From: an uncultured Dehalococcoidia bacterium
GTDB lineage: Bacteria; Chloroflexota; Dehalococcoidia; Lucifugimonadales; G958296245
DNA length: 64,000 nt
Assembly: GCA_958296245.1 (NCBI GenBank)
Contig: OY282458.1
Location: forward strand, 1,386,777 to 1,450,776
Direction: 5' to 3'
Of the stretch, positions 1 to 64,000 are shown one piece after another; within the stretch, counting starts at the first letter, position 1; every line of letters begins with the position of its first letter. The notes beneath the pieces are model-generated. The model ran no database searches. It saw nothing but the letters and a program-made list of their open reading frames with translations, and had not been told where the DNA came from. The position numbers were made by a program, and so were the translations under genes.

Positions 1-1364
1 GCGTTCATGAAGAATCCGCCGTCGCCGCTTATCGACACCACGGGCCGCTCCGGCTCGGCCATCTTCACGCCTATGGCCTGCGGAAGGCCGGAGCCCACGC
101 AGGCGAGGTCGATGGTGGTGTACATGCTTCTGGGCGCCTCATAGTCGATCCGGTCGAATCCAAAAGCAGGCCCGCCGCCCGCGTCGAATACAACCGCCGT
201 CGACTCCGGCAGGACGCGCCGCAGCTCTGCGTACACCCTCTGCGGCTTCGGCGGCAGGCCGTCCAGCCCGGCTTCAGCGTCGATCCGCTGCCGCCGGCGC
301 CGGCGCAGGTCCGCGGCATCCTTGCGCCGTTGATCGACCGCCGCCGGAGGGACGGCATTTTCCAGCCTTTGCGCCAGCGACCTGGCAACCGCGCCGGCGT
401 CGCCGAGGATACCCACCGCGACGGGGAAGTTGCGGCCTATCTCGCGCTGATCTATCTCGACCTGGATGATGGCGGCGCCCTCAGGTATGATCCTGTGGTC
501 GTAGAAGGTGGTGAAGTGGCCTAGGCGGCTGCCCAACGCCAGCACGACGTCCGCCTTCCGGCACGCCTCCGCAGCCTCGGGCGCCCCTGCTCGGCCTATA
601 GCCCCCACGTACAGGGGATGGCTGTTGCTTACGGCGTCATTGTGACCGTAGGATGTGACGATCGCCGCGCCGAGCGCCTCGGCCAGATGGACTGCGTCGG
701 CGTCGGCCCGGCCCCAGTCCACACCTCCGCCGGCTATGAGTACCGGACACTCGGCCCTCGTCAGGAGATCGGCAGCCTCGGCAACCCTGCGGGCGTCTCC
801 TTCGGGGTGCTGCTGAGGCCGGTACGACGCAGGCTCTATCAGTTCGACCTCGACCTCCCCGGCGTTCAGGAGGTCGCGGGGCAAGTCCACGTACACCGGG
901 CCCATCTTGCCTGATGCAGCCACGCGAAAGGCGTCGCGGAGCATCTCCGGGGCTCGCTCCGGTCTGTTGATCTGGAGAACCTCCTTGCAGACCGGCCGGA
1001 ATATGCCGGGCTGGTCGAGCTCTTGGAACGACTCGCGGTACATCTGGCTCGTCATGGACGCGCCGCCGATGATCACCATGGGCGTGTGGCACACCAGCGC
1101 GGCGGCAGCGTTCGTGACCAGGTTGGTAACACCCGGTCCATTCTGAGCCACGCAAACCCCCGGCTGCCCCTTGGCGCGGCCGTAACCCAGCGCCATGAAG
1201 CCTGCCCCCTGCTCGTGCCTACAGCCGACGAATCGGATGTCGCCGCGGCCGTACATCGCGTCCATGATCTCCAGCGTAGCCGAGCCCACCACCCCAAAGA
1301 CGTGCTCCACCCCCTCCAGCGCGAGGGTCTCTACAATGGCCTGTCCGACCTTCATTATGGGCAT
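1..1364 (-). CDS. Thiamine-pyrophosphate-dependent enzyme, acetolactate-synthase-like (3' end beyond the window)
   Basis: About 454 codons are visible, open from an ATG at 1364 (AGGAGG at 1373-1378) to the left edge. The N-terminal pyrimidine-binding domain holds GCRHEQGAGF, with Glu51 at the position of the catalytic Glu that activates ThDP in this superfamily. A central domain follows. At the window edge comes GDGGFFMN, the start of the GDG-N motif that binds the diphosphate and Mg2+, so only the last 100 or so residues are missing. The family includes acetolactate synthase, sulfoacetaldehyde acetyltransferase, oxalyl-CoA decarboxylase and glyoxylate carboligase. No ilvN or other pathway gene is adjacent, so the substrate cannot be assigned. 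It is transcribed divergently from the aldo/keto reductase. Confidence 0.88.
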   Translation of the reverse strand, partial: MPIMKVGQAIVETLALEGVEHVFGVVGSATLEIMDAMYGRGDIRFVGCRHEQGAGFMALGYGRAKGQPGVCVAQNGPGVTNLVTNAAAALVCHTPMVIIGGASMTSQMYRESFQELDQPGIFRPVCKEVLQINRPERAPEMLRDAFRVAASGKMGPVYVDLPRDLLNAGEVEVELIEPASYRPQQHPEGDARRVAEAADLLTRAECPVLIAGGGVDWGRADADAVHLAEALGAAIVTSYGHNDAVSNSHPLYVGAIGRAGAPEAAEACRKADVVLALGSRLGHFTTFYDHRIIPEGAAIIQVEIDQREIGRNFPVAVGILGDAGAVARSLAQRLENAVPPAAVDQRRKDAADLRRRRRQRIDAEAGLDGLPPKPQRVYAELRRVLPESTAVVFDAGGGPAFGFDRIDYEAPRSMYTTIDLACVGSGLPQAIGVKMAEPERPVVSISGDGGFFMN

Positions 1365-1425
1365 GTGCTATGCCTCCTAGCGGCGCGGTTATGGTACCAT
1401 CCCCCCGTTGATCGTAGGAGGTGAG

Positions 1426-2346
1426 ATGGAGACTACCGTACTCGGAAGGACCGGACTCGAAGTAAGCAGGCTCGGGGCGGGCCTGGCCGAAATAGGCTCT
1501 CTGGAAGACGCCGGAGAGGCTGGGAGGGTGCTGAACCGGGCGCTGGACGCGGGCATCAACTTCTTGGACACCGCCGAGTGCTATGGACGCAGCGAGGAAT
1601 TCATAGGGAAGACGGTCTCCCATCGCCGCTCCGAATTCGTGCTGGCGACCAAGGCCGGGCACGTGCACGGGCCCGATGCCTTACCGGCCGAACCCTGGAC
1701 CGGCGCAGCCGTGACCGGCGCCATAGAGCGCAGCCTGATCAGGATGAAGACCGATGCTGTCGATATCGTCCAGCTGCACGCCTACGACGTGCCGACGCCG
1801 CCGCCGGATGAGGTGATCGAAGCGCTGTTGAGCGCCAGGGACGCCGGCAAGACGCGGTTCGTCGGCTACAGCCAGGAGAACGAAGAGGCCGATTGGGCCG
1901 TCAACAGCGGCATGTTCGACACACTCCAGACCACCTTCAATCTGGTCGACCAGAAGGCCCGGCATAACCTCTTCTTCAGGGCGCGCGCTCAAGGGGTTGG
2001 AATCATAGCCAAGAGGCCTATCGCCACCGCCGTTTGGGGAATCAGCGCGGATCCCGCCGGCCTCCAGGGCATCCGCAGGCCGTTCGCGGAGCGTGCCCAG
2101 GCTATGGCCGCTCTGGGGCCGATCCCCGGGGCGCCTGACGACCCCATAGCGCTCGCGCTGGGGTTCGTACTGGCGCACCCCGACGCCCATACGGCCATAG
2201 TGGGCACCCGCAACCCCGCGCACATGCTGGCCAACATCAGAGCCGTAGAGACCCAGCTTCCGATACCGGACACCGTGGTCGAGGAGCTGCGCAGCAGATT
2301 CGACCAGCTTGGCATGGGGTGGCCTAGCCTGGACGTCGTACGTTAG
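1426..2346 (+). CDS. Aldo/keto reductase
   Basis: A 306-residue TIM-barrel oxidoreductase, probably NADPH-dependent and cytosolic, reducing aldehydes or ketones or oxidising sugars. The AKR catalytic tetrad is complete: Asp48 and Tyr53 in LDTAECYG, Lys76 in LATKAG and His118 in VQLHAYD. The C-terminal part carries the IVGTRNPAHM segment that binds the NADP 2'-phosphate in related AKRs. An upstream in-frame TTG at 1408 exists, but AGGAGG at 1416-1421 sits directly before the ATG at 1426, which decides the start. It is divergent from the TPP enzyme with about 60 bp between them. Substrate unknown. Confidence 0.9.
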   Translation: METTVLGRTGLEVSRLGAGLAEIGSLEDAGEAGRVLNRALDAGINFLDTAECYGRSEEFIGKTVSHRRSEFVLATKAGHVHGPDALPAEPWTGAAVTGAIERSLIRMKTDAVDIVQLHAYDVPTPPPDEVIEALLSARDAGKTRFVGYSQENEEADWAVNSGMFDTLQTTFNLVDQKARHNLFFRARAQGVGIIAKRPIATAVWGISADPAGLQGIRRPFAERAQAMAALGPIPGAPDDPIALALGFVLAHPDAHTAIVGTRNPAHMLANIRAVETQLPIPDTVVEELRSRFDQLGMGWPSLDVVR

Positions 2347-2433
2347 AACCGCCGCCGGCCTGATCGTCGTAGAGCAGCTGCTGGGGGAGCGTCCGGGAAA
2401 CCGGCGCCCTGACCGGTAGGGGCGCACAAGGTA

Positions 2434-2868
2434 CTACTCTTTCGCAGCCTGCTGGGGCTCCACGAGCTCGATCAGGATCCCGTCCGGGTCGAGCGCACAC
2501 ACCACGCCCGCGGCGCCCGGGGCGGGGGCCGGCTCGGACAGGAACGAGACCCCCTTCGCCTTCAGCGCTGCGTGTTCTGCCTTCACGTCCTCCACGAAGA
2601 ACGTGAGCCAGCGCACCCCCGCTGCAAAGTCCGCGGTCCGCCTGGCGGGCGGCGACTCGATCTCCACCAGCTTGATCAGCGTCTGGCCCGCCTGGAGGCG
2701 CACCTGCCTGAACCCCCGGGGCGCCAGCCCCACGGCCTGCGCGCGGTCGGCGGGAATGTCGATGTCGAGCACGACCTCAAAGCCCAAGTCGTCCCGATAG
2801 AAACTCAACGACTCCTCGAAGTTGCTGCATACTACGCACACGTCGACTACCGAGTGTGAAAGCTCCAT
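2434..2868 (-). CDS. VOC-superfamily protein (glyoxalase/dioxygenase fold)
   Basis: A 144-residue protein with the paired beta-alpha-beta-beta-beta modules of the vicinal oxygen chelate fold. The N-terminal half has HSVVDVCVVC then SFYRDDLGFE, typical of glyoxalase-like modules. The C-terminal half ends DPDGILIELVEP, where the Glu is the usual metal ligand. The frame stays open upstream to 3141, but that extension is low-complexity and crosses the neighbouring gene; GGAGG just before ATG 2868 fixes the start. The family includes glyoxalase I, extradiol dioxygenases and epimerases; nothing here tells which. It is convergent with the aldo/keto reductase and divergent from the next gene. Confidence 0.82.
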   Translation of the reverse strand: MELSHSVVDVCVVCSNFEESLSFYRDDLGFEVVLDIDIPADRAQAVGLAPRGFRQVRLQAGQTLIKLVEIESPPARRTADFAAGVRWLTFFVEDVKAEHAALKAKGVSFLSEPAPAPGAAGVVCALDPDGILIELVEPQQAAKE

Positions 2869-2953
2869 TGCAAACCTCCACCCCAAGATGAGAAACTCGT
2901 TGCCAGTATACGCCGAATCGAGGCAGGGCGAGCCCCGCCGCCGGAGGTAGGCC

Positions 2954-3274
2954 ATGAAGAAGGCTAGACCAGTGAGGATAACGGTCGTTAAGAAGACGTT
3001 CAACGATGACTTCGTAGACGAGTACACCGAGGGCGTCAGATGGCGGCCGAAGGGCTGTTGCCACGACTTCGAGATCGGACAGGAGTTCATCAGCGACGGC
3101 CACATGCCGGAGGGTTTCAGCGACTGGGCTTGGGCCGACATTCATAAGTACGTCATGACCCTGGCGCGGGGAGGGAACATGATCGGCGTCAGGCCTGGGA
3201 CGTTCATAACCTGCTGCACCGACGGCTTCAGGCCCGTCTTCTACAAGCTCGAACGCATCGAAGAGGGCGAGTAG
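2954..3274 (+). CDS. TIGR04076-family small protein
   Basis: A 106-residue protein that I recognise as TIGR04076-like from its layout: an N-terminal strand (PVRITVVKK), a conserved Cys region (KGCCHDFEIGQEF), a mid-protein helix (ADIHKYVMTLARGG) and a C-terminal CTDGFRPVFYKLERI. Members are small, cytosolic, conserved in anaerobes and Chloroflexota, and have no established function. GGAGG lies a few bases before ATG 2954. It stands alone on the plus strand, ending 12 bp before the 3' end of the oppositely oriented tRNA-Sec. Confidence 0.7.
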   Translation: MKKARPVRITVVKKTFNDDFVDEYTEGVRWRPKGCCHDFEIGQEFISDGHMPEGFSDWAWADIHKYVMTLARGGNMIGVRPGTFITCCTDGFRPVFYKLERIEEGE

Positions 3275-3286
3275 CCCCGGAGGAGG

Positions 3287-3384
3287 TGGCGGGAGCGGGA
3301 GGGAGTCGAACCCACCGCCCCGACCGAAGGGCCGGGGCCAACGGATTTGAAGTCCGCGAAGCCCACCGGGGCCCATCTGCTCCC
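3287..3384 (-). tRNA. selC: tRNA-Sec (anticodon TCA)
   Basis: On the minus strand this 98-nt segment folds as a bacterial selenocysteine tRNA. The acceptor stem is 8 bp (GGGAGCAG with CCGCTCCC, one A-C mismatch), followed by discriminator G and an encoded CCA (3287-3289). The D-stem is the long 6-bp type with a 4-nt loop (GGGCCC CGGT GGGCTT). The anticodon arm is GCGGACTTCAAATCCGT with TCA at 3348-3350. The variable arm is a 9-bp hairpin (GCCCCGGCC, loop CTTC, GGTCGGGGC). The T-loop is TTCGACT, and the T-stem has one T-T mismatch. The 8-bp acceptor and 6-bp D-stem separate tRNA-Sec from tRNA-Ser. It lies 34 bp downstream of, and co-directional with, thioredoxin. The organism should therefore read some UGA codons as Sec; selA, selB and selD are not in the window. 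Confidence 0.96.
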
Positions 3385-3417
3385 GCGGATCATTGTGGAT
3401 ATTCGTCTGGGGCCGCG

Positions 3418-3744
3418 CTAGGACAAGGCGGCTTCCAACCGGCCCTTGAGGACCGACTTGGGGACCGCGCCGACGACCTGGTCCACCGGCGCGCCTCCCT
3501 TGAAGATGAGGAGCGTCGGGATGCTGCGCACCCCGTACCGGGTCGGCGTATGCGGGTTGGCGTCGATGTCCAGCTTAGCGACTTTACACCTGCCGTCGAA
3601 CTCGCCCGCAAGGGCTTTGACGGCAGGGGCGACAACCTTACAGGGCCCGCACCAGTCTGCCCAGAAGTCCACGAGAACGGGAACGTCGGACTCTATTACC
3701 TCGCTCTGAAAGGTATCGTCGCTGATGTCGATAGGGTCTACCAT
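3418..3744 (-). CDS. trxA: Thioredoxin
   Basis: A 108-residue classical thioredoxin: cytosolic disulfide reductant that donates electrons to ribonucleotide reductase, peroxiredoxins and methionine sulfoxide reductases. The redox motif WCGPC is at residues 31-35 after LVDFWAD, and the cis-proline strand SIPTLLIFKGG is present. Full family length, no signal peptide. The frame runs upstream to 3795, but GGAGG ahead of ATG 3744 sets the start. It sits between cysteine desulfurase (79 bp upstream) and tRNA-Sec (34 bp downstream), all on the minus strand and possibly one transcript. Thioredoxin is known to help reduce selenite, which makes that order suggestive. Confidence 0.95.
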   Translation of the reverse strand: MVDPIDISDDTFQSEVIESDVPVLVDFWADWCGPCKVVAPAVKALAGEFDGRCKVAKLDIDANPHTPTRYGVRSIPTLLIFKGGAPVDQVVGAVPKSVLKGRLEAALS

Positions 3745-3823
3745 GATTTCCTCCGTCCCGGTATAGCACTGGGGCCTGTACCGGTGGCTCAACATTCTTG
3801 AAGAAAGGGTTAGCCGAACGATG

Positions 3824-5026
3824 CTATGAAGGCCCGGCGGCGGCTGATAATGAGGGCATGGCTCTGAGCCGCGCCACCAGATCCGTTAGCCGGTCCAGCA
3901 GGTAGTCGACCTCTTCCTCAGTATTCCTCGAGCCCACGGAGACCCGAAGACTCGCCTGGGCAATGTCCGCCTGCAAGCCGATTGCAAGGAGCACGTGGGA
4001 CGGCTCCAGCGATGCGGACGAGCACGCGCTGCCGCTCGACGCGCATATGCCTCCAAAGTCAAGGCCCAGAAGTATGGGCTCGCCTTCTACAGACTCGAAC
4101 GAGATGTTCACGTTGTTCGACAGCCTCTCGGTAGGATGGCCGTTCAAGCGGACGCGGTCGATTCGCTCGAACACTCCCGCGATGATCCTGTCGCGTAGGT
4201 AGGCGCAGTGAGCGTTGGCGGCGTCCCTCTCTTGTGCAGCGAGCTTCAGCGCCTCCGCAAGTCCGACGACACCGGGCACGTTCTCAGTACCGGAGCGGCG
4301 TTGGCGCTCTTGCCCGCCGCCCAACTGCTGGGGGTCGTAGGGCGTTCCCCTGCGGATGAAGAGAGCACCCACTCCCTTGGGCCCGCCGAACTTGTGAGCC
4401 GAGATGCTCAGCATGTCCACGCCCAGCCGGCGCGTATCGACGTCCAAGAGCCCCGCTGCCTGGACCGCGTCGGTGTGCACTGTGATCGTACGGCCCAGAC
4501 GCGCGGCTTCTGTCTTCGTTGCGTGCGCGATCTCGCGGACGGGCTGTATCGTGCCTATTTCGTTGTTGGCCATCATGACGCTGACCAATATGGTCCGGTC
4601 CGTAATGGCTTGGGCGACGCTGTCAGGCTCGACGCGTCCGCGCGTATCCACGGGGAGATAGGTTACTTCGAATCCGACCTGCTCCAAGTAGTGGCAGGTA
4701 TGCAGCACGGCGTGGTGCTCGATGGACGTGGTGATTATGTGGCTGCCGGTGTTCCTCAGGGCGAACGCTGCGCCCTTCAGGGCGGCGTTGTCCGACTCGG
4801 TGCCGCCGCTCGTAAATACTATCTCACTCACCCGGGCGCCCAGAACGCGGGCGACCGTTTCGCGGGAGTCGTCCATCGCCTTGCGCGACTCTTGGGCGAG
4901 CCCGTAGGCGCCGGAAGGGTTACCGTAGCTTTCCGTGAAGTACGGCAGCATCGCCTCGAGGACCTCGCGGCGCACCGGAGTCGTTGCTGCGTGATCCATG
5001 TATATCATCTTGTTGAAGCTGGACAT
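3824..5026 (-). CDS. Cysteine desulfurase (NifS/IscS class)
   Basis: A 400-residue PLP enzyme of aminotransferase class V that takes sulfur from cysteine as a persulfide for Fe-S clusters and thio-modified RNA; NifS-like enzymes can also deliver selenium from selenocysteine. Visible: MDHAATTPV at the N-terminus, SIEHHAVLH (His over PLP), [12 protein letters not shown] lysine Lys212 in [11 protein letters not shown] and catalytic Cys335 in [10 protein letters not shown] on the mobile loop. Length fits class I IscS/NifS. No iscU or sufBCD lies beside it. It leads the minus-strand series followed by thioredoxin and tRNA-Sec, so a role in selenium supply is possible but inferred. Confidence 0.92.
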
Positions 5027-5115
5027 CCTTGCGCTCTCAGAATCGCCTCGCCCTTGGGTTGAGATGTTGGGCGCAGGCGCATCTCATTCTAACACGCGCG
5101 CCGAGGCCAGAGTTA

Positions 5116-5132
5116 AAGGGGCTGTGCCCCTT
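5116..5132. other. GC-rich hairpin in the spacer between the phosphotriesterase and desulfurase genes
   Basis: AAGGGGC, loop TGT, GCCCCTT: a perfect 7-bp stem in the 146-bp gap between 5027 and 5172. The minus-strand operon ends at 5173, so this could be a terminator without a clear U-tract. The same style of G-run/C-run hairpin occurs inside repeat families R1 and R2, so it may be a worn repeat fragment. Confidence 0.35.
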
Positions 5133-5172
5133 CTGGACTCTAGAAGCCCCTTGCGCCGGTGTTGGGGGATGA

Positions 5173-6117
5173 TCAGTCCTCGCCCGTGAGGGCGCGGCGA
5201 GGATTGTCCACCATTATCGATCTGAACTCCGCCTCGCTCACCCCAATGCCGCGGAGATCGTCGACGAACTTGTTGGGGATGTAAGCGTAACCTCCTCCGC
5301 CGTACGCGGAGTACATCCATCTCACGCACAGGTCGTGGGACAAGAGCAGATGGTCTATCAGGCCGGCGTCCAGGATGTCGCGGATCGAGCGCAGCTCTAT
5401 GCTCTGCTCGTGGTCGTTGCGGCTGCCGAGGCCCTCTATGGATATGTAGGCGCCTCGGCGCGCGATCTCCCGGTGGTACTCGATCCTCGGGTCGCTGTTG
5501 GCGTGGCTGACGATAACGCGGTCTAGGGCGACGCCCTCCTGTTCGAGGATGTCAAGCTGGTCGAGCCCGACGGGGCCCCACGCCGTGTGTGTGGAGATGG
5601 CGGCGCCCGTGCGCCTGTGCGCGTGCGCCGCTGCCCTGAAGACGCGCTCTTCCACGGGCGAGATCCAGTTAAGTTGCGACCCGATCTCTCCGATGATGCC
5701 GGCTCTGACTCCGGTGCCCTCTATGCCCTCGGTCAGTTCGGCGACCATCTCTTCAGCGATCTGGTCCGTCTTGGCCCGCCATAGGTAGGGCTCGTAGTAC
5801 TTTTCCCGGTACCACCCGCACCCCAAGACGATCTTTAGTCCTGTGCGTTCGGCCACCTGCCTCACCCCTTCGGCGTGCTTGACCGGGAGCAGGTGTTGGT
5901 CGTTCCCGCGCAGGCCCCCGCTCGTCTGGTCGACGACGGTGACGCCGCCGGCTTCCTTGTAGAGCATCAGTTCCCTGTAAGCCAGCTCAGGGTCGTTTAG
6001 GAAGCGGTCCACGGACCACTCGTCCCGCATCATGTCCAAGAAGATGTGTTCGTGGATCAGCGTGAAGCCGAGGCTCTCTGCGTCTACGGGGCCCGTGACC
6101 GTCATAACGGATGGCAA
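5173..6117 (-). CDS. Phosphotriesterase-family hydrolase, paralog 2
   Basis: A 314-residue amidohydrolase-superfamily TIM barrel resembling Php/PTER-type proteins and the phosphotriesterase-like lactonases. Metal-site residues are in place: H22-E-H24 in LIHEHIF, Glu144 in IIGEIGS (a Glu bridge as in Php, where phosphotriesterase has a carboxylated Lys), His177 in STHTAWG, His205 in VSHANSD and Asp262 in SHDLC. Such enzymes usually open lactones or hydrolyse esters and use two metal ions. Exactly the same length as the gene immediately upstream, with closely matching motifs: a tandem duplication. Last gene of a five-gene minus-strand operon beginning at 9813; 31 bp separate it from paralog 1. 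Confidence 0.88.
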   Translation of the reverse strand: MPSVMTVTGPVDAESLGFTLIHEHIFLDMMRDEWSVDRFLNDPELAYRELMLYKEAGGVTVVDQTSGGLRGNDQHLLPVKHAEGVRQVAERTGLKIVLGCGWYREKYYEPYLWRAKTDQIAEEMVAELTEGIEGTGVRAGIIGEIGSQLNWISPVEERVFRAAAHAHRRTGAAISTHTAWGPVGLDQLDILEQEGVALDRVIVSHANSDPRIEYHREIARRGAYISIEGLGSRNDHEQSIELRSIRDILDAGLIDHLLLSHDLCVRWMYSAYGGGGYAYIPNKFVDDLRGIGVSEAEFRSIMVDNPRRALTGED

Positions 6118-6148
6118 GGGGATAACCTCCGGGCAGTGTGGCCTAAGT

Positions 6149-7093
6149 TCAGTCGCCGCCGGTGAGGAGGCGCCGCGGATTGTCCACCGTCACCTGATGG
6201 AACTGCTCCTCCGTCATCCCAATGCTTGCGAGGTCGCCAAGCAGACGCGTCGAGCAGTAGTCGTACCCGTGGCCCCCGTAGGCGTGATACATGGAGCGGT
6301 AGCAGACGTCGTGTGAAAAGAGAAGGTGGTCGATGAGGCCGCACCGCAGCACCTCGCCAACGAGCGCGATAAGCTCCTTGTGGCCCCGCTGGCTGGTGGG
6401 CTGCATGTTGTCGAAGGACAGGAACGCGCCGCGGCGGGCGATCTCCTTCTGGTACTCGACGTCGGGATGGCTGAAGGAGTGCCCGACCGCAACGCGCCGC
6501 AGGTCGACCCCTTCTTCCTCCAGGACGTCAAGCTGGTCAAGGCCCAGGGGGCCGCGTGTAGCGTGCGTCGTGAGCGCCACGCCGGTCGCTTTCTGCGCCC
6601 TGGCGGCGGCGCGCAGGACGCGTTCCTCCACGGGCGAAATCCAGTTGAAGTGAGCGCCGATCTCGCCGATCAGCCCGGCCCTCACGTCGGTGCCGTTGAT
6701 CCCCTCGGTCAAGTCGCGCTCGATCTCCTCGGCGATCTGATCGGTCTTGGCCCGCCAGAGATACTTCTCATAGTAGGTCTCACGGTACCAGCCGCACCCC
6801 AAGACTATATTCAGTCCGGTGCGCTCGGACATTTCGCGGATCGCGAGCGGGTGCTTTACCGGTAGTATCTCTTGGTCGTTCTCTGTGAGGCCGCCGCTGG
6901 TCTGATCGACCAGGGTCACCCCTCCGGCGTCCTTGTAGCGCATCAACTCGCGGTAGGCGAGTTCAGGGTCGTTGAGGAGGTAGTTGCCGCCCCACGTGTC
7001 ACGCATTAGGTCTAGGAAGATGTGCTCGTGCGGAAGAGTGAAGCCGAGCTCGCCGCTGGGAACGGGGCCTCTCACTGTCATCACGTCGGTCAT
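6149..7093 (-). CDS. Phosphotriesterase-family hydrolase, paralog 1
   Basis: A 314-residue barrel hydrolase, sister of the next gene. Binuclear site motifs: LPHEHIFLD, LIGEIGAHF, TTHATRGP, VGHSFSHPD and FSHDVC. The frame extends upstream to a possible ATG at 7144, but the ATG at 7093 gives exactly the paralog's length and N-terminus (M-x-x-VMTV-x-GPV), so I use that; no strong Shine-Dalgarno decides it. The two copies differ most at 225-245 (FDNMQPTSQRGH here, IEGLGSRNDHEQ there), a loop near the active-site mouth in this fold, suggesting different substrates. Inferred role: lactone or ester hydrolysis in the operon's catabolic route. Confidence 0.87.
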   Translation of the reverse strand: MTDVMTVRGPVPSGELGFTLPHEHIFLDLMRDTWGGNYLLNDPELAYRELMRYKDAGGVTLVDQTSGGLTENDQEILPVKHPLAIREMSERTGLNIVLGCGWYRETYYEKYLWRAKTDQIAEEIERDLTEGINGTDVRAGLIGEIGAHFNWISPVEERVLRAAARAQKATGVALTTHATRGPLGLDQLDVLEEEGVDLRRVAVGHSFSHPDVEYQKEIARRGAFLSFDNMQPTSQRGHKELIALVGEVLRCGLIDHLLFSHDVCYRSMYHAYGGHGYDYCSTRLLGDLASIGMTEEQFHQVTVDNPRRLLTGGD

Positions 7094-7148
7094 CTTTGAT
7101 TCGGCTCCATCGGCAATGAGGCGCGGGCGCCGCCGTAGGCCCATCGCC

Positions 7149-8285
7149 TCAGCTCAGGTACTCGTCCAGCACCTCGAAGAATCGGTCCAGATCGTCGCGG
7201 TTGTTGAAGACGTGGGGGTCGACGCGCAGGGTGCTGTTGTATGTGTGTCCGCCGAAAACGTCCACCTTGCGTTCGGCCATGAAGGCCTCCGCCTCGAGTG
7301 CGTCCTCCATGACCACCGCGACGACGCCGCCGCGGCGCTCCGGCTCCGCCGGGGTCAGTACCTCCAAGCCGCGCTCGCGCAGCCCCTCGACGCAGTAGCC
7401 CGACAGGTCCAGCACGTGCTGTTCTACCTTGTCCATTCCGACGGCTAGGAGCATCTCCAAACCCGGCCTCGACGCGGCGAGCCCGATCAGGTTCGGTATC
7501 CCTGTCTGGAGCCTGTCAGCCCCGGCTTTGGGCTCGAACGCGCTGCTGTGCGCCGGGTGGTGCGAGCCTGCGCTTCCTGGGGCGGCGGCGTGGGGAGGCG
7601 CCGACTCCAGATGGCGGCGGTTCGCGTAGAAGTAGGCCAGGCCGGAGGCGCCCAGCAGCCACTTGCAGGCGCCGGCCGCCAGGAAGTCCACCCCCTGCTG
7701 ATGGACGTCTATCTGGACAGCCCCCGCCGACTGGGCCGCGTCCACGAGGAGCAGCGCGCCGTGCTCGTGCGCGGCTTCAGCGACTGCCCCCAGGTCTTGC
7801 CGGAAGCCCTCGCCCTGGGTCACGTGCGATATGCTGACCGCCAGCGTGTCGTCGTCGATCGCCTCCGCCAAGTCGTCCACCTCGATGAGCCCATCCCTGG
7901 CCGGAACGAAACGCCTCTCGACGTGCGCCCTCTCCGGCAAGGTCCAGGGGTATATGCTGGACGGATAGCTCCACTCGTCGAACACTACGTTGGCGCCCCG
8001 GCGCGGCTCTATCATCTCTACGGCGAGGTTGGAGCCCATGCCTGTGCTCTCTACTATGGCTATCTCGTCCGTCGAGGCTCCTATCAGGTCGGCGAAAAGC
8101 CCGCGGACCGCGTCCTGCTCTTCACGGAGGCGGCCATACAGGTCCGCGATTTCGTACGTCCACTCGTCCGTCAGCCGCTGGACGGCCTTCCGCGCGGCGG
8201 AGGATGCGGGGGAGTGACCTCCGCTGAATAGGTAAGTCCTCTCCCGGAGTATGGGGAACCGGCTGCGCGCCTCGACCAGATCCAT
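7149..8285 (-). CDS. PLP-dependent aminotransferase class V family protein
   Basis: A 378-residue fold-type I PLP enzyme. VDAAQSAG (Asp182 binding the pyridine N) and AAGACKWLLG (Lys208, Schiff-base lysine) are clear. There is no persulfide-loop Cys of the kind seen in the desulfurase at 3824, so an aminotransferase, kynureninase-like or isopenicillin-N-epimerase-like activity is more likely than desulfuration. It starts 6 bp after the stop of the amidohydrolase upstream and ends about 55 bp before the phosphotriesterase pair, so it belongs to the same operon. Its presence suggests that the pathway substrate contains an amine or amino acid part. Confidence 0.82.
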   Translation of the reverse strand: MDLVEARSRFPILRERTYLFSGGHSPASSAARKAVQRLTDEWTYEIADLYGRLREEQDAVRGLFADLIGASTDEIAIVESTGMGSNLAVEMIEPRRGANVVFDEWSYPSSIYPWTLPERAHVERRFVPARDGLIEVDDLAEAIDDDTLAVSISHVTQGEGFRQDLGAVAEAAHEHGALLLVDAAQSAGAVQIDVHQQGVDFLAAGACKWLLGASGLAYFYANRRHLESAPPHAAAPGSAGSHHPAHSSAFEPKAGADRLQTGIPNLIGLAASRPGLEMLLAVGMDKVEQHVLDLSGYCVEGLRERGLEVLTPAEPERRGGVVAVVMEDALEAEAFMAERKVDVFGGHTYNSTLRVDPHVFNNRDDLDRFFEVLDEYLS

Positions 8286-8291
8286 CGGGAT

Positions 8292-9053
8292 CTACTCGTC
8301 CAGGCCGAGGAGCTTGATCGCGTTCAGACCCAGGACCTTGAGCTTCGCTTCGTCAGGAATGTCGGCGGTGACGATGCGGCCGACCTGCAGCCGAGGGTCC
8401 ATCAAGGGCATGTCAGAGCCGAACATGACCCGATCGGGGCCTGCTCCCTTGACCAAGTATTCTATGGTGCCATGCTCGCCGAAGGAGGTGCATGTCTCCA
8501 GATAGATGTTCGGACATTCTTGTGCGGCTTCCACGGCCTGCTTCTGGCCTTGGGCGCTGTTCCCGGAGTGAGCGAGCACCCACCGCACTTTGTCGTACTG
8601 CTGCGCGAGAGAGATGAACCGGTGGGGGTTGCTCAGCATGTCGTGATCGCCCACGTACGATGAATGGCTCATGATCACTACGCCACGGTCATTGCACCAC
8701 TCGAAGATGTGATGGTAGCCGGGGTCGTCTATGGGGCGTTGGAAGTACGTAGGGTAGAGCTTCAGCGACCTGAACCGGAGGGCTCCGAATGCGCGCTCCA
8801 ACTCGTCTATGGTCTCGTCGGGGTAGTGGGGCGTGACGAACGCGACGCCCACGAACCGCTCCGGGTGCGCTGCGACCAGCCGGGACACGACGTCGTTGCC
8901 GCGTCTGGCGTCGCCGTGAAAGATGCAGTTTACGTTGCACCTGTCCACCCCGGCGGCGTCCATGGCCTCCAGCAGGCGGCCTACGTCGTCGTCGGTAGCC
9001 TTGTTGCCCCAGCGTCCGGCGTGAACGTGAAAGTCGAATACGGGGGTATTCAA
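8292..9053 (-). CDS. Amidohydrolase (amidohydro-rel/ACMSD-like)
   Basis: A 253-residue TIM-barrel metal hydrolase or decarboxylase. All usual ligands are visible: FDFHVHAGR (HxH), IMSHSSYVG (His), VLAHSGNSA (His) and MFGSDMPLM (Asp). This subgroup includes ACMSD-type decarboxylases and lactone hydrolases. The start codon is TTG at 9053: the protein then begins NTPVFDFHVH, right for the family, and a GGAG inside the end of the upstream gene is well placed. Only 4 bp separate the two amidohydrolases, so they are translationally close and may form a complex. Confidence 0.87.
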   Translation of the reverse strand: MNTPVFDFHVHAGRWGNKATDDDVGRLLEAMDAAGVDRCNVNCIFHGDARRGNDVVSRLVAAHPERFVGVAFVTPHYPDETIDELERAFGALRFRSLKLYPTYFQRPIDDPGYHHIFEWCNDRGVVIMSHSSYVGDHDMLSNPHRFISLAQQYDKVRWVLAHSGNSAQGQKQAVEAAQECPNIYLETCTSFGEHGTIEYLVKGAGPDRVMFGSDMPLMDPRLQVGRIVTADIPDEAKLKVLGLNAIKLLGLDE

Positions 9054-9057
9054 GGTT

Positions 9058-9813
9058 TCACTCCATCCTCAAGAGCCGTTTCAGGTTGCCAGAGCATATC
9101 GCGCCCAGCGTCGACTCGCTTAGCCCGTATCGGTGTAGGTGATATAGCTGCGGCGCGATGGGCGAGTCCGGGAACCTTGACCCGAACATGACCCGCTCTT
9201 CACCTACGGTCCCCAAGAGGACGTCGATGCCGGACAGGATTACGAACCTGGAGATCTCGACGTTCAGGTTGGGGAGAGCGGCCAGCATCGGCAGCGCCCA
9301 GTTGGCGTGCGAGTAGTGGGCCTCGCTGAGCACCACTTGGACCTCCGGGTTCTCCAGCAGGGTGTCGTGCGTCTCGGAAGGATCGACGTGCGCGGCGTTG
9401 AGCCATAGAGGGATGCCTGCGTCCGCGAGCCAGCTCAGCCAAGGGCCCACCACCCAGTCTCTGAACGGGTAGTCGTGGAGCGTGGGCGCCATCCGGATCG
9501 AGCGTACGTCGTGCGCTTGGACATCCTCGATGAAAGCTTCCATGTCGTCGAACGCGGGGTTGACGACGAACTGCGGCGCGAATCTGGGCTCGCCGGCTGT
9601 CATCTCGAGCAGAAGCTCGTTGCCCTGCGGTCCGTCGAACTCCACGGCGTGTTGCGAGTAGACGACGGCGCGCTGCACGCCGGCCATGTCCATCGCGGCT
9701 AGGGCGCCCTCCGCCGTGTGGCTCCTGACCGGCCTGTCGTGGCGCCTCCCAAGGGCCATATTGGCGTCGAATACGGGCGCCGAGGGTCTGAAATGGAGGT
9801 CTACCTGTCCCAT
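9058..9813 (-). CDS. Amidohydrolase-fold protein lacking the metal ligands (likely pseudoenzyme)
   Basis: A 251-residue homolog of the next gene with the same barrel layout (AMDMAGVQRAVVYS, ICSGNLKRLLRM). The expected HxH strand reads FDANMALGR, and the expected GSD-x-P motif reads MFGSRFPDS, so both first-strand His and the final Asp are replaced. Other His remain (NAAHVDPSE, SEAHYSHAN), but not in a canonical set. It may be a non-catalytic partner or sensor for the intact amidohydrolase 4 bp downstream, or may bind substrate without metal. First gene of the five-gene operon. ATG 9813 has only a weak ribosome-binding site. Confidence 0.78.
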   Translation of the reverse strand: MGQVDLHFRPSAPVFDANMALGRRHDRPVRSHTAEGALAAMDMAGVQRAVVYSQHAVEFDGPQGNELLLEMTAGEPRFAPQFVVNPAFDDMEAFIEDVQAHDVRSIRMAPTLHDYPFRDWVVGPWLSWLADAGIPLWLNAAHVDPSETHDTLLENPEVQVVLSEAHYSHANWALPMLAALPNLNVEISRFVILSGIDVLLGTVGEERVMFGSRFPDSPIAPQLYHLHRYGLSESTLGAICSGNLKRLLRME

Positions 9814-9969
9814 GGGTGGCCGTGAGTCTAGCAGCGCACACTATGGCCCGTCAACGTGTGTGTGTAGATGTTCAATGATTATGTCAGTCCATGAAGAGGG
9901 CTGATTGATTGGGGCCGATGCGGCTGGCTACAGGACTAGTACCTTATCTGGCTTTCTCACCGGCGGCGC

Positions 9970-10800
9970 TCACGTTGGGCGTCTGGATGCCTTGGGGCCT
10001 CGGGTCCAATACTGCCTCAGCACCGCGAGGTGTCGAGTGGTCCAATCCGTGTAGCCAAGTACCAGGGCCTCGTCCGGGTATTTCGAAGACTTTACCTCGT
10101 CCCACACTACGAGATGGATATTGTACTGACCGCAAATTCTATTGACATGGTTCCGAGACACACTCTCGTCTGCCGTGAAGAGGAAGACGTTAGGAGAGCG
10201 AAGATTGAATAACTCCTCCGCTACTTCTGCCCAGCGTTCTCGTAAGGTTCGCTTTATCGATACGACCGCTGAGATGTTCCGATTCGCCTTATGGGTTTGC
10301 AGATCAGGAAGGATCAGGTCGGTTCTATGCTCCATCTCCTGCCGATGGTATGGCAGCTTGGCGAGATCGAGTAATCCTTCGATCTGAAGTTCGAAGTCTT
10401 TGCCGCCTCTCGTCTTGCGGCTCTGGCTAACACTGAGGAAGGCGTCTCTAAAGCGAGGGTAGAGCTCATTGAATAGCAACGAAAACCCTACCCTGAAGCC
10501 CTGATTAGAGGCTTTACGTTCCGCACGTTCGAATGAGCCTGGAAACTCCTCTATGAAGTGACGGGGAATCCCGCTGGCGTAGCTGGACTCTTCGTAGCGT
10601 TCTAGGGTCACCAGGGTTTCCTTCCACAGATTCCAGAGCATCTCGTTGAAACGGGCAGCCACGTGATCGGGATCTACGGATTCACAGACATACCCAAGCC
10701 GCATGAACGTCTCCTTAACGATCACCGTTGACGGTGGCAGCCTGCCCTCTTTGCGGACACGCTTCATCAACTTCCTCATCTGTCCGCGTGGGTCAGCCAT
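9970..10800 (-). CDS. Type II restriction endonuclease, PD-(D/E)XK fold
   Basis: A 276-residue putative restriction enzyme. The C-terminal half shows a PD-(D/E)XK-type core: FELQIEGLLD (helix with Glu137/Glu141), TDLILPD (Asp161) and AVVSIKRTLRERW (S-x-K183, then a basic helix). The SIKRTLRERW ending is, as I remember it, typical of EcoRII/BsaWI-like type II enzymes. Its start overlaps the methyltransferase stop by 8 bp on the same strand, the classic methylase-before-nuclease order. GC content is clearly below the neighbouring catabolic genes, pointing to lateral transfer. The recognition site cannot be read from sequence. Confidence 0.8.
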   Translation of the reverse strand: MADPRGQMRKLMKRVRKEGRLPPSTVIVKETFMRLGYVCESVDPDHVAARFNEMLWNLWKETLVTLERYEESSYASGIPRHFIEEFPGSFERAERKASNQGFRVGFSLLFNELYPRFRDAFLSVSQSRKTRGGKDFELQIEGLLDLAKLPYHRQEMEHRTDLILPDLQTHKANRNISAVVSIKRTLRERWAEVAEELFNLRSPNVFLFTADESVSRNHVNRICGQYNIHLVVWDEVKSSKYPDEALVLGYTDWTTRHLAVLRQYWTRGPKASRRPT

Positions 10801-11818
10801 CAGTGGGAGGATTCCGGAAGTCCAACAGGTATTCGAACGTGGTTCCCATGGTTATGTAGTTGCTCGGCCACCCGAAGATGCCTACTCGATTGACAATGTT
10901 GGTGCGGTCCCAGATTATTGTATTGCGGAACTCGTACCCCGCCTTCCTCAGAGCTTCTACGACGGACATGTGGATGGTGATGCGCCGGTTTTCCCACCAC
11001 ATGTCAGGAACGTTGATGACACAGTGTGCGCCCGGCTTCAGCAGCCTGCGCATTCGCGCAAAGATGTCACCTATCACTGCCGAGTAACGCTCCAAGGGCA
11101 TAGTGCCCAGGTCACGGGGATCCTGAGAATATTGCTCCACGACCCCCAATTGGTCGTTCTTACGGTCCCGCCGAGATTTGTTCCCCCTCTTCCTGTTCAA
11201 TAGGTTGGCGTAGGGTGGAGAGGTTAGGATCAGTGACACACTGCCGGGCGTGAGGTACTCGGCGATCTTAACGGCGTCGTCGTGTATGACCAGTTGCGTT
11301 GTGCCAGTGAACAGGTCCTTCTGAATCAGGCGGCTCTCCGAGACATCTATGTACCTCTGCTGAAGATCGAAGCCCACTGCGTTCCTGTCGGCATCCTGAG
11401 CGGCGACTAGAGTCGTACCGCTCCCGACGAACGGGTCTAGTACCAATTCTCCCCTGTGAGAGAAGAGCTCTATGACTCTTGTAGCCAGTGAAATCGGGAA
11501 AGTGGCGGGATGAATCTTCTTGTCACGGATGTCGCGACCTTCATAGTTGAACTGCCAGACTCCCAACTGGCATTTGAGCCACTCCTTGGCAGACAGGCAG
11601 TTCAAATGGTTGGGTTTGCAACCGCACAGCCGGTCGTGTCCAACCCCCAAGTTGCTCCGGTACAAGGCATTGCCTTCGCGGATGGCATGAGGCAATCTGG
11701 GTACGTCGTGGTTTGACTGACCATCCGCACCCGCATCCACCATGTGTGTCTTCTGGGCCCTCGCTCTCGTAGGTGTCGCTGTTTGAGAGGGTGTGTGACA
11801 AGGTGCTTGCCGAGTCAT
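10793..11818 (-). CDS. Type II DNA methyltransferase (SPPY class, N4-cytosine or N6-adenine)
   Basis: A 341-residue SAM-dependent DNA methylase. Motif I is DPFVGSGTT (128-136), preceded by HPATFP (motif X-like). The catalytic motif is TSPPY (199-203), more often N4-cytosine specific. Motif I comes before the catalytic motif with a C-terminal remainder for target recognition, a gamma-like order. NVPDMWWENRR and the GTTFEYLL region near the end also match this class. It protects host sites from the overlapping endonuclease. The start is uncertain: ATG 11818 has a weak ribosome-binding site and abuts a palindromic repeat; ATG 11743 is an alternative. Confidence 0.88.
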   Translation of the reverse strand: MTRQAPCHTPSQTATPTRARAQKTHMVDAGADGQSNHDVPRLPHAIREGNALYRSNLGVGHDRLCGCKPNHLNCLSAKEWLKCQLGVWQFNYEGRDIRDKKIHPATFPISLATRVIELFSHRGELVLDPFVGSGTTLVAAQDADRNAVGFDLQQRYIDVSESRLIQKDLFTGTTQLVIHDDAVKIAEYLTPGSVSLILTSPPYANLLNRKRGNKSRRDRKNDQLGVVEQYSQDPRDLGTMPLERYSAVIGDIFARMRRLLKPGAHCVINVPDMWWENRRITIHMSVVEALRKAGYEFRNTIIWDRTNIVNRVGIFGWPSNYITMGTTFEYLLDFRNPPTDG

Positions 11819-11825
11819 AGTATCC

Positions 11826-11871
11826 GTTCACCCTGAGCTGTCGAAGGGTCGTTCGTGGTTCGACACGCTCA
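11826..11871. repeat. REP-like intergenic palindrome
   Basis: The segment CCCTGAGCTGTCGAAGGG followed by GTTCGTGGTTCGACACGCTC is a degenerate double palindrome around TGAGC..GTCGAA and TTCGAC..GCTCA. From memory, sequences of the type CCCTGAGCTTGTCGAAGGG are widespread REP-like elements in many bacterial genomes. It lies just upstream of the methyltransferase gene, at the edge of the restriction-modification island. The rest of the gap to 12037 shows nothing firm beyond a TACAAT about 75 bp before the next gene. Confidence 0.6.
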
Positions 11872-12037
11872 TTACAAGCTGAGATGCATTGTACCCTAGT
11901 CCGACGGCCCTGTCGTTAGTGCGCAAAGTGCGTTGGGCCTGCTTTAGATGATGTAGGATACAATTCATGCCTACCATCGGATTGGCGGGCATGAGCAGGC
12001 TTCCGGGCCGCCGCAGGCGAGATGCAGGGAGGGTGAG

Positions 12038-13084
12038 ATGCACGTAATACGGGACGGTGAGCTTCATAGCCTCGTTAGCAGGATCCTTCGGGCGGCGGGC
12101 GCCGACGATAGGAACGCCGGCCGGGTGGCGGAAGCGCTCGTGTCATCGAACTTGGCCGGCGTGGACACGCACGGCGTGATACACCTTCCGAGGTACGTTG
12201 AAGCTATGAGGGACGGCGAGATCGTCCCCACGGTCTGGCCCGAGGTGTTGAGCGGAACGCCGGCCTCGGCGCTTGTCAGCGGCAATTGGGGATTCGGGCA
12301 CGTTGCCGCCAAGTACGCCATGGAATTGGCCATCGAGAAGGGCCGCGAGCAGGGGATAGCCGTCGTCGGTATCGTGCAGACCAATCACATCGGCCGTCTG
12401 GGAGAGTATGCGGAGATGGCCGCGTCCTGCGGCATGGTCGGGATGGTGTGGGCCGGCGGTTACGCCGAGCAGAAGCCTATGGCCGTGCCCTACGGAGGCC
12501 GCAAGCCGGTGCTGCACACGAACCCACTGGCCATGGGCTTCCCGGCCGGCGGCGAGCCCACCATCGTGCTGGACTTTGCGACGACCGCTATCGCGGGCTC
12601 GAAGGTCCTATTGGCGCAGCAGGGCGGCAAGCCGATCCCTCCGGGCTCGGTCGTGGACAAGGACGGCAACCCCACCACGGACCCCGCCGCGTTCTTGGAC
12701 GGCGGGGCGCAGCTTCCGTTCGGCGCTCACAAGGGCTACGCCATCATGCTGGCCGTAGAGTTCCTGAGCAGGATCCTGCTCGGTACGGCCCGGTACGCCG
12801 ATCCGGCGCGGGGCGGTGTGAACATGCGGGACCAGGGCGTGTCGATGATTGCTTTGAAGGCTGACCTGTTCCAGCCACTCGGCGAGTTCGAGGCATTGGC
12901 CGCCGAGATGGAGCGGCGGATCAGGGCCATCCCGTCGGCGCCGGGCTTCGATGAGGTGATCGTTCCGGGAGACCCGGAGGCCCGCAACCGGGAGGAGCGC
13001 ACCCGGGACGGGATCCCCATCACCGACGAGATATGGGCGTCGCTGGTCGAGACCGCCGAGGCTCTGGGCGTTTCCGCCGGTTGA
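12038..13084 (+). CDS. Ldh-family oxidoreductase (malate/L-lactate/ureidoglycolate dehydrogenase type)
   Basis: A 348-residue NAD(P)-dependent 2-hydroxyacid dehydrogenase of the non-Rossmann Ldh_2 family (MdhII, YlbC, AllD relatives). Family marks: GVDTHGVIHLPRY (His45), VQTNHIGRLGEY (His117), HTNPLAMGFP, DFATTAIAGSK, VVDKDGNPTTDPAAF and GAHKGYAIMLAVEF. Length is normal. GGAGGGTGAG directly before ATG 12038 supports the start. It resembles the minus-strand gene at 19240, so the region has two copies of this oxidation step. Likely oxidises a sugar-derived 2-hydroxyacid; substrate not determinable. Confidence 0.92.
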   Translation: MHVIRDGELHSLVSRILRAAGADDRNAGRVAEALVSSNLAGVDTHGVIHLPRYVEAMRDGEIVPTVWPEVLSGTPASALVSGNWGFGHVAAKYAMELAIEKGREQGIAVVGIVQTNHIGRLGEYAEMAASCGMVGMVWAGGYAEQKPMAVPYGGRKPVLHTNPLAMGFPAGGEPTIVLDFATTAIAGSKVLLAQQGGKPIPPGSVVDKDGNPTTDPAAFLDGGAQLPFGAHKGYAIMLAVEFLSRILLGTARYADPARGGVNMRDQGVSMIALKADLFQPLGEFEALAAEMERRIRAIPSAPGFDEVIVPGDPEARNREERTRDGIPITDEIWASLVETAEALGVSAG

Positions 13085-13086
13085 CG

Positions 13087-13240
13087 TAACTGTTCAGAGT
13101 TCGTGAGGTCCTTTTCGACTGGCGCAGCCCCGATAAAGCAGCGTCTTTAGATCCCCAACCCGCCCGCTCCTTTGGTAACTGGGGGCGCAGCCCCCAGACC
13201 CCCTGCCAGAGGGGAGAACCTCACAGAGTCTGAACAGTTA
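13087..13240 (+). repeat. R1 miniature inverted-repeat element, copy 1
   Basis: A 154-bp element bounded by TAACTGTTCAGA and TCTGAACAGTTA; the inverted ends match over about 23 bp imperfectly (continuing to GTGAGGT/ACCTCAC). The core has AGCCCCGATAAAGCAG, a C-rich stretch and a GGGGGCGCAGCCCCC hairpin. It has no coding capacity, so it is MITE-like. Reference orientation for the five R1 copies in this window. It starts 2 bp after the Ldh stop and ends 3 bp before the -35 box of the next promoter. Confidence 0.88.
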
Positions 13241-13243
13241 CGG

Positions 13244-13272
13244 TTGACTCGCTCTATGGCGCTCTCTATACT
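13244..13272 (+). promoter_or_regulatory. Sigma70-type promoter for the SDR pair
   Basis: TTGACT (13244-13249), a 17-bp spacer, TATACT (13267-13272): a near-consensus promoter 45 bp before ATG 13318 and immediately after R1 copy 1. It probably drives both SDR genes and perhaps the sialidase-like gene behind them. Confidence 0.75.
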
Positions 13273-13317
13273 CGCCGGCGTCCGGTCACCCATCCCTTCG
13301 CGAACAGGAGCACCGCT

Positions 13318-14127
13318 ATGGGCGCCTTCGAAGGCAAGGTCGTAATCGTCACCGGCGGCGCCTACGGTATTGGCCGGGCGACGGCCTTGGAGTTTGCGAA
13401 GGCGGGCGCCGCGGTCGCCATCGCCGACGTCAACGAGGCGGTTGGCCGCACGGTTGAAGCCGACCTGAAACGGCTGGGCGCAGGCGGCTTGCTCGTCAAG
13501 GCGGACGTGGCCCGCTTAGAGGAGTGCCGGCGGGTCGTGTCCGAAACGGTGGACGCCTTCGGAGGCGTGGACGTCCTATTCAACAACGTCGGCATCCAAT
13601 CGCCCTCATCCTATCTGAACGTCGAAGACACTCCCGAGGAGCTTTGGGACCGCATCGTGGACGTAAACCTGAAGAGCTACTACATGATGTCCAAGTTCGC
13701 CATACCTGAGCTCCGTAAGCGCGGCGGCGGCGCCATCATCAACACAGCCAGCGTCCAGGGCCTGCAGTCGCAGAAGCTGGTGCCGGCATACGCCGCGAGC
13801 AAGGGCGGGGTGTTGTCGCTGACGCGCCAGATGGCCTTGGACTACGCCGAGGAGAATATAAGGGTGCTGGCCGTATGTCCCGGGACGATCGACACCGAGA
13901 TGGTGCGCACCATAGCCCGCACGGAGCAGGGCGACACGGACCAGATCGTCGCCGGTTGGGGTAAGGGGCATCCCATAGGACGGGTCGGGCAGGGGACCGA
14001 CGTCGCCAACGTGGTGCTCTTCTTGGCCAGCGATAAGGCCAGCTTCATGACAGGCGAGCACGTCAACGTAGACGGCGGGTTCATGGCTCAGGGAGCCTGG
14101 GCAACGGGCGCCGGGTCCCAAGACTAA
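13318..14127 (+). CDS. Short-chain dehydrogenase/reductase (SDR)
   Basis: A 269-residue classical SDR. Nucleotide-binding TGGAYGIG (12-19), acidic end of beta2 (IADVN) pointing to NAD(H) rather than NADP(H), NNVG structural motif, catalytic Ser145-Tyr158-Lys162 (YAASK) and CPGTIDTEM after the active site. The C-terminus ends in the usual TGEHVNVDGGF tetramer region. Probably oxidises a sugar or sugar-acid hydroxyl. First of two adjacent SDRs, 32 bp apart, behind a strong promoter. Confidence 0.92.
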   Translation: MGAFEGKVVIVTGGAYGIGRATALEFAKAGAAVAIADVNEAVGRTVEADLKRLGAGGLLVKADVARLEECRRVVSETVDAFGGVDVLFNNVGIQSPSSYLNVEDTPEELWDRIVDVNLKSYYMMSKFAIPELRKRGGGAIINTASVQGLQSQKLVPAYAASKGGVLSLTRQMALDYAEENIRVLAVCPGTIDTEMVRTIARTEQGDTDQIVAGWGKGHPIGRVGQGTDVANVVLFLASDKASFMTGEHVNVDGGFMAQGAWATGAGSQD

Positions 14128-14159
14128 CCTCTAAAGAGCGGATCTTAGGAGAGCGCGGA

Positions 14160-14933
14160 ATGGAAGGCAAGGTTGCCGTCGTCACGGGCGGGGGCGGCGG
14201 GCTGGGGTCGGAGATATGCCGCAGGTTCGCGTCTAGGGGCGCCGCCGTGGCTGCGGTCGACGTCAACGCCGATGCGGCCGAGGAGGTTGCCCGTGGGATA
14301 ACGTCCGGCGCTGGCCGTGCGCTGGCCGTGCAGGCTGAGGTCACCGACGAGGCGTCAGTCGAGAACGCGGTGCGCGAAGTCGTGGAAGGACTGGGCAGGG
14401 TGGACTACCTCGTCCACTGCGCGGGCACCAACATCAAGGCGCCCATCTTGGAGATGTCCTTGGAGCAGTGGAAGGTGTCCCTAGAGGCCCACCTGACCGG
14501 GGCTTTCCTGTTCTGTCGGGAGGCGGGCAAGCGGATGGTCGAGCAGGGGAACGGCGGCAGCATCGTCCTGATGTCGTCGGTGGCGGCAACTGCACCGGTG
14601 CCCGAGAGAGGCGCCTACGGGCCCGCCAAGGCCGGGCTGATCAATTTCGCAGGACAGTTGGGCTTGGAGTGGGCGCAGTACGGCATCAACGTCAACGCAG
14701 TCTGCCCGGGCGTCGCTCTGACCCCTATGACCAAGATGGTCTACGAGCGAGAGCCGGAGCTCAGGGCGCAGCGGCTGAAGCGGTTTCCCATCAAGCGGGA
14801 GGTCACCCCCGAAGAGGTGGCCGGCCTCGTTCTGTTCCTGTGTAGCGAGGAGGCCGGCTATATCAACGGCGTCGGGGTCCCCATAGACGGGGGCTTCCTC
14901 AACTCCGGCTTCTACCAGGACCCGGAGGGCTGA
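14160..14933 (+). CDS. Short-chain dehydrogenase/reductase (SDR)
   Basis: A 257-residue classical SDR with TGGGGGLG (9-16), AVDVN (NAD preference), HCAG in place of NNAG, and catalytic Ser140-Tyr153-Lys157 (YGPAK). CPGVALTPM and a GVGVPIDGGF tail are standard. GGAG lies about 10 bp before the ATG. It is clearly related to, but diverged from, the SDR just upstream, so not a recent duplication. Together with the sialidase-fold gene 48 bp downstream it looks like a sugar-oxidation operon. Confidence 0.92.
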   Translation: MEGKVAVVTGGGGGLGSEICRRFASRGAAVAAVDVNADAAEEVARGITSGAGRALAVQAEVTDEASVENAVREVVEGLGRVDYLVHCAGTNIKAPILEMSLEQWKVSLEAHLTGAFLFCREAGKRMVEQGNGGSIVLMSSVAATAPVPERGAYGPAKAGLINFAGQLGLEWAQYGINVNAVCPGVALTPMTKMVYEREPELRAQRLKRFPIKREVTPEEVAGLVLFLCSEEAGYINGVGVPIDGGFLNSGFYQDPEG

Positions 14934-14981
14934 TTCCCCTTTCGCATTACGGGAATGCGGCTGGCATGGAGTAGTTGCTCG

Positions 14982-16217
14982 ATGACAAAGCCTTGGAAGT
15001 GGGACGTCACCATCTACGACCGGCCCGGCTGGATGACGGTCTCCGACAACCACAAGCAGCTTTACCTGTCTCCCGGCGGCAGGCTCGGACTGCGGATATG
15101 GTCGTCCCCGGCGGCGCTCACGGCAACCGACTACTGGAAGGAGCAGTTCGACAACAGGGTCCTGGTCTCGGACGACGGCGGCATGAGTTGGAGCGCCGGC
15201 AGCGGCTCGGACGTGCCGCCGAGACGCTCGGTCAGGACGGCGTCGGGGCGCATAGTCTCCATCCTTAGCTCCGAGGTGATGCAGGCCCCGGAAGAGCGGA
15301 AACGCCACCTGGAGAGCGTCGGACTCGGCCATCTCTACAGCGACACCACCTTCTACCAGTACCGGCTCTGGCCGGAGCGTATGCGGGACGAGGTGGCCGG
15401 GATGGGGTTGCTGGTGCACGAGGTCGGCGACGGCGTGATCGGCACGCACACGGGCCAGACGCTGCGCATCTCCGAGGACGAAGGGAAGACGTGGAAGCAC
15501 CGCGGTCTGTCCGAGTTCCCCTTCCACGCGAAGATGATCGGCTTCTTCCGGGACCCGGTCATCACTCCATCGGGCGCCATAGTGGGCGCCAGCGACGGCA
15601 TCCCCAACCCGGAGCGCGGCCCTGCGGAGGGCCTTAAGTCCGTCGACCACTGCCTCAGGAGCGAGGACGACGGCGACACGTGGGAGCTGATCACGGTTGG
15701 CGTGGACCCTGAAGGCGTCCGTGAATTCGCGGAGCCCCAGGTGGCGCTGCTCCCGTCGGGAAGGCTCATCATGATGATGAGGACGGCTGCGGGAGAAGAC
15801 GACCGCCGCATCTACCAGAGCTTCTCCGAGGACGACGGCAAGACCTGGACGCCCGCGGAGCGCACTCCGATGTGGGGCAAGCCCCCCAACCCGGTCGTGC
15901 TCCGCAGCGGCGCGCTGCTCTGCAGCTACGCCTACCGGCGCGCGCCCTTCGGCGTGCGGGCATGCGTTAGCTACGACGAGGGCGCTACCTGGGACATCGC
16001 CAACGAGAAGATCATCCGCGACGACGCCGTCACCGGCAGAATCAGCTATCCGACCGCGGTCCAGCTCGAGGACGAGAGCGTCTTCGTCTTCTACGGCATC
16101 AACAAGCCGTGTGAGCCGTTGCCCGAAGAAGAGAAGATACAGGGCGAGAACATCAGGATATACCTGGGCGGCAGCCGCTTCCACCAAGACTGGATGCGCC
16201 CGGAGCCCGTCCCCTAG
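14982..16217 (+). CDS. Sialidase/BNR-repeat family protein
   Basis: A 411-residue six-bladed-propeller protein. Five Asp-boxes (S-x-D-x-G-x-x-W type) are visible: VSDDGGMSWS, ISEDEGKTWK, RSEDDGDTWE, FSEDDGKTWT and VSYDEGATWD. No signal peptide is seen, so it may act on imported oligosaccharides. True sialidases also need an arginine triad and a Tyr/Glu pair; I cannot confirm these. The frame is open from 14955, but ATG 14982 with GGAG upstream gives a sensible N-terminus. It follows the two SDR genes and could release a sugar acid that they oxidise. Confidence 0.83.
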   Translation: MTKPWKWDVTIYDRPGWMTVSDNHKQLYLSPGGRLGLRIWSSPAALTATDYWKEQFDNRVLVSDDGGMSWSAGSGSDVPPRRSVRTASGRIVSILSSEVMQAPEERKRHLESVGLGHLYSDTTFYQYRLWPERMRDEVAGMGLLVHEVGDGVIGTHTGQTLRISEDEGKTWKHRGLSEFPFHAKMIGFFRDPVITPSGAIVGASDGIPNPERGPAEGLKSVDHCLRSEDDGDTWELITVGVDPEGVREFAEPQVALLPSGRLIMMMRTAAGEDDRRIYQSFSEDDGKTWTPAERTPMWGKPPNPVVLRSGALLCSYAYRRAPFGVRACVSYDEGATWDIANEKIIRDDAVTGRISYPTAVQLEDESVFVFYGINKPCEPLPEEEKIQGENIRIYLGGSRFHQDWMRPEPVP

Positions 16218-16228
16218 ATCCGAACCTG

Positions 16229-16372
16229 ATGCCTCCCGCCAACGGCGTGTTGTCTGGCAAGGCGGCAGTCGTCACCGGCGCAGGCAAGGGAATCGGCAAG
16301 GCCATAGCCGTCGGCTACGGCGCCGCTGGCGCTACCGTGTGCTGCGTCGCCCGGACCGAGTCCGACATCTGA
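16229..16372 (+). pseudogene. Truncated SDR gene (5' fragment)
   Basis: 47 codons starting 11 bp after the sialidase-like stop encode only the first SDR unit: SGKAAVVTGAGKGIGKAIA (TGxxxGIG motif) and TVCCVARTESD, then a TGA at 16370-16372. In intact SDRs this point is the end of beta2, with some 200 residues to follow. After the TGA only eight more codons precede a TAG, with no SDR similarity, so a Sec readthrough is not credible. The break coincides with the edge of the inserted segment 16373-17709. Confidence 0.75.
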
Positions 16373-16411
16373 CGCGAGTGTGCAGCTCGCAGCCTGTAGG
16401 GTGATTTCCTC

Positions 16412-17542
16412 TCAGGCCGCCCTGGCCACCTTAAAGGACTCATCGGTGAACCATAAACCTCGGTACTTCTTCAGGACCTGTGAGGTCACGTCTATGTAGT
16501 CGCCCCGGCTCATCGCTGGCCTGAGCCGTTCGTCCTCTATCTGAGCAACATAGGTTGCGGCATTCCAAGCGGCCAGCAACGTCGAGGTGCTGATGTTGGT
16601 TTCCAGTTCAGAGGGCGGCAACCGCAATTCATAGCGGAACCGTGCCCGGGAGTCGGGATAGCTCAGATACCGGAGTTCCGGTTGGCTGTCCCCTAGTTGT
16701 GAACTCAGTTCTCTAAGAAGTTCCTGACGAGGCGTGAGGAAGGGGGCCTCGCCCGGCCAGACTCCACGAATTATCTCCATCCCCGGGTCCTTTCCGGTGG
16801 ACTGAATGACGACCATACACCCCCCGGGAGCCAGGGAGCGCGCCAAGGGAGCAAGTACGTTCCTGACTTTGACCTTCGCTGTCAGCCTTGCCCTAAAGGG
16901 TTGGGCTGCGATCACAAGGTCGTATTCGTGGTGCGGGACCCCTTTCTGAGGGATGACCGGCGCCAACGGCCATTCGTGGTCTTTGCGAAAAATTACCAGC
17001 ACGGAGGGAGTCACGTAGAGGGGATTGCCGGTGCGCTCACTCGGAGTTGTCTTCCACCAGTCCTGAACGCGTTGCTCCAAGTCTCCAATCTGTTCATCGA
17101 ATTCGGAAGCCGTGCTGCCTTCAAGCGGCGCCTCCAGCCAGTTGAGGCGAGCCCTCATCGCATTCGACCTGGGACGTAGCCAAGGGGCTTCGGAGTAGAG
17201 CATATTGGTCAGCACCAGGACAGTGAGCGGATGTTCATAGAACCTATCGGCCATCTTCTCCAAGCTGATACGGATGTCCTCTTGGCTAATCTCCTTCCCA
17301 ACGATGAGAAAGGGGACCGTGGGGTATTGGCGGTGGAGGTCTCTCATTATCCGTGTGAGAACGGTCCCGTCGCCCATACCGGCGTCAAAGACGCGTAAAG
17401 CCGGCGGCACCGGTTGAAGACCTCGGATTTCCATGGCAACGCGCTCGGAGATTACCTGCTTCTCACTGCAGGTGCTCACGAAGAGGAGGTATTTCTCGCG
17501 GTTGTCGTAAAACCGGAAATGGCGTTCGTAGCTATCAGTCAT
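16412..17542 (-). CDS. Class I SAM-dependent methyltransferase-like protein
   Basis: A 376-residue cytosolic protein. VFDAGMGDGTVL near residue 50 is a recognisable SAM-binding motif I; YDLVIAAQPFRAR and LAPGGCMVVIQSTG fit motifs IV and VI of a Rossmann methyltransferase. The TTPSERTGNPLYV and IIRGVWPGEAPF segments look conserved-family-like, but I cannot name a substrate. Base composition is lower in GC than the flanking sugar genes. Its ATG overlaps (ATGA) the stop of a 5'-truncated reading frame upstream, so it is the second gene of a broken operon carried on an inserted segment. Confidence 0.72.
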   Translation of the reverse strand: MTDSYERHFRFYDNREKYLLFVSTCSEKQVISERVAMEIRGLQPVPPALRVFDAGMGDGTVLTRIMRDLHRQYPTVPFLIVGKEISQEDIRISLEKMADRFYEHPLTVLVLTNMLYSEAPWLRPRSNAMRARLNWLEAPLEGSTASEFDEQIGDLEQRVQDWWKTTPSERTGNPLYVTPSVLVIFRKDHEWPLAPVIPQKGVPHHEYDLVIAAQPFRARLTAKVKVRNVLAPLARSLAPGGCMVVIQSTGKDPGMEIIRGVWPGEAPFLTPRQELLRELSSQLGDSQPELRYLSYPDSRARFRYELRLPPSELETNISTSTLLAAWNAATYVAQIEDERLRPAMSRGDYIDVTSQVLKKYRGLWFTDESFKVARAA

Positions 17543-17709
17543 TCTGGATCCTGCCGTAGCTGCGGTATTAACGGATGATTCTTCGCAAACTCGCGTTGAC
17601 AGGATGCATCAATCAGCCAGTCCTTGTCCACGTACCTTGATTCTGAGACTGTCGGAGCTACGGACTGGTCGACGTACCACTGAGGCGTGTTGGCATTCGC
17701 CGAATTTCG
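17539..17709 (-). pseudogene. 3' remnant of an unknown gene coupled to the methyltransferase-like gene
   Basis: Reading minus from 17709, 56 codons are open (including PQWYVDQSVAPTVSE and DKDWLIDASCQREFAK) and end in a TGA that overlaps the next ATG as ATGA. There is no start codon or ribosome-binding site in frame, and the upstream end meets the stop codon of the glycosidase-like gene (17710-17712). The protein-like composition and the stop/start overlap suggest the C-terminal end of a former operon partner whose front was lost when the segment was inserted. Family unknown. Confidence 0.5.
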
Positions 17710-19191
17710 CTATCCCGTCACAAACTGCATCGCGTATATCCTCGCCCTGCGCATCCGTAGCCGGACCCGCACCGGCCTGCCGGCCCACTGCGACAGGTCC
17801 GACTCGCCCCTCCACGTCACGGTATGGCTTACGCTGTCGCCGGTTATGGGGTCGCAGTCCTCGAAGGAGCGGCCCTCGACCGCCGGGGCGTGGACACGCC
17901 TGTTGTCGTTTGACGCGTCGGCCAGCTCGACCAGTATCTCGCCCCCGAAGCGGGTCCAGGCGTTGAGCCGCATGCTCGCGCCGGTGAAGTCCAGTATCAG
18001 GGTCGTGCAGGCGCCCTCGGACTCGGCCTCCAGCGATACGAAGCCGTCCTGACGCCAGGTCGCGGCGGCGACCCCCGTCTCGGGCGCGGAGTTGTCGAAG
18101 AACACGCGGTTGTGCGACGCGCGCCTTGGCGAGAAGGGGATGGACCATTCGCCTGGTCTGAGGCTGACGATGCCTGTCCCGGCATAGATGCCGCCCTCCG
18201 ACCAGGTCCCGGGCTCCCCGGCCGGGATCACCGGCTCTCGAAGGGGGCGCTGCCAGTCGATCCCGTCGCGGCTGGTCATCATGTGGATCTCGGTGAAGTC
18301 GCCGTTGTGTCTATAGAAGGCGGGGAACAGTAGGTGCGCGTCCGCGCCGTGCCAGGGGGTGTAGCCGTTGGTGTAGATGTCTACGTCCACGTCGTCGTAC
18401 ATGGCCGTGGTCACCAGGGGCCGAGGCCTCGGCCAGTTGTCGAAGCGGTCCGTCTCCGCGTAGCAGATTATCCGCCGTCCATGCGAGGTGCCGTGCTCGT
18501 GCTTGGTCCAGCCCCGAAAGTAGGCCGCGTACCTGCCCTTGTCGGGGTCGAAGCGGGCCACGATCTGGGTGTCGCTCAGATACGCGGGGATGAGCGGCTT
18601 CTCTATCATCCGCCAGTGCAGCCCGTCGGGGGAAGTGCCGCCGAAGACGCAGAACCTGCCCTCGTAGCTGCCTATGTGGATGATCTTATACCTCTCGTCA
18701 GCGGGTGCGCTGGGGTCCTTGAACACTGTTGCGCCGTGGGCGTCGCGGCCCGGTGAGGCGTCGAGCCCGTATACGAGGTTGTTCTCGCGGGAGCCTTGAT
18801 AGGTGACGGTCCCGACCACGGGCTTGACCCAGTTGACGCCGTCGCTCGATTCGGCGTATGCCATCACTCTCTGCGTGCCGATGTCCTCGTCGACGTCGAG
18901 TTCCCCGCTCATGTCTCCGCTGTCGTAGTAGAGCCGGAACAGCCCGTCGTCTTCGAATAGCGTGCAGTAGACGCCTATTCCCGTCTTGGCGTTTCCCTGC
19001 TCCCAGGGCCTGTCGGCGGTAACCAGCGGGGGGTCGAGGCGGGGCCGGTGCGGCGTCAGACGCACCCCGTAAGGCATCTCCCAGCTCTCGGGCTGGTCGC
19101 CGCCGAAGGACAGACCGTAGCCAGGGTCTATCAGGCTCCAATCGATGAAGACATGTTTCCTAGACCCCAGATGGTGAGGCTCATATGGCAT
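17710..19191 (-). CDS. Glycoside-hydrolase-like five-bladed beta-propeller protein
   Basis: A 493-residue protein of the GH32/43/68-like propeller type. Repeating blade motifs: YAESSDGVNWVKP, GTSPDGLHWRM and MTSRDGIDWQRP, with FRLYYDSGDM and GRYAAYFRGWTKHEHG as inner-strand elements. A C-terminal beta-sandwich (about 370-493, with DFTGASMRLNAW and PVRVRLRMRRARIYAMQF) resembles a carbohydrate-binding module. No signal peptide. GGAGG 5 bp before ATG 19191 fixes the start. Probably trims sugar polymers or oligosaccharides; no catalytic acid can be assigned with certainty. Upstream of it on the same strand is an Ldh-family gene, 48 bp away. Confidence 0.72.
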   Translation of the reverse strand: MPYEPHHLGSRKHVFIDWSLIDPGYGLSFGGDQPESWEMPYGVRLTPHRPRLDPPLVTADRPWEQGNAKTGIGVYCTLFEDDGLFRLYYDSGDMSGELDVDEDIGTQRVMAYAESSDGVNWVKPVVGTVTYQGSRENNLVYGLDASPGRDAHGATVFKDPSAPADERYKIIHIGSYEGRFCVFGGTSPDGLHWRMIEKPLIPAYLSDTQIVARFDPDKGRYAAYFRGWTKHEHGTSHGRRIICYAETDRFDNWPRPRPLVTTAMYDDVDVDIYTNGYTPWHGADAHLLFPAFYRHNGDFTEIHMMTSRDGIDWQRPLREPVIPAGEPGTWSEGGIYAGTGIVSLRPGEWSIPFSPRRASHNRVFFDNSAPETGVAAATWRQDGFVSLEAESEGACTTLILDFTGASMRLNAWTRFGGEILVELADASNDNRRVHAPAVEGRSFEDCDPITGDSVSHTVTWRGESDLSQWAGRPVRVRLRMRRARIYAMQFVTG

Positions 19192-19239
19192 TGCATCCTC
19201 CGGCTACTGCAATCATCGCCACATCGCGTACGGGGCTAT

Positions 19240-20289
19240 TCAAAGCCCCAAGCTGGCGGCTAGACCGAACTTGGTCGCCAGAGCACGTAACCGTTCCCAC
19301 GTCGCGTCCTCCACCTCTATGCCTTCCTTCAGCTTGCGCTGCGTGGTCAGGTGCTCGAGTTCGCCGGGGTAGTAGACCCGGCTGAAGCCCGGCGCCGGCG
19401 GCGTTTGGCTCAGGTACGCGGCAAAGTCGGTTACGTCCTGCTTGAACTCCTCCAGTGGGCGGAAGGCCTCGACGTTGAATGCGGCCATGAACACCCCGTC
19501 GTTGTGGCGTCCGGAGGGTTCCACGCCAAAGCCCAGCCCCGTCAGTATCCCTGAGAATATCTCCACCATTACCGAGAGGCCGTATCCCTTGTGCCCCTGG
19601 GCGCCTCCCAGGGGCAGGGAAGAGCCGCCCTGCTGAAGCGCGGCCGGGTCGGTGGTGGGGTTGCCGTCCTTGTCGACGATCCAACCTTCGGGGATGCGCT
19701 GGCCCCTGGCCAGGGCAACGCTGATCTTGCCTCCCGCCACGGCGCTGGTGGCGACGTCGATGAACAGCGGGCCGTCCAGGTTGCTGGGCATTGCGATGCA
19801 GATGGGATTGGTGCCCAGCTTCGCCTCCCGCCCGCCGAAAGGGACTACCTGCTTCGCCGAGCGGCCCGAGTCGGCGGTCATCATCCCTATCATTCCGGCC
19901 TCAGACGCCATTACGGGATAGTCGGTAACCCGCCCAACGTGCCCCTGACGGTAGACGGTCGTCGCCGCGACGCCGTGTTCTCGCGCCTTTTCTATCGTCA
20001 ACAGCATCGCCTTCTCGGAGACCGTATAGCCGAATCCCCAATGCCCGTCTACAACCGTGGTCGTCGAGGTCTCACGCACCACCTCGAAGGGCGCCCGGGG
20101 CGCCAGGTGCCCCATCTCGATCCGGTCGATGTACGTCGGTATCTGGATGATGCCGTGGGAGTCGTGGCCGGCGAGGTTGGCGCCGATGGAGTGTTGCGAG
20201 ACGATTGCGGCCTCTTCCTCATTGGCGCCTGCGCCCCGAAGCAGGGCGGAGGCTATCGTCTCGAGCTTGTCAGCGGCAACGATTGGCAT
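19240..20289 (-). CDS. Ldh-family oxidoreductase
   Basis: A 349-residue NAD(P)-dependent 2-hydroxyacid dehydrogenase, paralogous to the gene at 12038. Motifs: GHDSHGIIQIPTY, YRQGHVGRVTDY, GTNPICIAMP, DVATSAVAGGK, IVDKDGNPTTDPAAL and GHKGYGLSVMVEIF. TAAGGAG stands before ATG 20289. The first gene of a two-gene minus-strand unit with the propeller glycosidase-like protein, which suggests coupled release and oxidation of a sugar acid. R2 copy A occupies its 5' leader. Confidence 0.92.
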   Translation of the reverse strand: MPIVAADKLETIASALLRGAGANEEEAAIVSQHSIGANLAGHDSHGIIQIPTYIDRIEMGHLAPRAPFEVVRETSTTTVVDGHWGFGYTVSEKAMLLTIEKAREHGVAATTVYRQGHVGRVTDYPVMASEAGMIGMMTADSGRSAKQVVPFGGREAKLGTNPICIAMPSNLDGPLFIDVATSAVAGGKISVALARGQRIPEGWIVDKDGNPTTDPAALQQGGSSLPLGGAQGHKGYGLSVMVEIFSGILTGLGFGVEPSGRHNDGVFMAAFNVEAFRPLEEFKQDVTDFAAYLSQTPPAPGFSRVYYPGELEHLTTQRKLKEGIEVEDATWERLRALATKFGLAASLGL

Positions 20290-20300
20290 CTCGTACTCCT

Positions 20301-20451
20301 TAGCAGGCTACCCGAAAGAACCCTTCCGTGCCTTCTTTCCTATTCCCCTTCCCGCCAAGAAGGGGAGTAGGGTTCATACTTGAGGGACACCCTCAGACCC
20401 CCGGCAAGGCGGCCGGCACCCTGGCATATCTCGTATTTTCGCAGCCGGTAG
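20301..20451. repeat. R2 miniature inverted-repeat element, copy A
   Basis: 151 bp bounded by TAGCAGGCTACCCGAAAGAA and TTTTCGCAGCCGGTAG; the right end inverted reads CTACCGGCTGCGAAAA, an imperfect match to the left end. Inside are CCTTCTTTCC, a CTTCCCGCCAAGAAGGGG stretch and a segment shared with 60941-61080 in the same order. No coding capacity. It sits directly upstream of the Ldh ribosome-binding site. The remaining 130 bp to 20581 show nothing I can identify. Confidence 0.68.
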
Positions 20452-20581
20452 TTCTCCGGTCGCCTGTGAATGCTACTACACATGCAGCCGCGCCGTCTCC
20501 CATCCCCAAAGGGAACTTCAGCCGGCAAGCGGGCGGGTATCCGAGTTCCACAGATAAAACCCTGGTCATGTTTTTGGGCCG

Positions 20582-21412
20582 TTACCGGAACAGGTCTAGG
20601 GAGCGCTCGCGCACCAGCCGCCGCGCCGATCCGACCGCCTCCCGGTACTCGTATCCCCGTACTGTCGCGGCTGGAATGCCCGACGTCTTGGCCATCACCA
20701 GCTCCGCCGCCGCCGCCAACTCGTCGGCAACGGCTGTCATTGTCACCTTCAAGGGCTTCCCCACGGCGTCCATGCCCCCCCTGTAGTCCATCAGGGCCTC
20801 GATTCCGGCGGCCCCGATTGCAACGTCGGTCTGGCCTTCCCTCCACGGCCTGCCGAAGGTATCGGATATGATCACTGCAACGATCTTGCCGGTCTCGCGC
20901 TTCACGTCCGCCCTGATGACGCGCGCCGATTCGTCGGGGTCCTCCGGCAGCAGCGACACGACGTCATCTCCCGGTACGTTGGAGGAGTCGATGCCTGCGT
21001 TGGCGCAAACGAGGCCGTGCTTCGTCTCGGTGATTAGAATGCCTCTGGCGGTGTCCATTCTGACGACTGCCGCGCTCTCACGGAGCACGAGCTCTACGAT
21101 ACGAGGGTCGCGGCCGCTGCGGCCCCCAAACCCCGCTGCGAAGGGTGACGGCAGGACCGAGTCGAGCCGTACCAGCCTTCCCTCGGCCTTGGACACGACT
21201 TTCTGGGTCACGACCACGACGTCCCCATGCACGAGATCGTCGCCTTGGCGCGCGGCCGCCTTCGCGATCAGCACGCCCAGCCGAGCGCCCGCCTGGATCT
21301 CGGGAATCCCAAGCACGCCGGTTACTGTTATCCGGGGAGGGGCCTGCTCGCCCCCGTTGCCTTTCCCGTGCACTGTCAGAGCTCCGCGAACTGCGTCCGC
21401 TTGAAAGGGCAC
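20582..21412 (-). CDS. cofE: Coenzyme F420-0:L-glutamate ligase
   Basis: A 276-residue CofE (FbiB N-terminal type), which adds gamma-linked glutamates to F420-0 using GTP. Characteristic segments: GDVVVVTQKVVSKAEGR, ITETKHGLVCANAGIDSSNV, SDTFGRPWREGQTDVAIG and GKPLKVTMTAVADELAAAAE. Length is right for a stand-alone CofE without the FMN reductase domain of mycobacterial FbiB. The start is uncertain: GTG 21412 lacks a ribosome-binding site and the family normally begins close to PRITVTGVLGIPEI, so a GTG about 40 bases further in is possible. It ends an operon with metG and a prenyl synthase. It implies that the organism makes F420. Confidence 0.93.
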   Translation of the reverse strand: MPFQADAVRGALTVHGKGNGGEQAPPRITVTGVLGIPEIQAGARLGVLIAKAAARQGDDLVHGDVVVVTQKVVSKAEGRLVRLDSVLPSPFAAGFGGRSGRDPRIVELVLRESAAVVRMDTARGILITETKHGLVCANAGIDSSNVPGDDVVSLLPEDPDESARVIRADVKRETGKIVAVIISDTFGRPWREGQTDVAIGAAGIEALMDYRGGMDAVGKPLKVTMTAVADELAAAAELVMAKTSGIPAATVRGYEYREAVGSARRLVRERSLDLFR

Positions 21413-21448
21413 AAATGTATGTGCCGGTAGTCCTACTCTTACGGCCTG

Positions 21449-22474
21449 CTAGTAGCGGCGGTCGATGACATAACGGGCGAGCTGTTCGAGTGAGTCGCGG
21501 GCCGGGCCGGGATCCAGAGCCGCCAAAGACTTGATCGCGGCAAGGGAATAGCTGTTGGCGGCGGCGTAAGACGCATCGATTATGGCCGGATCCTGCGCCA
21601 GTTGGACCGCCATCGCCAGGCTATCGGCGTCACCCGGGTGTCTGAGCGACGTCAGCACCGGGTTGTCGGCTGGGCCGGTCTCAACTGCGATGATGGTTGG
21701 CATCGTCATGATGCCCTGCGCCAGATCGGCGCCGACGGGCTTGCCGACTTCCTCCCTAGTGGCGTCGAAGTCGAGGATGTCGTCGACGATCTGAAGCGAC
21801 ATGCCCACGTTGAAACCGTAACTCTTCAGGGCATCCACCTCATCCCGGGATGCGCCTCCAAGTATTGCGCCCGACTCGGCGGCAGTGGTGAAGAGCGAAG
21901 CCGTCTTGTCTTGGATGCGCTTGAGGTAGATCTCTCTGGTCTGGGTCGTCTGAAAGGCGCAGGCCATCTCCTGCAGCTCCCCCCTCGATAGCGACATTAT
22001 CGTCTCTGCGAACCTGCGGATTACGTGGACGTTGCCGGTGTCGCATACATACGTCGCCGACGCCGCGAAGACGTAGTCCCCCACGAGCACCGCGGCGTTC
22101 TTTCCCCATAGGCTCGAAACGGTGGCAAGGCCGCGGCGCAAGTCCGAGTCGTCCACCGTGTCATCGTGAATCAGCGACGCGACGTGAAGCAGTTCCACCG
22201 CCGCCGCCATGAGCTCCGCGTTGCGCCCGTCGTTGGGGTGGAGCAGCGCGGCGAGAAGGGTGACGGTGGGTCTCAGGCCCTTGCCGGAAGTCCTAAGGAC
22301 ATGCTCCAAGGGCTCGGTCAGATATTCGTCCTGGTCGCTGGCGAGCTGCCGCAAGCCCTTCCTGACGCGGTCGAGCTGAGCTTGGACCGGCTCGTAGAAC
22401 CGCTCCACGTGGTCAGGCCGGACTGCCGTTCCCCCCAAATATCCGCTCGCCTCACGTGCCTGTGGAACTCTCAA
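21449..22474 (-). CDS. Polyprenyl diphosphate synthase
   Basis: A 341-residue all-helical trans-prenyltransferase that elongates isoprenoid chains for quinones or other lipids. GKGLRPTV, the first Asp-rich motif IHDDTVDDSDLRRG and the second LQIVDDILDFD are intact. Residues ahead of the first motif will set product length. The outermost start is a TTG at 22474 without a good ribosome-binding site; a TTG some 36 bases further in, preceded by GAGGCGAG, is an alternative. It lies 16 bp after metG and 36 bp before cofE on the same strand. Confidence 0.92.
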   Translation of the reverse strand: MRVPQAREASGYLGGTAVRPDHVERFYEPVQAQLDRVRKGLRQLASDQDEYLTEPLEHVLRTSGKGLRPTVTLLAALLHPNDGRNAELMAAAVELLHVASLIHDDTVDDSDLRRGLATVSSLWGKNAAVLVGDYVFAASATYVCDTGNVHVIRRFAETIMSLSRGELQEMACAFQTTQTREIYLKRIQDKTASLFTTAAESGAILGGASRDEVDALKSYGFNVGMSLQIVDDILDFDATREEVGKPVGADLAQGIMTMPTIIAVETGPADNPVLTSLRHPGDADSLAMAVQLAQDPAIIDASYAAANSYSLAAIKSLAALDPGPARDSLEQLARYVIDRRY

Positions 22475-22490
22475 ATGGCCGCCACGCAGT

Positions 22491-24158
22491 TCAGCTTTGC
22501 GCCCGTGCGGCTTCTTGCTCGATCACCGCTTCGTCCAGCTTGGCGAACAACGGCTCCGGCTTTGGGAGCGGCTGCCCCGGCGCGATGGCGTCCGGCGACC
22601 AGCGCCAACCGGTATCTTCCAAGGCCCCGTCGAAGCCCAGCATGGAGTGCAGCTTGCCGGAGCTGAAAGGCAGGTAGGGTGCGAGCGCGACCTTGAGGCA
22701 ATTGACCGCCGCCAGCGCCGTCCAAAGTGTCGTGGCGGCAGCGGTCCTGTCCGTCTTGATCTGCCGCCACGGCGCCTTCCGGTCCAAGTAGCGGTTGGCC
22801 TCCTGAGCGAGGGCCATGGCCGACCCCAACCCGGCTCGGAACTGACACCCGGATATCGAGTCGGCTGTCTCGTCGAGCCGGGCGCGCGCTGCCGCCAACA
22901 GTGCCTCGTCCTCCGGCTGAAGGCGCCCCTTCTCAGGCGCCCGGCCGTCGAAGTTGCGGTGGGACATGGTCAACACGCGGTGTACGAGGTTGCCATACGT
23001 GGCGACTAGCTCGTCGTTGTTGGCGCGCACGTACCCGCGCCATGAGAAGTCCGAGTCGCTGGTCTCCGGCATGTTCGCGGCCAACACGTACCTGAGCGGA
23101 TCGGGCTCGTATCTCTCCAGGTAATCGGGCAGCCACACCGCCCAATCCCGGCTCGTGGAGAGCTTCAGCCCCTCTAGGTTCAAGAACTCGTTCGCGGGAA
23201 CGTCGTAGGGGAGGTTCAGCCCGCCGTAGCCCGTGAGCATTGCAGGCCAGATTATAGTATGGAAGGGAATGTTGTCCTTCCCCATGAAGTAGTAAGCTCG
23301 GCAGTCGTCTTGCCAGAAGCTGCGCCACCGGTCCGGCTCGCCGCCGTGGGCTGCCCACTCCTTCGACGCCGAGAGATACCCTATCACGGCCTCGAACCAG
23401 ACGTATATGCGCTTTCCCTCGTATCCGTCGAGAGGCACGGGGATGCCCCATTCGATGTCGCGGGTGATGGCCCTGTCGTTGAGGCCGCCCTCCAAGTAGC
23501 CGATGGTGAAATTGCGCACGTTGGGCCGCCAGTGGCGCTGCTTCCGCACCCAACCCAAGAGCTCCTGCTCGAAGGCGCTGAGTTTCAAGAAGAAGTGCTC
23601 GGTCTCGCGGATCTCAGGCGTGCTGCCGCATACGCGGCAGGTCATGTTCACGAGGTCCCGAGGATCGAGTGTGCGGCCGCAGCTGTCGCACTGGTCCCCG
23701 CGAGCCCCCTCGGCGTCGCAGTGGGGGCATCTCCCTTCTACGTAACGGTCTGCTAGGAACCGCCCGTCCGCCTCGCAGTAGGGCTGATGCATGACGCCCG
23801 GGTAGATGTACCCGGCCTCATGCAACTTCAAGAACATGTCCTGCGCCACTTGGTGGTGATTTGCAGTATGGGTCGAGGTGAAGAGGTCGAAGCTGATCCC
23901 AAGCCTGTCCCAATTGTCCAAGAACTCGGCGTGGTACTGTCCGAAAATCTCTTCAGGCCGCGTCCCGCGCTTCTCGGCCTCCAGGGTCAGAGGCGTGCCG
24001 TGCGAGTCGCTGCCGGAAACCATCAGCACCTCGTTACCCTTGAGCCTGTGGTATCGCGCGAAGATGTCGGCGGGGACGTAGGCGCCCGCCACCTGCCCGA
24101 CGTGGATCGACCCGTTGGCGTAAGGCCATGCGACCGCCACCAGAATGCGCTCGCTCAT
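22491..24158 (-). CDS. metG: Methionyl-tRNA synthetase
   Basis: A 555-residue class I synthetase charging tRNA-Met. The HIGH-like motif is HVGQ (19-22) and the KMSKS-like motif is KLSTS (332-336). The connecting domain has paired zinc knuckles: C144-x2-C147, C157-x2-C160 and C174-x2-C177, with CEADGRF shortly before. The anticodon-binding helical domain follows, and the protein ends near residue 555 without the C-terminal EMAP-like tRNA-binding domain found in many bacterial enzymes. GGGAG precedes ATG 24158. Confidence 0.97.
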   Translation of the reverse strand: MSERILVAVAWPYANGSIHVGQVAGAYVPADIFARYHRLKGNEVLMVSGSDSHGTPLTLEAEKRGTRPEEIFGQYHAEFLDNWDRLGISFDLFTSTHTANHHQVAQDMFLKLHEAGYIYPGVMHQPYCEADGRFLADRYVEGRCPHCDAEGARGDQCDSCGRTLDPRDLVNMTCRVCGSTPEIRETEHFFLKLSAFEQELLGWVRKQRHWRPNVRNFTIGYLEGGLNDRAITRDIEWGIPVPLDGYEGKRIYVWFEAVIGYLSASKEWAAHGGEPDRWRSFWQDDCRAYYFMGKDNIPFHTIIWPAMLTGYGGLNLPYDVPANEFLNLEGLKLSTSRDWAVWLPDYLERYEPDPLRYVLAANMPETSDSDFSWRGYVRANNDELVATYGNLVHRVLTMSHRNFDGRAPEKGRLQPEDEALLAAARARLDETADSISGCQFRAGLGSAMALAQEANRYLDRKAPWRQIKTDRTAAATTLWTALAAVNCLKVALAPYLPFSSGKLHSMLGFDGALEDTGWRWSPDAIAPGQPLPKPEPLFAKLDEAVIEQEAARAQS

Positions 24159-24249
24159 TCTCTCCCTCTGGAGTAACTACCCATCCCCGCAGTTCGCTAA
24201 ATCGTATCACAAACGGGGCTGGCCCCGGCTCGGCGTGTGCGGTTGCGCT

Positions 24250-24615
24250 TCATGAGTAGTTTGCGGGACGGCCCCAGATGATGAGCAGCTTCAGGGTGTC
24301 TTGCCCTGTGTTACGGAGGCCGTGGTCGGCGCCGGGGGGCGCCATGATAGCGTCGCCAGGCCGGACGGGCGTCTCCTGATCGTCCATCCACACGACCCCC
24401 CGACCCGCGATGAAGTAGTAGAACTCTTCGAGGGCATCGTCCCCGTCGTGGACGTGGGCGCCCTCGCTTGCGCCGGGCGGAAGCTCCCATATCTCGACGC
24501 GCACCGGCAGGCGTGTGAGGCCGCGGAAGAACCCGCGGCGTGTAATTACCCCGTCGCCGTCGTGTACGGCGGGTGAGTCGATGACGTCCGAGGCCTCGTT
24601 CTGCTTCCAGTCCAT
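24250..24615 (-). CDS. Cupin-domain protein
   Basis: A 121-residue single-domain cupin. Motif 1 is GAHVHDGDDALEEFYYFIAGRG (metal ligands His, His and Glu), motif 2 is PGDAIMAPPGADHGLRN (final His). The preceding EIWELPPGASEG is shared with the cupin at 43634, so they are paralogs (both begin M-x-WKQ). ATG 24615 with GGAGG upstream is preferred over the in-frame ATG at 24639. Likely a sugar- or small-acid-binding isomerase or dioxygenase-like accessory protein; stands alone between metG and the T-box. Confidence 0.85.
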   Translation of the reverse strand: MDWKQNEASDVIDSPAVHDGDGVITRRGFFRGLTRLPVRVEIWELPPGASEGAHVHDGDDALEEFYYFIAGRGVVWMDDQETPVRPGDAIMAPPGADHGLRNTGQDTLKLLIIWGRPANYS

Positions 24616-24648
24616 TCCATCCTCCACACCGAGTTTCATTGAAGGGTG

Positions 24649-24680
24649 AGTATATCTTGCTCGATACGTCGATATCGACG
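24649..24680 (-). promoter_or_regulatory. Possible promoter with palindromic operator for the cupin gene
   Basis: On the minus strand TATACT (24654 down to 24649) is a good -10 box 34 bp before ATG 24615. Where the -35 box would lie there is a perfect 14-bp palindrome, CGTCGATATCGACG (24667-24680), instead of TTGACA. A weak -35 covered by a symmetrical site is what an activator- or repressor-controlled promoter looks like. No regulator gene is nearby. Confidence 0.4.
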
Positions 24681-24738
24681 GCGGATCTGATGCCGGTATC
24701 GGGGTCTGGGAGCCGCACGGGCGCGCCCCGCGTACTTG

Positions 24739-24856
24739 TAACTGTTCAGACTCTGTGAGACTCGAAGTGGGAAGTCCGGAGGGGTTCTTCTCCTCTGGCA
24801 GGGGGTCTGGGGGCTGTGCCCCCAGTTACCAATGGGCGGGCGGGTGGGGATCAAAG
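24739..24856 (-). repeat. R1 element, copy 2 (truncated)
   Basis: Begins TAACTGTTCAGACTCTGTGA and continues in the reverse order of copy 1: TCTGGCAGGGGGTCTGGGGG, the hairpin CTGGGGGCTGTGCCCCCAG and GGGGATCAAAG. Similarity stops at 24856, where the other end should continue with the GATAAAGC part and closing inverted repeat. A TTGACA follows at once. Confidence 0.8.
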
Positions 24857-24870
24857 TTGACACACGACGC

Positions 24871-24900
24871 TTGACAACCGTCGGGAGGCGGCCCTATACT
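24871..24900 (+). promoter_or_regulatory. Promoter of the trpS operon
   Basis: TTGACA (24871-24876), 18-bp spacer, TATACT (24895-24900). Transcription should begin near 24907, at the 5' end of the T-box leader. Confidence 0.8.
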
Positions 24901-24906
24901 GGCGCC

Positions 24907-25200
24907 GTTCAAAAGCATACCAACAGGCTAAGAACGGGATTAGTACGCCTCCAGCGAAGCTCAGAGAGCCGGGCAAAGCTGCGAACCGGCGCTGGCGCAG
25001 TGGCGGAATGGACCCGGGAGCCTCCATCCGAACCCAAGATTGGGGTGTAGGCGTGGACGGGGTGGGCGCCGTTATCAGAGCCTAGGGCATCTGCGCAGAC
25101 GAAGCGCCTGCCTGTCATGAGATGCCGCTGGCGGAGACGCAAGCGGTGAAGTAGGGTGGCACCACGGAAAGCCCCGTCCCTCGAACGGACGGGGCTTTCT
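24907..25200 (+). promoter_or_regulatory. T-box riboswitch (tryptophan) upstream of trpS-trpE
   Basis: A roughly 290-nt leader with T-box hallmarks. Stem I: GATTAGTACGC (AGTA element), CTCAGAGAGCCGGG and GCGAACCGGCGC. Specifier loop GGAA-TGG-ACCCGGGAGCC puts a Trp codon at 25009-25011 in the expected setting. The T-box AGGGTGGCACCACGG lies at 25153-25167 and is followed directly by a strong terminator hairpin. Uncharged tRNA-Trp should bind the specifier and the GGTGGCACC bulge and favour the antiterminator, so the operon is on when tryptophan is short. The specifier call rests on position and on agreement with the downstream gene. Confidence 0.93.
25168..25199 (+). terminator. Intrinsic terminator of the T-box leader
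   Basis: GCCCCGTCC, loop, GGACGGGGC followed by TTTCTCTCGTT: a 9-bp GC stem (25171-25195) extended by A-T pairs with the T-run. It overlaps the end of the T-box sequence, as needed for the terminator/antiterminator switch. Confidence 0.9.
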
Positions 25201-25221
25201 CTCGTTCTAGGAGGATCACCG

Positions 25222-26271
25222 TTGCAGACCCAGGGGACAGACGCCGTCATGGTCACGGAAACGGACGGGACTAAAAAGCGGGTCTTCAGCGGGATACAGC
25301 CGTCGGGGGAGCTCCACCTTGGCAACTACCTTGGGGCCATCAAGGGTTGGGCCGACCGTCAGAACGAGAAGGTGAACTTCTTCTGCATAGTCGACCTGCA
25401 CGCCATCACGGTGCCGCAGGACCCGGAAACCCTTCGGAGCAGGACGCGCTCGGTCGCCGCGATGCTCCTCGCCTCGGGGCTCGACCCCAGCCGATGCACG
25501 CTGTTCATTCAAAGTCACGTACCCGCCCACGCCGAAGGGTGCTGGCTCCTGAATTGCGTCACTCCCATCGGCTGGCTGGAGCGGATGACGCAGTTCAAGG
25601 ACAAGTCAGCCGGCCAGCAGCGCGTCTCGACGGGACTGCTGGACTATCCGGTGCTGATGGCTGCCGACATCATCCTATACGATGCCGATGAGGTGCCGGT
25701 TGGAGATGACCAGAAGCAGCACGTCGAGTTGGCGCGCGACATCGCCAGCCGGTTCAACCGGCTGTACGGCGAGACTTTCGTCGTACCCGAACCCGTGATC
25801 CCGGAGGTGGGGGCGCGAGTCATGGGGCTGAACGACCCGGCTGTCAAGATGTCTAAGACCCACTCCGCCGCCCGCGGCCACGCGGTGGCGATGCTGGACG
25901 AGCCGGAGGAGATCGAACGCTCCTTCAGACGGGCCGTCACCGATTCGGGCAACGAGATCGCCTTCTCGGACGACCCTGCGAAGGCCGGCGTGAACAACCT
26001 CCTCGGCATCTACAAGGTCGTAACGGGTCGGAGCAAGGACGACGTGGCGTGGGACTTCGAGGACGCGCGCGGCTACGGCGACCTGAAGGCCCGCGTCGCT
26101 GAGGTCGTGATCGAGGAGTTGCGCCCGATTCAGCAACGCTACCACCGGCTCATGGGCGACGTCGGAGAGCTGGACTCCCTGCTGGCCCGAGGGGCGGAGC
26201 AGGCCGAGGCCGTGAGCGGCCCAAAGCTCAGGGAGGTAAAGGAGCGCGTCGGACTCGTGCTCCCCGGGTAG
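25222..26271 (+). CDS. trpS: Tryptophanyl-tRNA synthetase
   Basis: A 349-residue class I synthetase. HIGH motif HLGN (32-35) after SGIQPSGEL, KMSKS motif KMSKT (209-213) after LNDPAV, GDDQKQHVELARDIA for tRNA/ATP contacts. The open frame begins inside the T-box, so the real start must be later: TTG 25222 has AGGAGG at 25209-25214; ATG 25249 is the alternative. First gene of trpS-trpE-recR-recO under the Trp T-box; 11 bp to trpE. Confidence 0.97.
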   Translation: MQTQGTDAVMVTETDGTKKRVFSGIQPSGELHLGNYLGAIKGWADRQNEKVNFFCIVDLHAITVPQDPETLRSRTRSVAAMLLASGLDPSRCTLFIQSHVPAHAEGCWLLNCVTPIGWLERMTQFKDKSAGQQRVSTGLLDYPVLMAADIILYDADEVPVGDDQKQHVELARDIASRFNRLYGETFVVPEPVIPEVGARVMGLNDPAVKMSKTHSAARGHAVAMLDEPEEIERSFRRAVTDSGNEIAFSDDPAKAGVNNLLGIYKVVTGRSKDDVAWDFEDARGYGDLKARVAEVVIEELRPIQQRYHRLMGDVGELDSLLARGAEQAEAVSGPKLREVKERVGLVLPG

Positions 26272-26282
26272 AGGAAACGACT

Positions 26283-27737
26283 ATGTATCAACCCACGTTG
26301 GAACAGGTCCAACGGCTGGCCGGTATGGGGAACATGGCGCCGGTCTACAGGGAGATCTCCGCCGACCTCGAGACGCCCGTGTCGGCCTACCTGAAGGTAG
26401 CCCGCTCGCCCTACTCGTTCCTGTTCGAGAGCGTCGAGGGCGGCGAGCGCATGGCGCGCTACAGCTTCATGGGCACGGAGCCGTACGACGTAATCACGAC
26501 CGGCCCCGGCCAGCGGCATGGAGACGTGGACCCCCTGAAGCCCGTGCGGGAAGCGCTTGACGGCGTCAGGTTCGTAGAGCCGTCGGAGCGCCAGCGCTTC
26601 AACGGCGGCGCTGTCGGCTATATCTCATACGACGCCGTCCGGCACTTCGAGCGCCTGCCGACTCCGCAATGCGACCCCCTCGGGCTGCCGGAGGCCGTCT
26701 TCATGCTGACGGCGACCTATCTCATATTCGACCACCTCAAACACAAGATCAGGGTCGTCAGCCTTACCCGGCTCGACGGGAACATTCCGAGCGACTACGC
26801 CGACGCGGTAGCGCGCATCGACGATATCGTAGCGCGCCTCCGCTCGCCTCTGAAGCTCCCTGGAGGCCGAGCCCCCGGGCGGGAAGGGCGGACCAGCGTG
26901 AACATGACCCGAGGCCGCTTCGAGGAGATGGTCAGCGCGGTAAGAGACTATATCTACGCCGGCGACGTGATCCAGACTGTGATTGCCCAACGGGTCGCGC
27001 GTCGGACGGACGCCCATCCGTTTCAAATCTACCGCGCGCTGCGCGCCATCAATCCATCGCCGTACATGTACTACATCGATCTGCCCGGATTCCAGATCGT
27101 CGGCGCTTCTCCCGAACTGCTGGTCCGAGTCGAGGACGGCGTCGTAGCCACCCATCCCATAGCGGGCACGCGCCCGCGAGGACACGGCGCCGAGGAAGAC
27201 AAGGCCCTTGAAGAGGAGATGCGCGTCGACGAGAAGGAGCGGGCCGAGCACATTATGCTGCTCGACCTAGGCCGCAATGACATAGGCCGCGTCAGTGAGC
27301 CGGGCACGGTCGAGGTGACGCAGGTGATGGACGTGGAGCGCTACTCCCACGTGATGCACCTGGTATCGCACGTCACCGGCAAGCTGCGCTCCGACTACAC
27401 GGCCTTCGACGCCCTGCGCGCCTGCTTCCCCGCCGGGACCGTCTCGGGCGCCCCCAAGATCCGCGCCATGGAGATAATCGCGGAGTTGGAGCCGGACCGG
27501 CGGGGCCCATACGCCGGCGCGGTGGGTTACTTCGACTTCACAGGCAACATGGACACCGCCATCACGATCCGAACCATGGTCATGAAGGATGGCGTAGCAT
27601 ACATACAGGCGGGCGGCGGCGTGGTCCACGACAGCACGCCCCCACTGGAATACGAGGAGACCATCTACAAAGCTTCAGCCCTGATGCGCGCCATTGAAGA
27701 GGCCGAGGCGGGCCATGAGCCGGAGCGCCTATCGTGA
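26283..27737 (+). CDS. trpE: Anthranilate synthase component I
   Basis: A 484-residue TrpE that makes anthranilate from chorismate with ammonia supplied by TrpG. The N-terminal regulatory part has SFLFESVEGGERMARYSF (the Ser of the Trp feedback pocket). The chorismate-binding domain has IAGTRPRG, EEMRVDEKERAEHIMLLDLG, GRNDIGRV, FPAGTVSGAPKIRAMEII and YAGAVGY. No trpG or other trp gene follows, so the glutaminase and the rest of the pathway lie elsewhere. AGAGGAAA precedes ATG 26283. Its stop overlaps the recR start (GTGA). Confidence 0.96.
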   Translation: MYQPTLEQVQRLAGMGNMAPVYREISADLETPVSAYLKVARSPYSFLFESVEGGERMARYSFMGTEPYDVITTGPGQRHGDVDPLKPVREALDGVRFVEPSERQRFNGGAVGYISYDAVRHFERLPTPQCDPLGLPEAVFMLTATYLIFDHLKHKIRVVSLTRLDGNIPSDYADAVARIDDIVARLRSPLKLPGGRAPGREGRTSVNMTRGRFEEMVSAVRDYIYAGDVIQTVIAQRVARRTDAHPFQIYRALRAINPSPYMYYIDLPGFQIVGASPELLVRVEDGVVATHPIAGTRPRGHGAEEDKALEEEMRVDEKERAEHIMLLDLGRNDIGRVSEPGTVEVTQVMDVERYSHVMHLVSHVTGKLRSDYTAFDALRACFPAGTVSGAPKIRAMEIIAELEPDRRGPYAGAVGYFDFTGNMDTAITIRTMVMKDGVAYIQAGGGVVHDSTPPLEYEETIYKASALMRAIEEAEAGHEPERLS

Positions 27738-28345
27738 CTACACGCAGATACTCGGCAGCCGAGCCCGTCGGACAGCTCGTCGAAGAGCTCCACAAGCTGC
27801 CGGGCATAGGACCCAAGACGGCGCAGCGGCTCACCTACCACCTCGTGCGCATGCCCAGAGACGACGCCATGCGCTTGGCGGACGCCATCCTCGCAGTGAA
27901 AGACCGCATCGTCCTGTGCTCGCAGTGCTACAACATTACGGAGACTGACCCATGCCCCCTGTGCAGCGGACCGACCAGGGACCGGACCCGGATATGCGTG
28001 GTCGAGGAAGCCCTGGACGTGGTGGCCTTGGAGCGGACGGGGGTATACACCGGGTTGTACCACGTGCTCCACGGGGTTATCTCTCCGATGAACGGCATCG
28101 GCCCCGACGAGCTCAAGATCCGCCCGCTGCTGGACCGTCTCAAGGGCGGCGGCGTGCGGGAAGTCATTCTGGCCACCAATCCGAATCTGGAAGGTGAGGC
28201 CACTTCGATGTACGTCCATAATCTGATCGCGCCCCTGGGCGTGAAGGTTACGCGCCCCGCCAGGGGCCTGCCCGTGGGCGGCGACCTCGAGTACGCCGAC
28301 GAGGTCACCCTGAGCCGAGCCATCGAAGGGCGCCAGAGCATGTGA
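27734..28345 (+). CDS. recR: Recombination protein RecR
   Basis: A 203-residue RecR that helps RecO load RecA on gapped DNA. Helix-hairpin-helix LPGIGPKTAQRL, a C4 zinc site (LCSQCYNIT and PCPLC) and a Toprim domain (ICVVEEALDVVALE, GPDELKI, EVILATNPNLEGEATSMY). The start is GTG 27734, four bases overlapping the trpE stop, so translation is coupled. Followed 7 bp later by recO. Confidence 0.96.
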   Translation: MTTRRYSAAEPVGQLVEELHKLPGIGPKTAQRLTYHLVRMPRDDAMRLADAILAVKDRIVLCSQCYNITETDPCPLCSGPTRDRTRICVVEEALDVVALERTGVYTGLYHVLHGVISPMNGIGPDELKIRPLLDRLKGGGVREVILATNPNLEGEATSMYVHNLIAPLGVKVTRPARGLPVGGDLEYADEVTLSRAIEGRQSM

Positions 28346-28352
28346 GGGGTGT

Positions 28353-29141
28353 ATGGCAAGGCCCCGTACATATGAGACGGAGGGCGTCGTTCTCAGGCAG
28401 ATGCCTCTGGGTGAAGCCGACAGGATACTGACGCTCTTTACCCCTGACCGGGGCAAGCTGCGCGTGGTGGCGAAGGGCGTTAGGAGGCCCAAGAGCAGGC
28501 TGGCCGGCCACTTGGAGCCCCTGACGCGCGCCCGTGTATCGGTCAGGGAGGGGAGGTCTCTGGACCACGTCGGCGAGGCGGAGACCCTGCGGAGCTACCG
28601 CCGGTTGCGCGAAGACCTGAAGCTCGTGAGCAAAGGCATCTACCTCGCCGACCTCATCGATAGCTTCACCGTCGACCAGTCGCCGTCTACGGCTCTCTTC
28701 GACGTACTCGTAGGCTCCTTGGCCTGGCTTGAGAGCGCGTCGGGGGTCGAGGAGGCGCTCCGCTACTTCGAGGTGCAACTGCTTCACGTGTCGGGGTTCG
28801 GGCCGGAACTGCGGAACTGCGTCGAGTGCAGGTCGGCCTTGAAGCCGTCCCCGTACGGGTTCTGCGCCGCCGCGGGCGGCATCCTCTGCGCCGGATGCGG
28901 TGCGTCCGCGAAGGGCTCGCTGATACCGCTTTCCGTCAATGCCATCAAGCTTCTGCGGTTCTTCCAGCGGGAGCCGCCCGCTGCCGTCGCCGGCTTTGTG
29001 GCGCCAAGCCGTGTTCTCCAGGAAGCAGCTTGGGCGCTGCGAGGCCACATTACCTATGTCTTGGAGAGGGACTTGAAGAGCGCGCGCTTCATGAATCTAG
29101 TCGCGGCGGCCGCGCCGCGCCGCAAGCCCATCGCTATCTGA
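28353..29141 (+). CDS. recO: DNA repair protein RecO
   Basis: A 262-residue RecO. N-terminal OB-fold (TEGVVLRQMPLGEADRILTL, GKLRVVAKGVRRPKSRLAG), helical middle, and a zinc finger with CVECRSAL and CAGCGAS. It mediates annealing and RecA loading together with RecR, encoded 7 bp upstream. GAGGGG precedes ATG 28353. Its 3' end overlaps by 8 bp the 3' end of the convergent SDR gene. Placement of recR-recO under a Trp-responsive leader is unusual. Confidence 0.95.
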   Translation: MARPRTYETEGVVLRQMPLGEADRILTLFTPDRGKLRVVAKGVRRPKSRLAGHLEPLTRARVSVREGRSLDHVGEAETLRSYRRLREDLKLVSKGIYLADLIDSFTVDQSPSTALFDVLVGSLAWLESASGVEEALRYFEVQLLHVSGFGPELRNCVECRSALKPSPYGFCAAAGGILCAGCGASAKGSLIPLSVNAIKLLRFFQREPPAAVAGFVAPSRVLQEAAWALRGHITYVLERDLKSARFMNLVAAAAPRRKPIAI

Positions 29142-29985
29142 GAGCCGCCCGGCTCAGGAAGAACATATAGAGGCGCTCCGGCATTACCCGCTTGGCGGCG
29201 ACCGCCAAGCGGGCGTCTGCTCCCACGACGTGCCGAAAGGCAGGCCGCCGCGAGCGGATGATCTTCCGTATCACTCGGGCCACTCTGGCCGGATCGCCCG
29301 CCAGAGCCCCGTAATCCCTGCGCTCTCCGTATCGCGATCGCGCGGGTTTGCCCTTGCCACGGTGGGGCAGGCTGCCTGAGCCAGCCCGCGCGGCCTCCAC
29401 CTGGTTCTGAAGGAAGCCGGTCCTGAATAGGCCAGGCTCCACTATCGCAACCCTGACCCCCAGCGGCCACAATTCCATCCTCATCGACTCGCTCATGCCT
29501 TCCAGCGCGAATTTGCTCGCCGCGTAGGCGCCGTTCAAAGGCATACCGATCCGGCCCAGGACGGAGCCGACGTTGATTACCGTGCCCTTGCCGCTCTCCA
29601 GCATTCCCGGTAAGACCGCCTTCGTAAGGCGGAGAGGGGCGAAGACGTTGGTCTCGAACTGGGCCCTTATCTCGTCTGTCGAGACGCTATGCAGCGGACC
29701 CCGCAGCCCGTACCCTGCGTTGTTGACCAGCACGTCGATGCGCCGCACGTCGAGGAGTAGCTTTGGCATCTCCTCATCGACTGCGGCGTCGGAGTTTATG
29801 TCCAGCTCGACCGTTCGGATTGCCAGGTTCCGATCCGCGGCCTCCTTCCGGAGGTCCTTCAGCCGATCTATCGACCTGCTCGCGGCGATGACGTTGTACC
29901 CATCGCCCGCCAGGAGCCTGGCGGCTGCGAGTCCGATCCCCGAGGAGGCCCCGGTTATCATGACCGTCTCCCGCTCTCGCCGCAT
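29134..29985 (-). CDS. Short-chain dehydrogenase/reductase
   Basis: A 283-residue classical SDR: MITGASSGIG near the N-terminus, an Arg after beta2 (AASRSIDRL) suggesting NADP(H), NNAGYG, INVGSVLG (Ser) and YAASK. A longer basic C-terminal part (residues 210-283) resembles the lipid- or retinol-type SDR subgroup with a hydrophobic end (ERLYMFFLSRAAL). The ATG abuts the stop of the GNAT gene upstream with no gap, so the two are translationally coupled. Confidence 0.88.
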   Translation of the reverse strand: MRRERETVMITGASSGIGLAAARLLAGDGYNVIAASRSIDRLKDLRKEAADRNLAIRTVELDINSDAAVDEEMPKLLLDVRRIDVLVNNAGYGLRGPLHSVSTDEIRAQFETNVFAPLRLTKAVLPGMLESGKGTVINVGSVLGRIGMPLNGAYAASKFALEGMSESMRMELWPLGVRVAIVEPGLFRTGFLQNQVEAARAGSGSLPHRGKGKPARSRYGERRDYGALAGDPARVARVIRKIIRSRRPAFRHVVGADARLAVAAKRVMPERLYMFFLSRAALR

Positions 29986-31086
29986 CTAACGCCGCGGACC
30001 TGTGCGCCCGGCGAGGCGTTCCAGCATCCACGGAAACCTGGCGCCGTAGTAGTCGCTGCTATCGCGCGCGGGCCGCACGGTGTCGGACAACCTCCTGGTG
30101 AGGATGAGCATATCCACCACGTCGGCCCCGTCTCGCAACCGCCCTCGGTATCGGCCCTCCTCGGAGAATCCGGCCCCGCGCGCCAGTTCGACCTGCTCTC
30201 GATCCCGCTCCCCGACGTAGGTCTGAAGTATGCTTATCGACATGTCGGCCGCCTTAGCCGCCGCCGCGTCGATCAACTCCCTGGCCTGACCGAAATAGGA
30301 CGGGCAGATACGGAAGCTGAACTGTGCGGCGTGCTGCTCATGATAGGTGTTCTCCCGCTCTAACGCCGCCAGCCCGACAACCCGCTTCCTGGGGTTCTCC
30401 AGGACCAGGCAGGCCCCTTGCTCGTCTTCGATGCGTCTCAACAGCTTTACGAAGTGACTCTCATACCTCGTATCCCGGAAGGTCTTGGTCAGATGGTCCT
30501 TGATGAGCCATGCAGGCTCAGGATGGTTGTAGAGCGCCGAAGCGTAGGGGAGGTCGGCCCAGGTCGCCTTCCTGACGTGAGCGGCGCCGTCGTGGGCGAA
30601 GAAGGTGTCGTCGAAGCCGTCCGCACCGGGCGCCAAGTATCTGAGGCCGTCGCCGACCGTGTACCAAAAGCCGTGCTTTTCGTACAAAGAACCCGCGATG
30701 GGGTTGGCGGTGCATAACATCAGGGCGAGGCCGCCTTCGGCGTTGAACTTCTCGATCAGGACGGACATCAGCGCGGACGCGATGCCCTTGGAGCGGTGCG
30801 CCTCCGCCGTCTCGACGAACTGGATGAGGCCCACCTCTTGGTTGTAGGTCGACGTGTAGTACGCAATAGAGCCGGCCAGTTCGTCCCCGATCTCCCCAAT
30901 GGCATAAGGAGTATACAGCCAGGGTCTCATCTCGCCGGAGATCACCTCGTCCTTGATTTCCCCCCAGAGCCAGTTGACCAGCCTGCCCTCCGGCGAACGT
31001 CTCGCGTACTCCGTCAAAGGCGGCTCGACGATCTTGACGGTCATCCGCTCCCCGGATCTCAAGACGACAGAAGATTCTCGGGACAT
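29986..31086 (-). CDS. Double GNAT acetyltransferase-like protein
   Basis: A 366-residue protein with two GNAT-type halves. The first has the acetyl-CoA-binding V-x-x-x-x-R-x-x-G-I-A signature as ETAEAHRSKGIASALMSVL, then NPIAGSLYEKHGF. The second, from about residue 165, has FSFRICPSYFGQAREL and GAGFSEEGRYRGRL, a diverged GNAT domain. GGAGG before ATG 31086. Substrate unknown. Upstream, R1 copy 3 starts about 50 bp away. Confidence 0.8.
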   Translation of the reverse strand: MSRESSVVLRSGERMTVKIVEPPLTEYARRSPEGRLVNWLWGEIKDEVISGEMRPWLYTPYAIGEIGDELAGSIAYYTSTYNQEVGLIQFVETAEAHRSKGIASALMSVLIEKFNAEGGLALMLCTANPIAGSLYEKHGFWYTVGDGLRYLAPGADGFDDTFFAHDGAAHVRKATWADLPYASALYNHPEPAWLIKDHLTKTFRDTRYESHFVKLLRRIEDEQGACLVLENPRKRVVGLAALERENTYHEQHAAQFSFRICPSYFGQARELIDAAAAKAADMSISILQTYVGERDREQVELARGAGFSEEGRYRGRLRDGADVVDMLILTRRLSDTVRPARDSSDYYGARFPWMLERLAGRTGPRR

Positions 31087-31138
31087 CCCGCACCTCCTGA
31101 AAGCGGTGAGTATAACACCGCCCGCCTAAATGCCCTGA

Positions 31139-31299
31139 AACTGTTCAGACTCTGTGAGGTCTGAAGGGGGAGTCCACTGGCAGGGAGTCTGGGGGCTGTA
31201 CACCCCAGTTATCAAGGGTCGGGCGGGTGGGGATCAAAGACATCTGCTTTAGCGGGGCTAAATGCTGATCGAGAAGACCTCATGAAGTCTGAACAGTTA
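31139..31299 (-). repeat. R1 element, copy 3
   Basis: 161 bp from AACTGTTCAGACTCTGTGAG to AAGTCTGAACAGTTA, opposite in orientation to copy 1. Contains CTGGCAGGGAGTCTGGGGGC, GGGGATCAAAG, CATCTGCTTTAGCGGGGCT and GAAGACCTCATGAAG. Both inverted ends intact; a shorter central part than copy 1. Confidence 0.85.
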
Positions 31300-31646
31300 C
31301 AATTCTCTGGAGGTGTCCCTCTCCGGCTCCCGGTAGCTGTCTGTGCCTGTCCTGTCGCGCTGACCTGCTCGGTGGCGCAATGAGTTTGGCTGACTGGGCA
31401 TGAAGGCATCGCTGAGTAGCCGCTGACTCACATACGACTCGCAGACTTGGCGCTCTCGACGTCTTGATTCTTGGTATGCTAAAGTACCTTGCACAATCAC
31501 GGAGGGAGCATTGGGTCAGAAACGCGCATCGCCTTGATACGAGATGGTCTTATGCTTATTGCATAGGACATTCGCAGGAGCCATGACGTAGGTATGCTGG
31601 TCATCCACCAGTACACGAGATTTCCATAGCGCGTGAGGAGACGAGT
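31300..31646. other. Non-coding leader before the ParA-like gene
   Basis: About 350 bp with no convincing gene on either strand. GC content falls from about 31390 on, marking the left edge of the ParA island. A small hairpin TATGC-TTATT-GCATA is present in the middle. GAGGAGA stands 6 bp before ATG 31647. No clear promoter or partition-site repeats could be recognised. Confidence 0.4.
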
Positions 31647-32480
31647 ATGGCCGGAAATGGCCCAATTTGCGTTTCGGTGATTAACATGAAGGGCGGCGTC
31701 GGCAAGACAACGATTGCAGCGTTGCTGGCACGTCATGCGGCTGAAAAGCTGAACCTCAAGGTTCTTGCTGTCGACCTCGACCCGCAGGCGAACTTATCCC
31801 AGGCGCTCATGGGATCTAGTGCATACAAACAATTCATAGACAACAGAGCGCCATCAATTGTTGAAGTCTTTGAGGGCTATATGCCTCCAACTCCGAGCAA
31901 CCCATCACCCAACCCGCTTGATGTAGGTGATGTGATTCAGAGGATTCTCGCTAATCTGCATGTCATTCCTTCGAGATTCGATTTTTCTAACCATCTGGTT
32001 AATTCAATTGGGACTAATCAGCGAGTCTTGGCACAGCTTATCGCTAATAATTTCCAGGATAGAGACCTTGTAGTCATAGATTGTGCACCGACCGAATCCA
32101 TATTCACTCAGGCTGCATACCACGCATCTCGTTACATCCTCGTACCTGTCAAACCAGAGTTTTTGGCAACGATCGGATTCCCCTTGCTGGATCGCTCCCT
32201 TGAAACGTTTAGAAACGCGAACCCGGGACAGGCTATTGATGTCATTGGCGTTGTGATCAACGACACTTCTGATTACCAAGCTTACTCAACACCTGAAAAA
32301 AACAGGGCTTTGGCTGAGATAATCGAAGAATCAGAAAAAGATGGTTGGTATTTGTTCGCTAATTGGCTTAAATACTCTCGTGGGTTTCCTAAGATGATGC
32401 GAGGCGATTTCAATTCCCCTGGGCATGCCCCGCATATATTTTCTCGTTTTGCAGAAGAGTTTTTTGAGAGGCTCACATGA
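31647..32480 (+). CDS. ParA/Soj-like ATPase
   Basis: A 277-residue deviant-Walker ATPase of the ParA/MinD class. The Walker A' motif KGGVGKTT (15-22) follows INM, AVDLDPQANLSQAL gives the A'' Asp, and LVVIDCAPTES is Walker B. VKPEFLATIGFPLLDRSL follows, as in Soj. No N-terminal DNA-binding domain. Codon usage and GC are much lower than in the neighbours, indicating recent transfer. Its stop overlaps the next gene's start by 4 bp (ATGA), so it works with that small protein. Could be a plasmid or prophage partition remnant or an ATPase of a defence module. Confidence 0.85.
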   Translation: MAGNGPICVSVINMKGGVGKTTIAALLARHAAEKLNLKVLAVDLDPQANLSQALMGSSAYKQFIDNRAPSIVEVFEGYMPPTPSNPSPNPLDVGDVIQRILANLHVIPSRFDFSNHLVNSIGTNQRVLAQLIANNFQDRDLVVIDCAPTESIFTQAAYHASRYILVPVKPEFLATIGFPLLDRSLETFRNANPGQAIDVIGVVINDTSDYQAYSTPEKNRALAEIIEESEKDGWYLFANWLKYSRGFPKMMRGDFNSPGHAPHIFSRFAEEFFERLT

Positions 32481-32983
32481 TGACTGACGCGAAGCTCAGA
32501 ACGGCTCTCCAGCCTATAGTCCAAGAGTATAGCTTAGGAAGGGTTCTTAAGTCTTTGGGAGAGATTGCAGATGCGCGACATGAAACCTCAGAACAGCTTG
32601 CGACATCTCCCAACGGAGTTGCAAAAGCGACCACGCGAAAAAAGCCAAAAGTCACAGCATCTGGATATGTCGAGAAGATGGAACTTCCTATCGCGAAATC
32701 GGCAGCGGTAGCTGAGCTTGCGGAACGATTCCAACGGAAGTCTTTCTTGCCCACTGTTAATGATATTGCCAATTTCTGTCAGATGTACGGAATTGAAGTG
32801 CCTGCGTCCAAGAGCCGTGCAAGCGCTATCCCCAGGATATTCAAATTCATAGCCGGAATGGAAGCTGACGAAATTCAAAGAATACTGGCCGATGGGATGT
32901 TCTCCGGTCCGTCAAGGCTGGGGCCTATTGCTGACGCAATTCGCAATTACGGCGGTGCAACCTCTCAACGGTCGGCGAGATGA
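32477..32983 (+). CDS. Small protein paired with the ParA-like ATPase, unknown function
   Basis: A 168-residue soluble protein. The first 70 residues are polar and basic (TTRKKPKVTAS), the middle has helices (SAAVAELAERFQRKSFLPTVNDIANFC), and the end has SRASAIPRIFKFIAGM and SRLGPIADAIRNYGG. I see no ParB nuclease domain and no clear helix-turn-helix, though the basic centre could bind DNA. It is translationally coupled to the ParA-like gene and shares its low GC, so it is probably the partner or cargo adaptor of that ATPase. The GC rises again at its last codons. Confidence 0.65.
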   Translation: MMTDAKLRTALQPIVQEYSLGRVLKSLGEIADARHETSEQLATSPNGVAKATTRKKPKVTASGYVEKMELPIAKSAAVAELAERFQRKSFLPTVNDIANFCQMYGIEVPASKSRASAIPRIFKFIAGMEADEIQRILADGMFSGPSRLGPIADAIRNYGGATSQRSAR

Positions 32984-33327
32984 CTTCGGAATACTTGGAG
33001 CGTCTGCGGGGGGTTGTACAGGCGGCCATCGACGCGGGCAGTCTGGGGTCCCCGCGGTATCTGAGGTGCGTCGCCGGCGTCCCGCCCAACGGCGTACTTG
33101 AGGATGCCGCCGGCGGGCTGGGCGAGCTCGCCTCGGCGTGGTTCGGCTCCGAGCCGAGGCGGCGCTACAGGCTGAGCGGCGCCGGGGCGGTCTACCTCAC
33201 CGAGATGCAAGAGTGGCCGCTCGGTCAGGGCGCCATCATCACGGTGTCTCGCTCGGCATCGCCGGGCGGCTCGAAGCTCGACCTGATGCTGATCGGCAGC
33301 CGGGGAACCTTGTACCACGAAGAATAG
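32980..33327 (+). CDS. Hypothetical protein
   Basis: A 115-residue protein that I do not recognise. Composition returns to the high-GC style of the chromosome. Its ATG overlaps the stop of the preceding low-GC gene (ATGA). Sequence features: an N-terminal helix, a Gly-rich middle (EDAAGGLGELASAWFG), and alternating strands near the end (GAIITVSR, KLDLMLIGSRGTLYH). The last part resembles strands around IGSRGTL seen in oxidoreductase-associated domains, but this is weak. It may be a piece of a native gene fused to the island edge. Confidence 0.5.
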   Translation: MTSEYLERLRGVVQAAIDAGSLGSPRYLRCVAGVPPNGVLEDAAGGLGELASAWFGSEPRRRYRLSGAGAVYLTEMQEWPLGQGAIITVSRSASPGGSKLDLMLIGSRGTLYHEE

Positions 33328-33437
33328 CACCGTATGGAATCTGAAGACGGCTATACTGATCACTATCGGTCATTGGTATGAAATAGCCGGCGTCCTTGGG
33401 TTCTCATGCCTTGGCGTGCCGGTCGCGCGGCCCGTAC

Positions 33438-33462
33438 GGGTGATTCCCGCGAAGCGGAAATC
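33438..33462. repeat. REP-like hairpin
   Basis: ATTCCCGC-GAA-GCGGAAAT forms a short stem with one mismatch, in the 181-bp gap 33328-33508. From memory, sequences like ATTCCCGCGAAAGCGGGAAT are very common intergenic palindromes in diverse bacteria. The rest of the gap contains a TATACT without a matching -35 box. Confidence 0.45.
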
Positions 33463-33508
33463 CGGGTCGGGAGGCAGTGCGAGTTATACGACGAATTGAG
33501 GGGTTGAA

Positions 33509-33937
33509 ATGCTCGGTCAAGCCCATGATCATATCGTTAGCGAACTTGGAGAGAGCAGCCGCACGGATACCATTTTCGTGCTTACCTCCATTGTGTTCAA
33601 CCTGATCGTCCTTGCGATCAACTCCGGCGTATCCCTGGAGGCCGCAAGAGAAGATGCTGCGGCCACGTACGACCTAATACTGGCTGTATTTATCGCGATG
33701 ACGGTACTGCTCAACATCATCGCGGTGGGAGCATTGGTCCTGGGTAGGCGGACTCGTCGCGTGCTTCTCGGTGGTCTGGTCGCCATGTATCGTGACAATG
33801 AAGTAGACAAGTATTACGATCCGTCCCTGATGTCGAACTATGGCGTTCGTTATCTTCTGTTTGCCGGGGTGATCGCGGCGCTGGCGGTCACGGCGATCAT
33901 AGTCCCCTTGATCGTCCGCTTTACCGATTCAGCGTGA
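33509..33937 (+). CDS. Three-TM membrane protein, unknown function
   Basis: A 142-residue inner-membrane protein. Predicted membrane spans at about residues 22-39 (TIFVLTSIVFNLIVLAIN), 55-78 (ILAVFIAMTVLLNIIAVGAL) and 114-136 (YLLFAGVIAALAVTAIIVPL). Between spans 2 and 3 is a charged loop (GRRTRRVLLG, YRDNEVDKYYD). GAGGGG precedes ATG 33509. No known family comes to mind; the neighbouring Gfo/Idh gene starts 37 bp downstream in the same direction. Confidence 0.7.
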   Translation: MLGQAHDHIVSELGESSRTDTIFVLTSIVFNLIVLAINSGVSLEAAREDAAATYDLILAVFIAMTVLLNIIAVGALVLGRRTRRVLLGGLVAMYRDNEVDKYYDPSLMSNYGVRYLLFAGVIAALAVTAIIVPLIVRFTDSA

Positions 33938-33973
33938 TCGAGGCGTCGTCCAGCAAGCGGTAGTAAGGAGGAT

Positions 33974-35128
33974 ATGGGATTGGCCGAATATGGAGTGTTG
34001 CTGGTGGGGGGCAGCCGGACTCATCAGGAGAGCCACGCCAGGGTGTTCGCCGCCCACCCCAAGTGCCGCTTGGTCGCTGTCACGGACGAAGAGGGCGTCT
34101 CTGAATACAGGGCCGAGCTGGACCGCAGGCTTGCAAGAGAGCACGGGATCCCCTACGTGGCGGACTTGGACGAGGCTTTGAGGATGGACGTACAGATCGT
34201 CAGCTCCACGCCGGAGGTGGAGCGGCGGGGCCGCGTCGCCGTCCGGTGCATGGAGGCAGGCAAGCACGTCTACCTGGACAAGCCTCTAGCCGGCACACTG
34301 GCCGACGTCGACGGCATAGTCGATGCCGCGGACAGGACCGGTGTCACGGCGCAGATGTTTACCACCATCTGCTCGGAGTGGGCCCAGGCGGCGCGGCGGG
34401 CCGTCCGGTCCGGCAGGGTTGGTGAACTCCGGGCCGTACACGTCGAGAACCTGTTCGCCAAGGGCAGGGCGGGAACGGTCCCGGACGGCGCCGCGCGCAG
34501 GGAGAAGGAGCGGGTAGGGCGGGTCACGTTCGTCGAGGCCAAGCGCGAGATGTTCGACGTGAGCATCTACTGCGTTACCCTCGCGCACTGGCTCACCGGG
34601 CAGCGGGTCGAGACCGTCTATTGCCAGACGGGCAACTACTTCCACGCACAGCACGCGCGCCTCGACGTCGAAGACTTCGGAGCGATGGCGCTAAGGATGA
34701 CCGGCGGCGTCACGGCCACCATAGTGTCGGGCCGCTTCGGCGCTGCGAGCCATCCCCAGAACGGGCCTCAGCGTATCGTCCTGATCGGCACGGAGGGCGC
34801 TCTTACATTCGACGCTTATAGGCCGAGGGTCGAGGTCTACAACGACGACCCGGACTTCACTCATCCCCCGCTTCATCTGATGGACCCGATGGCGATGTGG
34901 GCTTCCACCGCCGCCGAAAACCCGCCGGTCCCCAAGCGGCGTTGGGCGGCCTTCGAGCAGGCGGACCCCATGATGTCCGACGTGGCGGCCTTCATCGAGT
35001 GCATCGAGACCGGCCGCAGACCCGAGATCGACCCACAGACCGCAGCGGCTTCCACCGAGGTCATCCTGGCGGGCTACGCCTCAGCCGCTAGGAAAGAGGA
35101 GGTCGCCCTGCCTCTGCCTAGGGGATGA
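33974..35128 (+). CDS. Gfo/Idh/MocA-family oxidoreductase
   Basis: A 384-residue NAD(P)-dependent sugar dehydrogenase-like protein. The N-terminal Rossmann motif is diverged (VLLVGGSRTHQESHARVF). GKHVYLDKPLAGT carries the family Lys-Pro (catalytic Lys of the EKP/DKP motif), and the C-terminal sheet domain has VTFVEAKREMFDVSIYCVTLAHWL, with a YxxxH-like arrangement weakly kept. AAGGAGG precedes the ATG. It pairs with the amidohydrolase 32 bp downstream, suggesting hydrolysis and oxidation of one substrate. Confidence 0.87.
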   Translation: MGLAEYGVLLVGGSRTHQESHARVFAAHPKCRLVAVTDEEGVSEYRAELDRRLAREHGIPYVADLDEALRMDVQIVSSTPEVERRGRVAVRCMEAGKHVYLDKPLAGTLADVDGIVDAADRTGVTAQMFTTICSEWAQAARRAVRSGRVGELRAVHVENLFAKGRAGTVPDGAARREKERVGRVTFVEAKREMFDVSIYCVTLAHWLTGQRVETVYCQTGNYFHAQHARLDVEDFGAMALRMTGGVTATIVSGRFGAASHPQNGPQRIVLIGTEGALTFDAYRPRVEVYNDDPDFTHPPLHLMDPMAMWASTAAENPPVPKRRWAAFEQADPMMSDVAAFIECIETGRRPEIDPQTAAASTEVILAGYASAARKEEVALPLPRG

Positions 35129-35160
35129 CGCGGCCCCGCGGGCCGTCGTGAGGAAACGCT

Positions 35161-35949
35161 ATGCAGATAATCGACTCCCACTGCCACGCAGGCGCCTCAT
35201 GGTTCGAACCCATAGAGTCCCTGCTGTTCCAGATGGACTCAAACGGTGTGGAAAGGGCGGTGCTCGTCCAGCACAAGGGCGTCTACGACAACGGCTATCT
35301 CTTGCGCTCTGCCCGCCTCCACCCGGGACGCTTTGCCGTGGTGGCCATGGTCGACACGGCGCGGGGCGACGCAGCTAGCCGCCTCGAATACTGGGCGGAG
35401 CAGGGCGCCGTTGGCGTGAGGCTCGGCCCCCTGGAGCGGTCGAGGGGAGAAGACCCCTTGGCGGTCTGGCGCAAGGCGGATGAATTGGGCCTGACGGTTA
35501 GCTCGCAGAGCGACGCCGTGGAAGACTTCGCGTCGGACGAGTTCGCGCGGCTGGTCTCGGAGCTTCCGGGGCTGAAGATAGTCGTCGAGCACCTGGCGGG
35601 CATGGAGCCCGGCGCGGAGCCTCCCTACGACGCCTACCGGAAGGCGCTCGAGCTGGCGCGGCGGCCAAACACCTACGTCAAAGTGGGCGGCCTCGGCGAG
35701 ATCAGCCTGAGGCCTGCGGTGCTCTCACCGGAGTTCGGCTTCGACGATACGCCGCCCCTGATAGAGATGGCCCTGGAGGCGTTCGGGCCCGGCAGGACCA
35801 CGTGGGGCAGCGACTTCCCGCCAGTCAGCGGCCGCGAGGGCTACGGGAACGCGCTCCGCGGCGTGATGGAGCACCCGGCCCTCAGGACCCGGGATGATCG
35901 GGAGTGGGTAATGGGGAAGGCAGCTTTGGACGCCTTCAGGTTCCGATAG
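35161..35949 (+). CDS. Amidohydrolase (amidohydro-rel family)
   Basis: A 262-residue barrel protein. DSHCHAG gives the HxH pair, VVEHLAGM a third His and TTWGSDFPPV the Asp. The strand-5 His position reads SSQSDAV, so one ligand may be lost or supplied differently. Relatives are lactonases and decarboxylases. AGGAAA ahead of ATG 35161. Likely operonic with the Gfo/Idh gene before it. Confidence 0.86.
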   Translation: MQIIDSHCHAGASWFEPIESLLFQMDSNGVERAVLVQHKGVYDNGYLLRSARLHPGRFAVVAMVDTARGDAASRLEYWAEQGAVGVRLGPLERSRGEDPLAVWRKADELGLTVSSQSDAVEDFASDEFARLVSELPGLKIVVEHLAGMEPGAEPPYDAYRKALELARRPNTYVKVGGLGEISLRPAVLSPEFGFDDTPPLIEMALEAFGPGRTTWGSDFPPVSGREGYGNALRGVMEHPALRTRDDREWVMGKAALDAFRFR

Positions 35950-35961
35950 ACGAGGCCCAGC

Positions 35962-36279
35962 CTAGCGCCACTCGTCGTCCGGGGGCCAGACGTTGCGGGC
36001 GCCGCGCCCCGCGCCCGTGGGGCCGTCCTCCCTCCAATCCGAGGTGGCGTCGCGCCACCTGATGAAGTGCGGCGCCTTAGTGTGCTCCTGAAACGCGGCC
36101 TCGTCCTCGTAGACCTCGTATAGCCATATCCGGTTCGGGTCGTCTCCGTCCTGCACCACGTCGAACCGCAGGCACCCGGGCTCGTTTTCGACGGATCCCT
36201 TGGCGTCGAGGATCATCTCCTGGATGAATCTGTCCCTGAAGCCGGGCTTTATCTGGATCGGCGCTACTATGATGTACAT
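35962..36279 (-). CDS. ABM-domain protein (antibiotic biosynthesis monooxygenase-like)
   Basis: A 105-residue ferredoxin-like dimeric alpha/beta-barrel domain: MYIIVAPIQIKPGFRDRF, NEPGCLRFDVVQD, IWLYEVYEDEAAFQEHTKAPHF. This pattern covers quinol monooxygenases, haem-degrading proteins and LsrG-like isomerases. A Gly/Pro-rich tail of about 20 residues follows. GGAGGG stands before ATG 36279. Small accessory enzyme, no obvious partner. Confidence 0.85.
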   Translation of the reverse strand: MYIIVAPIQIKPGFRDRFIQEMILDAKGSVENEPGCLRFDVVQDGDDPNRIWLYEVYEDEAAFQEHTKAPHFIRWRDATSDWREDGPTGAGRGARNVWPPDDEWR

Positions 36280-36368
36280 CCGCCCTCCGTCAGGCCATGA
36301 AGTTCATACCAAGAGCCCACTCGCCGACGTGCAAAGGCGCGTGGGCATCCTTCCCTTGCACAGACTTG

Positions 36369-37574
36369 CTATGCCGTTGGACCAGAGGTTGTGAGGGCCT
36401 TGCTTGCCGCGGCGACTCCGGCGCCGGCCCCGACCTCGAAGCCGGCTTCAGGGAGGATCTCCTCCAGCGCGGCCAGCAGCGCCATCACGTTCTCCAGACG
36501 GGAGGAGGCGCCCATCAGACCGACGCGCCACACCTTCCCCGAAAACTGCCCCAGCCCTCTGCCTATCTCGATATTGTGCCGCCGCAGCAGCGCCTCGCGC
36601 ACCTGTTGGTCGTCCACGCCGTCGGGGATCCACACCGGGGTTATCTGGTCCAAGCGGTGTGCGTCCGCGACCACCAGATCAAGCCCTAACGCCTCCAGGC
36701 CCGCCCGCAGGGCGGCTGCGGTCCTGGCGTGCCGGGCGTACCGCGCCTCCAATCCCTCCTCGAGGACCATCCGCAGCCCTTCCCGGAGGCCCAAGATCAT
36801 GCTCACGGGCGCCGTGTGATGATAGACGTGCTCTCCCCAATAGTTGGCTATCAGCGCTAGGTCGAGGTACCAGGAAGCGGGTTTGTGCTTACGGCCCCGC
36901 ACCGTCTCATGGCTTCTGAGGCTCAGGGCGGCCGGCGACAGCCCCGGCGGGCAGCCGATGCACTTCTGCGTCGCTGAATAGCAGTAGTCGATGCCGAGGT
37001 CGTCCACCGTAACCGCTGTGCCCCCCAACGAGGTCACGGCGTCCACCATGAACAAGGCGTCGTACTCGCGCGCCAAGCGCGAGATGTCGCCGAGCGGCTG
37101 AAGCACGCCCGTAGAAGTCTCGGCGTGGACGGTGGCGACCAGCTTCACGCCGCTTCGCCTCTTTAGCTCAGCCTCGAGCATTTCAGCCGGGAACGGAGTC
37201 CCCCAGTCCGAGCGCAGCACCACGAGATCTGCGCCCACCCTGGCTGCCATGTCCGCCATCCGCTCGCCAAAGAACCCGCACACGCACAGTATGGCGGTGT
37301 CCCCCGGCTCGAGTAGGCTGTTGATCCCTGCCTCCATGCCGGCCGACCCGGTGCCTGATAGCGCCATCGTGATGCTCTCATCGGTCTGGAAGACGACTTT
37401 CAGCAGCTCGGACACCTCATCGAGTACGAGCATGAAGTCCGGGTCCAGATACCCGATCACCGGCGACATCATCGCCCGCAGCACCCTGGGCTCGGCGTTG
37501 CTGGGCCCGGGTCCGAGCAGGATCCGGGGCGGCAACTCGGGCATTCTCGATTCCGGCAGCGGCTTCTTCTGCAT
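36369..37574 (-). CDS. Alanine-glyoxylate aminotransferase family protein (class V)
   Basis: A 401-residue PLP enzyme of the AGXT/serine-glyoxylate aminotransferase family. It opens PPRILLGPGPSNAEPRVL, the family signature for glyoxylate-type substrates, and has GTGSAGMEAG, VHAETSTGVLQPL, MVDAVTSLGG and the PLP lysine in YSATQKCIGCPPGLSP. A C-terminal Gly/Ala-rich tail of about 20 residues is unusual. Starts at 37574 and 37544 are both possible; the open frame runs to 37640. Expected reaction: transfer of an amino group to glyoxylate or the reverse, feeding glycine or serine metabolism. Confidence 0.9.
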   Translation of the reverse strand: MQKKPLPESRMPELPPRILLGPGPSNAEPRVLRAMMSPVIGYLDPDFMLVLDEVSELLKVVFQTDESITMALSGTGSAGMEAGINSLLEPGDTAILCVCGFFGERMADMAARVGADLVVLRSDWGTPFPAEMLEAELKRRSGVKLVATVHAETSTGVLQPLGDISRLAREYDALFMVDAVTSLGGTAVTVDDLGIDYCYSATQKCIGCPPGLSPAALSLRSHETVRGRKHKPASWYLDLALIANYWGEHVYHHTAPVSMILGLREGLRMVLEEGLEARYARHARTAAALRAGLEALGLDLVVADAHRLDQITPVWIPDGVDDQQVREALLRRHNIEIGRGLGQFSGKVWRVGLMGASSRLENVMALLAALEEILPEAGFEVGAGAGVAAASKALTTSGPTA

Positions 37575-37656
37575 ACGTAGCGACACCCCACCAGTACTAA
37601 GGCCGCGCGCATTATATGCGCTCAGCATTGCTCCTGTCACGCTCTCCGCCTCCCCG

Positions 37657-37957
37657 TAACTGTTCAGACTTCGTGAGGTTCCTTGTCGACTGGCGCAGCC
37701 CCGATAAAGCAGACGTCTTTAGATTCCCACCCGCCCGCCCCTTTGTAACCGGGGGCACAGCCCCCAGACCCCCTTGCCAGAAGGGAGAACCGCTCTGGAT
37801 AGTTGAGCCGCTTTCGATACCTACCCCAGACTCCTTGCCAGAAGGGAGAACCTCTCTGGATAGTTGAGCCGCTTTCGATACCTAACCCAGACTCCTTGCC
37901 AGAGGGGAGAACCGCTCTGGACTTCCTCCTTCAGGTCTTCACAGGGGCTGAACAGTT
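37657..37957 (+). repeat. R1 element, copy 4 (expanded by an internal tandem repeat)
   Basis: 301 bp from TAACTGTTCAGACTTCGTGA to GGGGCTGAACAGTTT, same orientation as copy 1. It contains AGCCCCGATAAAGCAG, a GGGGGCACAGCCCCC hairpin and then an expansion in which the TTGCCAGAAGGGAGAACC part is repeated. The remaining spacer to 38184 (about 227 bp) shows no gene; TACAAT at 38151 is a possible -10 without a good -35. Confidence 0.85.
37774..37921. repeat. 61-bp tandem repeat inside R1 copy 4
   Basis: Units begin TTGCCAGAAGGGAGAACC at 37774, 37835 and 37896 (period 61 bp), about 2.4 copies that differ at a few positions. Each unit includes TGGATAGTTGAGCCGCTTTC. The extra TAGTTGAGCCGC segment is absent from other R1 copies. 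Confidence 0.85.
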
Positions 37958-38184
37958 TCGCCTCCCTTATACAGGCTGCGGGGAAACGCTTCTGGCTTCC
38001 CTTGCGGCTCCGGTCTTGCTCATCGACACGGGTTCGAAATTCCTCACTTGGCGGGCAGGTCCCGAAGAGCGGCCCGCAGTGAGGGCTAAAGGTATACGAC
38101 GTTCGCGCTCGTCAGGGGCTGTGGAACTCCCTACAAGGCCCCCGGATGGCATACAATGCCTGCATCCCAACAGGAGACCGTGAT

Positions 38185-39468
38185 ATGACCACCGATATTT
38201 TGGGCAGGCTCTGGAGGTACATACCGGCTGAGGCGGAGCTGATCTACGACGGCAGCCTCGACCACGTCAACATGATCGAGGGGAGGGACGGCGGGTTGTT
38301 GGGTTTCACCGAGGATGACAGGCGCGCCTCGCCGGACGGCGGCAAGAACTGGTCGGAGCCTCAACCCGTCCGCCGCTCGTCGGGCGAGGAATTCGAAGGA
38401 CTCAGGCATCTGCAACGGCTGAAGTCCGGCGGCCTTGGCGCCTTCACCGGCCCCAGGGGTGGGGGAAAGCGTTGGGCCGGCCAGATTGAAGGCCAATACG
38501 GCCATAGCCTCTGGTTCACAACCTCCCAGGATGAGGGAGCGACCTGGTCCGACCCCGTGATGCTGTCTGAGCCGTTCAATAACGCCGTCATGCACGGCGC
38601 CACGGTCACCCACACGGGCCGGGTAGTGGTGTCCGCGTACAATCTGGTCGGAGAGCATCTGCGGGAGACGTGGGTAAACGTCGAGGGCAGCCGGGCAGTC
38701 TACGGCGACGACTGGGTGAGCGTCGGGCCGCACGGTTACGACGCCTTCATCACGTACTGCTGGGCATACTTCTCTGACGACGAGGGCAGGACCTGGAGAA
38801 CGAACGACAACAAGGGCGTCTGGGCCGCGGGCGGCGAGCTCTTCGTCAACCGCGACTACTCCGCCGGCGGGCACTGGCGGGCGAACGAGCCCGTCGTGGC
38901 CGAGGCCGCGCCCGGACTTCTACTCATGCTCCAACGCACCCCGTTGGGACGCCTCTACCAGTCATGGTCGTCCGACAACGGCGCCTCCTGGTCACAGTCC
39001 GAGCCCACCTCGTTGGCGTCCGCGCTGGCGCCGGCCGCCCTGGTCAAGCTGCCCGCCACAGGCGACCTGCTGGTCGTCTGGAATCAGGCATCCCGAGACG
39101 AGATAGAGCGGGGGGTCCAACGCCATAGGCTCTCCACGGCCATCAGCAAGGACGGCGGCGCCTCGTGGCTGCGGGGCCGCAACATCTTCTCGCAGTACGG
39201 CGAAGGCGACCGCCGATATGTCGACCCCCCGCCGTTCGGCAACTACCGCGCCATGGAGATAGCGCCAAGGCTGCCTGCCGACACCGCGCGCGGCACCTAC
39301 CCGACCATCACACTCTGGCAGGATAGGGTGATCGTCCAGTTCGGATATTCGTTCCGCATCCCGGCGGAGGGCGCCGCGAACCCCACGGAGGCGGGGCAGG
39401 TGGGGGGCCAAGTCCGCGTCAGCCTCCCCACGTCGTGGTTCTACGAGGAGCTGCGCCCCTTCGGCTAA
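38185..39468 (+). CDS. Sialidase/BNR-repeat family protein
   Basis: A 427-residue propeller protein with five Asp-boxes: ASPDGGKNWS, TSQDEGATWS, FSDDEGRTWR, WSSDNGASWS and ISKDGGASWL. No signal peptide. An RIP-like or full sialidase catalytic set could not be confirmed. The frame is open from 38146, but AGGAGA and ATG 38185 give the better start. It stands alone; the epimerase gene behind it is convergent. A relative of the protein encoded at 14982. Confidence 0.82.
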   Translation: MTTDILGRLWRYIPAEAELIYDGSLDHVNMIEGRDGGLLGFTEDDRRASPDGGKNWSEPQPVRRSSGEEFEGLRHLQRLKSGGLGAFTGPRGGGKRWAGQIEGQYGHSLWFTTSQDEGATWSDPVMLSEPFNNAVMHGATVTHTGRVVVSAYNLVGEHLRETWVNVEGSRAVYGDDWVSVGPHGYDAFITYCWAYFSDDEGRTWRTNDNKGVWAAGGELFVNRDYSAGGHWRANEPVVAEAAPGLLLMLQRTPLGRLYQSWSSDNGASWSQSEPTSLASALAPAALVKLPATGDLLVVWNQASRDEIERGVQRHRLSTAISKDGGASWLRGRNIFSQYGEGDRRYVDPPPFGNYRAMEIAPRLPADTARGTYPTITLWQDRVIVQFGYSFRIPAEGAANPTEAGQVGGQVRVSLPTSWFYEELRPFG

Positions 39469-39547
39469 GCCGGGCACAACCCGCGCCGTCTCCTAAAATT
39501 ATAATGCGGACGTGACGCCCCGGAGACCAAGCTGCGGCTGCGGTCAG

Positions 39548-40315
39548 TTACCGCCATGACTCGGCGTCGTCTTCGGGCGCGTATCCGATCACCTCTCGCG
39601 CGGCCTCGACGTCGTGGATGCGCCACTTGTTCCCGGATACGCCGTAGAAGACCCCGAACCGCACGCTGTCCGGCGCGTCGATGCATCGTGAGACCAGCTC
39701 CGCTAGGTCGTTGTGCGTCAGCAGGGTGGCGAAGTGGCGTATGTTCAGAGGCCGGCCCTCGGGGTTTACCGTACCGATCCTGAGGCATAGGACGGACAGG
39801 CCGAAGCGCTCCGAGTAGTAGCGTCCGGCCGCCTCTCCGAAGGCTTTCGCGATGCCGTACGGCCCGTCCGGTCGTATAGGCGCGTCCGCCGTGATCCGGG
39901 GCAGCGTCTCGGGGTCCAGTCCGTCGTATCGGCCCGCGACTACGTCGGAGTAGGGCGGGTCGTTCTCGTAGAGCCCCGTGACGTGATTGGAGCTGGCGAA
40001 GACCACGCGCCGGAGTCCCGCCCGCCTGGCGGCCTCCAGGACGTTGTAGGTGGACGGGATATTGTTAGCGTACACTTGGTCCCACGGGGTGTGCTGGTCG
40101 GACAGCGCCGCCAAGTCCACCACCGCGTCCGCGCCGCGAAACGCCGGCGCGATCCCGTCCGGATCGGTCGCGTCGGCCACCGTCATGGAATCGAACCCCG
40201 GCGCCGGGCGCCTGTCCAACCCCCTCAGCGCGTACCGGCCCTCGAACGCTCTGCGCAGCAGCCCGCCTATCAGGCCGGACGCCCCGGTGATCAGGACGGC
40301 CTTCTTGTCGTCCAA
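39548..40315 (-). CDS. NAD-dependent epimerase/dehydratase (uronate-dehydrogenase-like)
   Basis: A 255-residue extended SDR: LITGASGLIGGLLRRAF at the N-terminus, VDLAALSDQHTPWDQVYANN, FASSNHVTGLY and the YGIAK catalytic pair (Tyr-x-x-x-Lys), then RIGTVNPEG. The short length and the SSNHVTG-LY pattern resemble uronate dehydrogenases, which oxidise hexuronates to aldarolactones. The start is TTG 40315 with GGGGGAG upstream. It fits a sugar-acid catabolism theme with the phosphotriesterase-like and lactonase-like hydrolases. Confidence 0.85.
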   Translation of the reverse strand: MDDKKAVLITGASGLIGGLLRRAFEGRYALRGLDRRPAPGFDSMTVADATDPDGIAPAFRGADAVVDLAALSDQHTPWDQVYANNIPSTYNVLEAARRAGLRRVVFASSNHVTGLYENDPPYSDVVAGRYDGLDPETLPRITADAPIRPDGPYGIAKAFGEAAGRYYSERFGLSVLCLRIGTVNPEGRPLNIRHFATLLTHNDLAELVSRCIDAPDSVRFGVFYGVSGNKWRIHDVEAAREVIGYAPEDDAESWR

Positions 40316-40379
40316 ACTTCGATTCTCCCCCGTGTCCCGCCGATCTTCGGCCTGATTAGGCTCGCTGCGCGGCCTGCTC

Positions 40380-43300
40380 TCAGGCGCGGATTCGGAAGAC
40401 GCGCCTGAGGAGTCCCGGGATGCTCTCGTTGGCCAGAGTGTACACCACCGGGACGACGACGAGCGTCAACACGGTCGAGCTCATGAGGCCGCCAATCACC
40501 ACTGTAGCCAGCTCCGCGCCGATGATGCCGCCCTCCGAGCTTACGAACGCCGCCAACGGCAGCAGTGCGAAGCTGGTTGTAATGGCCGTCATGAGAATGG
40601 GGCGAAGTCTGACCCGGCCGCCCTCGATCAGGGCGTCGTAGACGCTCAACCCCTTCTCGCGCAGCTGTTCGACGAACGCGATCAGCACGATGGCGTTCGT
40701 CACGACTATGCCGATCAGCAGCAGGATGCCCATCATAGCCGGCAGCCCCAGGCTTCGGCCCGTGATGGCGAGGGCGGCTAGGGCGCCGATGAGCGCTAGG
40801 GGCAAGCTCGTAACGATGACGAACGGGTTTCGCAGCGAACCGAGGCTAATTACCATAACCAGGTACACCAGCACCACCCCAATGGCCATGGCCAGGAAGA
40901 TGCTCTGGAACCCCTCAGCGATCTGAGCGAACACGCCTCCGCTCTGTACTTCGACGCCTGGCGGCAGGGTTAGTTCATCTATCTTCTGTTGTACTAGGAC
41001 GCCAACCGCCTGGGCGTCCCCGTCGGTGATGCTGCCGGTGATGCTGGCCGACCTGCGCCCGTCGGTCCTGCTGACCGAGACCGGCCCCTTCTGTACCGTG
41101 ACCTCCGCAAGGCTGCTCAGGGGCGCGGTCCCCCCGGGTCCGGCAATGACGAGTCCCCGAACGCTTTCGACGTCGGTAATGTCGTCGGACCGGCCGGCCA
41201 ACACGACGTCGATTTTGTCTCCGTCCACCTCCACCTCGGTAACGGTTCTTCCGACGAGGAATTGGCTGACCTGGAAGGCCACGGCTTGGGCGCTGAGTCC
41301 GACGAGGGCGGCCTGGCTGGGGTCTACGTCGATGACGATCTCGTCCCTAGCCTCAGTGACGTTGCTGGATACGTTGACGATGCCGTCGATGGTCTCCAGA
41401 TCGGCGACGAGCTCCAAGGCCGTCACGGCTATGTCGTCGTAATTGCTGCCCGTGATACTGACCTCCAGCCCTCCCTGAGGCGGCCCCGCGCCGCCGATCT
41501 CCCTGACGCTCACGGTCCTTCCGGGGAGGCCTTCGAGCTGCTGTCTTATCTCCTCGGCGACGCCGCTTTGAGCGTCCTCTTTCAGCTGGAGGAGAATGCT
41601 GCCCTGGTTGAAGCCGGCGGGACCTCCGGGACCGAATACCGCCGCGGGGCTCCCAATCGTAGTTGTGTATACGTCGGAAAGGTCCTCTATCTCGGCCTCT
41701 ATCGCGGCCGCTTCCTCAATCGTCTTGTCGGCTGCCGTGCCCGGGGGCAGGGTCAGGTCTATCTGGAGGAACCGGTCGCCTCCCGACGGGAACAGGTTGA
41801 CGGGTATGACCGCTATCAGGCCAAGGCTGCCCGCGGTGATCACTAAAGCGCTGATGAGGGTGACGGCTTTGCGCCGCAGCGCCCAACGGAGCACGGGGTC
41901 ATAAGCCCGCTGCATCCACGTTTCCCGCTCCGCCAGGTCCGTATCTTCCCCGGCGCCTTCGGGAAGGTCGCCCGGACGCAGCAAGTAGGCGCCGAGCACG
42001 GGGACGGCAGCCAAGGCCACCGCCAGCGAGGCGATCAAAGCAAAGCTGACTGCTAGGGCGAATGGGAAGAAGAACGCGCCTACGAGGCCCTGTATGAAGG
42101 CCAGGGGAACGAACACTACTATGGTCGTCAGCGTCGAGGCCGTTATCGCGGGGCCGACCTCGACCGTGGCCTGGAGGGCGGCGCGCCAACGCTCGCGGCC
42201 CCCTTGGATATGCCGGTAGACGTTCTCCAGCACCACGATACTGTCGTCCACGACGCGGCCTACGGAGATCGCCAGCCCGCCCAAGGTCATGAAGTTCAGC
42301 GAGAGGCCCTGCCAGCTCATGAGCAGCACGCCCGTGAAGATGCTCAACGGTATCGACAAGCCTATGACGACGGTGGGCCGAAGCGTATTGAACAGGCCTC
42401 GAGGCGCCGTCGGTCTCAGCGTGATCATGAACAGGAACACGACGGTGATTGCGAAGACGAATCCGAAGAGGCCCTCGCGTTGCAGCGTGTCTATCTGGGC
42501 CTGAATCGCCGGGCCGTCGTTGGAAACCGTGACGACCTCCACGTCATCAGGCAGCGCTACTGCATCCAGGGCCTCCAGCACGCCGGTGGTAACGTCGATC
42601 GTGTTGGCGTCCGGGTCCTTGATCACGCCCAAGCCGAGACTGGGCCTGCCGTTGGTGCGGGATATGCTGGCTGCGGCGCCTGCCCCCAGAGTGACTTCGG
42701 CCACGTCTCCGAGCCGGACCGGCTCCGGGGAGACGGGTTGACCCGACCCTCCCGGCCCCTGCGCCCGGGGCGTCATCCCGACCACGAGGCCGCGCAGGTC
42801 GTCCAGAGACCGGTATGAGCTGGTCGTCTTGATGGGGAACGTCTGTCCCTGGCCCGTGATCGTTCCCGCGGGCAGCGTGATGCTGTTGTCGCTCAGCGCT
42901 TGGGAGACTTGGAATAGGGATATGCCGCTCTCCAGAAGCTTGTCCGGGTCCAGTGTTACCAGAACGCGGCTCTCGACGTCGCCGGCGACCTCGACGTTGA
43001 ACACGCCTTCGACTGAGCGAATGGCCGGGAGTATCGACGATTCGAGGATAGGTTGCAGGTCCTCGATGCCTCGGTCGCCGATAATGCTGAACTGGATGAC
43101 AGGACGCGAATCGGGTCTGAGCCTGCCCACCGACGGCGTGTCGACGGTGGGGGGGAACTGTACGCCGCTCAGATTCGACGTTATGACGTTCGCAGCCTCG
43201 TCCATGTCTGTGCCGTACCTGAAGTTGGCTAGCACGATGGAGCGGTTCTCAGAAGATACGGATTGGACGTCTTCCAGGCCGTCCACACCCAATATCGCGC

Positions 43301-43508
43301 GCTCTATGGGAGCGGTCACGTCACGTACGACAGCATCGGGGTTGGCCGACGGATAGAACGCGGTAATAGTTACCAGAGGGAACTCTATCTCGGGGAATAG
43401 CTCCACGGGGAGGGTCCTGTAGGTGAACACTCCAGCGAGAAGCAGTAGGACTATGCCCAGCAGCGTTACCGACCGCCGCCGGATGGCGAGCTCCGTGACA
43501 ATGCGCAT
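40380..43508 (-). CDS. RND-family efflux transporter (SwrC/AcrB-like)
   Basis: A 1042-residue inner-membrane proton-driven exporter. Expected layout of 12 membrane spans with two large periplasmic loops. N-terminus RRSVTLLGIVLLLLAGVFTY then PVELFPEIEFPLVTI (family signature). TM4 carries GRVVDDSIVVLENV (proton-relay Asp pair). TM10 reads GIVVTNAIVLIAF, with Thr where AcrB has its relay Lys, as in the SwrC/YerP-type pumps of monoderms. No membrane-fusion protein or TolC gene is adjacent, consistent with that type. AGGAGA before ATG 43508. Confidence 0.95.
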   Translation of the reverse strand: MRIVTELAIRRRSVTLLGIVLLLLAGVFTYRTLPVELFPEIEFPLVTITAFYPSANPDAVVRDVTAPIERAILGVDGLEDVQSVSSENRSIVLANFRYGTDMDEAANVITSNLSGVQFPPTVDTPSVGRLRPDSRPVIQFSIIGDRGIEDLQPILESSILPAIRSVEGVFNVEVAGDVESRVLVTLDPDKLLESGISLFQVSQALSDNSITLPAGTITGQGQTFPIKTTSSYRSLDDLRGLVVGMTPRAQGPGGSGQPVSPEPVRLGDVAEVTLGAGAAASISRTNGRPSLGLGVIKDPDANTIDVTTGVLEALDAVALPDDVEVVTVSNDGPAIQAQIDTLQREGLFGFVFAITVVFLFMITLRPTAPRGLFNTLRPTVVIGLSIPLSIFTGVLLMSWQGLSLNFMTLGGLAISVGRVVDDSIVVLENVYRHIQGGRERWRAALQATVEVGPAITASTLTTIVVFVPLAFIQGLVGAFFFPFALAVSFALIASLAVALAAVPVLGAYLLRPGDLPEGAGEDTDLAERETWMQRAYDPVLRWALRRKAVTLISALVITAGSLGLIAVIPVNLFPSGGDRFLQIDLTLPPGTAADKTIEEAAAIEAEIEDLSDVYTTTIGSPAAVFGPGGPAGFNQGSILLQLKEDAQSGVAEEIRQQLEGLPGRTVSVREIGGAGPPQGGLEVSITGSNYDDIAVTALELVADLETIDGIVNVSSNVTEARDEIVIDVDPSQAALVGLSAQAVAFQVSQFLVGRTVTEVEVDGDKIDVVLAGRSDDITDVESVRGLVIAGPGGTAPLSSLAEVTVQKGPVSVSRTDGRRSASITGSITDGDAQAVGVLVQQKIDELTLPPGVEVQSGGVFAQIAEGFQSIFLAMAIGVVLVYLVMVISLGSLRNPFVIVTSLPLALIGALAALAITGRSLGLPAMMGILLLIGIVVTNAIVLIAFVEQLREKGLSVYDALIEGGRVRLRPILMTAITTSFALLPLAAFVSSEGGIIGAELATVVIGGLMSSTVLTLVVVPVVYTLANESIPGLLRRVFRIRA

Positions 43509-43633
43509 TAAGTCGTCTCCTCATAGTACGTGCGGCTTCAAACCTGGCCGGACGCGCCGGCCTCGGTGACATTGTAGCGCGTCGAGCGCCCAGCCGGGGT
43601 CTGCGAAGGAGGGAGCCCTTACGGACCTGCTGA

Positions 43634-43996
43634 TTATGGGTCTGTAGGCCTACCCAGAACGAGGAGGAGCTTCAGCGGCGCCGGTCCGTCGTTACGAAAG
43701 CCATGTACGCTGCCTTGGGCCAGCAGCAGGGCTTCTCCCGGGCCGACCGGTATATCTTCGCCGTCCGCCTCCGCTGTACCGTGTCCGGACAGGCAGTACA
43801 GTATCTCCTCCTGGGCCTCGTCGTCCGGATGGGAATGGACTCCCCAGGCGGCGCCCGCCGGCAGTTCCCACACGAAGACCCTGACCGGCAGACGGCTCTC
43901 GCTCTCGAAGAAGCGGCGCGCCATGACTGTGCCTACGCCGCCGTGCAGCGCCTCTATCCTCTCGACGTCTTCAGAGTCGCTCTGCTTCCAGTACAT
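43634..43996 (-). CDS. Cupin-domain protein
   Basis: A 120-residue cupin, paralog of the one at 24250 (shared M-x-WKQ start and LPVRV-x-x-WELP-x-GA). Motif 1: GVHSHPDDEAQEEILYCLSGHG; motif 2: PGEALLLAQGSVHGFRN. The frame continues upstream through an R1 element to 44242, but GAGGAG before ATG 43996 and the paralog's N-terminus fix the start. A 6-bp stem hairpin (ACGCGG/CCGCGT) lies in the leader. Role unknown. Confidence 0.86.
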   Translation of the reverse strand: MYWKQSDSEDVERIEALHGGVGTVMARRFFESESRLPVRVFVWELPAGAAWGVHSHPDDEAQEEILYCLSGHGTAEADGEDIPVGPGEALLLAQGSVHGFRNDGPAPLKLLLVLGRPTDP

Positions 43997-44086
43997 GTGT
44001 TGTCTCCTCAGGGACGCGGTTTTTTGCCGCGTGATTGTCGATTCTGGTATCGTAACGGTCGCCGCGCAACTGTACGCTAAGGTGGT

Positions 44087-44257
44087 TATCCGTTCAGAGT
44101 TCGTGAGGTCTTTTTCGACTGGCTTAGCCCCGATAAAGCAGGCGTCTTTGATCCCCGCCCGCCCCTTGGTAACTGGGGGCACAGCCCCCCAGACCCCTGC
44201 TGGAGGGGAGAGCCTCTCTGGATTTCCCCCTTCGAGTCTCACAGAGTCTGAACAGTT
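44087..44257 (+). repeat. R1 element, copy 5
   Basis: About 171 bp from TATCCGTTCAGAGTTCGTGA to ACAGAGTCTGAACAGTT, same orientation as copy 1, with AGCCCCGATAAAGCAGG, GGGGGCACAGCCCCCC and TGGAGGGGAGAGCC. The left end has a changed base (TATCCG for TAACTG). Its right end stops only 18 bp before the ATG of the next gene. Confidence 0.85.
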
Positions 44258-44274
44258 CCCTAAGGAGGGTTAAG

Positions 44275-44625
44275 ATGCCCATTCTGAACGAGAGAGAGTC
44301 TCCGCAGGTCGAAATATCGCCCGGATTCGAGCGCCGGGAACTGGTCAGCGGGGAGCTTGGAGCCGAATCGCTCACGGTCGCGCACGCGACGCTGGCCCCT
44401 GACGGCGAAGCTCCGCTTCACACCCACCCCACGGAGGAGGCTATGGTCATCCTGGAGGGGGAGGCCGTAGCATGGCTTGGCGATGATGAGATAGTCGTGA
44501 GCAGGGGACAGACGGTCCTTGCTCCTGCGGGTGTCAAACACGGCTTCGTCAATAGGTCCGGAAAGCCCGTCCGCGTCATGGCTATATTCCCCACCGCCAA
44601 GGTCGAGAGGGTGCTGGTGGAGTAG
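44275..44625 (+). CDS. Cupin-domain protein
   Basis: A 116-residue cupin: LHTHPTEEAMVILEGEAVAW (metal ligands His, His, Glu) and GQTVLAPAGVKHGFVN (His). AAGGAGG precedes ATG 44275 and begins just past the R1 repeat end, so the promoter must lie in or before the repeat. Unrelated in detail to the two other cupins here. Convergent with a Gfo/Idh gene 3 bp away. Confidence 0.87.
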   Translation: MPILNERESPQVEISPGFERRELVSGELGAESLTVAHATLAPDGEAPLHTHPTEEAMVILEGEAVAWLGDDEIVVSRGQTVLAPAGVKHGFVNRSGKPVRVMAIFPTAKVERVLVE

Positions 44626-44628
44626 CTC

Positions 44629-45915
44629 CTAGATACCGGCGTGTTCGTTCACCTCCCGTTGGTAGGCGTTAACCCTGTCCCCCGCCACGTCGGCGAACAG
44701 CGTCCGCTGGCCGGCATGGCCCGATTCCAGTAGGGCGTAGCATAGGGCCACCGCGTCCAATCCTACTTGACCGGACATCTCGGGCTGACGGCCATGCTCT
44801 ATCGAATCGGCAAGGTCCTTCAATCCCATGGCGATGAACTTGCGGTCGATCTCCGCGCCGCCGTAATCGTAGGAGGCGATCCGCCTCCTGCCGTCGAAGA
44901 ACGACGCGGTCAGGTCGTCGAGCTCGAAGTCGGGCGCCAGAGACAGGACGTCCTCCTCGGATATGGGCTCGCGGCCCTCCAGGCGGGTGATCCGAGTTGG
45001 CCTGCCTGAGCGGCTTCCAGGCAGTTGGATGGAGCCCTCGCCGCAGTATATGACGTCCGTGTCCAGGAGTTGCCCGGGCGCCGCAATGGATTTGCCGTAG
45101 TAACCTATCGCGCCGGAACTGAAGCGCAACAGGCCCAAGGACATGTCCTCGGACGTGCATTCGAGGGTCGCGGCCCGCTCCAAGTCCTCCTTGACGCGGT
45201 GGGCATAGTAGGCGCCCAGCCCCCACGAGCCCGGCTCGGCGGTATGCTCCCGGCTGGTCTGCCGGGTCTGCTCCCATAGACGTGTCTCGGCGAAGACGCT
45301 CTCGATCTCGCCGAGGAAGTACAAGAACAGGTCGGCGTCGTGGACGCCGTAGTCCAGCAGATAGCCCCCTCTGTTCTTGATATGCCTCCAGGCCGTGCCG
45401 TGCGGCAGGCGCCGGGTCCCGCTGAAGGACGCGACGTGCATCAGGCGCGGCGCACCCAGGGCGCCGGAGTCGAGTATCGCCTTTACGAGGCGATTCACCG
45501 GGTCGCGCCGGTGGTTCTCTTCGACGAGCAGCACCTTGCCCGCCTTCTCGGCGGCCTCCATCATCCGAAGGCAAGCGCGCACCGTGACGCCCATGGGCTT
45601 CTCCACCGCCACGTTGAGTCCCGCCTCGAATGCCATGTTGGTCAGACGGTCATGGAGACCCACGTCCGTAACTATGTCCACCGCGTCTAGATCCCTTTCC
45701 GAGTCGAGCATGTCCTCGAAGTCGGTGTAGACCTTTGGACGCCTGCCGAGTCCCTTTTCAGCCTCGTCGGCGACGTAGTCGGCGGCTGACTGGTTCAGGT
45801 CGCAGACCGCTACAAGGTCGAAGCTATCGGCTCTGCGCTGCAACTCCACTTCGCCGTACAGGTGGCGAAGCCCCATACCGCCGCATCCTACCTGTGCAAT
45901 TCTCAGATTTGCCAT
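44629..45915 (-). CDS. Gfo/Idh/MocA-family oxidoreductase
   Basis: A 428-residue NAD(P)-dependent dehydrogenase-like protein. Rossmann motif AQVGCGGMGLRHLYG, catalytic VAVEKPMGVT, and GGYLLDYGVHDADLFLYFLG where D-x-x-x-H-like residues line the active site. AGGAG before ATG 45915. Probably oxidises a sugar, inositol or sugar-acid carbon. Last gene of a minus-strand set whose upstream members are an enolase-superfamily enzyme and two more Gfo/Idh proteins; the 168-bp gap in front of it (45916-46083) holds only a short GCCGAC/GTCGGC hairpin. Confidence 0.9.
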   Translation of the reverse strand: MANLRIAQVGCGGMGLRHLYGEVELQRRADSFDLVAVCDLNQSAADYVADEAEKGLGRRPKVYTDFEDMLDSERDLDAVDIVTDVGLHDRLTNMAFEAGLNVAVEKPMGVTVRACLRMMEAAEKAGKVLLVEENHRRDPVNRLVKAILDSGALGAPRLMHVASFSGTRRLPHGTAWRHIKNRGGYLLDYGVHDADLFLYFLGEIESVFAETRLWEQTRQTSREHTAEPGSWGLGAYYAHRVKEDLERAATLECTSEDMSLGLLRFSSGAIGYYGKSIAAPGQLLDTDVIYCGEGSIQLPGSRSGRPTRITRLEGREPISEEDVLSLAPDFELDDLTASFFDGRRRIASYDYGGAEIDRKFIAMGLKDLADSIEHGRQPEMSGQVGLDAVALCYALLESGHAGQRTLFADVAGDRVNAYQREVNEHAGI

Positions 45916-46083
45916 TCAACAACTCCTAATTTTGCGCGGTCGGTGAGCGGCTGCCGGCGCCGCACTCTCGGTTGACACGTCCAACGGCTCCCTTGGGACA
46001 TCGCCGACGAGTCGGCGTCTGCGTTCTCAGGCGGTCGATTCGGAGACGCACTTCGCACCTACTCCACCGGACGTTGGGAGACT

Positions 46084-47196
46084 TTACCTGAACCCCACTG
46101 AGCCGTCGTTTCGCGTTAGCGTGCCCACGCTGCCGGGAGTGTAGGCATACGACCTCGCCTTCTCCTCGTCGAGCTCCACGCCGACGCCCGGGGTCTCAGG
46201 TACGACGATATATCCGTCGTTGACCTGCATCGGCTCCTTGACCACGTCATCTTTGGGGTCGGGCCGGTACTCGAGCACCAGGAAATTCGGAATGGCCGCC
46301 GCGAGTTGCACGTGCCCCGCCGTCAAGACGGGACCGCGGGCGTTGTGGGGAGAGACGGTCGCATGGTATGACTCCGCCATTGCCGCTATCTTCTTGCACT
46401 GGCTGAGCCCGCCCTGAAGGCCGACGTCCAGCTTGAGGTCGCGGGCGGCCCCGCTGCTCAGCACCTCTTTGAACTCATACATCGTGTGAAGCCTCTCGCC
46501 GGTGGAGACGGGTACGTTGACACGTCCGGCCACTTCCGCCATCGAATGTATGCTGTCCGGGGGGACCGGGTCCTCCAAGAACAGGATGTCGAATTGCTCC
46601 AGTCGGCGGGCAACCGCCACAGCCTCCGAAGGGCCCAACTTGCGGTGCACCTCGACGCAGACGTCGACGTCTGGGCCCACCGCTTCGCGCACGGCGCCGA
46701 CGTGCTCTGTGACCTCCTTGGTTAGCCGCGCCATCGTCCAGTTGGCATACTCCGGCGGGAATGGGTCTATCTTGACCGCGGTATGACCTGCACTCACCGC
46801 ATCCGTGGCTTCGCGGACGGCCTGGTCCCTGTACCCGGACATGCAGAGCGCGCACATCCTGATCTTGTCGCGGTGCCTGCCGCCCATCAGGGCGTATGCC
46901 GGGGCGCCGTAGTGTTTGCCTGCTATGTCCCATAGGGCGACGTCCACGGCGCTGATGGCCGCGCAGATCGCGGGGCTCCTGAAGTAGCCGCTCCTGTAGA
47001 GGTAGAGGGAGTGGCGGTCTATGGTCAGGGGGTCTTTGCCCACCCAGTAGGCGGCGAATCTCTTCACCACCTCGGCGGTGGCCGGAAGCTGCGACCAGAA
47101 GGTGGCCTCGCCGACGCCGCTGATACCCGCGTCGGTGTCAACCTTGACCAGCACCCAGTCCTGCGCAATGATCGGCTCTACGCTCTCGATTCTCAT
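46084..47196 (-). CDS. Enolase-superfamily sugar-acid dehydratase (galactonate-dehydratase-like)
   Basis: A 370-residue mandelate-racemase-subgroup protein. The capping domain holds GVGEATFW; the barrel has AVKIDPF, then metal ligands Glu182 (in VEVH), Glu208 (FLEDP) and Glu234 (TGERL). His184, two after the first ligand, and His284 (SPHNARGPV) match the acid/base pair of D-galactonate dehydratase, whose E. coli enzyme has D183, H185, E209, E235 and H285. The first ligand here is Glu rather than Asp. Reaction inferred: dehydration of an aldonate to 2-keto-3-deoxy acid. GGAGG before ATG 47196; the open frame upstream to 47571 overlaps the next gene and is not real. Confidence 0.88.
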   Translation of the reverse strand: MRIESVEPIIAQDWVLVKVDTDAGISGVGEATFWSQLPATAEVVKRFAAYWVGKDPLTIDRHSLYLYRSGYFRSPAICAAISAVDVALWDIAGKHYGAPAYALMGGRHRDKIRMCALCMSGYRDQAVREATDAVSAGHTAVKIDPFPPEYANWTMARLTKEVTEHVGAVREAVGPDVDVCVEVHRKLGPSEAVAVARRLEQFDILFLEDPVPPDSIHSMAEVAGRVNVPVSTGERLHTMYEFKEVLSSGAARDLKLDVGLQGGLSQCKKIAAMAESYHATVSPHNARGPVLTAGHVQLAAAIPNFLVLEYRPDPKDDVVKEPMQVNDGYIVVPETPGVGVELDEEKARSYAYTPGSVGTLTRNDGSVGFR

Positions 47197-47249
47197 CGTA
47201 CCTCCAATTGCGACACCCGCATTCAGCGCCGTCGCCGGCGCCGCTACCG

Positions 47250-48335
47250 TCATCCTTCGAATGGGCGTGCTCGGATGTCGTATCTGCCGGGTTCCAACAC
47301 CGGCACGTGGCCCGACTCTACCAGTTCGTCCAACGGATGCCCTGATGGCGGGAGGGGCAGTTCGATTCGCCGGTGGCGGAGAGCGGACTCGTAGACCGCC
47401 ATGCATATCTCCAGCGCCTTGTAACCGTGTGTTGCCTCGCCTCGGTGCGTGTCGGTCTTGCCGTCCACGCAATCGGCAAGCTCCACGGCCTGGGCCGCGA
47501 AGCCCTCGACGTACTCGTTCCATTCGGGGCCTGGACTGGAGAAAGCGCCGTCGGGGGCGTATTCCTTCCAACCGCCCGCGCTGCCGTCGAGCAGCCTGAG
47601 ACGCTCCGGGGTCAGATCGATGATCCCCTCTCCGCCGTAGAAGACCCCGCCTTGGTGGTACCCCGGGTCCAAGCCGCTCAGCAGTAGAGCCGTCGCCCCG
47701 CCCTTGAATCCGAGCGTGCAGACGGCCCTATCTTCGACTCGCAGGCCGCGCTCGTACCTGTCCGTCGTCCGCTCTACGCTGCCCATGACCCACTCGCACT
47801 CGTCATCTAGGACGTACCGGATCATGTCCACCAGGTGACTGGCCCAGTTCAGGAGGCCGTCGTCTGAGAAGCACCTGACGAGCTGGACGCCGCCGATAGC
47901 GCCGTCTGCGATCATCCGCTTGGCGAGATTGTAGGCAGGCAGGAAGCGCCGTTGATGACTGATGATCAGCTTCGTGTTCTGCTCGCCGCACACGTCCAGC
48001 ATCTGCTTGGCCTCGGCGAGGCTTGCGGCCATCGGCTTTTCGCACACGACCGCCGCCGCGCCGCGCCGGGCAGCCTCCATCGTCCACGGCGCGTGCCCCC
48101 CGTGCCAGACGCATACCGACACCACGTCCAGATCCTCGGCGTCGAGCATATCCGCGGCGTCTGAATAGCGCCTTCCGGTGTAGGAGGGGCGCGCGCCGAA
48201 CCGTTCGTCCAACTCGTCTAGGACCTCTGCGCGCGGGTCGGCGATGGCCGCAAGCTCGTACCTCCCGGCGTCCAGATAGCCCTTGGCATGACGGCGGCCT
48301 ATGCTGCCGCACCCGATGATTCCTGCTTTCAGCAT
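47250..48335 (-). CDS. Gfo/Idh/MocA-family oxidoreductase
   Basis: A 361-residue protein with AGIIGCGSIGRRHAKGY (NAD-binding), VVCEKPMAASL (catalytic Lys-Pro) and NWASHLVDMIRYVL near the active site. GGAGG precedes ATG 48335. It lies 53 bp upstream of the dehydratase and 18 bp downstream of another Gfo/Idh gene, all on the minus strand. Plausible job: oxidation of a sugar or its lactone before dehydration. Confidence 0.9.
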   Translation of the reverse strand: MLKAGIIGCGSIGRRHAKGYLDAGRYELAAIADPRAEVLDELDERFGARPSYTGRRYSDAADMLDAEDLDVVSVCVWHGGHAPWTMEAARRGAAAVVCEKPMAASLAEAKQMLDVCGEQNTKLIISHQRRFLPAYNLAKRMIADGAIGGVQLVRCFSDDGLLNWASHLVDMIRYVLDDECEWVMGSVERTTDRYERGLRVEDRAVCTLGFKGGATALLLSGLDPGYHQGGVFYGGEGIIDLTPERLRLLDGSAGGWKEYAPDGAFSSPGPEWNEYVEGFAAQAVELADCVDGKTDTHRGEATHGYKALEICMAVYESALRHRRIELPLPPSGHPLDELVESGHVPVLEPGRYDIRARPFEG

Positions 48336-48353
48336 CTCTTGCAGCCTCCGCGG

Positions 48354-49358
48354 CTATCCCCGCAGCCTGCCCGTCGCGCGCAACAGGGTCTCCTGGACCA
48401 GCAACTCATGTTCGAGGGAGCGGTCAGGCTCCTTTTCGCCCCTGACGTCCTGGACGAAGGCGGCCAGGCTCGCCGCGTATCGGGGCCTGTCTTCGAGACG
48501 CATGGTCGTGATGCCCTCCGGGTAGCCGCCCTTGGCCTCGGGCAAGCAGAGCCGGAGGGTTTCGGCAGGCTCGAAGGGCTCCATGATGGCCCAACCGGCT
48601 GTGCCGTACACCTCGAACCGGCGCGCCCTGGGCGGCGTCTCCATGGCAGCGATGTCTACGATGGCCATGGCCCTGTCGTATTCGAACACGCCCAGCGTGT
48701 TGTCGGGGAATCCCGGCGCTATGTCGTCGTCGTGCCTTAGGAAGGACGTAACGGTATGCGGCCTTCCCAGGAGCCAGACGATCTGGTCGAGCATGTGGCC
48801 CGCAAGGTCGTAGAATATCCCGCCTCTGTGCTCGCCGATCCGGGCGCGCACGTCCTCGTCCGCGAGCGTAGCCATGCGGGCGCGCACGGAGAAGACATGC
48901 CCCAGAAAGCCGGAGCGGGCCAACTCGGCGATGCGCTGGAAGCCGTCGTGGTACCTGAACATGTACCCGAGCTGGATGAGCAAGCCCCTTTCGCGGGCCT
49001 TGGCGACGACGCGCTCGAACTGCGCGTAGTCGTCCCCGGCCGGCTTGTCGTAGAAGACGTGCTTGCCTGCGTCGACGATCTCCTCGGTCTGGTCCAAGCT
49101 CTCCATGTTCATGCCTTCCGAGGAGACCGCGTCGATAGTCGGGTCCTCCAGCATCTCGCCCCTGTCGTCTATCCAACGCACCTGCGACCAGGGGGGCCTC
49201 CCCGCCGACTCCAATTCGCGGCGGCGGGCCGCGTCAGGCTCGTAGACACCCACGAGCTCGACGTCGGGGTTGGCCAGCGTCACCGCCAAAACACCCTCGG
49301 CGTGTGCGTGCTTGGTACCGTACTGCGACATCCTGACGCGCTCCGGCCTGTCTGTCAT
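48354..49358 (-). CDS. Gfo/Idh/MocA-family oxidoreductase, diverged N-terminus
   Basis: A 334-residue protein. The normal GxGxxG motif is replaced by RMSQYGTKHAHAEGVL, yet VFYDKPAGDDY (Lys-Pro) and GGIFYDLAGHMLDQIVWLLG (active-site D-x-x-x-H) are kept. GGAGGG before ATG 49358 fixes the start within a longer open frame. First gene of the sugar-acid operon. A changed nucleotide loop suggests altered cofactor use or tight cofactor binding, as in some members of the family. Confidence 0.85.
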   Translation of the reverse strand: MTDRPERVRMSQYGTKHAHAEGVLAVTLANPDVELVGVYEPDAARRRELESAGRPPWSQVRWIDDRGEMLEDPTIDAVSSEGMNMESLDQTEEIVDAGKHVFYDKPAGDDYAQFERVVAKARERGLLIQLGYMFRYHDGFQRIAELARSGFLGHVFSVRARMATLADEDVRARIGEHRGGIFYDLAGHMLDQIVWLLGRPHTVTSFLRHDDDIAPGFPDNTLGVFEYDRAMAIVDIAAMETPPRARRFEVYGTAGWAIMEPFEPAETLRLCLPEAKGGYPEGITTMRLEDRPRYAASLAAFVQDVRGEKEPDRSLEHELLVQETLLRATGRLRG

Positions 49359-49499
49359 CTGCGCCCTCCCTCCGGCCCTATCGGGCCAGTCTGATTGCCG
49401 CCGCATTCTACCACCCATCGGCGCACGGGTTATGCTGCGGGCGGGGTAGGGGACGCCGGCCCCTGAGCATCACCACAACAGCCATCGCCGCCTAGGGCA

Positions 49500-51527
49500 T
49501 TATCTACGGTGGCGTACCCACGGTTTCCACCATCGACGGGCCGGACGCAATCTATTGCCAAGAAAAGCCTCTAAGCTGCCCCTATGCAGCACCGTTCTAC
49601 CGCCACCGCCCGCGTCTTCATCGATCAAAGTCGATGGCACGTCTTCCCACTCAAACCCGCGTCTGCCGAAGGCGTCACGCTGCTCCCAGACGATGACCCT
49701 GTCGCCGTCGATCATCCAGCCATTAGACCTGTCGCCCTCGCTATTCGCGCGGGCCGACAATCTGAGCAGGTTCTTGAGGCGGACCTTCACGCGGTCGTAC
49801 CGCTTTTCGGCGTAGCTGAGCCAGGTCATAGTCTGGCACCAATGCGGCAGAGGACCATCTGTAGCTTGCAAGATGATGCCGCTCAGCACATCCGACGAGA
49901 GGGCCAACCAGTCCTTCGGCAGCCGTTCGTCGGCGAGGCGGTCCATGACTTCCACCAAGTAGCGCCGGTAAAGGTGTCCCGTTAGGTCATGCCGCATCTC
50001 CTGTATTCTGCTCTGCAGGCGCTGACGCCGCTCTTCGTCATGGGGCGGCAGCGCCGTCGTCGTGTATATCATCATGCTGCGCTTGACCACCTCGTCGGGG
50101 AATGATTGAGGCTCTGCATTCATGGAGAGTACGAATGCCGGATACTCCAAGACGGGAGGCTGTAGCTCGTCTTTAATCATGTCTTTACCGTAGCGATTGA
50201 AGGCGCTGCGTCGTATGTCGTCAAACACTACTGGGAAGCGTTTATATCCCCGTTGCAACCCTCGGAGCTGAGCTGTGGTAAAGCTCTGTTTGTCCACAGT
50301 GTGAGCATAGCCGAACATAGAAGTCATGAGGGTGTCTACGAGGCTGGTCTTGCCGCAGTTCGACTTTCCGAAGACTATGGCAAAGGAGGGGTACTGTATT
50401 ACGTCGCTATCCTGCAAGAGAGCCAGAGACCGCATGTCGCAGATGAACGGCGCGAAGTACAGCCATGCCATGAACGTGAAGTAATCGCGCTGGAGGCGTT
50501 CCACATTTCCCTCAAATGCGCCCTCGTAGTTCTTGAAGTAGTCTAGGAGCAGTCCCGCGTCCCTCTTGACCGAATCGGCATCGCATTCCAGTGGGAATTG
50601 CTCACCCGACAGCAGAGCGGAACGGGTCTCCCTATCGATAGAGAGATAGCGGTTGTCCGCTTCCTCGGCGGACTTGACGAGACGTACCCGGCTTATCTCT
50701 CGCTTGATCTCAGGGGTGATTCGCTGCTTGCCGTTGCGAATCGCGGGGAATGCAGCGGATATACGCGGCCCGAACACCGCCGCGACTTTCTCTATACGTT
50801 CTATTTGGGCCGGCGCCGCTACCGGCAACTCCTCTACTGGCGGCGCTTCGATAACGAGTGTGCCGAGCTCATCGGCTATGACAGGAGTCTCTGATACTTC
50901 GATTTCAGCGGTGACTATCTTTTCCTCCGGCAGTGGAATCTCGTCAGAGGCCGAGTTCCGTATCTCGTCAAACATCCTGTTGTAGTGGTCCCACGCCTTC
51001 CCGTCGTCATCGAACGTGACCAGAGTCTCAGGCTGTCTCCCAGAGAAAGCCTGCTCTGACAGGTTGGCGGAGCCAACGATCACCCGTGTGCGCCCGTCCG
51101 AGCTCGACAGCAGGTACAGCTTCGCATGAGCTATCGACTTCTTGAGGACTCGGAAATGAGCCTGGCCAGTGCGCACCCTCTCGAGGATGCGTATATGCCG
51201 TTCGTCTTTCAGCCCCATGATTGCGGCCCGAGTGTCACCTACGACTACCTTCTGGAACGCCAAGATGTTCTTTATCTCGCGCAAGGTGCCTTCGCATCCA
51301 AACACGCATTCGAATTTGGAGAACGAATACTTGTCCAGCATCCTGACGATAGCGGCGACGCTCGCGGAGTATGTCAACACGCGCAGGCTGTCGTAGCCCC
51401 CAAACAGATCCCAATCAAACCTCTGTTCGTTCAAGAACTTGGCTTCTACTACTCGGAGCCCGGTACCGTCATCTAATGCGAGTTCGGCTTGAGGCTCGGA
51501 CGTTCCGGGTGCTTCAGCCCACATCAT
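49500..51527 (-). CDS. PLD-nuclease/P-loop ATPase fusion protein (candidate defence protein)
   Basis: 675 residues. The N-terminal part (to about 195) is a phospholipase-D-type nuclease domain: IAHAKLYLLSSSDGRTRV (HxK) then VIVGSANLSEQAF, a single HKD motif, so probably active as a dimer. Residues 200-340 form a linker rich in Glu and Pro, then charged helices. From about 370 comes an ATPase with AIVFGKSNCGKTSLVDTL (Walker A), FPVVFDDIRR (Walker B), AFVLSMNAEP (sensor) and EVVKRSMMIY (arginine finger), arranged as in SF3/D5-type helicases. The C-terminal 100 residues look like a winged or adaptor domain. GC is lower than in the neighbours. PLD nucleases joined to NTPases are common in phage defence; I do not know this combination as a named system. 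Confidence 0.78.
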   Translation of the reverse strand: MMWAEAPGTSEPQAELALDDGTGLRVVEAKFLNEQRFDWDLFGGYDSLRVLTYSASVAAIVRMLDKYSFSKFECVFGCEGTLREIKNILAFQKVVVGDTRAAIMGLKDERHIRILERVRTGQAHFRVLKKSIAHAKLYLLSSSDGRTRVIVGSANLSEQAFSGRQPETLVTFDDDGKAWDHYNRMFDEIRNSASDEIPLPEEKIVTAEIEVSETPVIADELGTLVIEAPPVEELPVAAPAQIERIEKVAAVFGPRISAAFPAIRNGKQRITPEIKREISRVRLVKSAEEADNRYLSIDRETRSALLSGEQFPLECDADSVKRDAGLLLDYFKNYEGAFEGNVERLQRDYFTFMAWLYFAPFICDMRSLALLQDSDVIQYPSFAIVFGKSNCGKTSLVDTLMTSMFGYAHTVDKQSFTTAQLRGLQRGYKRFPVVFDDIRRSAFNRYGKDMIKDELQPPVLEYPAFVLSMNAEPQSFPDEVVKRSMMIYTTTALPPHDEERRQRLQSRIQEMRHDLTGHLYRRYLVEVMDRLADERLPKDWLALSSDVLSGIILQATDGPLPHWCQTMTWLSYAEKRYDRVKVRLKNLLRLSARANSEGDRSNGWMIDGDRVIVWEQRDAFGRRGFEWEDVPSTLIDEDAGGGGRTVLHRGSLEAFLGNRLRPARRWWKPWVRHRR

Positions 51528-51638
51528 GTCCCTTCTACCCTCACTGGTAATTCTAGGTCTGACATTCGATAATCAATGGACTGGGGGGTGCTGAAATGCG
51601 TAAAGAGCGCAAGCCTTCCCGTATGTTTCCTCAATCTC

Positions 51639-51875
51639 TCATCGTCCCGTGCGCCAGGCCATCTTCATATAGACGCCCCCCGCCTCCAGCTCGTCCAGCA
51701 TCTGGGCCAGCCGCCTGCGCCGCGTATCGTCGCGCTTGGCCCTGGCTATCCAGCCGAGGTAGTCGTTGCGCTGGTACGGGGGACGGGCCTCGTACGCCTC
51801 CATCATGCCGCGCTCCGTCAGGGCCTCGCGGACGGAGTCCGGCATCTTGTGCAGGGTTCTTCTCAGGGGCGGCAC
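51639..51875 (-). CDS. Short OmdA/YdeI-like protein
   Basis: 78 residues that match the C-terminal unit of the YdeI/OmpD-associated (OmdA) family: MPDSVREALTERGMMEAYE, YQRNDYLGWIARAKRDDTRR and RLAQMLDELEAGG. The start is GTG; in frame just upstream is a TAG, so the usual N-terminal half of longer members is missing. It may be a genuine short form or a truncated gene. The first 66 bp of the gene and its leader are repeated at 52438-52503. Confidence 0.65.
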   Translation of the reverse strand: MPPLRRTLHKMPDSVREALTERGMMEAYEARPPYQRNDYLGWIARAKRDDTRRRRLAQMLDELEAGGVYMKMAWRTGR

Positions 51876-51889
51876 GCCGGCCTGTGCCT
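51824..51889. repeat. Direct repeat, copy 1 (5' end of the OmdA-like gene)
   Basis: 66 bp, including CCTCGCGGACGGAGTCCGGC and TCTTCTCAGGGGCGGCACGC, repeated in the same orientation at 52438-52503 with about 9 to 12 differences. The pair flanks the 548-bp segment that carries the TM2 gene. Confidence 0.8.
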
Positions 51890-51915
51890 ACGCTGGGATT
51901 TCGAAACGGCGCCGC

Positions 51916-52404
51916 TCAGAACCACGGCCTCGTATTGACAACATACGTCTGCTCGAACTCTTCGTGGGTCTTGGTGAGATAGATTATGCCTTCGACGAGG
52001 CCAATTACCGATATTACGAGGGTGCCCATGAACAAGGGAATCATCCCAACAAAGAAGACCACCAGATGTATTATTCCTTCCTTAGTGTACCCAAGATAGA
52101 ACTTGTGGATCCCAAGGCCGCCCAGAAGAATTCCAAGTACCCCTGCGGCTACCCTGTCCTTCTCGCCCTCGATGTTCTGCCCCCTTGATCCAGACAAACT
52201 CCCACTCCCGCCTGCAGGCGCTCCCAGCGCTCGGTATACGCCCAGAGCCTCGGTATCCCGAATCTCGAAATCGACGTATGTTCCGCGCTCCGGAGTGGTG
52301 TTTTCCTTCCATTGATCCCCGGTGAAAGTGTATCGATTCCCGTCATCACCGGAAATGATCCCAGAGTTGGTTTGAATAGAAAAGTCCAGCAATCGGCCCT
52401 TCAT
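51916..52404 (-). CDS. TM2-domain protein with N-terminal OB-like domain
   Basis: A 162-residue membrane protein. Residues 1-55 (KGRLLDFSIQTNSGIISGDD, RYTFTGDQW, GTYVDFEI) look like a small cold-shock/OB-type beta-barrel. From about 85 comes a TM2 domain: two membrane helices with the GGLGIHKFYLGYTKEGIIH signature between or beside them. AAGGAG before ATG 52404. TM2 proteins are widespread and poorly understood. It lies between two copies of the start of an OmdA-like gene, so it appears to be an inserted cassette. Confidence 0.8.
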   Translation of the reverse strand: MKGRLLDFSIQTNSGIISGDDGNRYTFTGDQWKENTTPERGTYVDFEIRDTEALGVYRALGAPAGGSGSLSGSRGQNIEGEKDRVAAGVLGILLGGLGIHKFYLGYTKEGIIHLVVFFVGMIPLFMGTLVISVIGLVEGIIYLTKTHEEFEQTYVVNTRPWF

Positions 52405-52437
52405 TTTCTCTCCTTGTTCACTGGACGCAGCAGAAAC

Positions 52438-52503
52438 CCTCGCGGACGGAGTCCGGCATATCACGCAGCGGTCTTCTCAGGGGCGGCACGCCGGCCTATG
52501 CTC
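52438..52503. repeat. Direct repeat, copy 2 (OmdA-like gene 5' fragment)
   Basis: On the minus strand it would encode V-PPLRRPLRDMPDSVRE before leaving the OmdA frame, matching V-PPLRRTLHKMPDSVRE of the gene at 51639. Only this 5' fragment remains; the sequence then becomes the leader of the TM2 gene. Confidence 0.75.
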
Positions 52504-52535
52504 CCGGGGTGTCCTCTGAGGCGGGCCGGCGGTCG

Positions 52536-53540
52536 CTACGTGACCTGGAGGGTCGGGGAGCGAAGCGGGGGGATGATCCCGCTGGGCCCGAGGGGGATGA
52601 CTTCCTTCTGGTACACCTGCACCCTGAACGACATGTAGTCGGGGATGAACATCCTGCCCTTGGCGTCGAGCTTGACTGACCTGGGGTTCCTGAGCCGCTT
52701 CTGGGGCTCCAGCACCGCCATCTCGCGCAGGCGGTTGGGTTTGGCGTTTGAAAGCATGTACTCGCGGGCGGACTTGGACAGGGTCGCGTCGCCGATGAAC
52801 CGGTCGACGTACCGGCGCTCTTCGCTGAACTGCTGGACGCGGTTGTTGCCCGTATCGGCGACGTATATGTCGCCGTCGCTGTCCGTGGTCACCCCGGCGG
52901 GCCGGCGGAATTGCCCTTCGCCGCTGCCTCCGGCGCCGAGCGCGAAGACGAAATCGCCTTCCGGCGTGAATTTCTGAACACGGTCGTTGCGCCAGTCCGC
53001 GGCGTAGACGCTGCCCTCGTCGCCGACGGCCAAGCCCCAAGGCATGTCTAACTCGCCCTCGGCGCTGCCGTGTCTGCCCCAGCCCAGGATGTACTCGCCG
53101 TCTGCGGTAAACTTCTGAATGCGGTGGTTCATGGTGTCGGCCACGTAGACGTGGCCCTCGGCGTCCGGAGCGACTCCGGCCGGGCGGTCCAGCTGCCCCT
53201 CGGCGCTGCCGGGGTCGCCCCAGGTGCGGACGACCTCGCCGTCCTTGGTCAAGGTCGTGATGCGGTTCAGCGCCTCATCGGACACGACGAGATTCTCGTC
53301 GCGGTCAAGCGCAATCGACACCGGCCACGTGAACTTGCCTTCGTCGCTGCCGCCGCCGGCGATGACGCCTAGGATGTCGTCCTCCATCGACAGCTTGGTG
53401 ATCTCTCCGGCGCGGCCCAGGACGTACACGACCTCATCGCCGTCTATCGCGACGTCGACGGGCGTGTTGGTGACGCGGCGCATGCCGATCGTCTTGAGGT
53501 ATGGGAAGCCGGCCCTCAGAAGTCCGTGTGGTCTTGGCAT
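52536..53540 (-). CDS. NHL-repeat beta-propeller protein
   Basis: A 334-residue propeller with at least five NHL repeats, each of the form F-x-x-P-x-G-x-A-x-D-x-x-G-x-x-Y-V-A-D-x-x-N-x-R-I-Q-x-F: LDRPAGVAPDAEGHVYVAD, LDMPWGLAVGDEGSVYAAD and FRRPAGVTTDSDGDIYVADT are clear. No signal peptide is obvious. NHL propellers are binding scaffolds for proteins, nucleic acids or peptidyl substrates. The open frame runs to 53756, but ATG 53540 is the first sensible start. Third gene of a minus-strand set with DUF1800 and DUF1501. Confidence 0.86.
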   Translation of the reverse strand: MPRPHGLLRAGFPYLKTIGMRRVTNTPVDVAIDGDEVVYVLGRAGEITKLSMEDDILGVIAGGGSDEGKFTWPVSIALDRDENLVVSDEALNRITTLTKDGEVVRTWGDPGSAEGQLDRPAGVAPDAEGHVYVADTMNHRIQKFTADGEYILGWGRHGSAEGELDMPWGLAVGDEGSVYAADWRNDRVQKFTPEGDFVFALGAGGSGEGQFRRPAGVTTDSDGDIYVADTGNNRVQQFSEERRYVDRFIGDATLSKSAREYMLSNAKPNRLREMAVLEPQKRLRNPRSVKLDAKGRMFIPDYMSFRVQVYQKEVIPLGPSGIIPPLRSPTLQVT

Positions 53541-53611
53541 GAGTTCTCTACGACCTCCTCGCCGCTCCAAGCTTGCCAACCCATCGACCCCATCTTGCTG
53601 TGAGAAGGCCT

Positions 53612-54754
53612 CTAGGCCGCCTCTACGAAGGGGCGGATCTGCTCGAACTGGCCGTTTACGATGGGAGCCGCCTCCAGGGAAAGCCACTGCTCCAAGACGG
53701 TTGAGTATAACCCCCGGAAGTCGTAGGTGTGGCGCAAGTCCTCGCCGTTGAGCCACTGCTCCGGGGCCAGCGGCGGATACTCGGCGTAGAGCCCGCCCGC
53801 GACCCTATCGCCGATGACGAAAGCGCCGCCGCCGGAGCCGTGGTCGGTGCCCGTGCCGTTGTCCCGCATCCGCCTGCCGAACTCGGTGAAGACCAGTATG
53901 GCCACTTCGTCGGACGCGTCGTGGTCCCGGAGGTCCTGCATGAAATCCATGATGGCGCCGGACAGGTCGGAGAGCAGGACGGGGTGGTCCGGCATCTCGT
54001 TGGCGTGGGTGTCGTACCCGCCGTGCTGGACGTAGAAGATGCGGGTTCCCAGGCCTGCCGTATGCACCCTGGCGACGTCGCGCAGGCTTCCGGCGATGGC
54101 GTTGCCCGCGTACTCGACGTCCGACTCGTACGTGGCGGGGGCGGCCTTGAGTTGGTCGGCGCCGGTGAGCACGTCCATGCCCGTCTGCGCCAAGTATTCC
54201 ATGACCGGCCCGGACCCGATCGCGGGGCTGTACATGCTCTTGAAGGTGTCCAACGCCTCTTCTCGCTGACGCTCCTCGGATATGCCGGTCAGCAGGCCGT
54301 AGCTGTCCAGGTTCCCTACGGAGGTTACGGGAACTCCCGGGACCGACATGGCTCTCGGCAGGCCCCTGCCGAGGTTGACCCCGGTGAGGACGTTCTCCTT
54401 CTTGGGGTCCAGCTCGCGGATGGCCCGGCCAACCCAGCCCTCCGTGCCGAGGGCGACGGGCTCGCAGGTGTGCATGATGTCCATCGCGCGGAAGTGCGAC
54501 CGGCTGGAGTTGGGGTATCCGACGCCCTGCACGACGGCCACGGTTCCCCGGTCGTACAGGTCCTTGAGCGGCGCCGCCGAGGGGTGGAAGGCGAGCGTGT
54601 CGTCGATCGCCAGGGCCTCCTCCTCCTTCACGCGCACAAGGGGCCTGGCGTCGTGATACGCCGGGTTGGTGTATGGGACCACGGTGTTCATGAAGTCGTT
54701 GCCGCCCGAAAGTTGGAGGACGACGAGAACCGGGGGTTTGCCGTTGCCTTCCAT
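53612..54754 (-). CDS. DUF1501 family protein
   Basis: 380 residues. Family marks: VLVVLQLSGGNDFMNTVVPY, FHPSAAPLKDLYDRG, VAVVQGVGYPNSSRSHFRAMDIM, FYVQHGGYDTHANE, AILVFTEFGRRMRDNGTGTDHGSGG. These match the alkaline-phosphatase-like fold of DUF1501, with metal-type Asp/His clusters (GGYDTH, GTDHGSGG). Usual family members start with a Tat signal; this one starts at MEGNGKPP with AGGAGG just before it, so it may stay in the cytosol or be carried by its partner. Downstream of DUF1800, the usual neighbour. Confidence 0.88.
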   Translation of the reverse strand: MEGNGKPPVLVVLQLSGGNDFMNTVVPYTNPAYHDARPLVRVKEEEALAIDDTLAFHPSAAPLKDLYDRGTVAVVQGVGYPNSSRSHFRAMDIMHTCEPVALGTEGWVGRAIRELDPKKENVLTGVNLGRGLPRAMSVPGVPVTSVGNLDSYGLLTGISEERQREEALDTFKSMYSPAIGSGPVMEYLAQTGMDVLTGADQLKAAPATYESDVEYAGNAIAGSLRDVARVHTAGLGTRIFYVQHGGYDTHANEMPDHPVLLSDLSGAIMDFMQDLRDHDASDEVAILVFTEFGRRMRDNGTGTDHGSGGGAFVIGDRVAGGLYAEYPPLAPEQWLNGEDLRHTYDFRGLYSTVLEQWLSLEAAPIVNGQFEQIRPFVEAA

Positions 54755-54820
54755 GAAGCGCCTCCTGACCATATGTCCCTCGCTATTGTTCCTCCTCCCT
54801 GGACCGGGAAGGGAACCGTC

Positions 54821-56212
54821 TTACGCCAACTGATACTCCCTCGAGGCTACTACCAGTTGCAGCATCCGTGCGGCCTTGGCGGTGCTCAGGCTCGACTCCT
54901 CCTCGGTGGCGAAGCTGAGGCCGCCGCTTGTCTCTGCGAACCGCGTCAATCCCGCTCGCGTCTCCTTGCCGACGGCCACGGGGCCGGCCAGATCGAGGGA
55001 CCGTTCCACCATCTCGTCGGGGGGCAAGGACGTCTTCCCGGACGTGAGCCCCGCAATGAAGCTCTGAACTCCGGGCTTGTCGGGTGCGACCTCGTTGACC
55101 GCGAAGTTGACGCGCTCGTTGAGTGTTCCGCCGTCGATCCACTCCTTGCCGGTATGCCAGCCCTCCACGGTGGGGGGGTTGAGCAGCTCTTGTCCCATCA
55201 TTTTGGTCGCTTCGGCGTAGGCCTCGAAGCCGGGTTGGGGGAACCGGTGAGTTCCGACCAGCTTGAGTATGCCGGTAACCAGCTCGGCTGGGCTCTTGAC
55301 CTTCCGATGCCGTGCATTCTTGAAGGAGTCGGAGTTGAACAGCACACGGAGGACGGACCTCATCTCGAAGCCGGATTCGAAGTAGGCGGCGGTCATGGCG
55401 TCGATGGCGTCAGGGTCCCTGGGCGGCTCGACGCTCCAGGCGGGTACCTGGGGTTCGTCGGCCACGAAGAAGTTGTACAGGTGCCGGGCTATGAACCTGG
55501 GAGTCGCCGGTTGCCGGGCGATTATATCGATGATGTCCTCGCCGGTTAAGCGCCCGGTCTCCCCGAGGAACGACTTCTCGCTGTCGTCGTGCGCCTCTGG
55601 GTCGTAGACGAACGAGGATTGGTAATGGCCGTGCGGATATAGAGGGATGGGTTGAGTGAAGGTCCAGCCGGTGAAGGCCCGCGCGGCCATCTTTAGGTCC
55701 TGCTCGGTGTAGTTTCCGACGCCCATCGAGAAGAGCTCCAGGAGCTCGCGTCCGTAGTTCTCGTTTGGCTCGCCGCGGTGGTTCTCGTTATTGTCCAGCC
55801 AGAAGATCATCGCCGGGTCCCTGGAGAGCTCTAGGAGAATCGTGGGCAAGTCGGACATACCGACGCGGCGGAAGGTGTCGATCTGCCGGTTCAGGGTGAC
55901 GGGATGCTCGCTCTTGGAGTAGGCGGTGGCGAATACGTGGTGCCAGAACAGGGCCATCTTCTCTTGGAGCGGACGTCTCGTATTGGCCATACGGTATAAC
56001 CACGGAGCGGCTCCGAGGGTCGTAATGTCCCAACCGAAGTAGCGCCCCATGACGTCCTCGTCGACCTCCGGGAAACGCTCAGGGTGGAGGAGGTCTTCGA
56101 CGACAGCCTCGTAGTCTCTGGCTGCGGCTTCCTCCAGTTCTTCCCGTGTAGCTCCGAAGCCGGCTCGCCGCAACAGGTGGGCCGTAAGGGCAATTCTGCC
56201 GTCAGCCATCAT
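54821..56212 (-). CDS. DUF1800 family protein
   Basis: 463 residues, the standard partner of DUF1501. Motifs: HLLRRAGFGATREELEEA, MALFWHHVFATAYSK, NENYGRELLELFSMGVGNYTE, AARAFTGWTF, RFIARHLYNFFVAD and the C-terminal LLNPPTVEGWHTGKEWI. Function is not established; the pair is often found in planctomycetes and Chloroflexota. AAGGAG precedes the double ATG at 56212. No signal peptide is evident. First gene of the three-gene set ending in the NHL propeller. Confidence 0.88.
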   Translation of the reverse strand: MMADGRIALTAHLLRRAGFGATREELEEAAARDYEAVVEDLLHPERFPEVDEDVMGRYFGWDITTLGAAPWLYRMANTRRPLQEKMALFWHHVFATAYSKSEHPVTLNRQIDTFRRVGMSDLPTILLELSRDPAMIFWLDNNENHRGEPNENYGRELLELFSMGVGNYTEQDLKMAARAFTGWTFTQPIPLYPHGHYQSSFVYDPEAHDDSEKSFLGETGRLTGEDIIDIIARQPATPRFIARHLYNFFVADEPQVPAWSVEPPRDPDAIDAMTAAYFESGFEMRSVLRVLFNSDSFKNARHRKVKSPAELVTGILKLVGTHRFPQPGFEAYAEATKMMGQELLNPPTVEGWHTGKEWIDGGTLNERVNFAVNEVAPDKPGVQSFIAGLTSGKTSLPPDEMVERSLDLAGPVAVGKETRAGLTRFAETSGGLSFATEEESSLSTAKAARMLQLVVASREYQLA

Positions 56213-56447
56213 CAGCTCCTTAGGAGGGCTGTACTCCGGCGTAGCTGCGCCCCGGAGGCGCACCCCTCAAGGGACGTCATGCCGCTGCCTCCACGCACAA
56301 TATACTACCTATCGGTTGCCGTTTCCACCCAACCGGCCCGGATTTCGACTCCGGCTGCCTGGGATTGCCATGCCCCCCCGCAGCGCCGAGGGGTCTCGTC
56401 CTCTGCTACACTGAAGCAACTACACTGAAGCACGAGGAGGCAGATTC

Positions 56448-56885
56448 ATGCAGAGAAGGGTAACACTGGTGCTGGCGGCCCTGTTGGGCTTGGCGTTCGC
56501 AGGCCTTGCTTGCGGAGGAGGCGCTGAGCCGACGGCCCGGCCTACGACCGCAGCGCCAACGCCAACGGCGGCGCCCGCTGCGGCTCCCCCTTCGAGGGGC
56601 GGCGACGTCGTAAAAGTCGAGAATCAGGACCCCGGCGGCACCGGCGATTACAAGTTCGTGCCCGCAGAGTTCACGTTCAGGCTGGGAGACACGATAACCT
56701 TCGAGATGTCCGGCGAAACCGAGTTCCACACCTTCACGGTCGATGATCTCGGCATAGATGAGGTTGTGGACGGCGGTGAGGTCGTGACGTTCGAGGTTAC
56801 CTTCGACAAGCCGGGCGAGTTCGAGCTCATCTGCATCACGCATCAGGCGCACGGCATGACGGGGACCATCACCGTCACGGAGTAA
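56448..56885 (+). CDS. Cupredoxin (plastocyanin-like) lipoprotein
   Basis: 145 residues. Signal peptide with lipobox (VLAALLGLAFAGLAC, Cys22), then a Thr/Pro/Ala-rich tether of about 25 residues, then a cupredoxin domain. Copper ligands: His in FHTF, Cys in ICITH, His in that same motif and Met in HGM. It would be anchored outside the cytoplasmic membrane and carry electrons between respiratory complexes or reductases. GAGGAGG before ATG 56448. Confidence 0.9.
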   Translation: MQRRVTLVLAALLGLAFAGLACGGGAEPTARPTTAAPTPTAAPAAAPPSRGGDVVKVENQDPGGTGDYKFVPAEFTFRLGDTITFEMSGETEFHTFTVDDLGIDEVVDGGEVVTFEVTFDKPGEFELICITHQAHGMTGTITVTE

Positions 56886-56926
56886 CCGAGCCCTCCTCCG
56901 CGTCCCCGCCGGAGCAGCCGGAGACG

Positions 56927-58141
56927 CTACCGGATGCCGTACTGCCGTTTCAGCTCCAGGATGCGGTCGGCTGATTCGTAGATGCGTTCTTCCGGGATGA
57001 CTCCGTCCGACGCCGCCTGCAGAAGGGCGTCCCGCACGCGGTACACGTTCAGAATGTCGTACTCGCCGCTCTGGTTGGCGAGCATGACCATATCGACCCC
57101 CGCCTTTACCGCCTCTATGACCGCTTCCGTCAGGCCGTACTCGGCGACGATGGCGCCCATCTGCATGTCGTCCGAGATGATGACGCCCTCGAAATCCATC
57201 TCGTCCCTGATGAGCGTCGTCATGACGGCTCGCGACAGCGTCCCCGGCCTTCCGCTAGCGTCGAGGTTCCTGTTGACGATGTGCGCGGTCATGATAGGGC
57301 CGTCGTACCCGCCCTCGATAAGCTCCCGGTATGGCGCGAGTTCTTCCGCGCGTCTGTACGTCGCCGTCACGTCGGTAACGCCGAGGTGCGTATCGCCCGC
57401 CGCGCTGCCGTGCCCGGGGAAGTGCTTCAGCGCCGTTATCACCTGCTGCTCCTGGTGCGCCTCGACGAATGCGGCGGCGTGCTCGGCCACGATTGCGGGG
57501 TCGCCGCTGAAGGAACGCTCGAACGCGCCGATGGCCGGGCTTTCGGGGTCTACGTTCACGTCGACGACGGGCGCGAAGTTCCAGTTGATGCCCAACTCCC
57601 TCAGCTGGACCGCAAGCTCACTCGCCGCCGCCGCCGTCTCCGCCGTGAAGCCCAGCCCCAGGGTCTGCGCCGACGGCACGGAGACGCCGAACCCGTATTT
57701 CGACTTCAGCCGGTTGACGTATCCACCCTCCGCGTCGATCGCTATGAAGTAGGGGATGACAGCCGTCTCCTGGAGTTTCGACGTCAGCGCGCGAAGCTGG
57801 GACGGCGAGGTGATGTTTCGCACCATCTTCCCGCCGCTCGGCCCGTCGCGGTCGAAGAGCACGACGCCCCCGGGACGAATGTCGCGCAGCATCGCCGCGG
57901 TATCGTCGTCCAGGGCGTCGCCGCGAAACCCGATCATCAGCATCTGCCCGACCGCTTCCTCCAACGTGAGGGCGTCGGTGCTCCGGTTGTCCGCCGAGCC
58001 GCACGCCAGGGCCGCGAAGACAGCCGCCGACAGAAAGGCCGTCAAGGTACTCCTCCACGTGCGGAGGAGTCGGGTCCGCGTGAATACGCGCACACGAGCC
58101 GAAACGTCAACCCAACCCGATCTCGGTCCGAAGAATCCCAT
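56927..58141 (-). CDS. Glycoside hydrolase family 3 N-acetylhexosaminidase-like lipoprotein (NagZ-like)
   Basis: About 404 residues. A lipoprotein signal (LSAAVFAALAC, near residue 47) precedes a GH3 barrel: VGQMLMIGFRG, YFIAIDAEGGYVNRLK, WNFAPVVDVNVDPESPAIG, ALKHFPGHGSAAGDTH (catalytic His/Asp loop of NagZ) and VIISDDMQMGAI (nucleophile Asp). It should trim N-acetylglucosaminyl residues from muropeptides or glycans outside the membrane. The ATG is uncertain because the run-in before the signal peptide is long and has no good ribosome-binding site. Confidence 0.88.
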   Translation of the reverse strand: MGFFGPRSGWVDVSARVRVFTRTRLLRTWRSTLTAFLSAAVFAALACGSADNRSTDALTLEEAVGQMLMIGFRGDALDDDTAAMLRDIRPGGVVLFDRDGPSGGKMVRNITSPSQLRALTSKLQETAVIPYFIAIDAEGGYVNRLKSKYGFGVSVPSAQTLGLGFTAETAAAASELAVQLRELGINWNFAPVVDVNVDPESPAIGAFERSFSGDPAIVAEHAAAFVEAHQEQQVITALKHFPGHGSAAGDTHLGVTDVTATYRRAEELAPYRELIEGGYDGPIMTAHIVNRNLDASGRPGTLSRAVMTTLIRDEMDFEGVIISDDMQMGAIVAEYGLTEAVIEAVKAGVDMVMLANQSGEYDILNVYRVRDALLQAASDGVIPEERIYESADRILELKRQYGIR

Positions 58142-58222
58142 GAGAACCCGTCTCGAAGCCTTTCCTCAAGGTTATCACCACCCGCAAGCCGCCGTATGGC
58201 GCACTTGCGGCACGAATCCCGC

Positions 58223-58251
58223 TTGACCGCCCGGCGTCCGAGTCGTACACT
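58223..58251 (+). promoter_or_regulatory. Sigma70-type promoter for the reductive-dehalogenase-like gene
   Basis: TTGACC (58223-58228), 17-bp spacer, TACACT (58246-58251), 43 bp before ATG 58295 in the divergent gap with the NagZ-like gene. Confidence 0.65.
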
Positions 58252-58294
58252 CCCGGCGTCGTAGACACCGTAGCCCTCAAATTGGGGAGGCATC

Positions 58295-59542
58295 ATGGCC
58301 AAGCCAATCAGCCATATCGTCAGGCGGCCTGGGCGGGTTGCCGGAGAGCCGGACGTCGAGGTTCCCGTGGCCGCGGATTTGGCGACAACGCCGGGCATTC
58401 CACTCCGCGAGGTGGACGTCTCTTTCTACAGCCGCGTTGCCCCCCTCGAGAGTCAGAATGTCGAGAAGGGCGCCGACAGGGACTGGGTATGGTCGGTCTA
58501 CGACGATGACGTAGCCGAGTACATCAGGGGCCACGATGAGCGAATGAAGCCCTTCGTCGACACCGCCTTGGCGTCGGGCGGCGTCGAGCCGTCGGGCGCT
58601 CCCGATGGGGGCGATGACCTGACCGAGGACATCCGGCGCGCCGCGCTCGAACTTGGGTTCGGAGAGGTCGGCTTCACCAGATTCGACCGCCGCTACGTCT
58701 ACGAGAGCAAGCGCGGCTGGGTCAAGTTCCCCCATGCCGTCTGCCTGGCGCTGGAGCAAGACTACGACCAGACGCAGAGCCTGCCCAGCCTCGAAGCCGA
58801 GCACGCCCACTATGGCACCTACGAAATCGAGAGCGAGATGGCGGACAGGCTCGCCGAGTTCATCCGGAGCAGGGGATACCACGCTCAGCTTCACAGCCCC
58901 CGCGACCCGAGCGCGGCTGTGATACCCATGTTCGTCGCCGCCGGGCTGGGACAGCTTGGGGCCAACGGGCAACTCCTCTCGCCGCATTTCGGCTCCAGGG
59001 CCCGGCTGATGATGATCTCGACCGATGCCCCCGTCCGTTACGACGGGCCGGTCGATTACGGCGTTCACGCCTTCTGCCAGAAGTGCCTGGTATGCGTGGA
59101 CCGGTGCCCGGGACGCGCTCTCGTCAGGGACAAGGTCTGGTGGCGGGGCGTGGAAAAGAACAAGCTCATCTACGACCGTTGCCGCCCCGTGATGGCCAAG
59201 TACGAGGGCTGCGGCGTATGCATGAAGGTATGCCCCATACAGAAGTTCGGGATGCCCGCCGTGATGATGCACTACGTGGAGACCGGCGAAGTGCTCGGCA
59301 AGGGCTCCGAGGAGCTGGAGGGATACGCCCTGCACGACAAGGGTTACTTTGGCCCCGGCCAGCTCCCGCACTTCGAGCGTAGCTTCTTCGACTTTCCGCA
59401 CGGCCGCCGGGAGGACTGGCTGTTCGAGCAGTTCAAAGAGCGGCTTGCCAACGACGACGTCCCAGCCGAAGGCGAACTGGCCGAATTTGCCCAGAACGTC
59501 AAGTCGGCCATGGAAAAGAGCCGCACCACCCGCGACGAATAA
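58295..59542 (+). CDS. Reductive-dehalogenase-like double [4Fe-4S] protein
   Basis: 415 residues. Two cluster motifs typical of RdhA/QueG-type cobamide proteins: C261-x2-C264-x2-C267-x3-C271 (FCQKCLVCVDRCPG) and C296-x9-C306-x2-C309-x3-C313. GFGEVGFTRFDRRYVYE (120-136) is like the RdhA/QueG nitroreductase-fold cobamide domain. No twin-arginine signal followed by a hydrophobic stretch and no RdhB anchor gene, so it should be cytosolic. QueG normally has HEAT repeats at the C-terminus, which are absent here. Function as dehalogenase is inference. GGGAGG before the ATG. Confidence 0.8.
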   Translation: MAKPISHIVRRPGRVAGEPDVEVPVAADLATTPGIPLREVDVSFYSRVAPLESQNVEKGADRDWVWSVYDDDVAEYIRGHDERMKPFVDTALASGGVEPSGAPDGGDDLTEDIRRAALELGFGEVGFTRFDRRYVYESKRGWVKFPHAVCLALEQDYDQTQSLPSLEAEHAHYGTYEIESEMADRLAEFIRSRGYHAQLHSPRDPSAAVIPMFVAAGLGQLGANGQLLSPHFGSRARLMMISTDAPVRYDGPVDYGVHAFCQKCLVCVDRCPGRALVRDKVWWRGVEKNKLIYDRCRPVMAKYEGCGVCMKVCPIQKFGMPAVMMHYVETGEVLGKGSEELEGYALHDKGYFGPGQLPHFERSFFDFPHGRREDWLFEQFKERLANDDVPAEGELAEFAQNVKSAMEKSRTTRDE

Positions 59543-59620
59543 GCAGGCTGCCGAAGCAAGGATGCGCAGAGGCCGTGAGCGCCCTGCCGGACACGTGAAG
59601 GTGTCCATCAGCCTGCATAG
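59541..59620. repeat. Possible short R2-like inverted pair
   Basis: AAGCAGGCTGCC right at the stop codon of the previous gene and, about 65 bp later, TCAGCCTGCATAG, which inverted reads CTATGCAGGCTGA. These resemble the R2 end TAGCAGGCTG. The centre differs from R2 copies A and B, so this may be a heavily decayed copy or chance. Confidence 0.35.
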
Positions 59621-59653
59621 ACTCGACCGAAGATTCGCCCGGAGTCAGCCTCG

Positions 59654-60943
59654 ATGACGTCAAGGGGTCCCGTAGACGCCGTATTGGTGGGCGCCGGCCG
59701 CAGGGGCTACCGTAACTTCGGCGGGTACGCCCTGGAGCACCCCGACGAGCTCCGCATCATCGCGGTGGCCGAGCCGGACGACGCGCTGAGGGAACGCTTC
59801 GCGCGGGCTCACGGCATCCCCTCGGAGCTGTCGTTCCGGTCCTGGGAGGATCTGGCGGGACGCGGGCGGCTTGCCCCAAGCCTTCTCAACGCATCCAACG
59901 ACACCACTCACTACGCCTCAACGATGGCCGCCATAGAGGCCGGCTATCAGGTGCTGACCGAGAAGCCGGCGGCCACCAGTCCGGAGCAGTGCGTGAGCCT
60001 TGCCCTGGCTGCCGAAAGGCGGGGCGCGGACGTCTGGGTCTGTCATGAGTTGAGGAACACCAACTACTTCAAGACGGTGCGGGACATCGTCCGCTCCGGG
60101 CGCTTGGGCGAGGTCGTACACGTAGGGCACAGGGAGAACGTCTCCTACTGGCATATGGCCCATAGCTTCGTGCGGGGCAACTGGTCCAACAGGACCAGCT
60201 CGGGGCCGATGATCTTGACCAAGTGCTGCCACGACTTCGACATCCTGTCGTGGATACTCGGCGTGAGGGTGGAGCGCCTCTCTTCGTTCGGTTCGCTGGC
60301 GCACTACCGCCCGGACCGCGCGCCGCGCCAGGACGTACCGGAGCGTTGCACGGACGGCTGCCCCGTACAGGAGGAGTGCCCATTCTATGCCCCAAGGCTC
60401 TACTTGGGAGAGCGTATGGAACTGCTGGCCGGCGCAGTGTCGCTCGACACGAGCCGAGCAGGGGTGACGCGGGCGCTGGAGTCAGGCCCGTACGGGAGAT
60501 GCGTCTACCGCGTCGGCAACGACGTGGTGGACCACCAGGTCGTCAATATGGAGGCGGAAGGGGGCTTGACGGTAACGCTGACGATGCATGGTCACTCCCA
60601 CGTCGAGGGGCGAACGATGCGGTACGACGGGAGCCGCGCCACGCTAATCGGCGACTTCTCCGGCCCGGATCCCGAGATCGTCGTCCACGACCACCGCACC
60701 GAGACCGGCGAGCGGATCGCGCCCTTCGCAGGGGGCGGCCACGGCGGCGGTGACGAGGGTCTCATGGCCGCCTTCGTTCGGGCCGTGAGGGACGGCGACC
60801 AGTCGGGGCTCAGTACGGTGCGGGAGGCTCTGCCGAGTCACCTGCTGGCCTTCGCCGCCGAGGAGTCCAGACTCAATGGAGGCGCCGCGGTGGAGATGGA
60901 CGAGTATCTCAGGCGTGTCGAGTCCGCAGCAGGCTATCGCTAG
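59654..60943 (+). CDS. Gfo/Idh/MocA-family oxidoreductase with a Cys-rich insertion
   Basis: 429 residues. AVLVGAGRRGYRNFGGY (NAD-binding), VLTEKPAATSP (catalytic Lys-Pro) and MILTKCCHDFDILSWILG (D-x-x-x-H-type region with two Cys). An insertion near residues 233-246 carries CTDGCPVQEECPFYAP, three Cys that could bind Zn or a cluster. GGAG before ATG 59654. The stop TAG (60941-60943) is supplied by the left end of repeat R2 copy B, so the original C-terminus may have been slightly longer. Confidence 0.87.
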   Translation: MTSRGPVDAVLVGAGRRGYRNFGGYALEHPDELRIIAVAEPDDALRERFARAHGIPSELSFRSWEDLAGRGRLAPSLLNASNDTTHYASTMAAIEAGYQVLTEKPAATSPEQCVSLALAAERRGADVWVCHELRNTNYFKTVRDIVRSGRLGEVVHVGHRENVSYWHMAHSFVRGNWSNRTSSGPMILTKCCHDFDILSWILGVRVERLSSFGSLAHYRPDRAPRQDVPERCTDGCPVQEECPFYAPRLYLGERMELLAGAVSLDTSRAGVTRALESGPYGRCVYRVGNDVVDHQVVNMEAEGGLTVTLTMHGHSHVEGRTMRYDGSRATLIGDFSGPDPEIVVHDHRTETGERIAPFAGGGHGGGDEGLMAAFVRAVRDGDQSGLSTVREALPSHLLAFAAEESRLNGGAAVEMDEYLRRVESAAGYR

Positions 60944-61080
60944 CAGGCTGAGAAAGAACTCCTCCGTACCTCCCTTGAATCCCCTTCCAAGCGGGAAGAA
61001 TCGTATCTGAGGTCACCCTCATAACTTCCGTCAAGGGGCCTATGCCCCTCTGCACACCCCGTACTTTCGCATCCTGATAG
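60941..61080. repeat. R2 element, copy B
   Basis: 140 bp from TAGCAGGCTGAGAAAGAACT to TACTTTCGCATCCTGATAG. Shares with copy A the order AGCAGGCT, GAAAGAAC, CTCCGT-CCTCC, CTTCC, GAGG-ACCCTCA and a closing TTTCGCA. The right end inverted (CTATCAGGATGCGAAAGTA) matches the left end imperfectly. Contains the hairpin AAGGGGCCTATGCCCCT. The next 107 bp to the helicase gene show only a GGAGGG ribosome-binding site. Confidence 0.68.
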
Positions 61081-61187
61081 ACTCCTGCTCCCCCCTGCTC
61101 ACGCCGCCGTTGGTATCAACCCAGGCTTTTGAGATAATAAGAGTGGTGGTCCCGTCTAATAAGCCGGCGGTGGAGGGTTGATGCCCT

Positions 61188-64000
61188 ATGTCCGAAAAAT
61201 TGTCCCAATTCCATCCCATAGTACGGGACTGGTTTGCGGGCCAGTTCGGCGGGCCGACGGACGCGCAGACGCTGGGCTGGCCCGCCATCGCCAGCGGGCA
61301 GCACACGCTGATCGCAGCGCCTACCGGTTCAGGCAAGACGCTTGCGGCGTTCTTGACGTGCTTGGACAGCCTGGCGCGGCAGGGGTACGACGGTGGATTG
61401 AGGGATCGGACGCAGGTCGTGTACGTTTCGCCGCTCAAGGCGTTGTCCAACGACATCTACCGCAACTTGTCCGTGCCGCTGGAGGGCATGAAGAAGCTGG
61501 CTGCGGAGCGAGGCCAGCCCCTGCCGGAGATCAGGACCGCCGTCAGGACGGGGGACACCTCCCCGGCGGAGCGCCAGGCCATGGCGAAGCGCCCGCCGCA
61601 CGTCCTCATAACGACCCCGGAGTCGCTGTACATACTGCTGACCTCGGAGAGCGGCAGGGAGGGACTGAAGGGCGTTACTACCTTGATCTTGGACGAGTTG
61701 CACGCCGTCGTGGGCAACAAGCGGGGTTCCCACCTGAGCTTGTCCGTGGAGAGGTTGTGCGCGCTGTCGGATGAGCGCGTGACCCGCGTGGGGCTGTCGG
61801 CGACGCAGCGGCCGATCGACGAGACGGCCCGGTTCCTGGTTGGGATGAATGGCATAGGCGGCGATGGAAGGGCCCGCTGCGCGGTGGTCGATACCGGGCA
61901 CGCTAGGGAGATGGACATCGCCATAGAGTTGCCGCCGGACGACGAGTTGGGGCCGATAACGACTCATGAGCAGTGGGCGCACGTGCTCGACCGCATTGCG
62001 GGGCTGGTGGAAGAACACCGCAGCACGCTGCTATTCGTGAATACGCGGCGTCTGGTGGAGCGTGTCGCGCATCTGATGTCGGAGCGTCTGGGAGAGGAAC
62101 AGGTGGCAGCGCATCACGGCAGCCTCTCTCAGAAGCGCCGACACGATGCGGAGCGTCGGCTCAAGGAGGGTGGGGTGCGGCTTTGCGTGGCGACTGCGTC
62201 ACTCGAGTTGGGGATCGACGTCGGCACGGTGGACTTGGTCTGCCAGATCGGGTCGCCGCGCTCGATTGGCTTGCTCCTGCAGCGGGTGGGGCGTTCTGGG
62301 CACCATCTGTCCAGGACACCCAAGGGGCGTCTCTTTCCGCTGACGCGGGACGAATTACTGGAGTGCATGGCCTTGGTGAGAGGCTTCACGAACGGCAACC
62401 TCGACAGGTTGGTCATTCCGCCGTGGCCCCTGGACGTGCTCGCTCAGCAGATCGTGGCCGAGACTGCCGCCAGGGAATGGAGCGAGGACGGCCTGTTCGA
62501 ACTGTACCGTGGAGCCTATCCCTACCGGGAGCTTCCGCGTCAGAAGTACGACGAGGTGGTGGGCACGCTGTCGCGGGGGGTCGCGCCCCGCGAAGGTCGT
62601 AGGGGGGCGTACGTACACCGCGACGCAGTGAATGGGAAGCTGCGCGGGCGTCGTGGGGCCCGCCTGGCGGCTCTGACCAGCGGGGGCGCCATTCCGGACA
62701 ATGCCGACTACGACGTCATCGCGGAGCCTGATAACACGTTCGTGGGTACGGTAAACGAGGACTTCGCCATAGAGAGTATGCGGGGGGACATCTTCCTACT
62801 GGGGAACACCCCTTGGCGCATCAGGAGGATAGAGGGCGGGAAGGTGCGGGTTGAGGACGCCAGCGGCTCCAGTCCCTCGATACCTTTCTGGCTCGGCGAG
62901 GCGCCCGGGCGCACTTTGGAGCTCTCGGACGAGCTTTCGGAGTTGCGCCAAGGGCTGCACGCGAGGGGCGAGGAAGGGGAGGGGGCGCGGTGGCTTCTGA
63001 GCCAGGGGTTCAAGGAAGACGCCGCTGAGCAGGCGGCCGCGTACGTGGCCGAGGGGGTCCGGGTACTGGGTACGGTGCCGACGAAGAAGCGCATCGTGGC
63101 CGAGCGGTTCTTCGACGAAGCGGGCGGGCTGCAGCTCGTCATTCACTCGCCCTTCGGGTCGCGTATCAACAAGGCGTGGGGTATGGCGTTACGCAAGGAG
63201 ATTTGCCGCGCCTTCGACTTCGAGCTTCAGGCCTCGGCTACCGAAGACGGGATAAACCTGTCGCTGGGGCCGGGGATGACGTTTCAGTTGCAGGAGATAT
63301 TCAGGTACATCAAGTCGGACAAGGCCGTGAAGGTGCTGACGCAGGCGATATTGCAGGTGCCGCTATTCGGCGTCCGCTGGCGGTGGTCGGCGTCCAGATA
63401 CCTGGCGCTTCTCAGGTTTTCGGGAGGCAAGAAGGTGCCGGCGCCCATACAGCGCATGCGCTCCGAGGACCTGCTGGCGGCGGTTTTCCCGGAGCAGGTG
63501 GCATGTCAGGACAACGCCCCGCCCGGCGACGTCGAGGTCCCCAACCACCCGCTGGTGTTCGAGACGATGAGGGACTGCCTCACCGAGGCGATGGACGTTG
63601 AGGGGTTTCGACGGCTGCTCGCGGACATCGAGAGCGGCGAAGTGGAGGTCTTGGCCAGGGATACGACCCAGCCTTCTGTGTTCAGTCACCAGGTGTTGAA
63701 CGCCATGCCGTATGCCTTTTTGGACGATGCGCCGCTTGAGGAGCGCCGCTCGCGGGCAGTCGCTCTGCGGCGCGCGCTGCCGGAGGACGCCCGAGACTTG
63801 GCATCGTTGGACCCCGGCGCCGTTGCGGCGGCTTCGGCGAACGCATGGCCGGGGATGCGCGACGCGGACGAGCTTCACGACGCCCTTCTCACCCTGGGCA
63901 TTCTCACTGACGCCGACGTTTCCCGCGGCTTGGGGGCCGAGGAGACGGGGCGGCGGCTGGGCTGGCTCCGGTCACTCGCCCAAGACGGGCGGGCCGTGAA
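61188..64000 (+). CDS. lhr: Lhr-like superfamily 2 DNA helicase (3' end beyond the window)
   Basis: 937 codons are visible from ATG 61188. Helicase motifs: Q-region FGGPTDAQTLGWPAI, APTGSGKT (motif I), VSPLKALSNDI (Ia), TTPESLYILLT (Ib), LDELHAVVGNKRG (II, DELH), GLSATQRP (III), LLFVNTRRLVERVA (IV), ATASLELGIDVG (V) and QRVGRSGHH (VI). The winged-helix and Lhr-core beta regions follow (FGSRINKAWGMALRKEI). Lhr proteins are 900 to 1500 residues; the rest lies outside. It acts in DNA repair as a 3'-5' translocase on RNA-DNA or damaged DNA. GGAGGG is about 10 bp before the ATG. Confidence 0.93.
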   Translation, partial: MSEKLSQFHPIVRDWFAGQFGGPTDAQTLGWPAIASGQHTLIAAPTGSGKTLAAFLTCLDSLARQGYDGGLRDRTQVVYVSPLKALSNDIYRNLSVPLEGMKKLAAERGQPLPEIRTAVRTGDTSPAERQAMAKRPPHVLITTPESLYILLTSESGREGLKGVTTLILDELHAVVGNKRGSHLSLSVERLCALSDERVTRVGLSATQRPIDETARFLVGMNGIGGDGRARCAVVDTGHAREMDIAIELPPDDELGPITTHEQWAHVLDRIAGLVEEHRSTLLFVNTRRLVERVAHLMSERLGEEQVAAHHGSLSQKRRHDAERRLKEGGVRLCVATASLELGIDVGTVDLVCQIGSPRSIGLLLQRVGRSGHHLSRTPKGRLFPLTRDELLECMALVRGFTNGNLDRLVIPPWPLDVLAQQIVAETAAREWSEDGLFELYRGAYPYRELPRQKYDEVVGTLSRGVAPREGRRGAYVHRDAVNGKLRGRRGARLAALTSGGAIPDNADYDVIAEPDNTFVGTVNEDFAIESMRGDIFLLGNTPWRIRRIEGGKVRVEDASGSSPSIPFWLGEAPGRTLELSDELSELRQGLHARGEEGEGARWLLSQGFKEDAAEQAAAYVAEGVRVLGTVPTKKRIVAERFFDEAGGLQLVIHSPFGSRINKAWGMALRKEICRAFDFELQASATEDGINLSLGPGMTFQLQEIFRYIKSDKAVKVLTQAILQVPLFGVRWRWSASRYLALLRFSGGKKVPAPIQRMRSEDLLAAVFPEQVACQDNAPPGDVEVPNHPLVFETMRDCLTEAMDVEGFRRLLADIESGEVEVLARDTTQPSVFSHQVLNAMPYAFLDDAPLEERRSRAVALRRALPEDARDLASLDPGAVAAASANAWPGMRDADELHDALLTLGILTDADVSRGLGAEETGRRLGWLRSLAQDGRAV

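Follow-up and report, generated by a model that had tools for sequence, protein, structure and literature searches.

Can a single gene that joins a PLD nuclease to a helicase-type ATPase serve as a defence system of its own, as an earlier note made from the DNA letters had proposed, or does it serve the replication or spread of mobile DNA, or DNA repair? The gene lies on the minus strand of the window, by which the whole stretch of 64,000 nucleotides analysed is meant, as a reading frame open from end to end (49500-51527) with an ATG start and its stop at 49500-49502. The PLD nuclease and the SF3/D5-like ATPase that the note had placed in one protein of 675 residues were both recovered, from Pfam for the PLD part and from ATPase motifs and fold matches, and the motifs it had named (HAK, GSANLS, Walker A, Walker B, SMN and VKRS) are all present (Table 1). 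The PLD domain matched the Pfam families RE_NgoFVII (1.6e-7, 31.2 bits, cut-off 23.8) and PLDc_2 (2.4e-6, 27.8 bits, cut-off 27). The HMM search suggested in the note was borne out in part: PLDc_2 was above its cut-off, but the ATPase half stayed below the cut-off of every Pfam family, with E 0.0055 for RNA_helicase (PF00910) of the SF3 group. Scans for sigma-70 promoters and terminators gave scores not above those of shuffles.

Table 1 Features of the PLD-ATPase gene and its predicted protein (positions in the window)
Feature	Position	Strand	Length or basis
PLD nuclease - SF3/MCM-like AAA+ ATPase fusion (predicted), whole gene	49500..51527	-	675 aa
PLD nuclease domain, N-terminal, ~residues 25-201, single HKD	50925..51455	-	Pfam and structure comparison
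HxK catalytic motif, HAK, residues 134-136	51120..51128	-	aligns with AgaP H105/K107
GSANLS, residues 152-157, second half of PLD catalytic motif	51057..51074	-	S153 and N155 invariant, n=45
Linker, ~residues 202-290, poorly conserved	50660..50924	-	alignment; pLDDT <50 over residues 202-292
SF3/MCM-like AAA+ helicase-type domain (predicted), ~residues 285-577	49797..50675	-	structure comparison, model
Walker A, GKSNCGKT, residues 387-394	50346..50369	-	motif and homolog alignment
Walker B, VVFDD, residues 433-437	50217..50231	-	motif and homolog alignment
Sensor-1-type SMN, residues 468-470, N470 invariant	50118..50126	-	motif and homolog alignment
VKRS, residues 481-484; invariant R483, candidate arginine finger	50076..50087	-	motif and homolog alignment
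C-terminal tail, ~residues 578-675, beta-strand/helix module; range aligned with Cch extends into the tail	49500..49795	-	model, structure comparison

The model of the whole protein had a mean pLDDT of 61 (about 80 in the PLD part), and the ATPase half modelled alone had a pLDDT of 73. Compared with solved folds, the PLD half (residues 26-202 of the model) matched SauUSI (Z 12.7), the NgoAVII R protein (Z 11.5) and Nuc (Z 10.5), in a set of matches that also takes in PLD folds which are not nucleases. The best solved match of the modelled ATPase half was the helicase Cch of SCCmec, with Z 9.6 and an rmsd of 8.0 over 288 residues, followed by SaPIBov1 Rep (Z 8.4). Both were well above the third row, an MCM at Z 5.0; among the rows after Cch and Rep are Mcm proteins of CMG, AsfvPrimPol, D5/E5 and NrS-1. 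Fold and active-site residues together predict a member of the PLD nuclease superfamily joined to one of the SF3/MCM-like AAA+ helicase group. The structure prediction proposed earlier thus recovered a PLD nuclease fold, and the matches to Cch, Rep and D5/E5 agree with the label 'SF3/D5-like' given to the ATPase. A sequence search of solved structures with the window protein gave no match at E 1, and profile searches of solved structures gave weak matches only, including NucT and BfiI for the PLD half and YjoB for the ATPase half.

The residues expected of both active sites are conserved. In all 45 full-length homologs compared, from bacteria and archaea, H134, K136, S153 and N155 of the PLD half are invariant, as are G387, G392, K393, D436, N470 and R483 of the ATPase half (45/45), while D437 of the Walker B motif is kept in 44 of the 45. 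The dN/dS ratio was 0.07-0.16 where measurable, and 0.08-0.16 in pairs unsaturated at silent sites, and the gene family is under strong purifying selection. Because the active-site residues are kept in 45 homologs and dN/dS is low, the fusion protein is not a product of chance.

Close homologs (54-76% identity) are found in many Chloroflexota, and distant full-length homologs in Rubrobacter (35%) and on plasmids of Acetobacter and Komagataeibacter (~27%); the homolog on a Thermus plasmid is split by a transposase. Within the window's own order the distribution is patchy, with a match in 32 of 146 other genomes, and the copy number reaches five per genome. The lower GC content reported earlier was confirmed at 56.9% for the gene against 63.4% for the window, with a GC3 of 0.69 against 0.80-0.90 in the neighbour genes; the small adjoining TM2 gene is also low, at 0.60. 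This composition suggests that the gene was acquired from elsewhere. Such composition and distribution, as well as the plasmid location and the occurrence in multiple copies, do not fit a housekeeping enzyme of DNA repair or recombination resembling tyrosyl-DNA phosphodiesterase, an explanation which has in its favour that Tdp1 is among the PLD folds matched, that haloarchaeal relatives are annotated as tyrosyl-DNA phosphodiesterase by pipelines and that one relative is found beside genes for an SMC-family ATPase and NurA. Tdp1 has two HKD motifs, against one in the window protein, and the repair explanation is considered highly improbable.

The closest experimental evidence for the family comes from AgaP, of the APAP systems (long-A pAgo + PLD), a link that is absent from the earlier note. 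The link to a large set of haloarchaeal homologs on megaplasmids came through a bridge protein (L035) of the window's own class; this protein has 29% identity with AgaP (E 4e-82) and 21% with the window protein (E 8e-11). The profiles of the window family and the AgaP family aligned with E 1.1e-37 over 613 columns, and NpAgaP aligned with the window family in hhalign with E 1.3e-16 over 557 columns. NpAgaP was located in Natrinema pellirubrum (L065:7007-9160), where the gap between ago and agaP is 64 bp, and was identified by H105, K107, E112, G119, S120, D122, G157, S158 and N160 at the positions given in PMC11442185. Judged from these alignments, the window protein is a full-length homolog and ancient relative of AgaP, with PLD nuclease, linker and P-loop ATPase in the same order and with the essential HxK and GSxN residues of AgaP conserved.

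AgaP alone is toxic, and its toxicity depends on HxK/GSxN and is suppressed by Ago (Cheng et al. 2024, PMC11442185). Plasmid restriction with the Argonaute partner requires the PLD active site of AgaP, and AgaP enhances immunity to viruses (PMC11442185). The word 'ATPase' is absent from the main text of PMC11442185, and the conserved helicase-type ATPase half carried by AgaP and its relatives, unmentioned in published work, appears to have been overlooked. In four haloarchaeal megaplasmid loci (L059, L060, L062 and L063) the AgaP-type gene is directly downstream of a Piwi gene, overlapping it by a few bases in L063, and in three other haloarchaeal loci (L056, L057 and L064) it is beside genes for UvrD, a PD-(D/E)XK nuclease and a helicase, in a stretch without Piwi. 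Genes of ThiF-family adenylyltransferases were observed near the AgaP-type gene in two of the latter (L056:10099-11862 and L064:9707-11473), together with two small hypothetical genes, and may form a ubiquitin-like conjugation module sharing an island with that gene.

The window gene differs from AgaP in its lack of an Argonaute partner. No Argonaute gene neighbours it within the window, and no Piwi match was obtained in the window genome or in 15 other carrier genomes; in 20 further carrier genomes nothing was above the cut-off, with one sub-threshold match. From the Piwi search of these 36 carrier genomes, the bacterial members are predicted to operate without Argonaute. The catalytic motif is also arranged differently: it is compact in the window protein, in which HAK ends at residue 136 and GSAN starts at 152, and split in NpAgaP (107 to 157), so the HxK(x)49GSxN pattern that defines APAP is not found in the window protein. 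By homology the window gene is of the AgaP type, but having neither an Argonaute nor the split motif it is outside the APAP definition. The P-loop is a canonical GKT in the window protein and GKT or GKS in the other bacterial proteins, compared with GKG in seven haloarchaeal sequences, including NpAgaP.

Several members of the family are directly beside defence genes, of types that include type I and type IIG restriction, a CBASS cyclase and DSR2-like, AbiEii and Shango-like genes. An HKD-Snf2 helicase and a type IIG enzyme adjoin the family gene in two loci (L006 and L041), and in another (L048) it is flanked by two BrxC/D ATPases and a helicase and by an EVE-HARE-HTH-AAA_5 protein. In one genome (G395), fragmented and with 7% estimated contamination, a DSR2-like gene (26364-29141) comes after the family gene at C76:24005-26056, a CBASS cyclase lies at a distance of about 1.1 kb from a second family gene (C13:19947-21986) and HsdR adjoins a third (C122:3333-5384), and in another genome (G429) two family copies are each about 0.8 kb from an AbiEii gene. 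The PADLOC families matched by 104 neighbours numbered 274 in one set and 166 in a second, from the window's own order, compared with 32 for 104 genes taken as controls from some of these genomes, counts which overstate the enrichment in that a single helicase matches many models. The best control match was 4.5e-27 and those of the neighbours went down to E 0; the enrichment is carried by a minority of loci. Defence linkage of family members is frequent, not universal. With regard to the proposal in the earlier note that homologs be counted in defence islands, several copies are beside defence genes, but the window copy and four others (L010, L045, L046 and L049) are among metabolic genes. The defence role that the note had put forward is made likely by the homology to AgaP and by the copies beside known defence genes. 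The plasmid copies amid toxin-antitoxin genes, the patchy distribution with its multiple copies and the Piwi search of carrier genomes were also counted in its favour.

Many members of the family are plasmid-borne, including copies on conjugative and mobilizable plasmids that are surrounded by toxin-antitoxin genes. This location, together with the finding that the nearest solved relatives of the modelled ATPase half, Cch and Rep, are replication helicases of mobile elements such as pathogenicity islands and cassettes, would suit a replication or maintenance protein of such elements, in which a PLD nickase works with an SF3/MCM-like helicase. One copy, on an Arcobacter plasmid, adjoins ParA/ParB, and genes for a replication initiator and a DnaB-like helicase are found about 4 kb away. 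This is however the exception: homologs consistently placed beside phage or plasmid replication genes, which according to the note would have pointed to replication, were not the rule. One plasmid carrier has a replication gene of its own, integrase, origin or capsid genes were not seen with most chromosomal copies, which stand by themselves, and the phage and viral-contig collections searched contained no relatives. The effect of AgaP on plasmids is restriction, not help (PMC11442185). A role in replication is accordingly regarded as unlikely.

Near-identical copies bear on the dispersal of the gene. Four of those in G395 show 92-93% identity along a stretch of about 2.1-2.3 kb, made up of the gene with a little flank, beyond which the sequences are unrelated; the same holds for copies in G429 and G437, and the stretch shared with G437 spans approximately ATG to stop. 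Because near-identical copies share the gene and not the flanks, the gene moves largely alone, with mixed strains in G395 as an alternative source of its copies. The points at which the shared stretches end differ from copy to copy, with no common ends seen, and neither terminal inverted repeats nor target duplications were seen in the aligned flanks of multi-copy genes.

These gene-confined copies bear on two further explanations. In the first, the gene would be toxin-like or selfish, of the addiction or homing type, spreading as a single gene, and not a dedicated anti-phage system. The toxicity of AgaP by itself (PMC11442185), the position of several plasmid copies amid toxin-antitoxin genes and the high identity over the gene alone are consistent with this, and the lack of a conserved antitoxin partner in the neighbour comparison was also counted in its favour. 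The absence of common ends, inverted repeats and target duplications argues against it, and repeated adjacency to unrelated defence genes fits defence better; a selfish gene was considered quite unlikely. In the second, the PLD-SF3 protein would be the mover of a new type of one-gene mobile element tending to land in defence islands: the PLD half would nick DNA with a covalent protein link, the helicase half would unwind it and the gene would copy itself. Near-identical copies with unrelated flanks would be explained by such a mover, which is nevertheless thought very unlikely.

In the window, the gene is next to a 78-aa OmdA-like fragment, a TM2 protein and sugar-type oxidoreductases. Contrary to the earlier description of these as accessory genes, none recurs beside homologs, and the all-against-all neighbour comparison gave no recurrent partner except for the shared synteny of close strains. 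The single-gene organisation proposed in the note was upheld, since without a conserved partner the gene is a one-gene unit. An empty site was sought in the closest genome available (G310, flanking oxidoreductase 69%), where synteny was limited to that one gene, so the comparison did not demonstrate an insertion. A 64-bp direct repeat, 89% identical, lies on either side of the TM2 gene (51824-51887 and 52438-52501); its first copy overlies the OmdA-like fragment in the 5' part, which may reflect an insertion of the TM2 gene into an OmdA gene or its duplication together with one.

Other features of the window and its genome were observed in passing. A low-GC ORF of 341 aa (10793-11818, minus strand) is DNA methyltransferase-like by eye, with the motifs DPFVGSGTT and TSPPY, and it overlaps the start of a low-GC ORF of 276 aa (9970-10800, minus strand), a candidate for its restriction endonuclease; the pair (9970-11818, minus strand) resembles a small type II restriction-modification system. 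The stretch with the lowest GC in the window (0.476; 31647-32983, plus strand) encodes a 277-aa ParA-like ATPase (31647-32480, plus strand) followed by an ORF of 168 aa, and is perhaps a plasmid remnant or an integrated partition module. A selenocysteine tRNA gene is predicted at 3287-3384 on the minus strand. Outside the window, the same genome has two more PLD domains of the RE_NgoFVII type (G000:C1:2101881-2102117 and 1267859-1268077), which fall within open frames of 1137 and 1171 aa that may code for PLD-helicase proteins.

The probable explanation is that the window protein is a stand-alone relative of AgaP, independent of Argonaute, in which a helicase gates a nuclease to give a one-protein weapon against invading DNA. 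This defence reading is inferred from the intact and conserved halves, the homology to AgaP, the lack of a partner, the adjacency to defence genes and the sharing of the gene alone; the analogy to AgaP extends over a chain of relatives at 20-29% identity, and to a protein whose behaviour depends on Argonaute. The SF3/MCM-like half would assemble as a ring, load on DNA that is single-stranded, replicating or otherwise unprotected, and translocate on it using ATP. The PLD half, probably dimeric, would nick or degrade the loaded DNA with no need for metal ions. In haloarchaea an Argonaute would restrain or guide the AgaP-type nuclease, while the bacterial solo form would have its own ring as both sensor and brake, and the solo protein would therefore, unlike AgaP, be tolerated without an Argonaute until triggered. 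The outcome could be direct destruction of the invader's DNA or suicidal damage to the host chromosome.

The homology ties an unnamed and widespread bacterial family to an archaeal plasmid-restriction protein that has been studied experimentally, and raises the question of whether Argonaute joined a nuclease-helicase already able to work by itself, in which case the original sensor of foreign DNA would have been the ATPase and not the guide. An SF3/MCM-like motor would also be added to those of the defence PLD nucleases, for which the known families and papers searched gave SF2 motors only.

The earlier note could not assign this architecture to a named system, and no entry for the fusion protein exists in PADLOC 2.0, NCBIfam or Pfam, and scans with the PADLOC 2.0 and NCBIfam libraries would miss the gene because there is no model for it. 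A search of freely licensed papers found none on a PLD-SF3 defence protein, and a 2024 reappraisal of phosphorothioate systems described HKD-SF2 fusions and D5-type SF3 helicases apart. A link to DISARM DrmC, which the note had cited as an example, was not supported: the DrmC model scored 12.1 bits, where the cut-off is 133, and there were no DrmA, DrmB or MTase neighbours in the window. MADS Mad8 was a weak match to the ATPase only (E 5e-4), with no MADS operon in the window; its model also picks up 2 of the 104 controls, as strongly as 4.5e-11, and is hence unspecific as a guide to function. With the PLD-helicase antiphage model NF042964 the window protein scored 11.3 bits, far below the cut-off of 1100.

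PLD_Helicase (PADLOC; NF042964) and PbeA/HKD-Snf2 are likewise fusions of a PLD nuclease and a helicase in defence islands, but their helicases are of SF2, unlike the predicted SF3/MCM-like motor of the window protein. SauUSI, an ATP-dependent PLD restriction endonuclease and the solved structure that the PLD domain matched best, also combines a PLD nuclease with an ATP-driven motor in one protein; its motor is an SF2 helicase and it has a reader of modified bases, whereas a reader domain was not found in the window protein. The PLD restriction enzymes NgoAVII, BfiI and NgoFVII share the PLD domain family, by the Pfam and structural matches above, but they have a sequence-specific B3-like DNA-binding domain, which was not found in the window protein. 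SCCmec Cch and SaPIBov1 Rep, closest to the ATPase half in fold, act in mobile-element replication and are without a PLD-type nuclease domain. From its predicted domains, the window protein resembles the PLD-helicase nucleases but uses a different class of motor.
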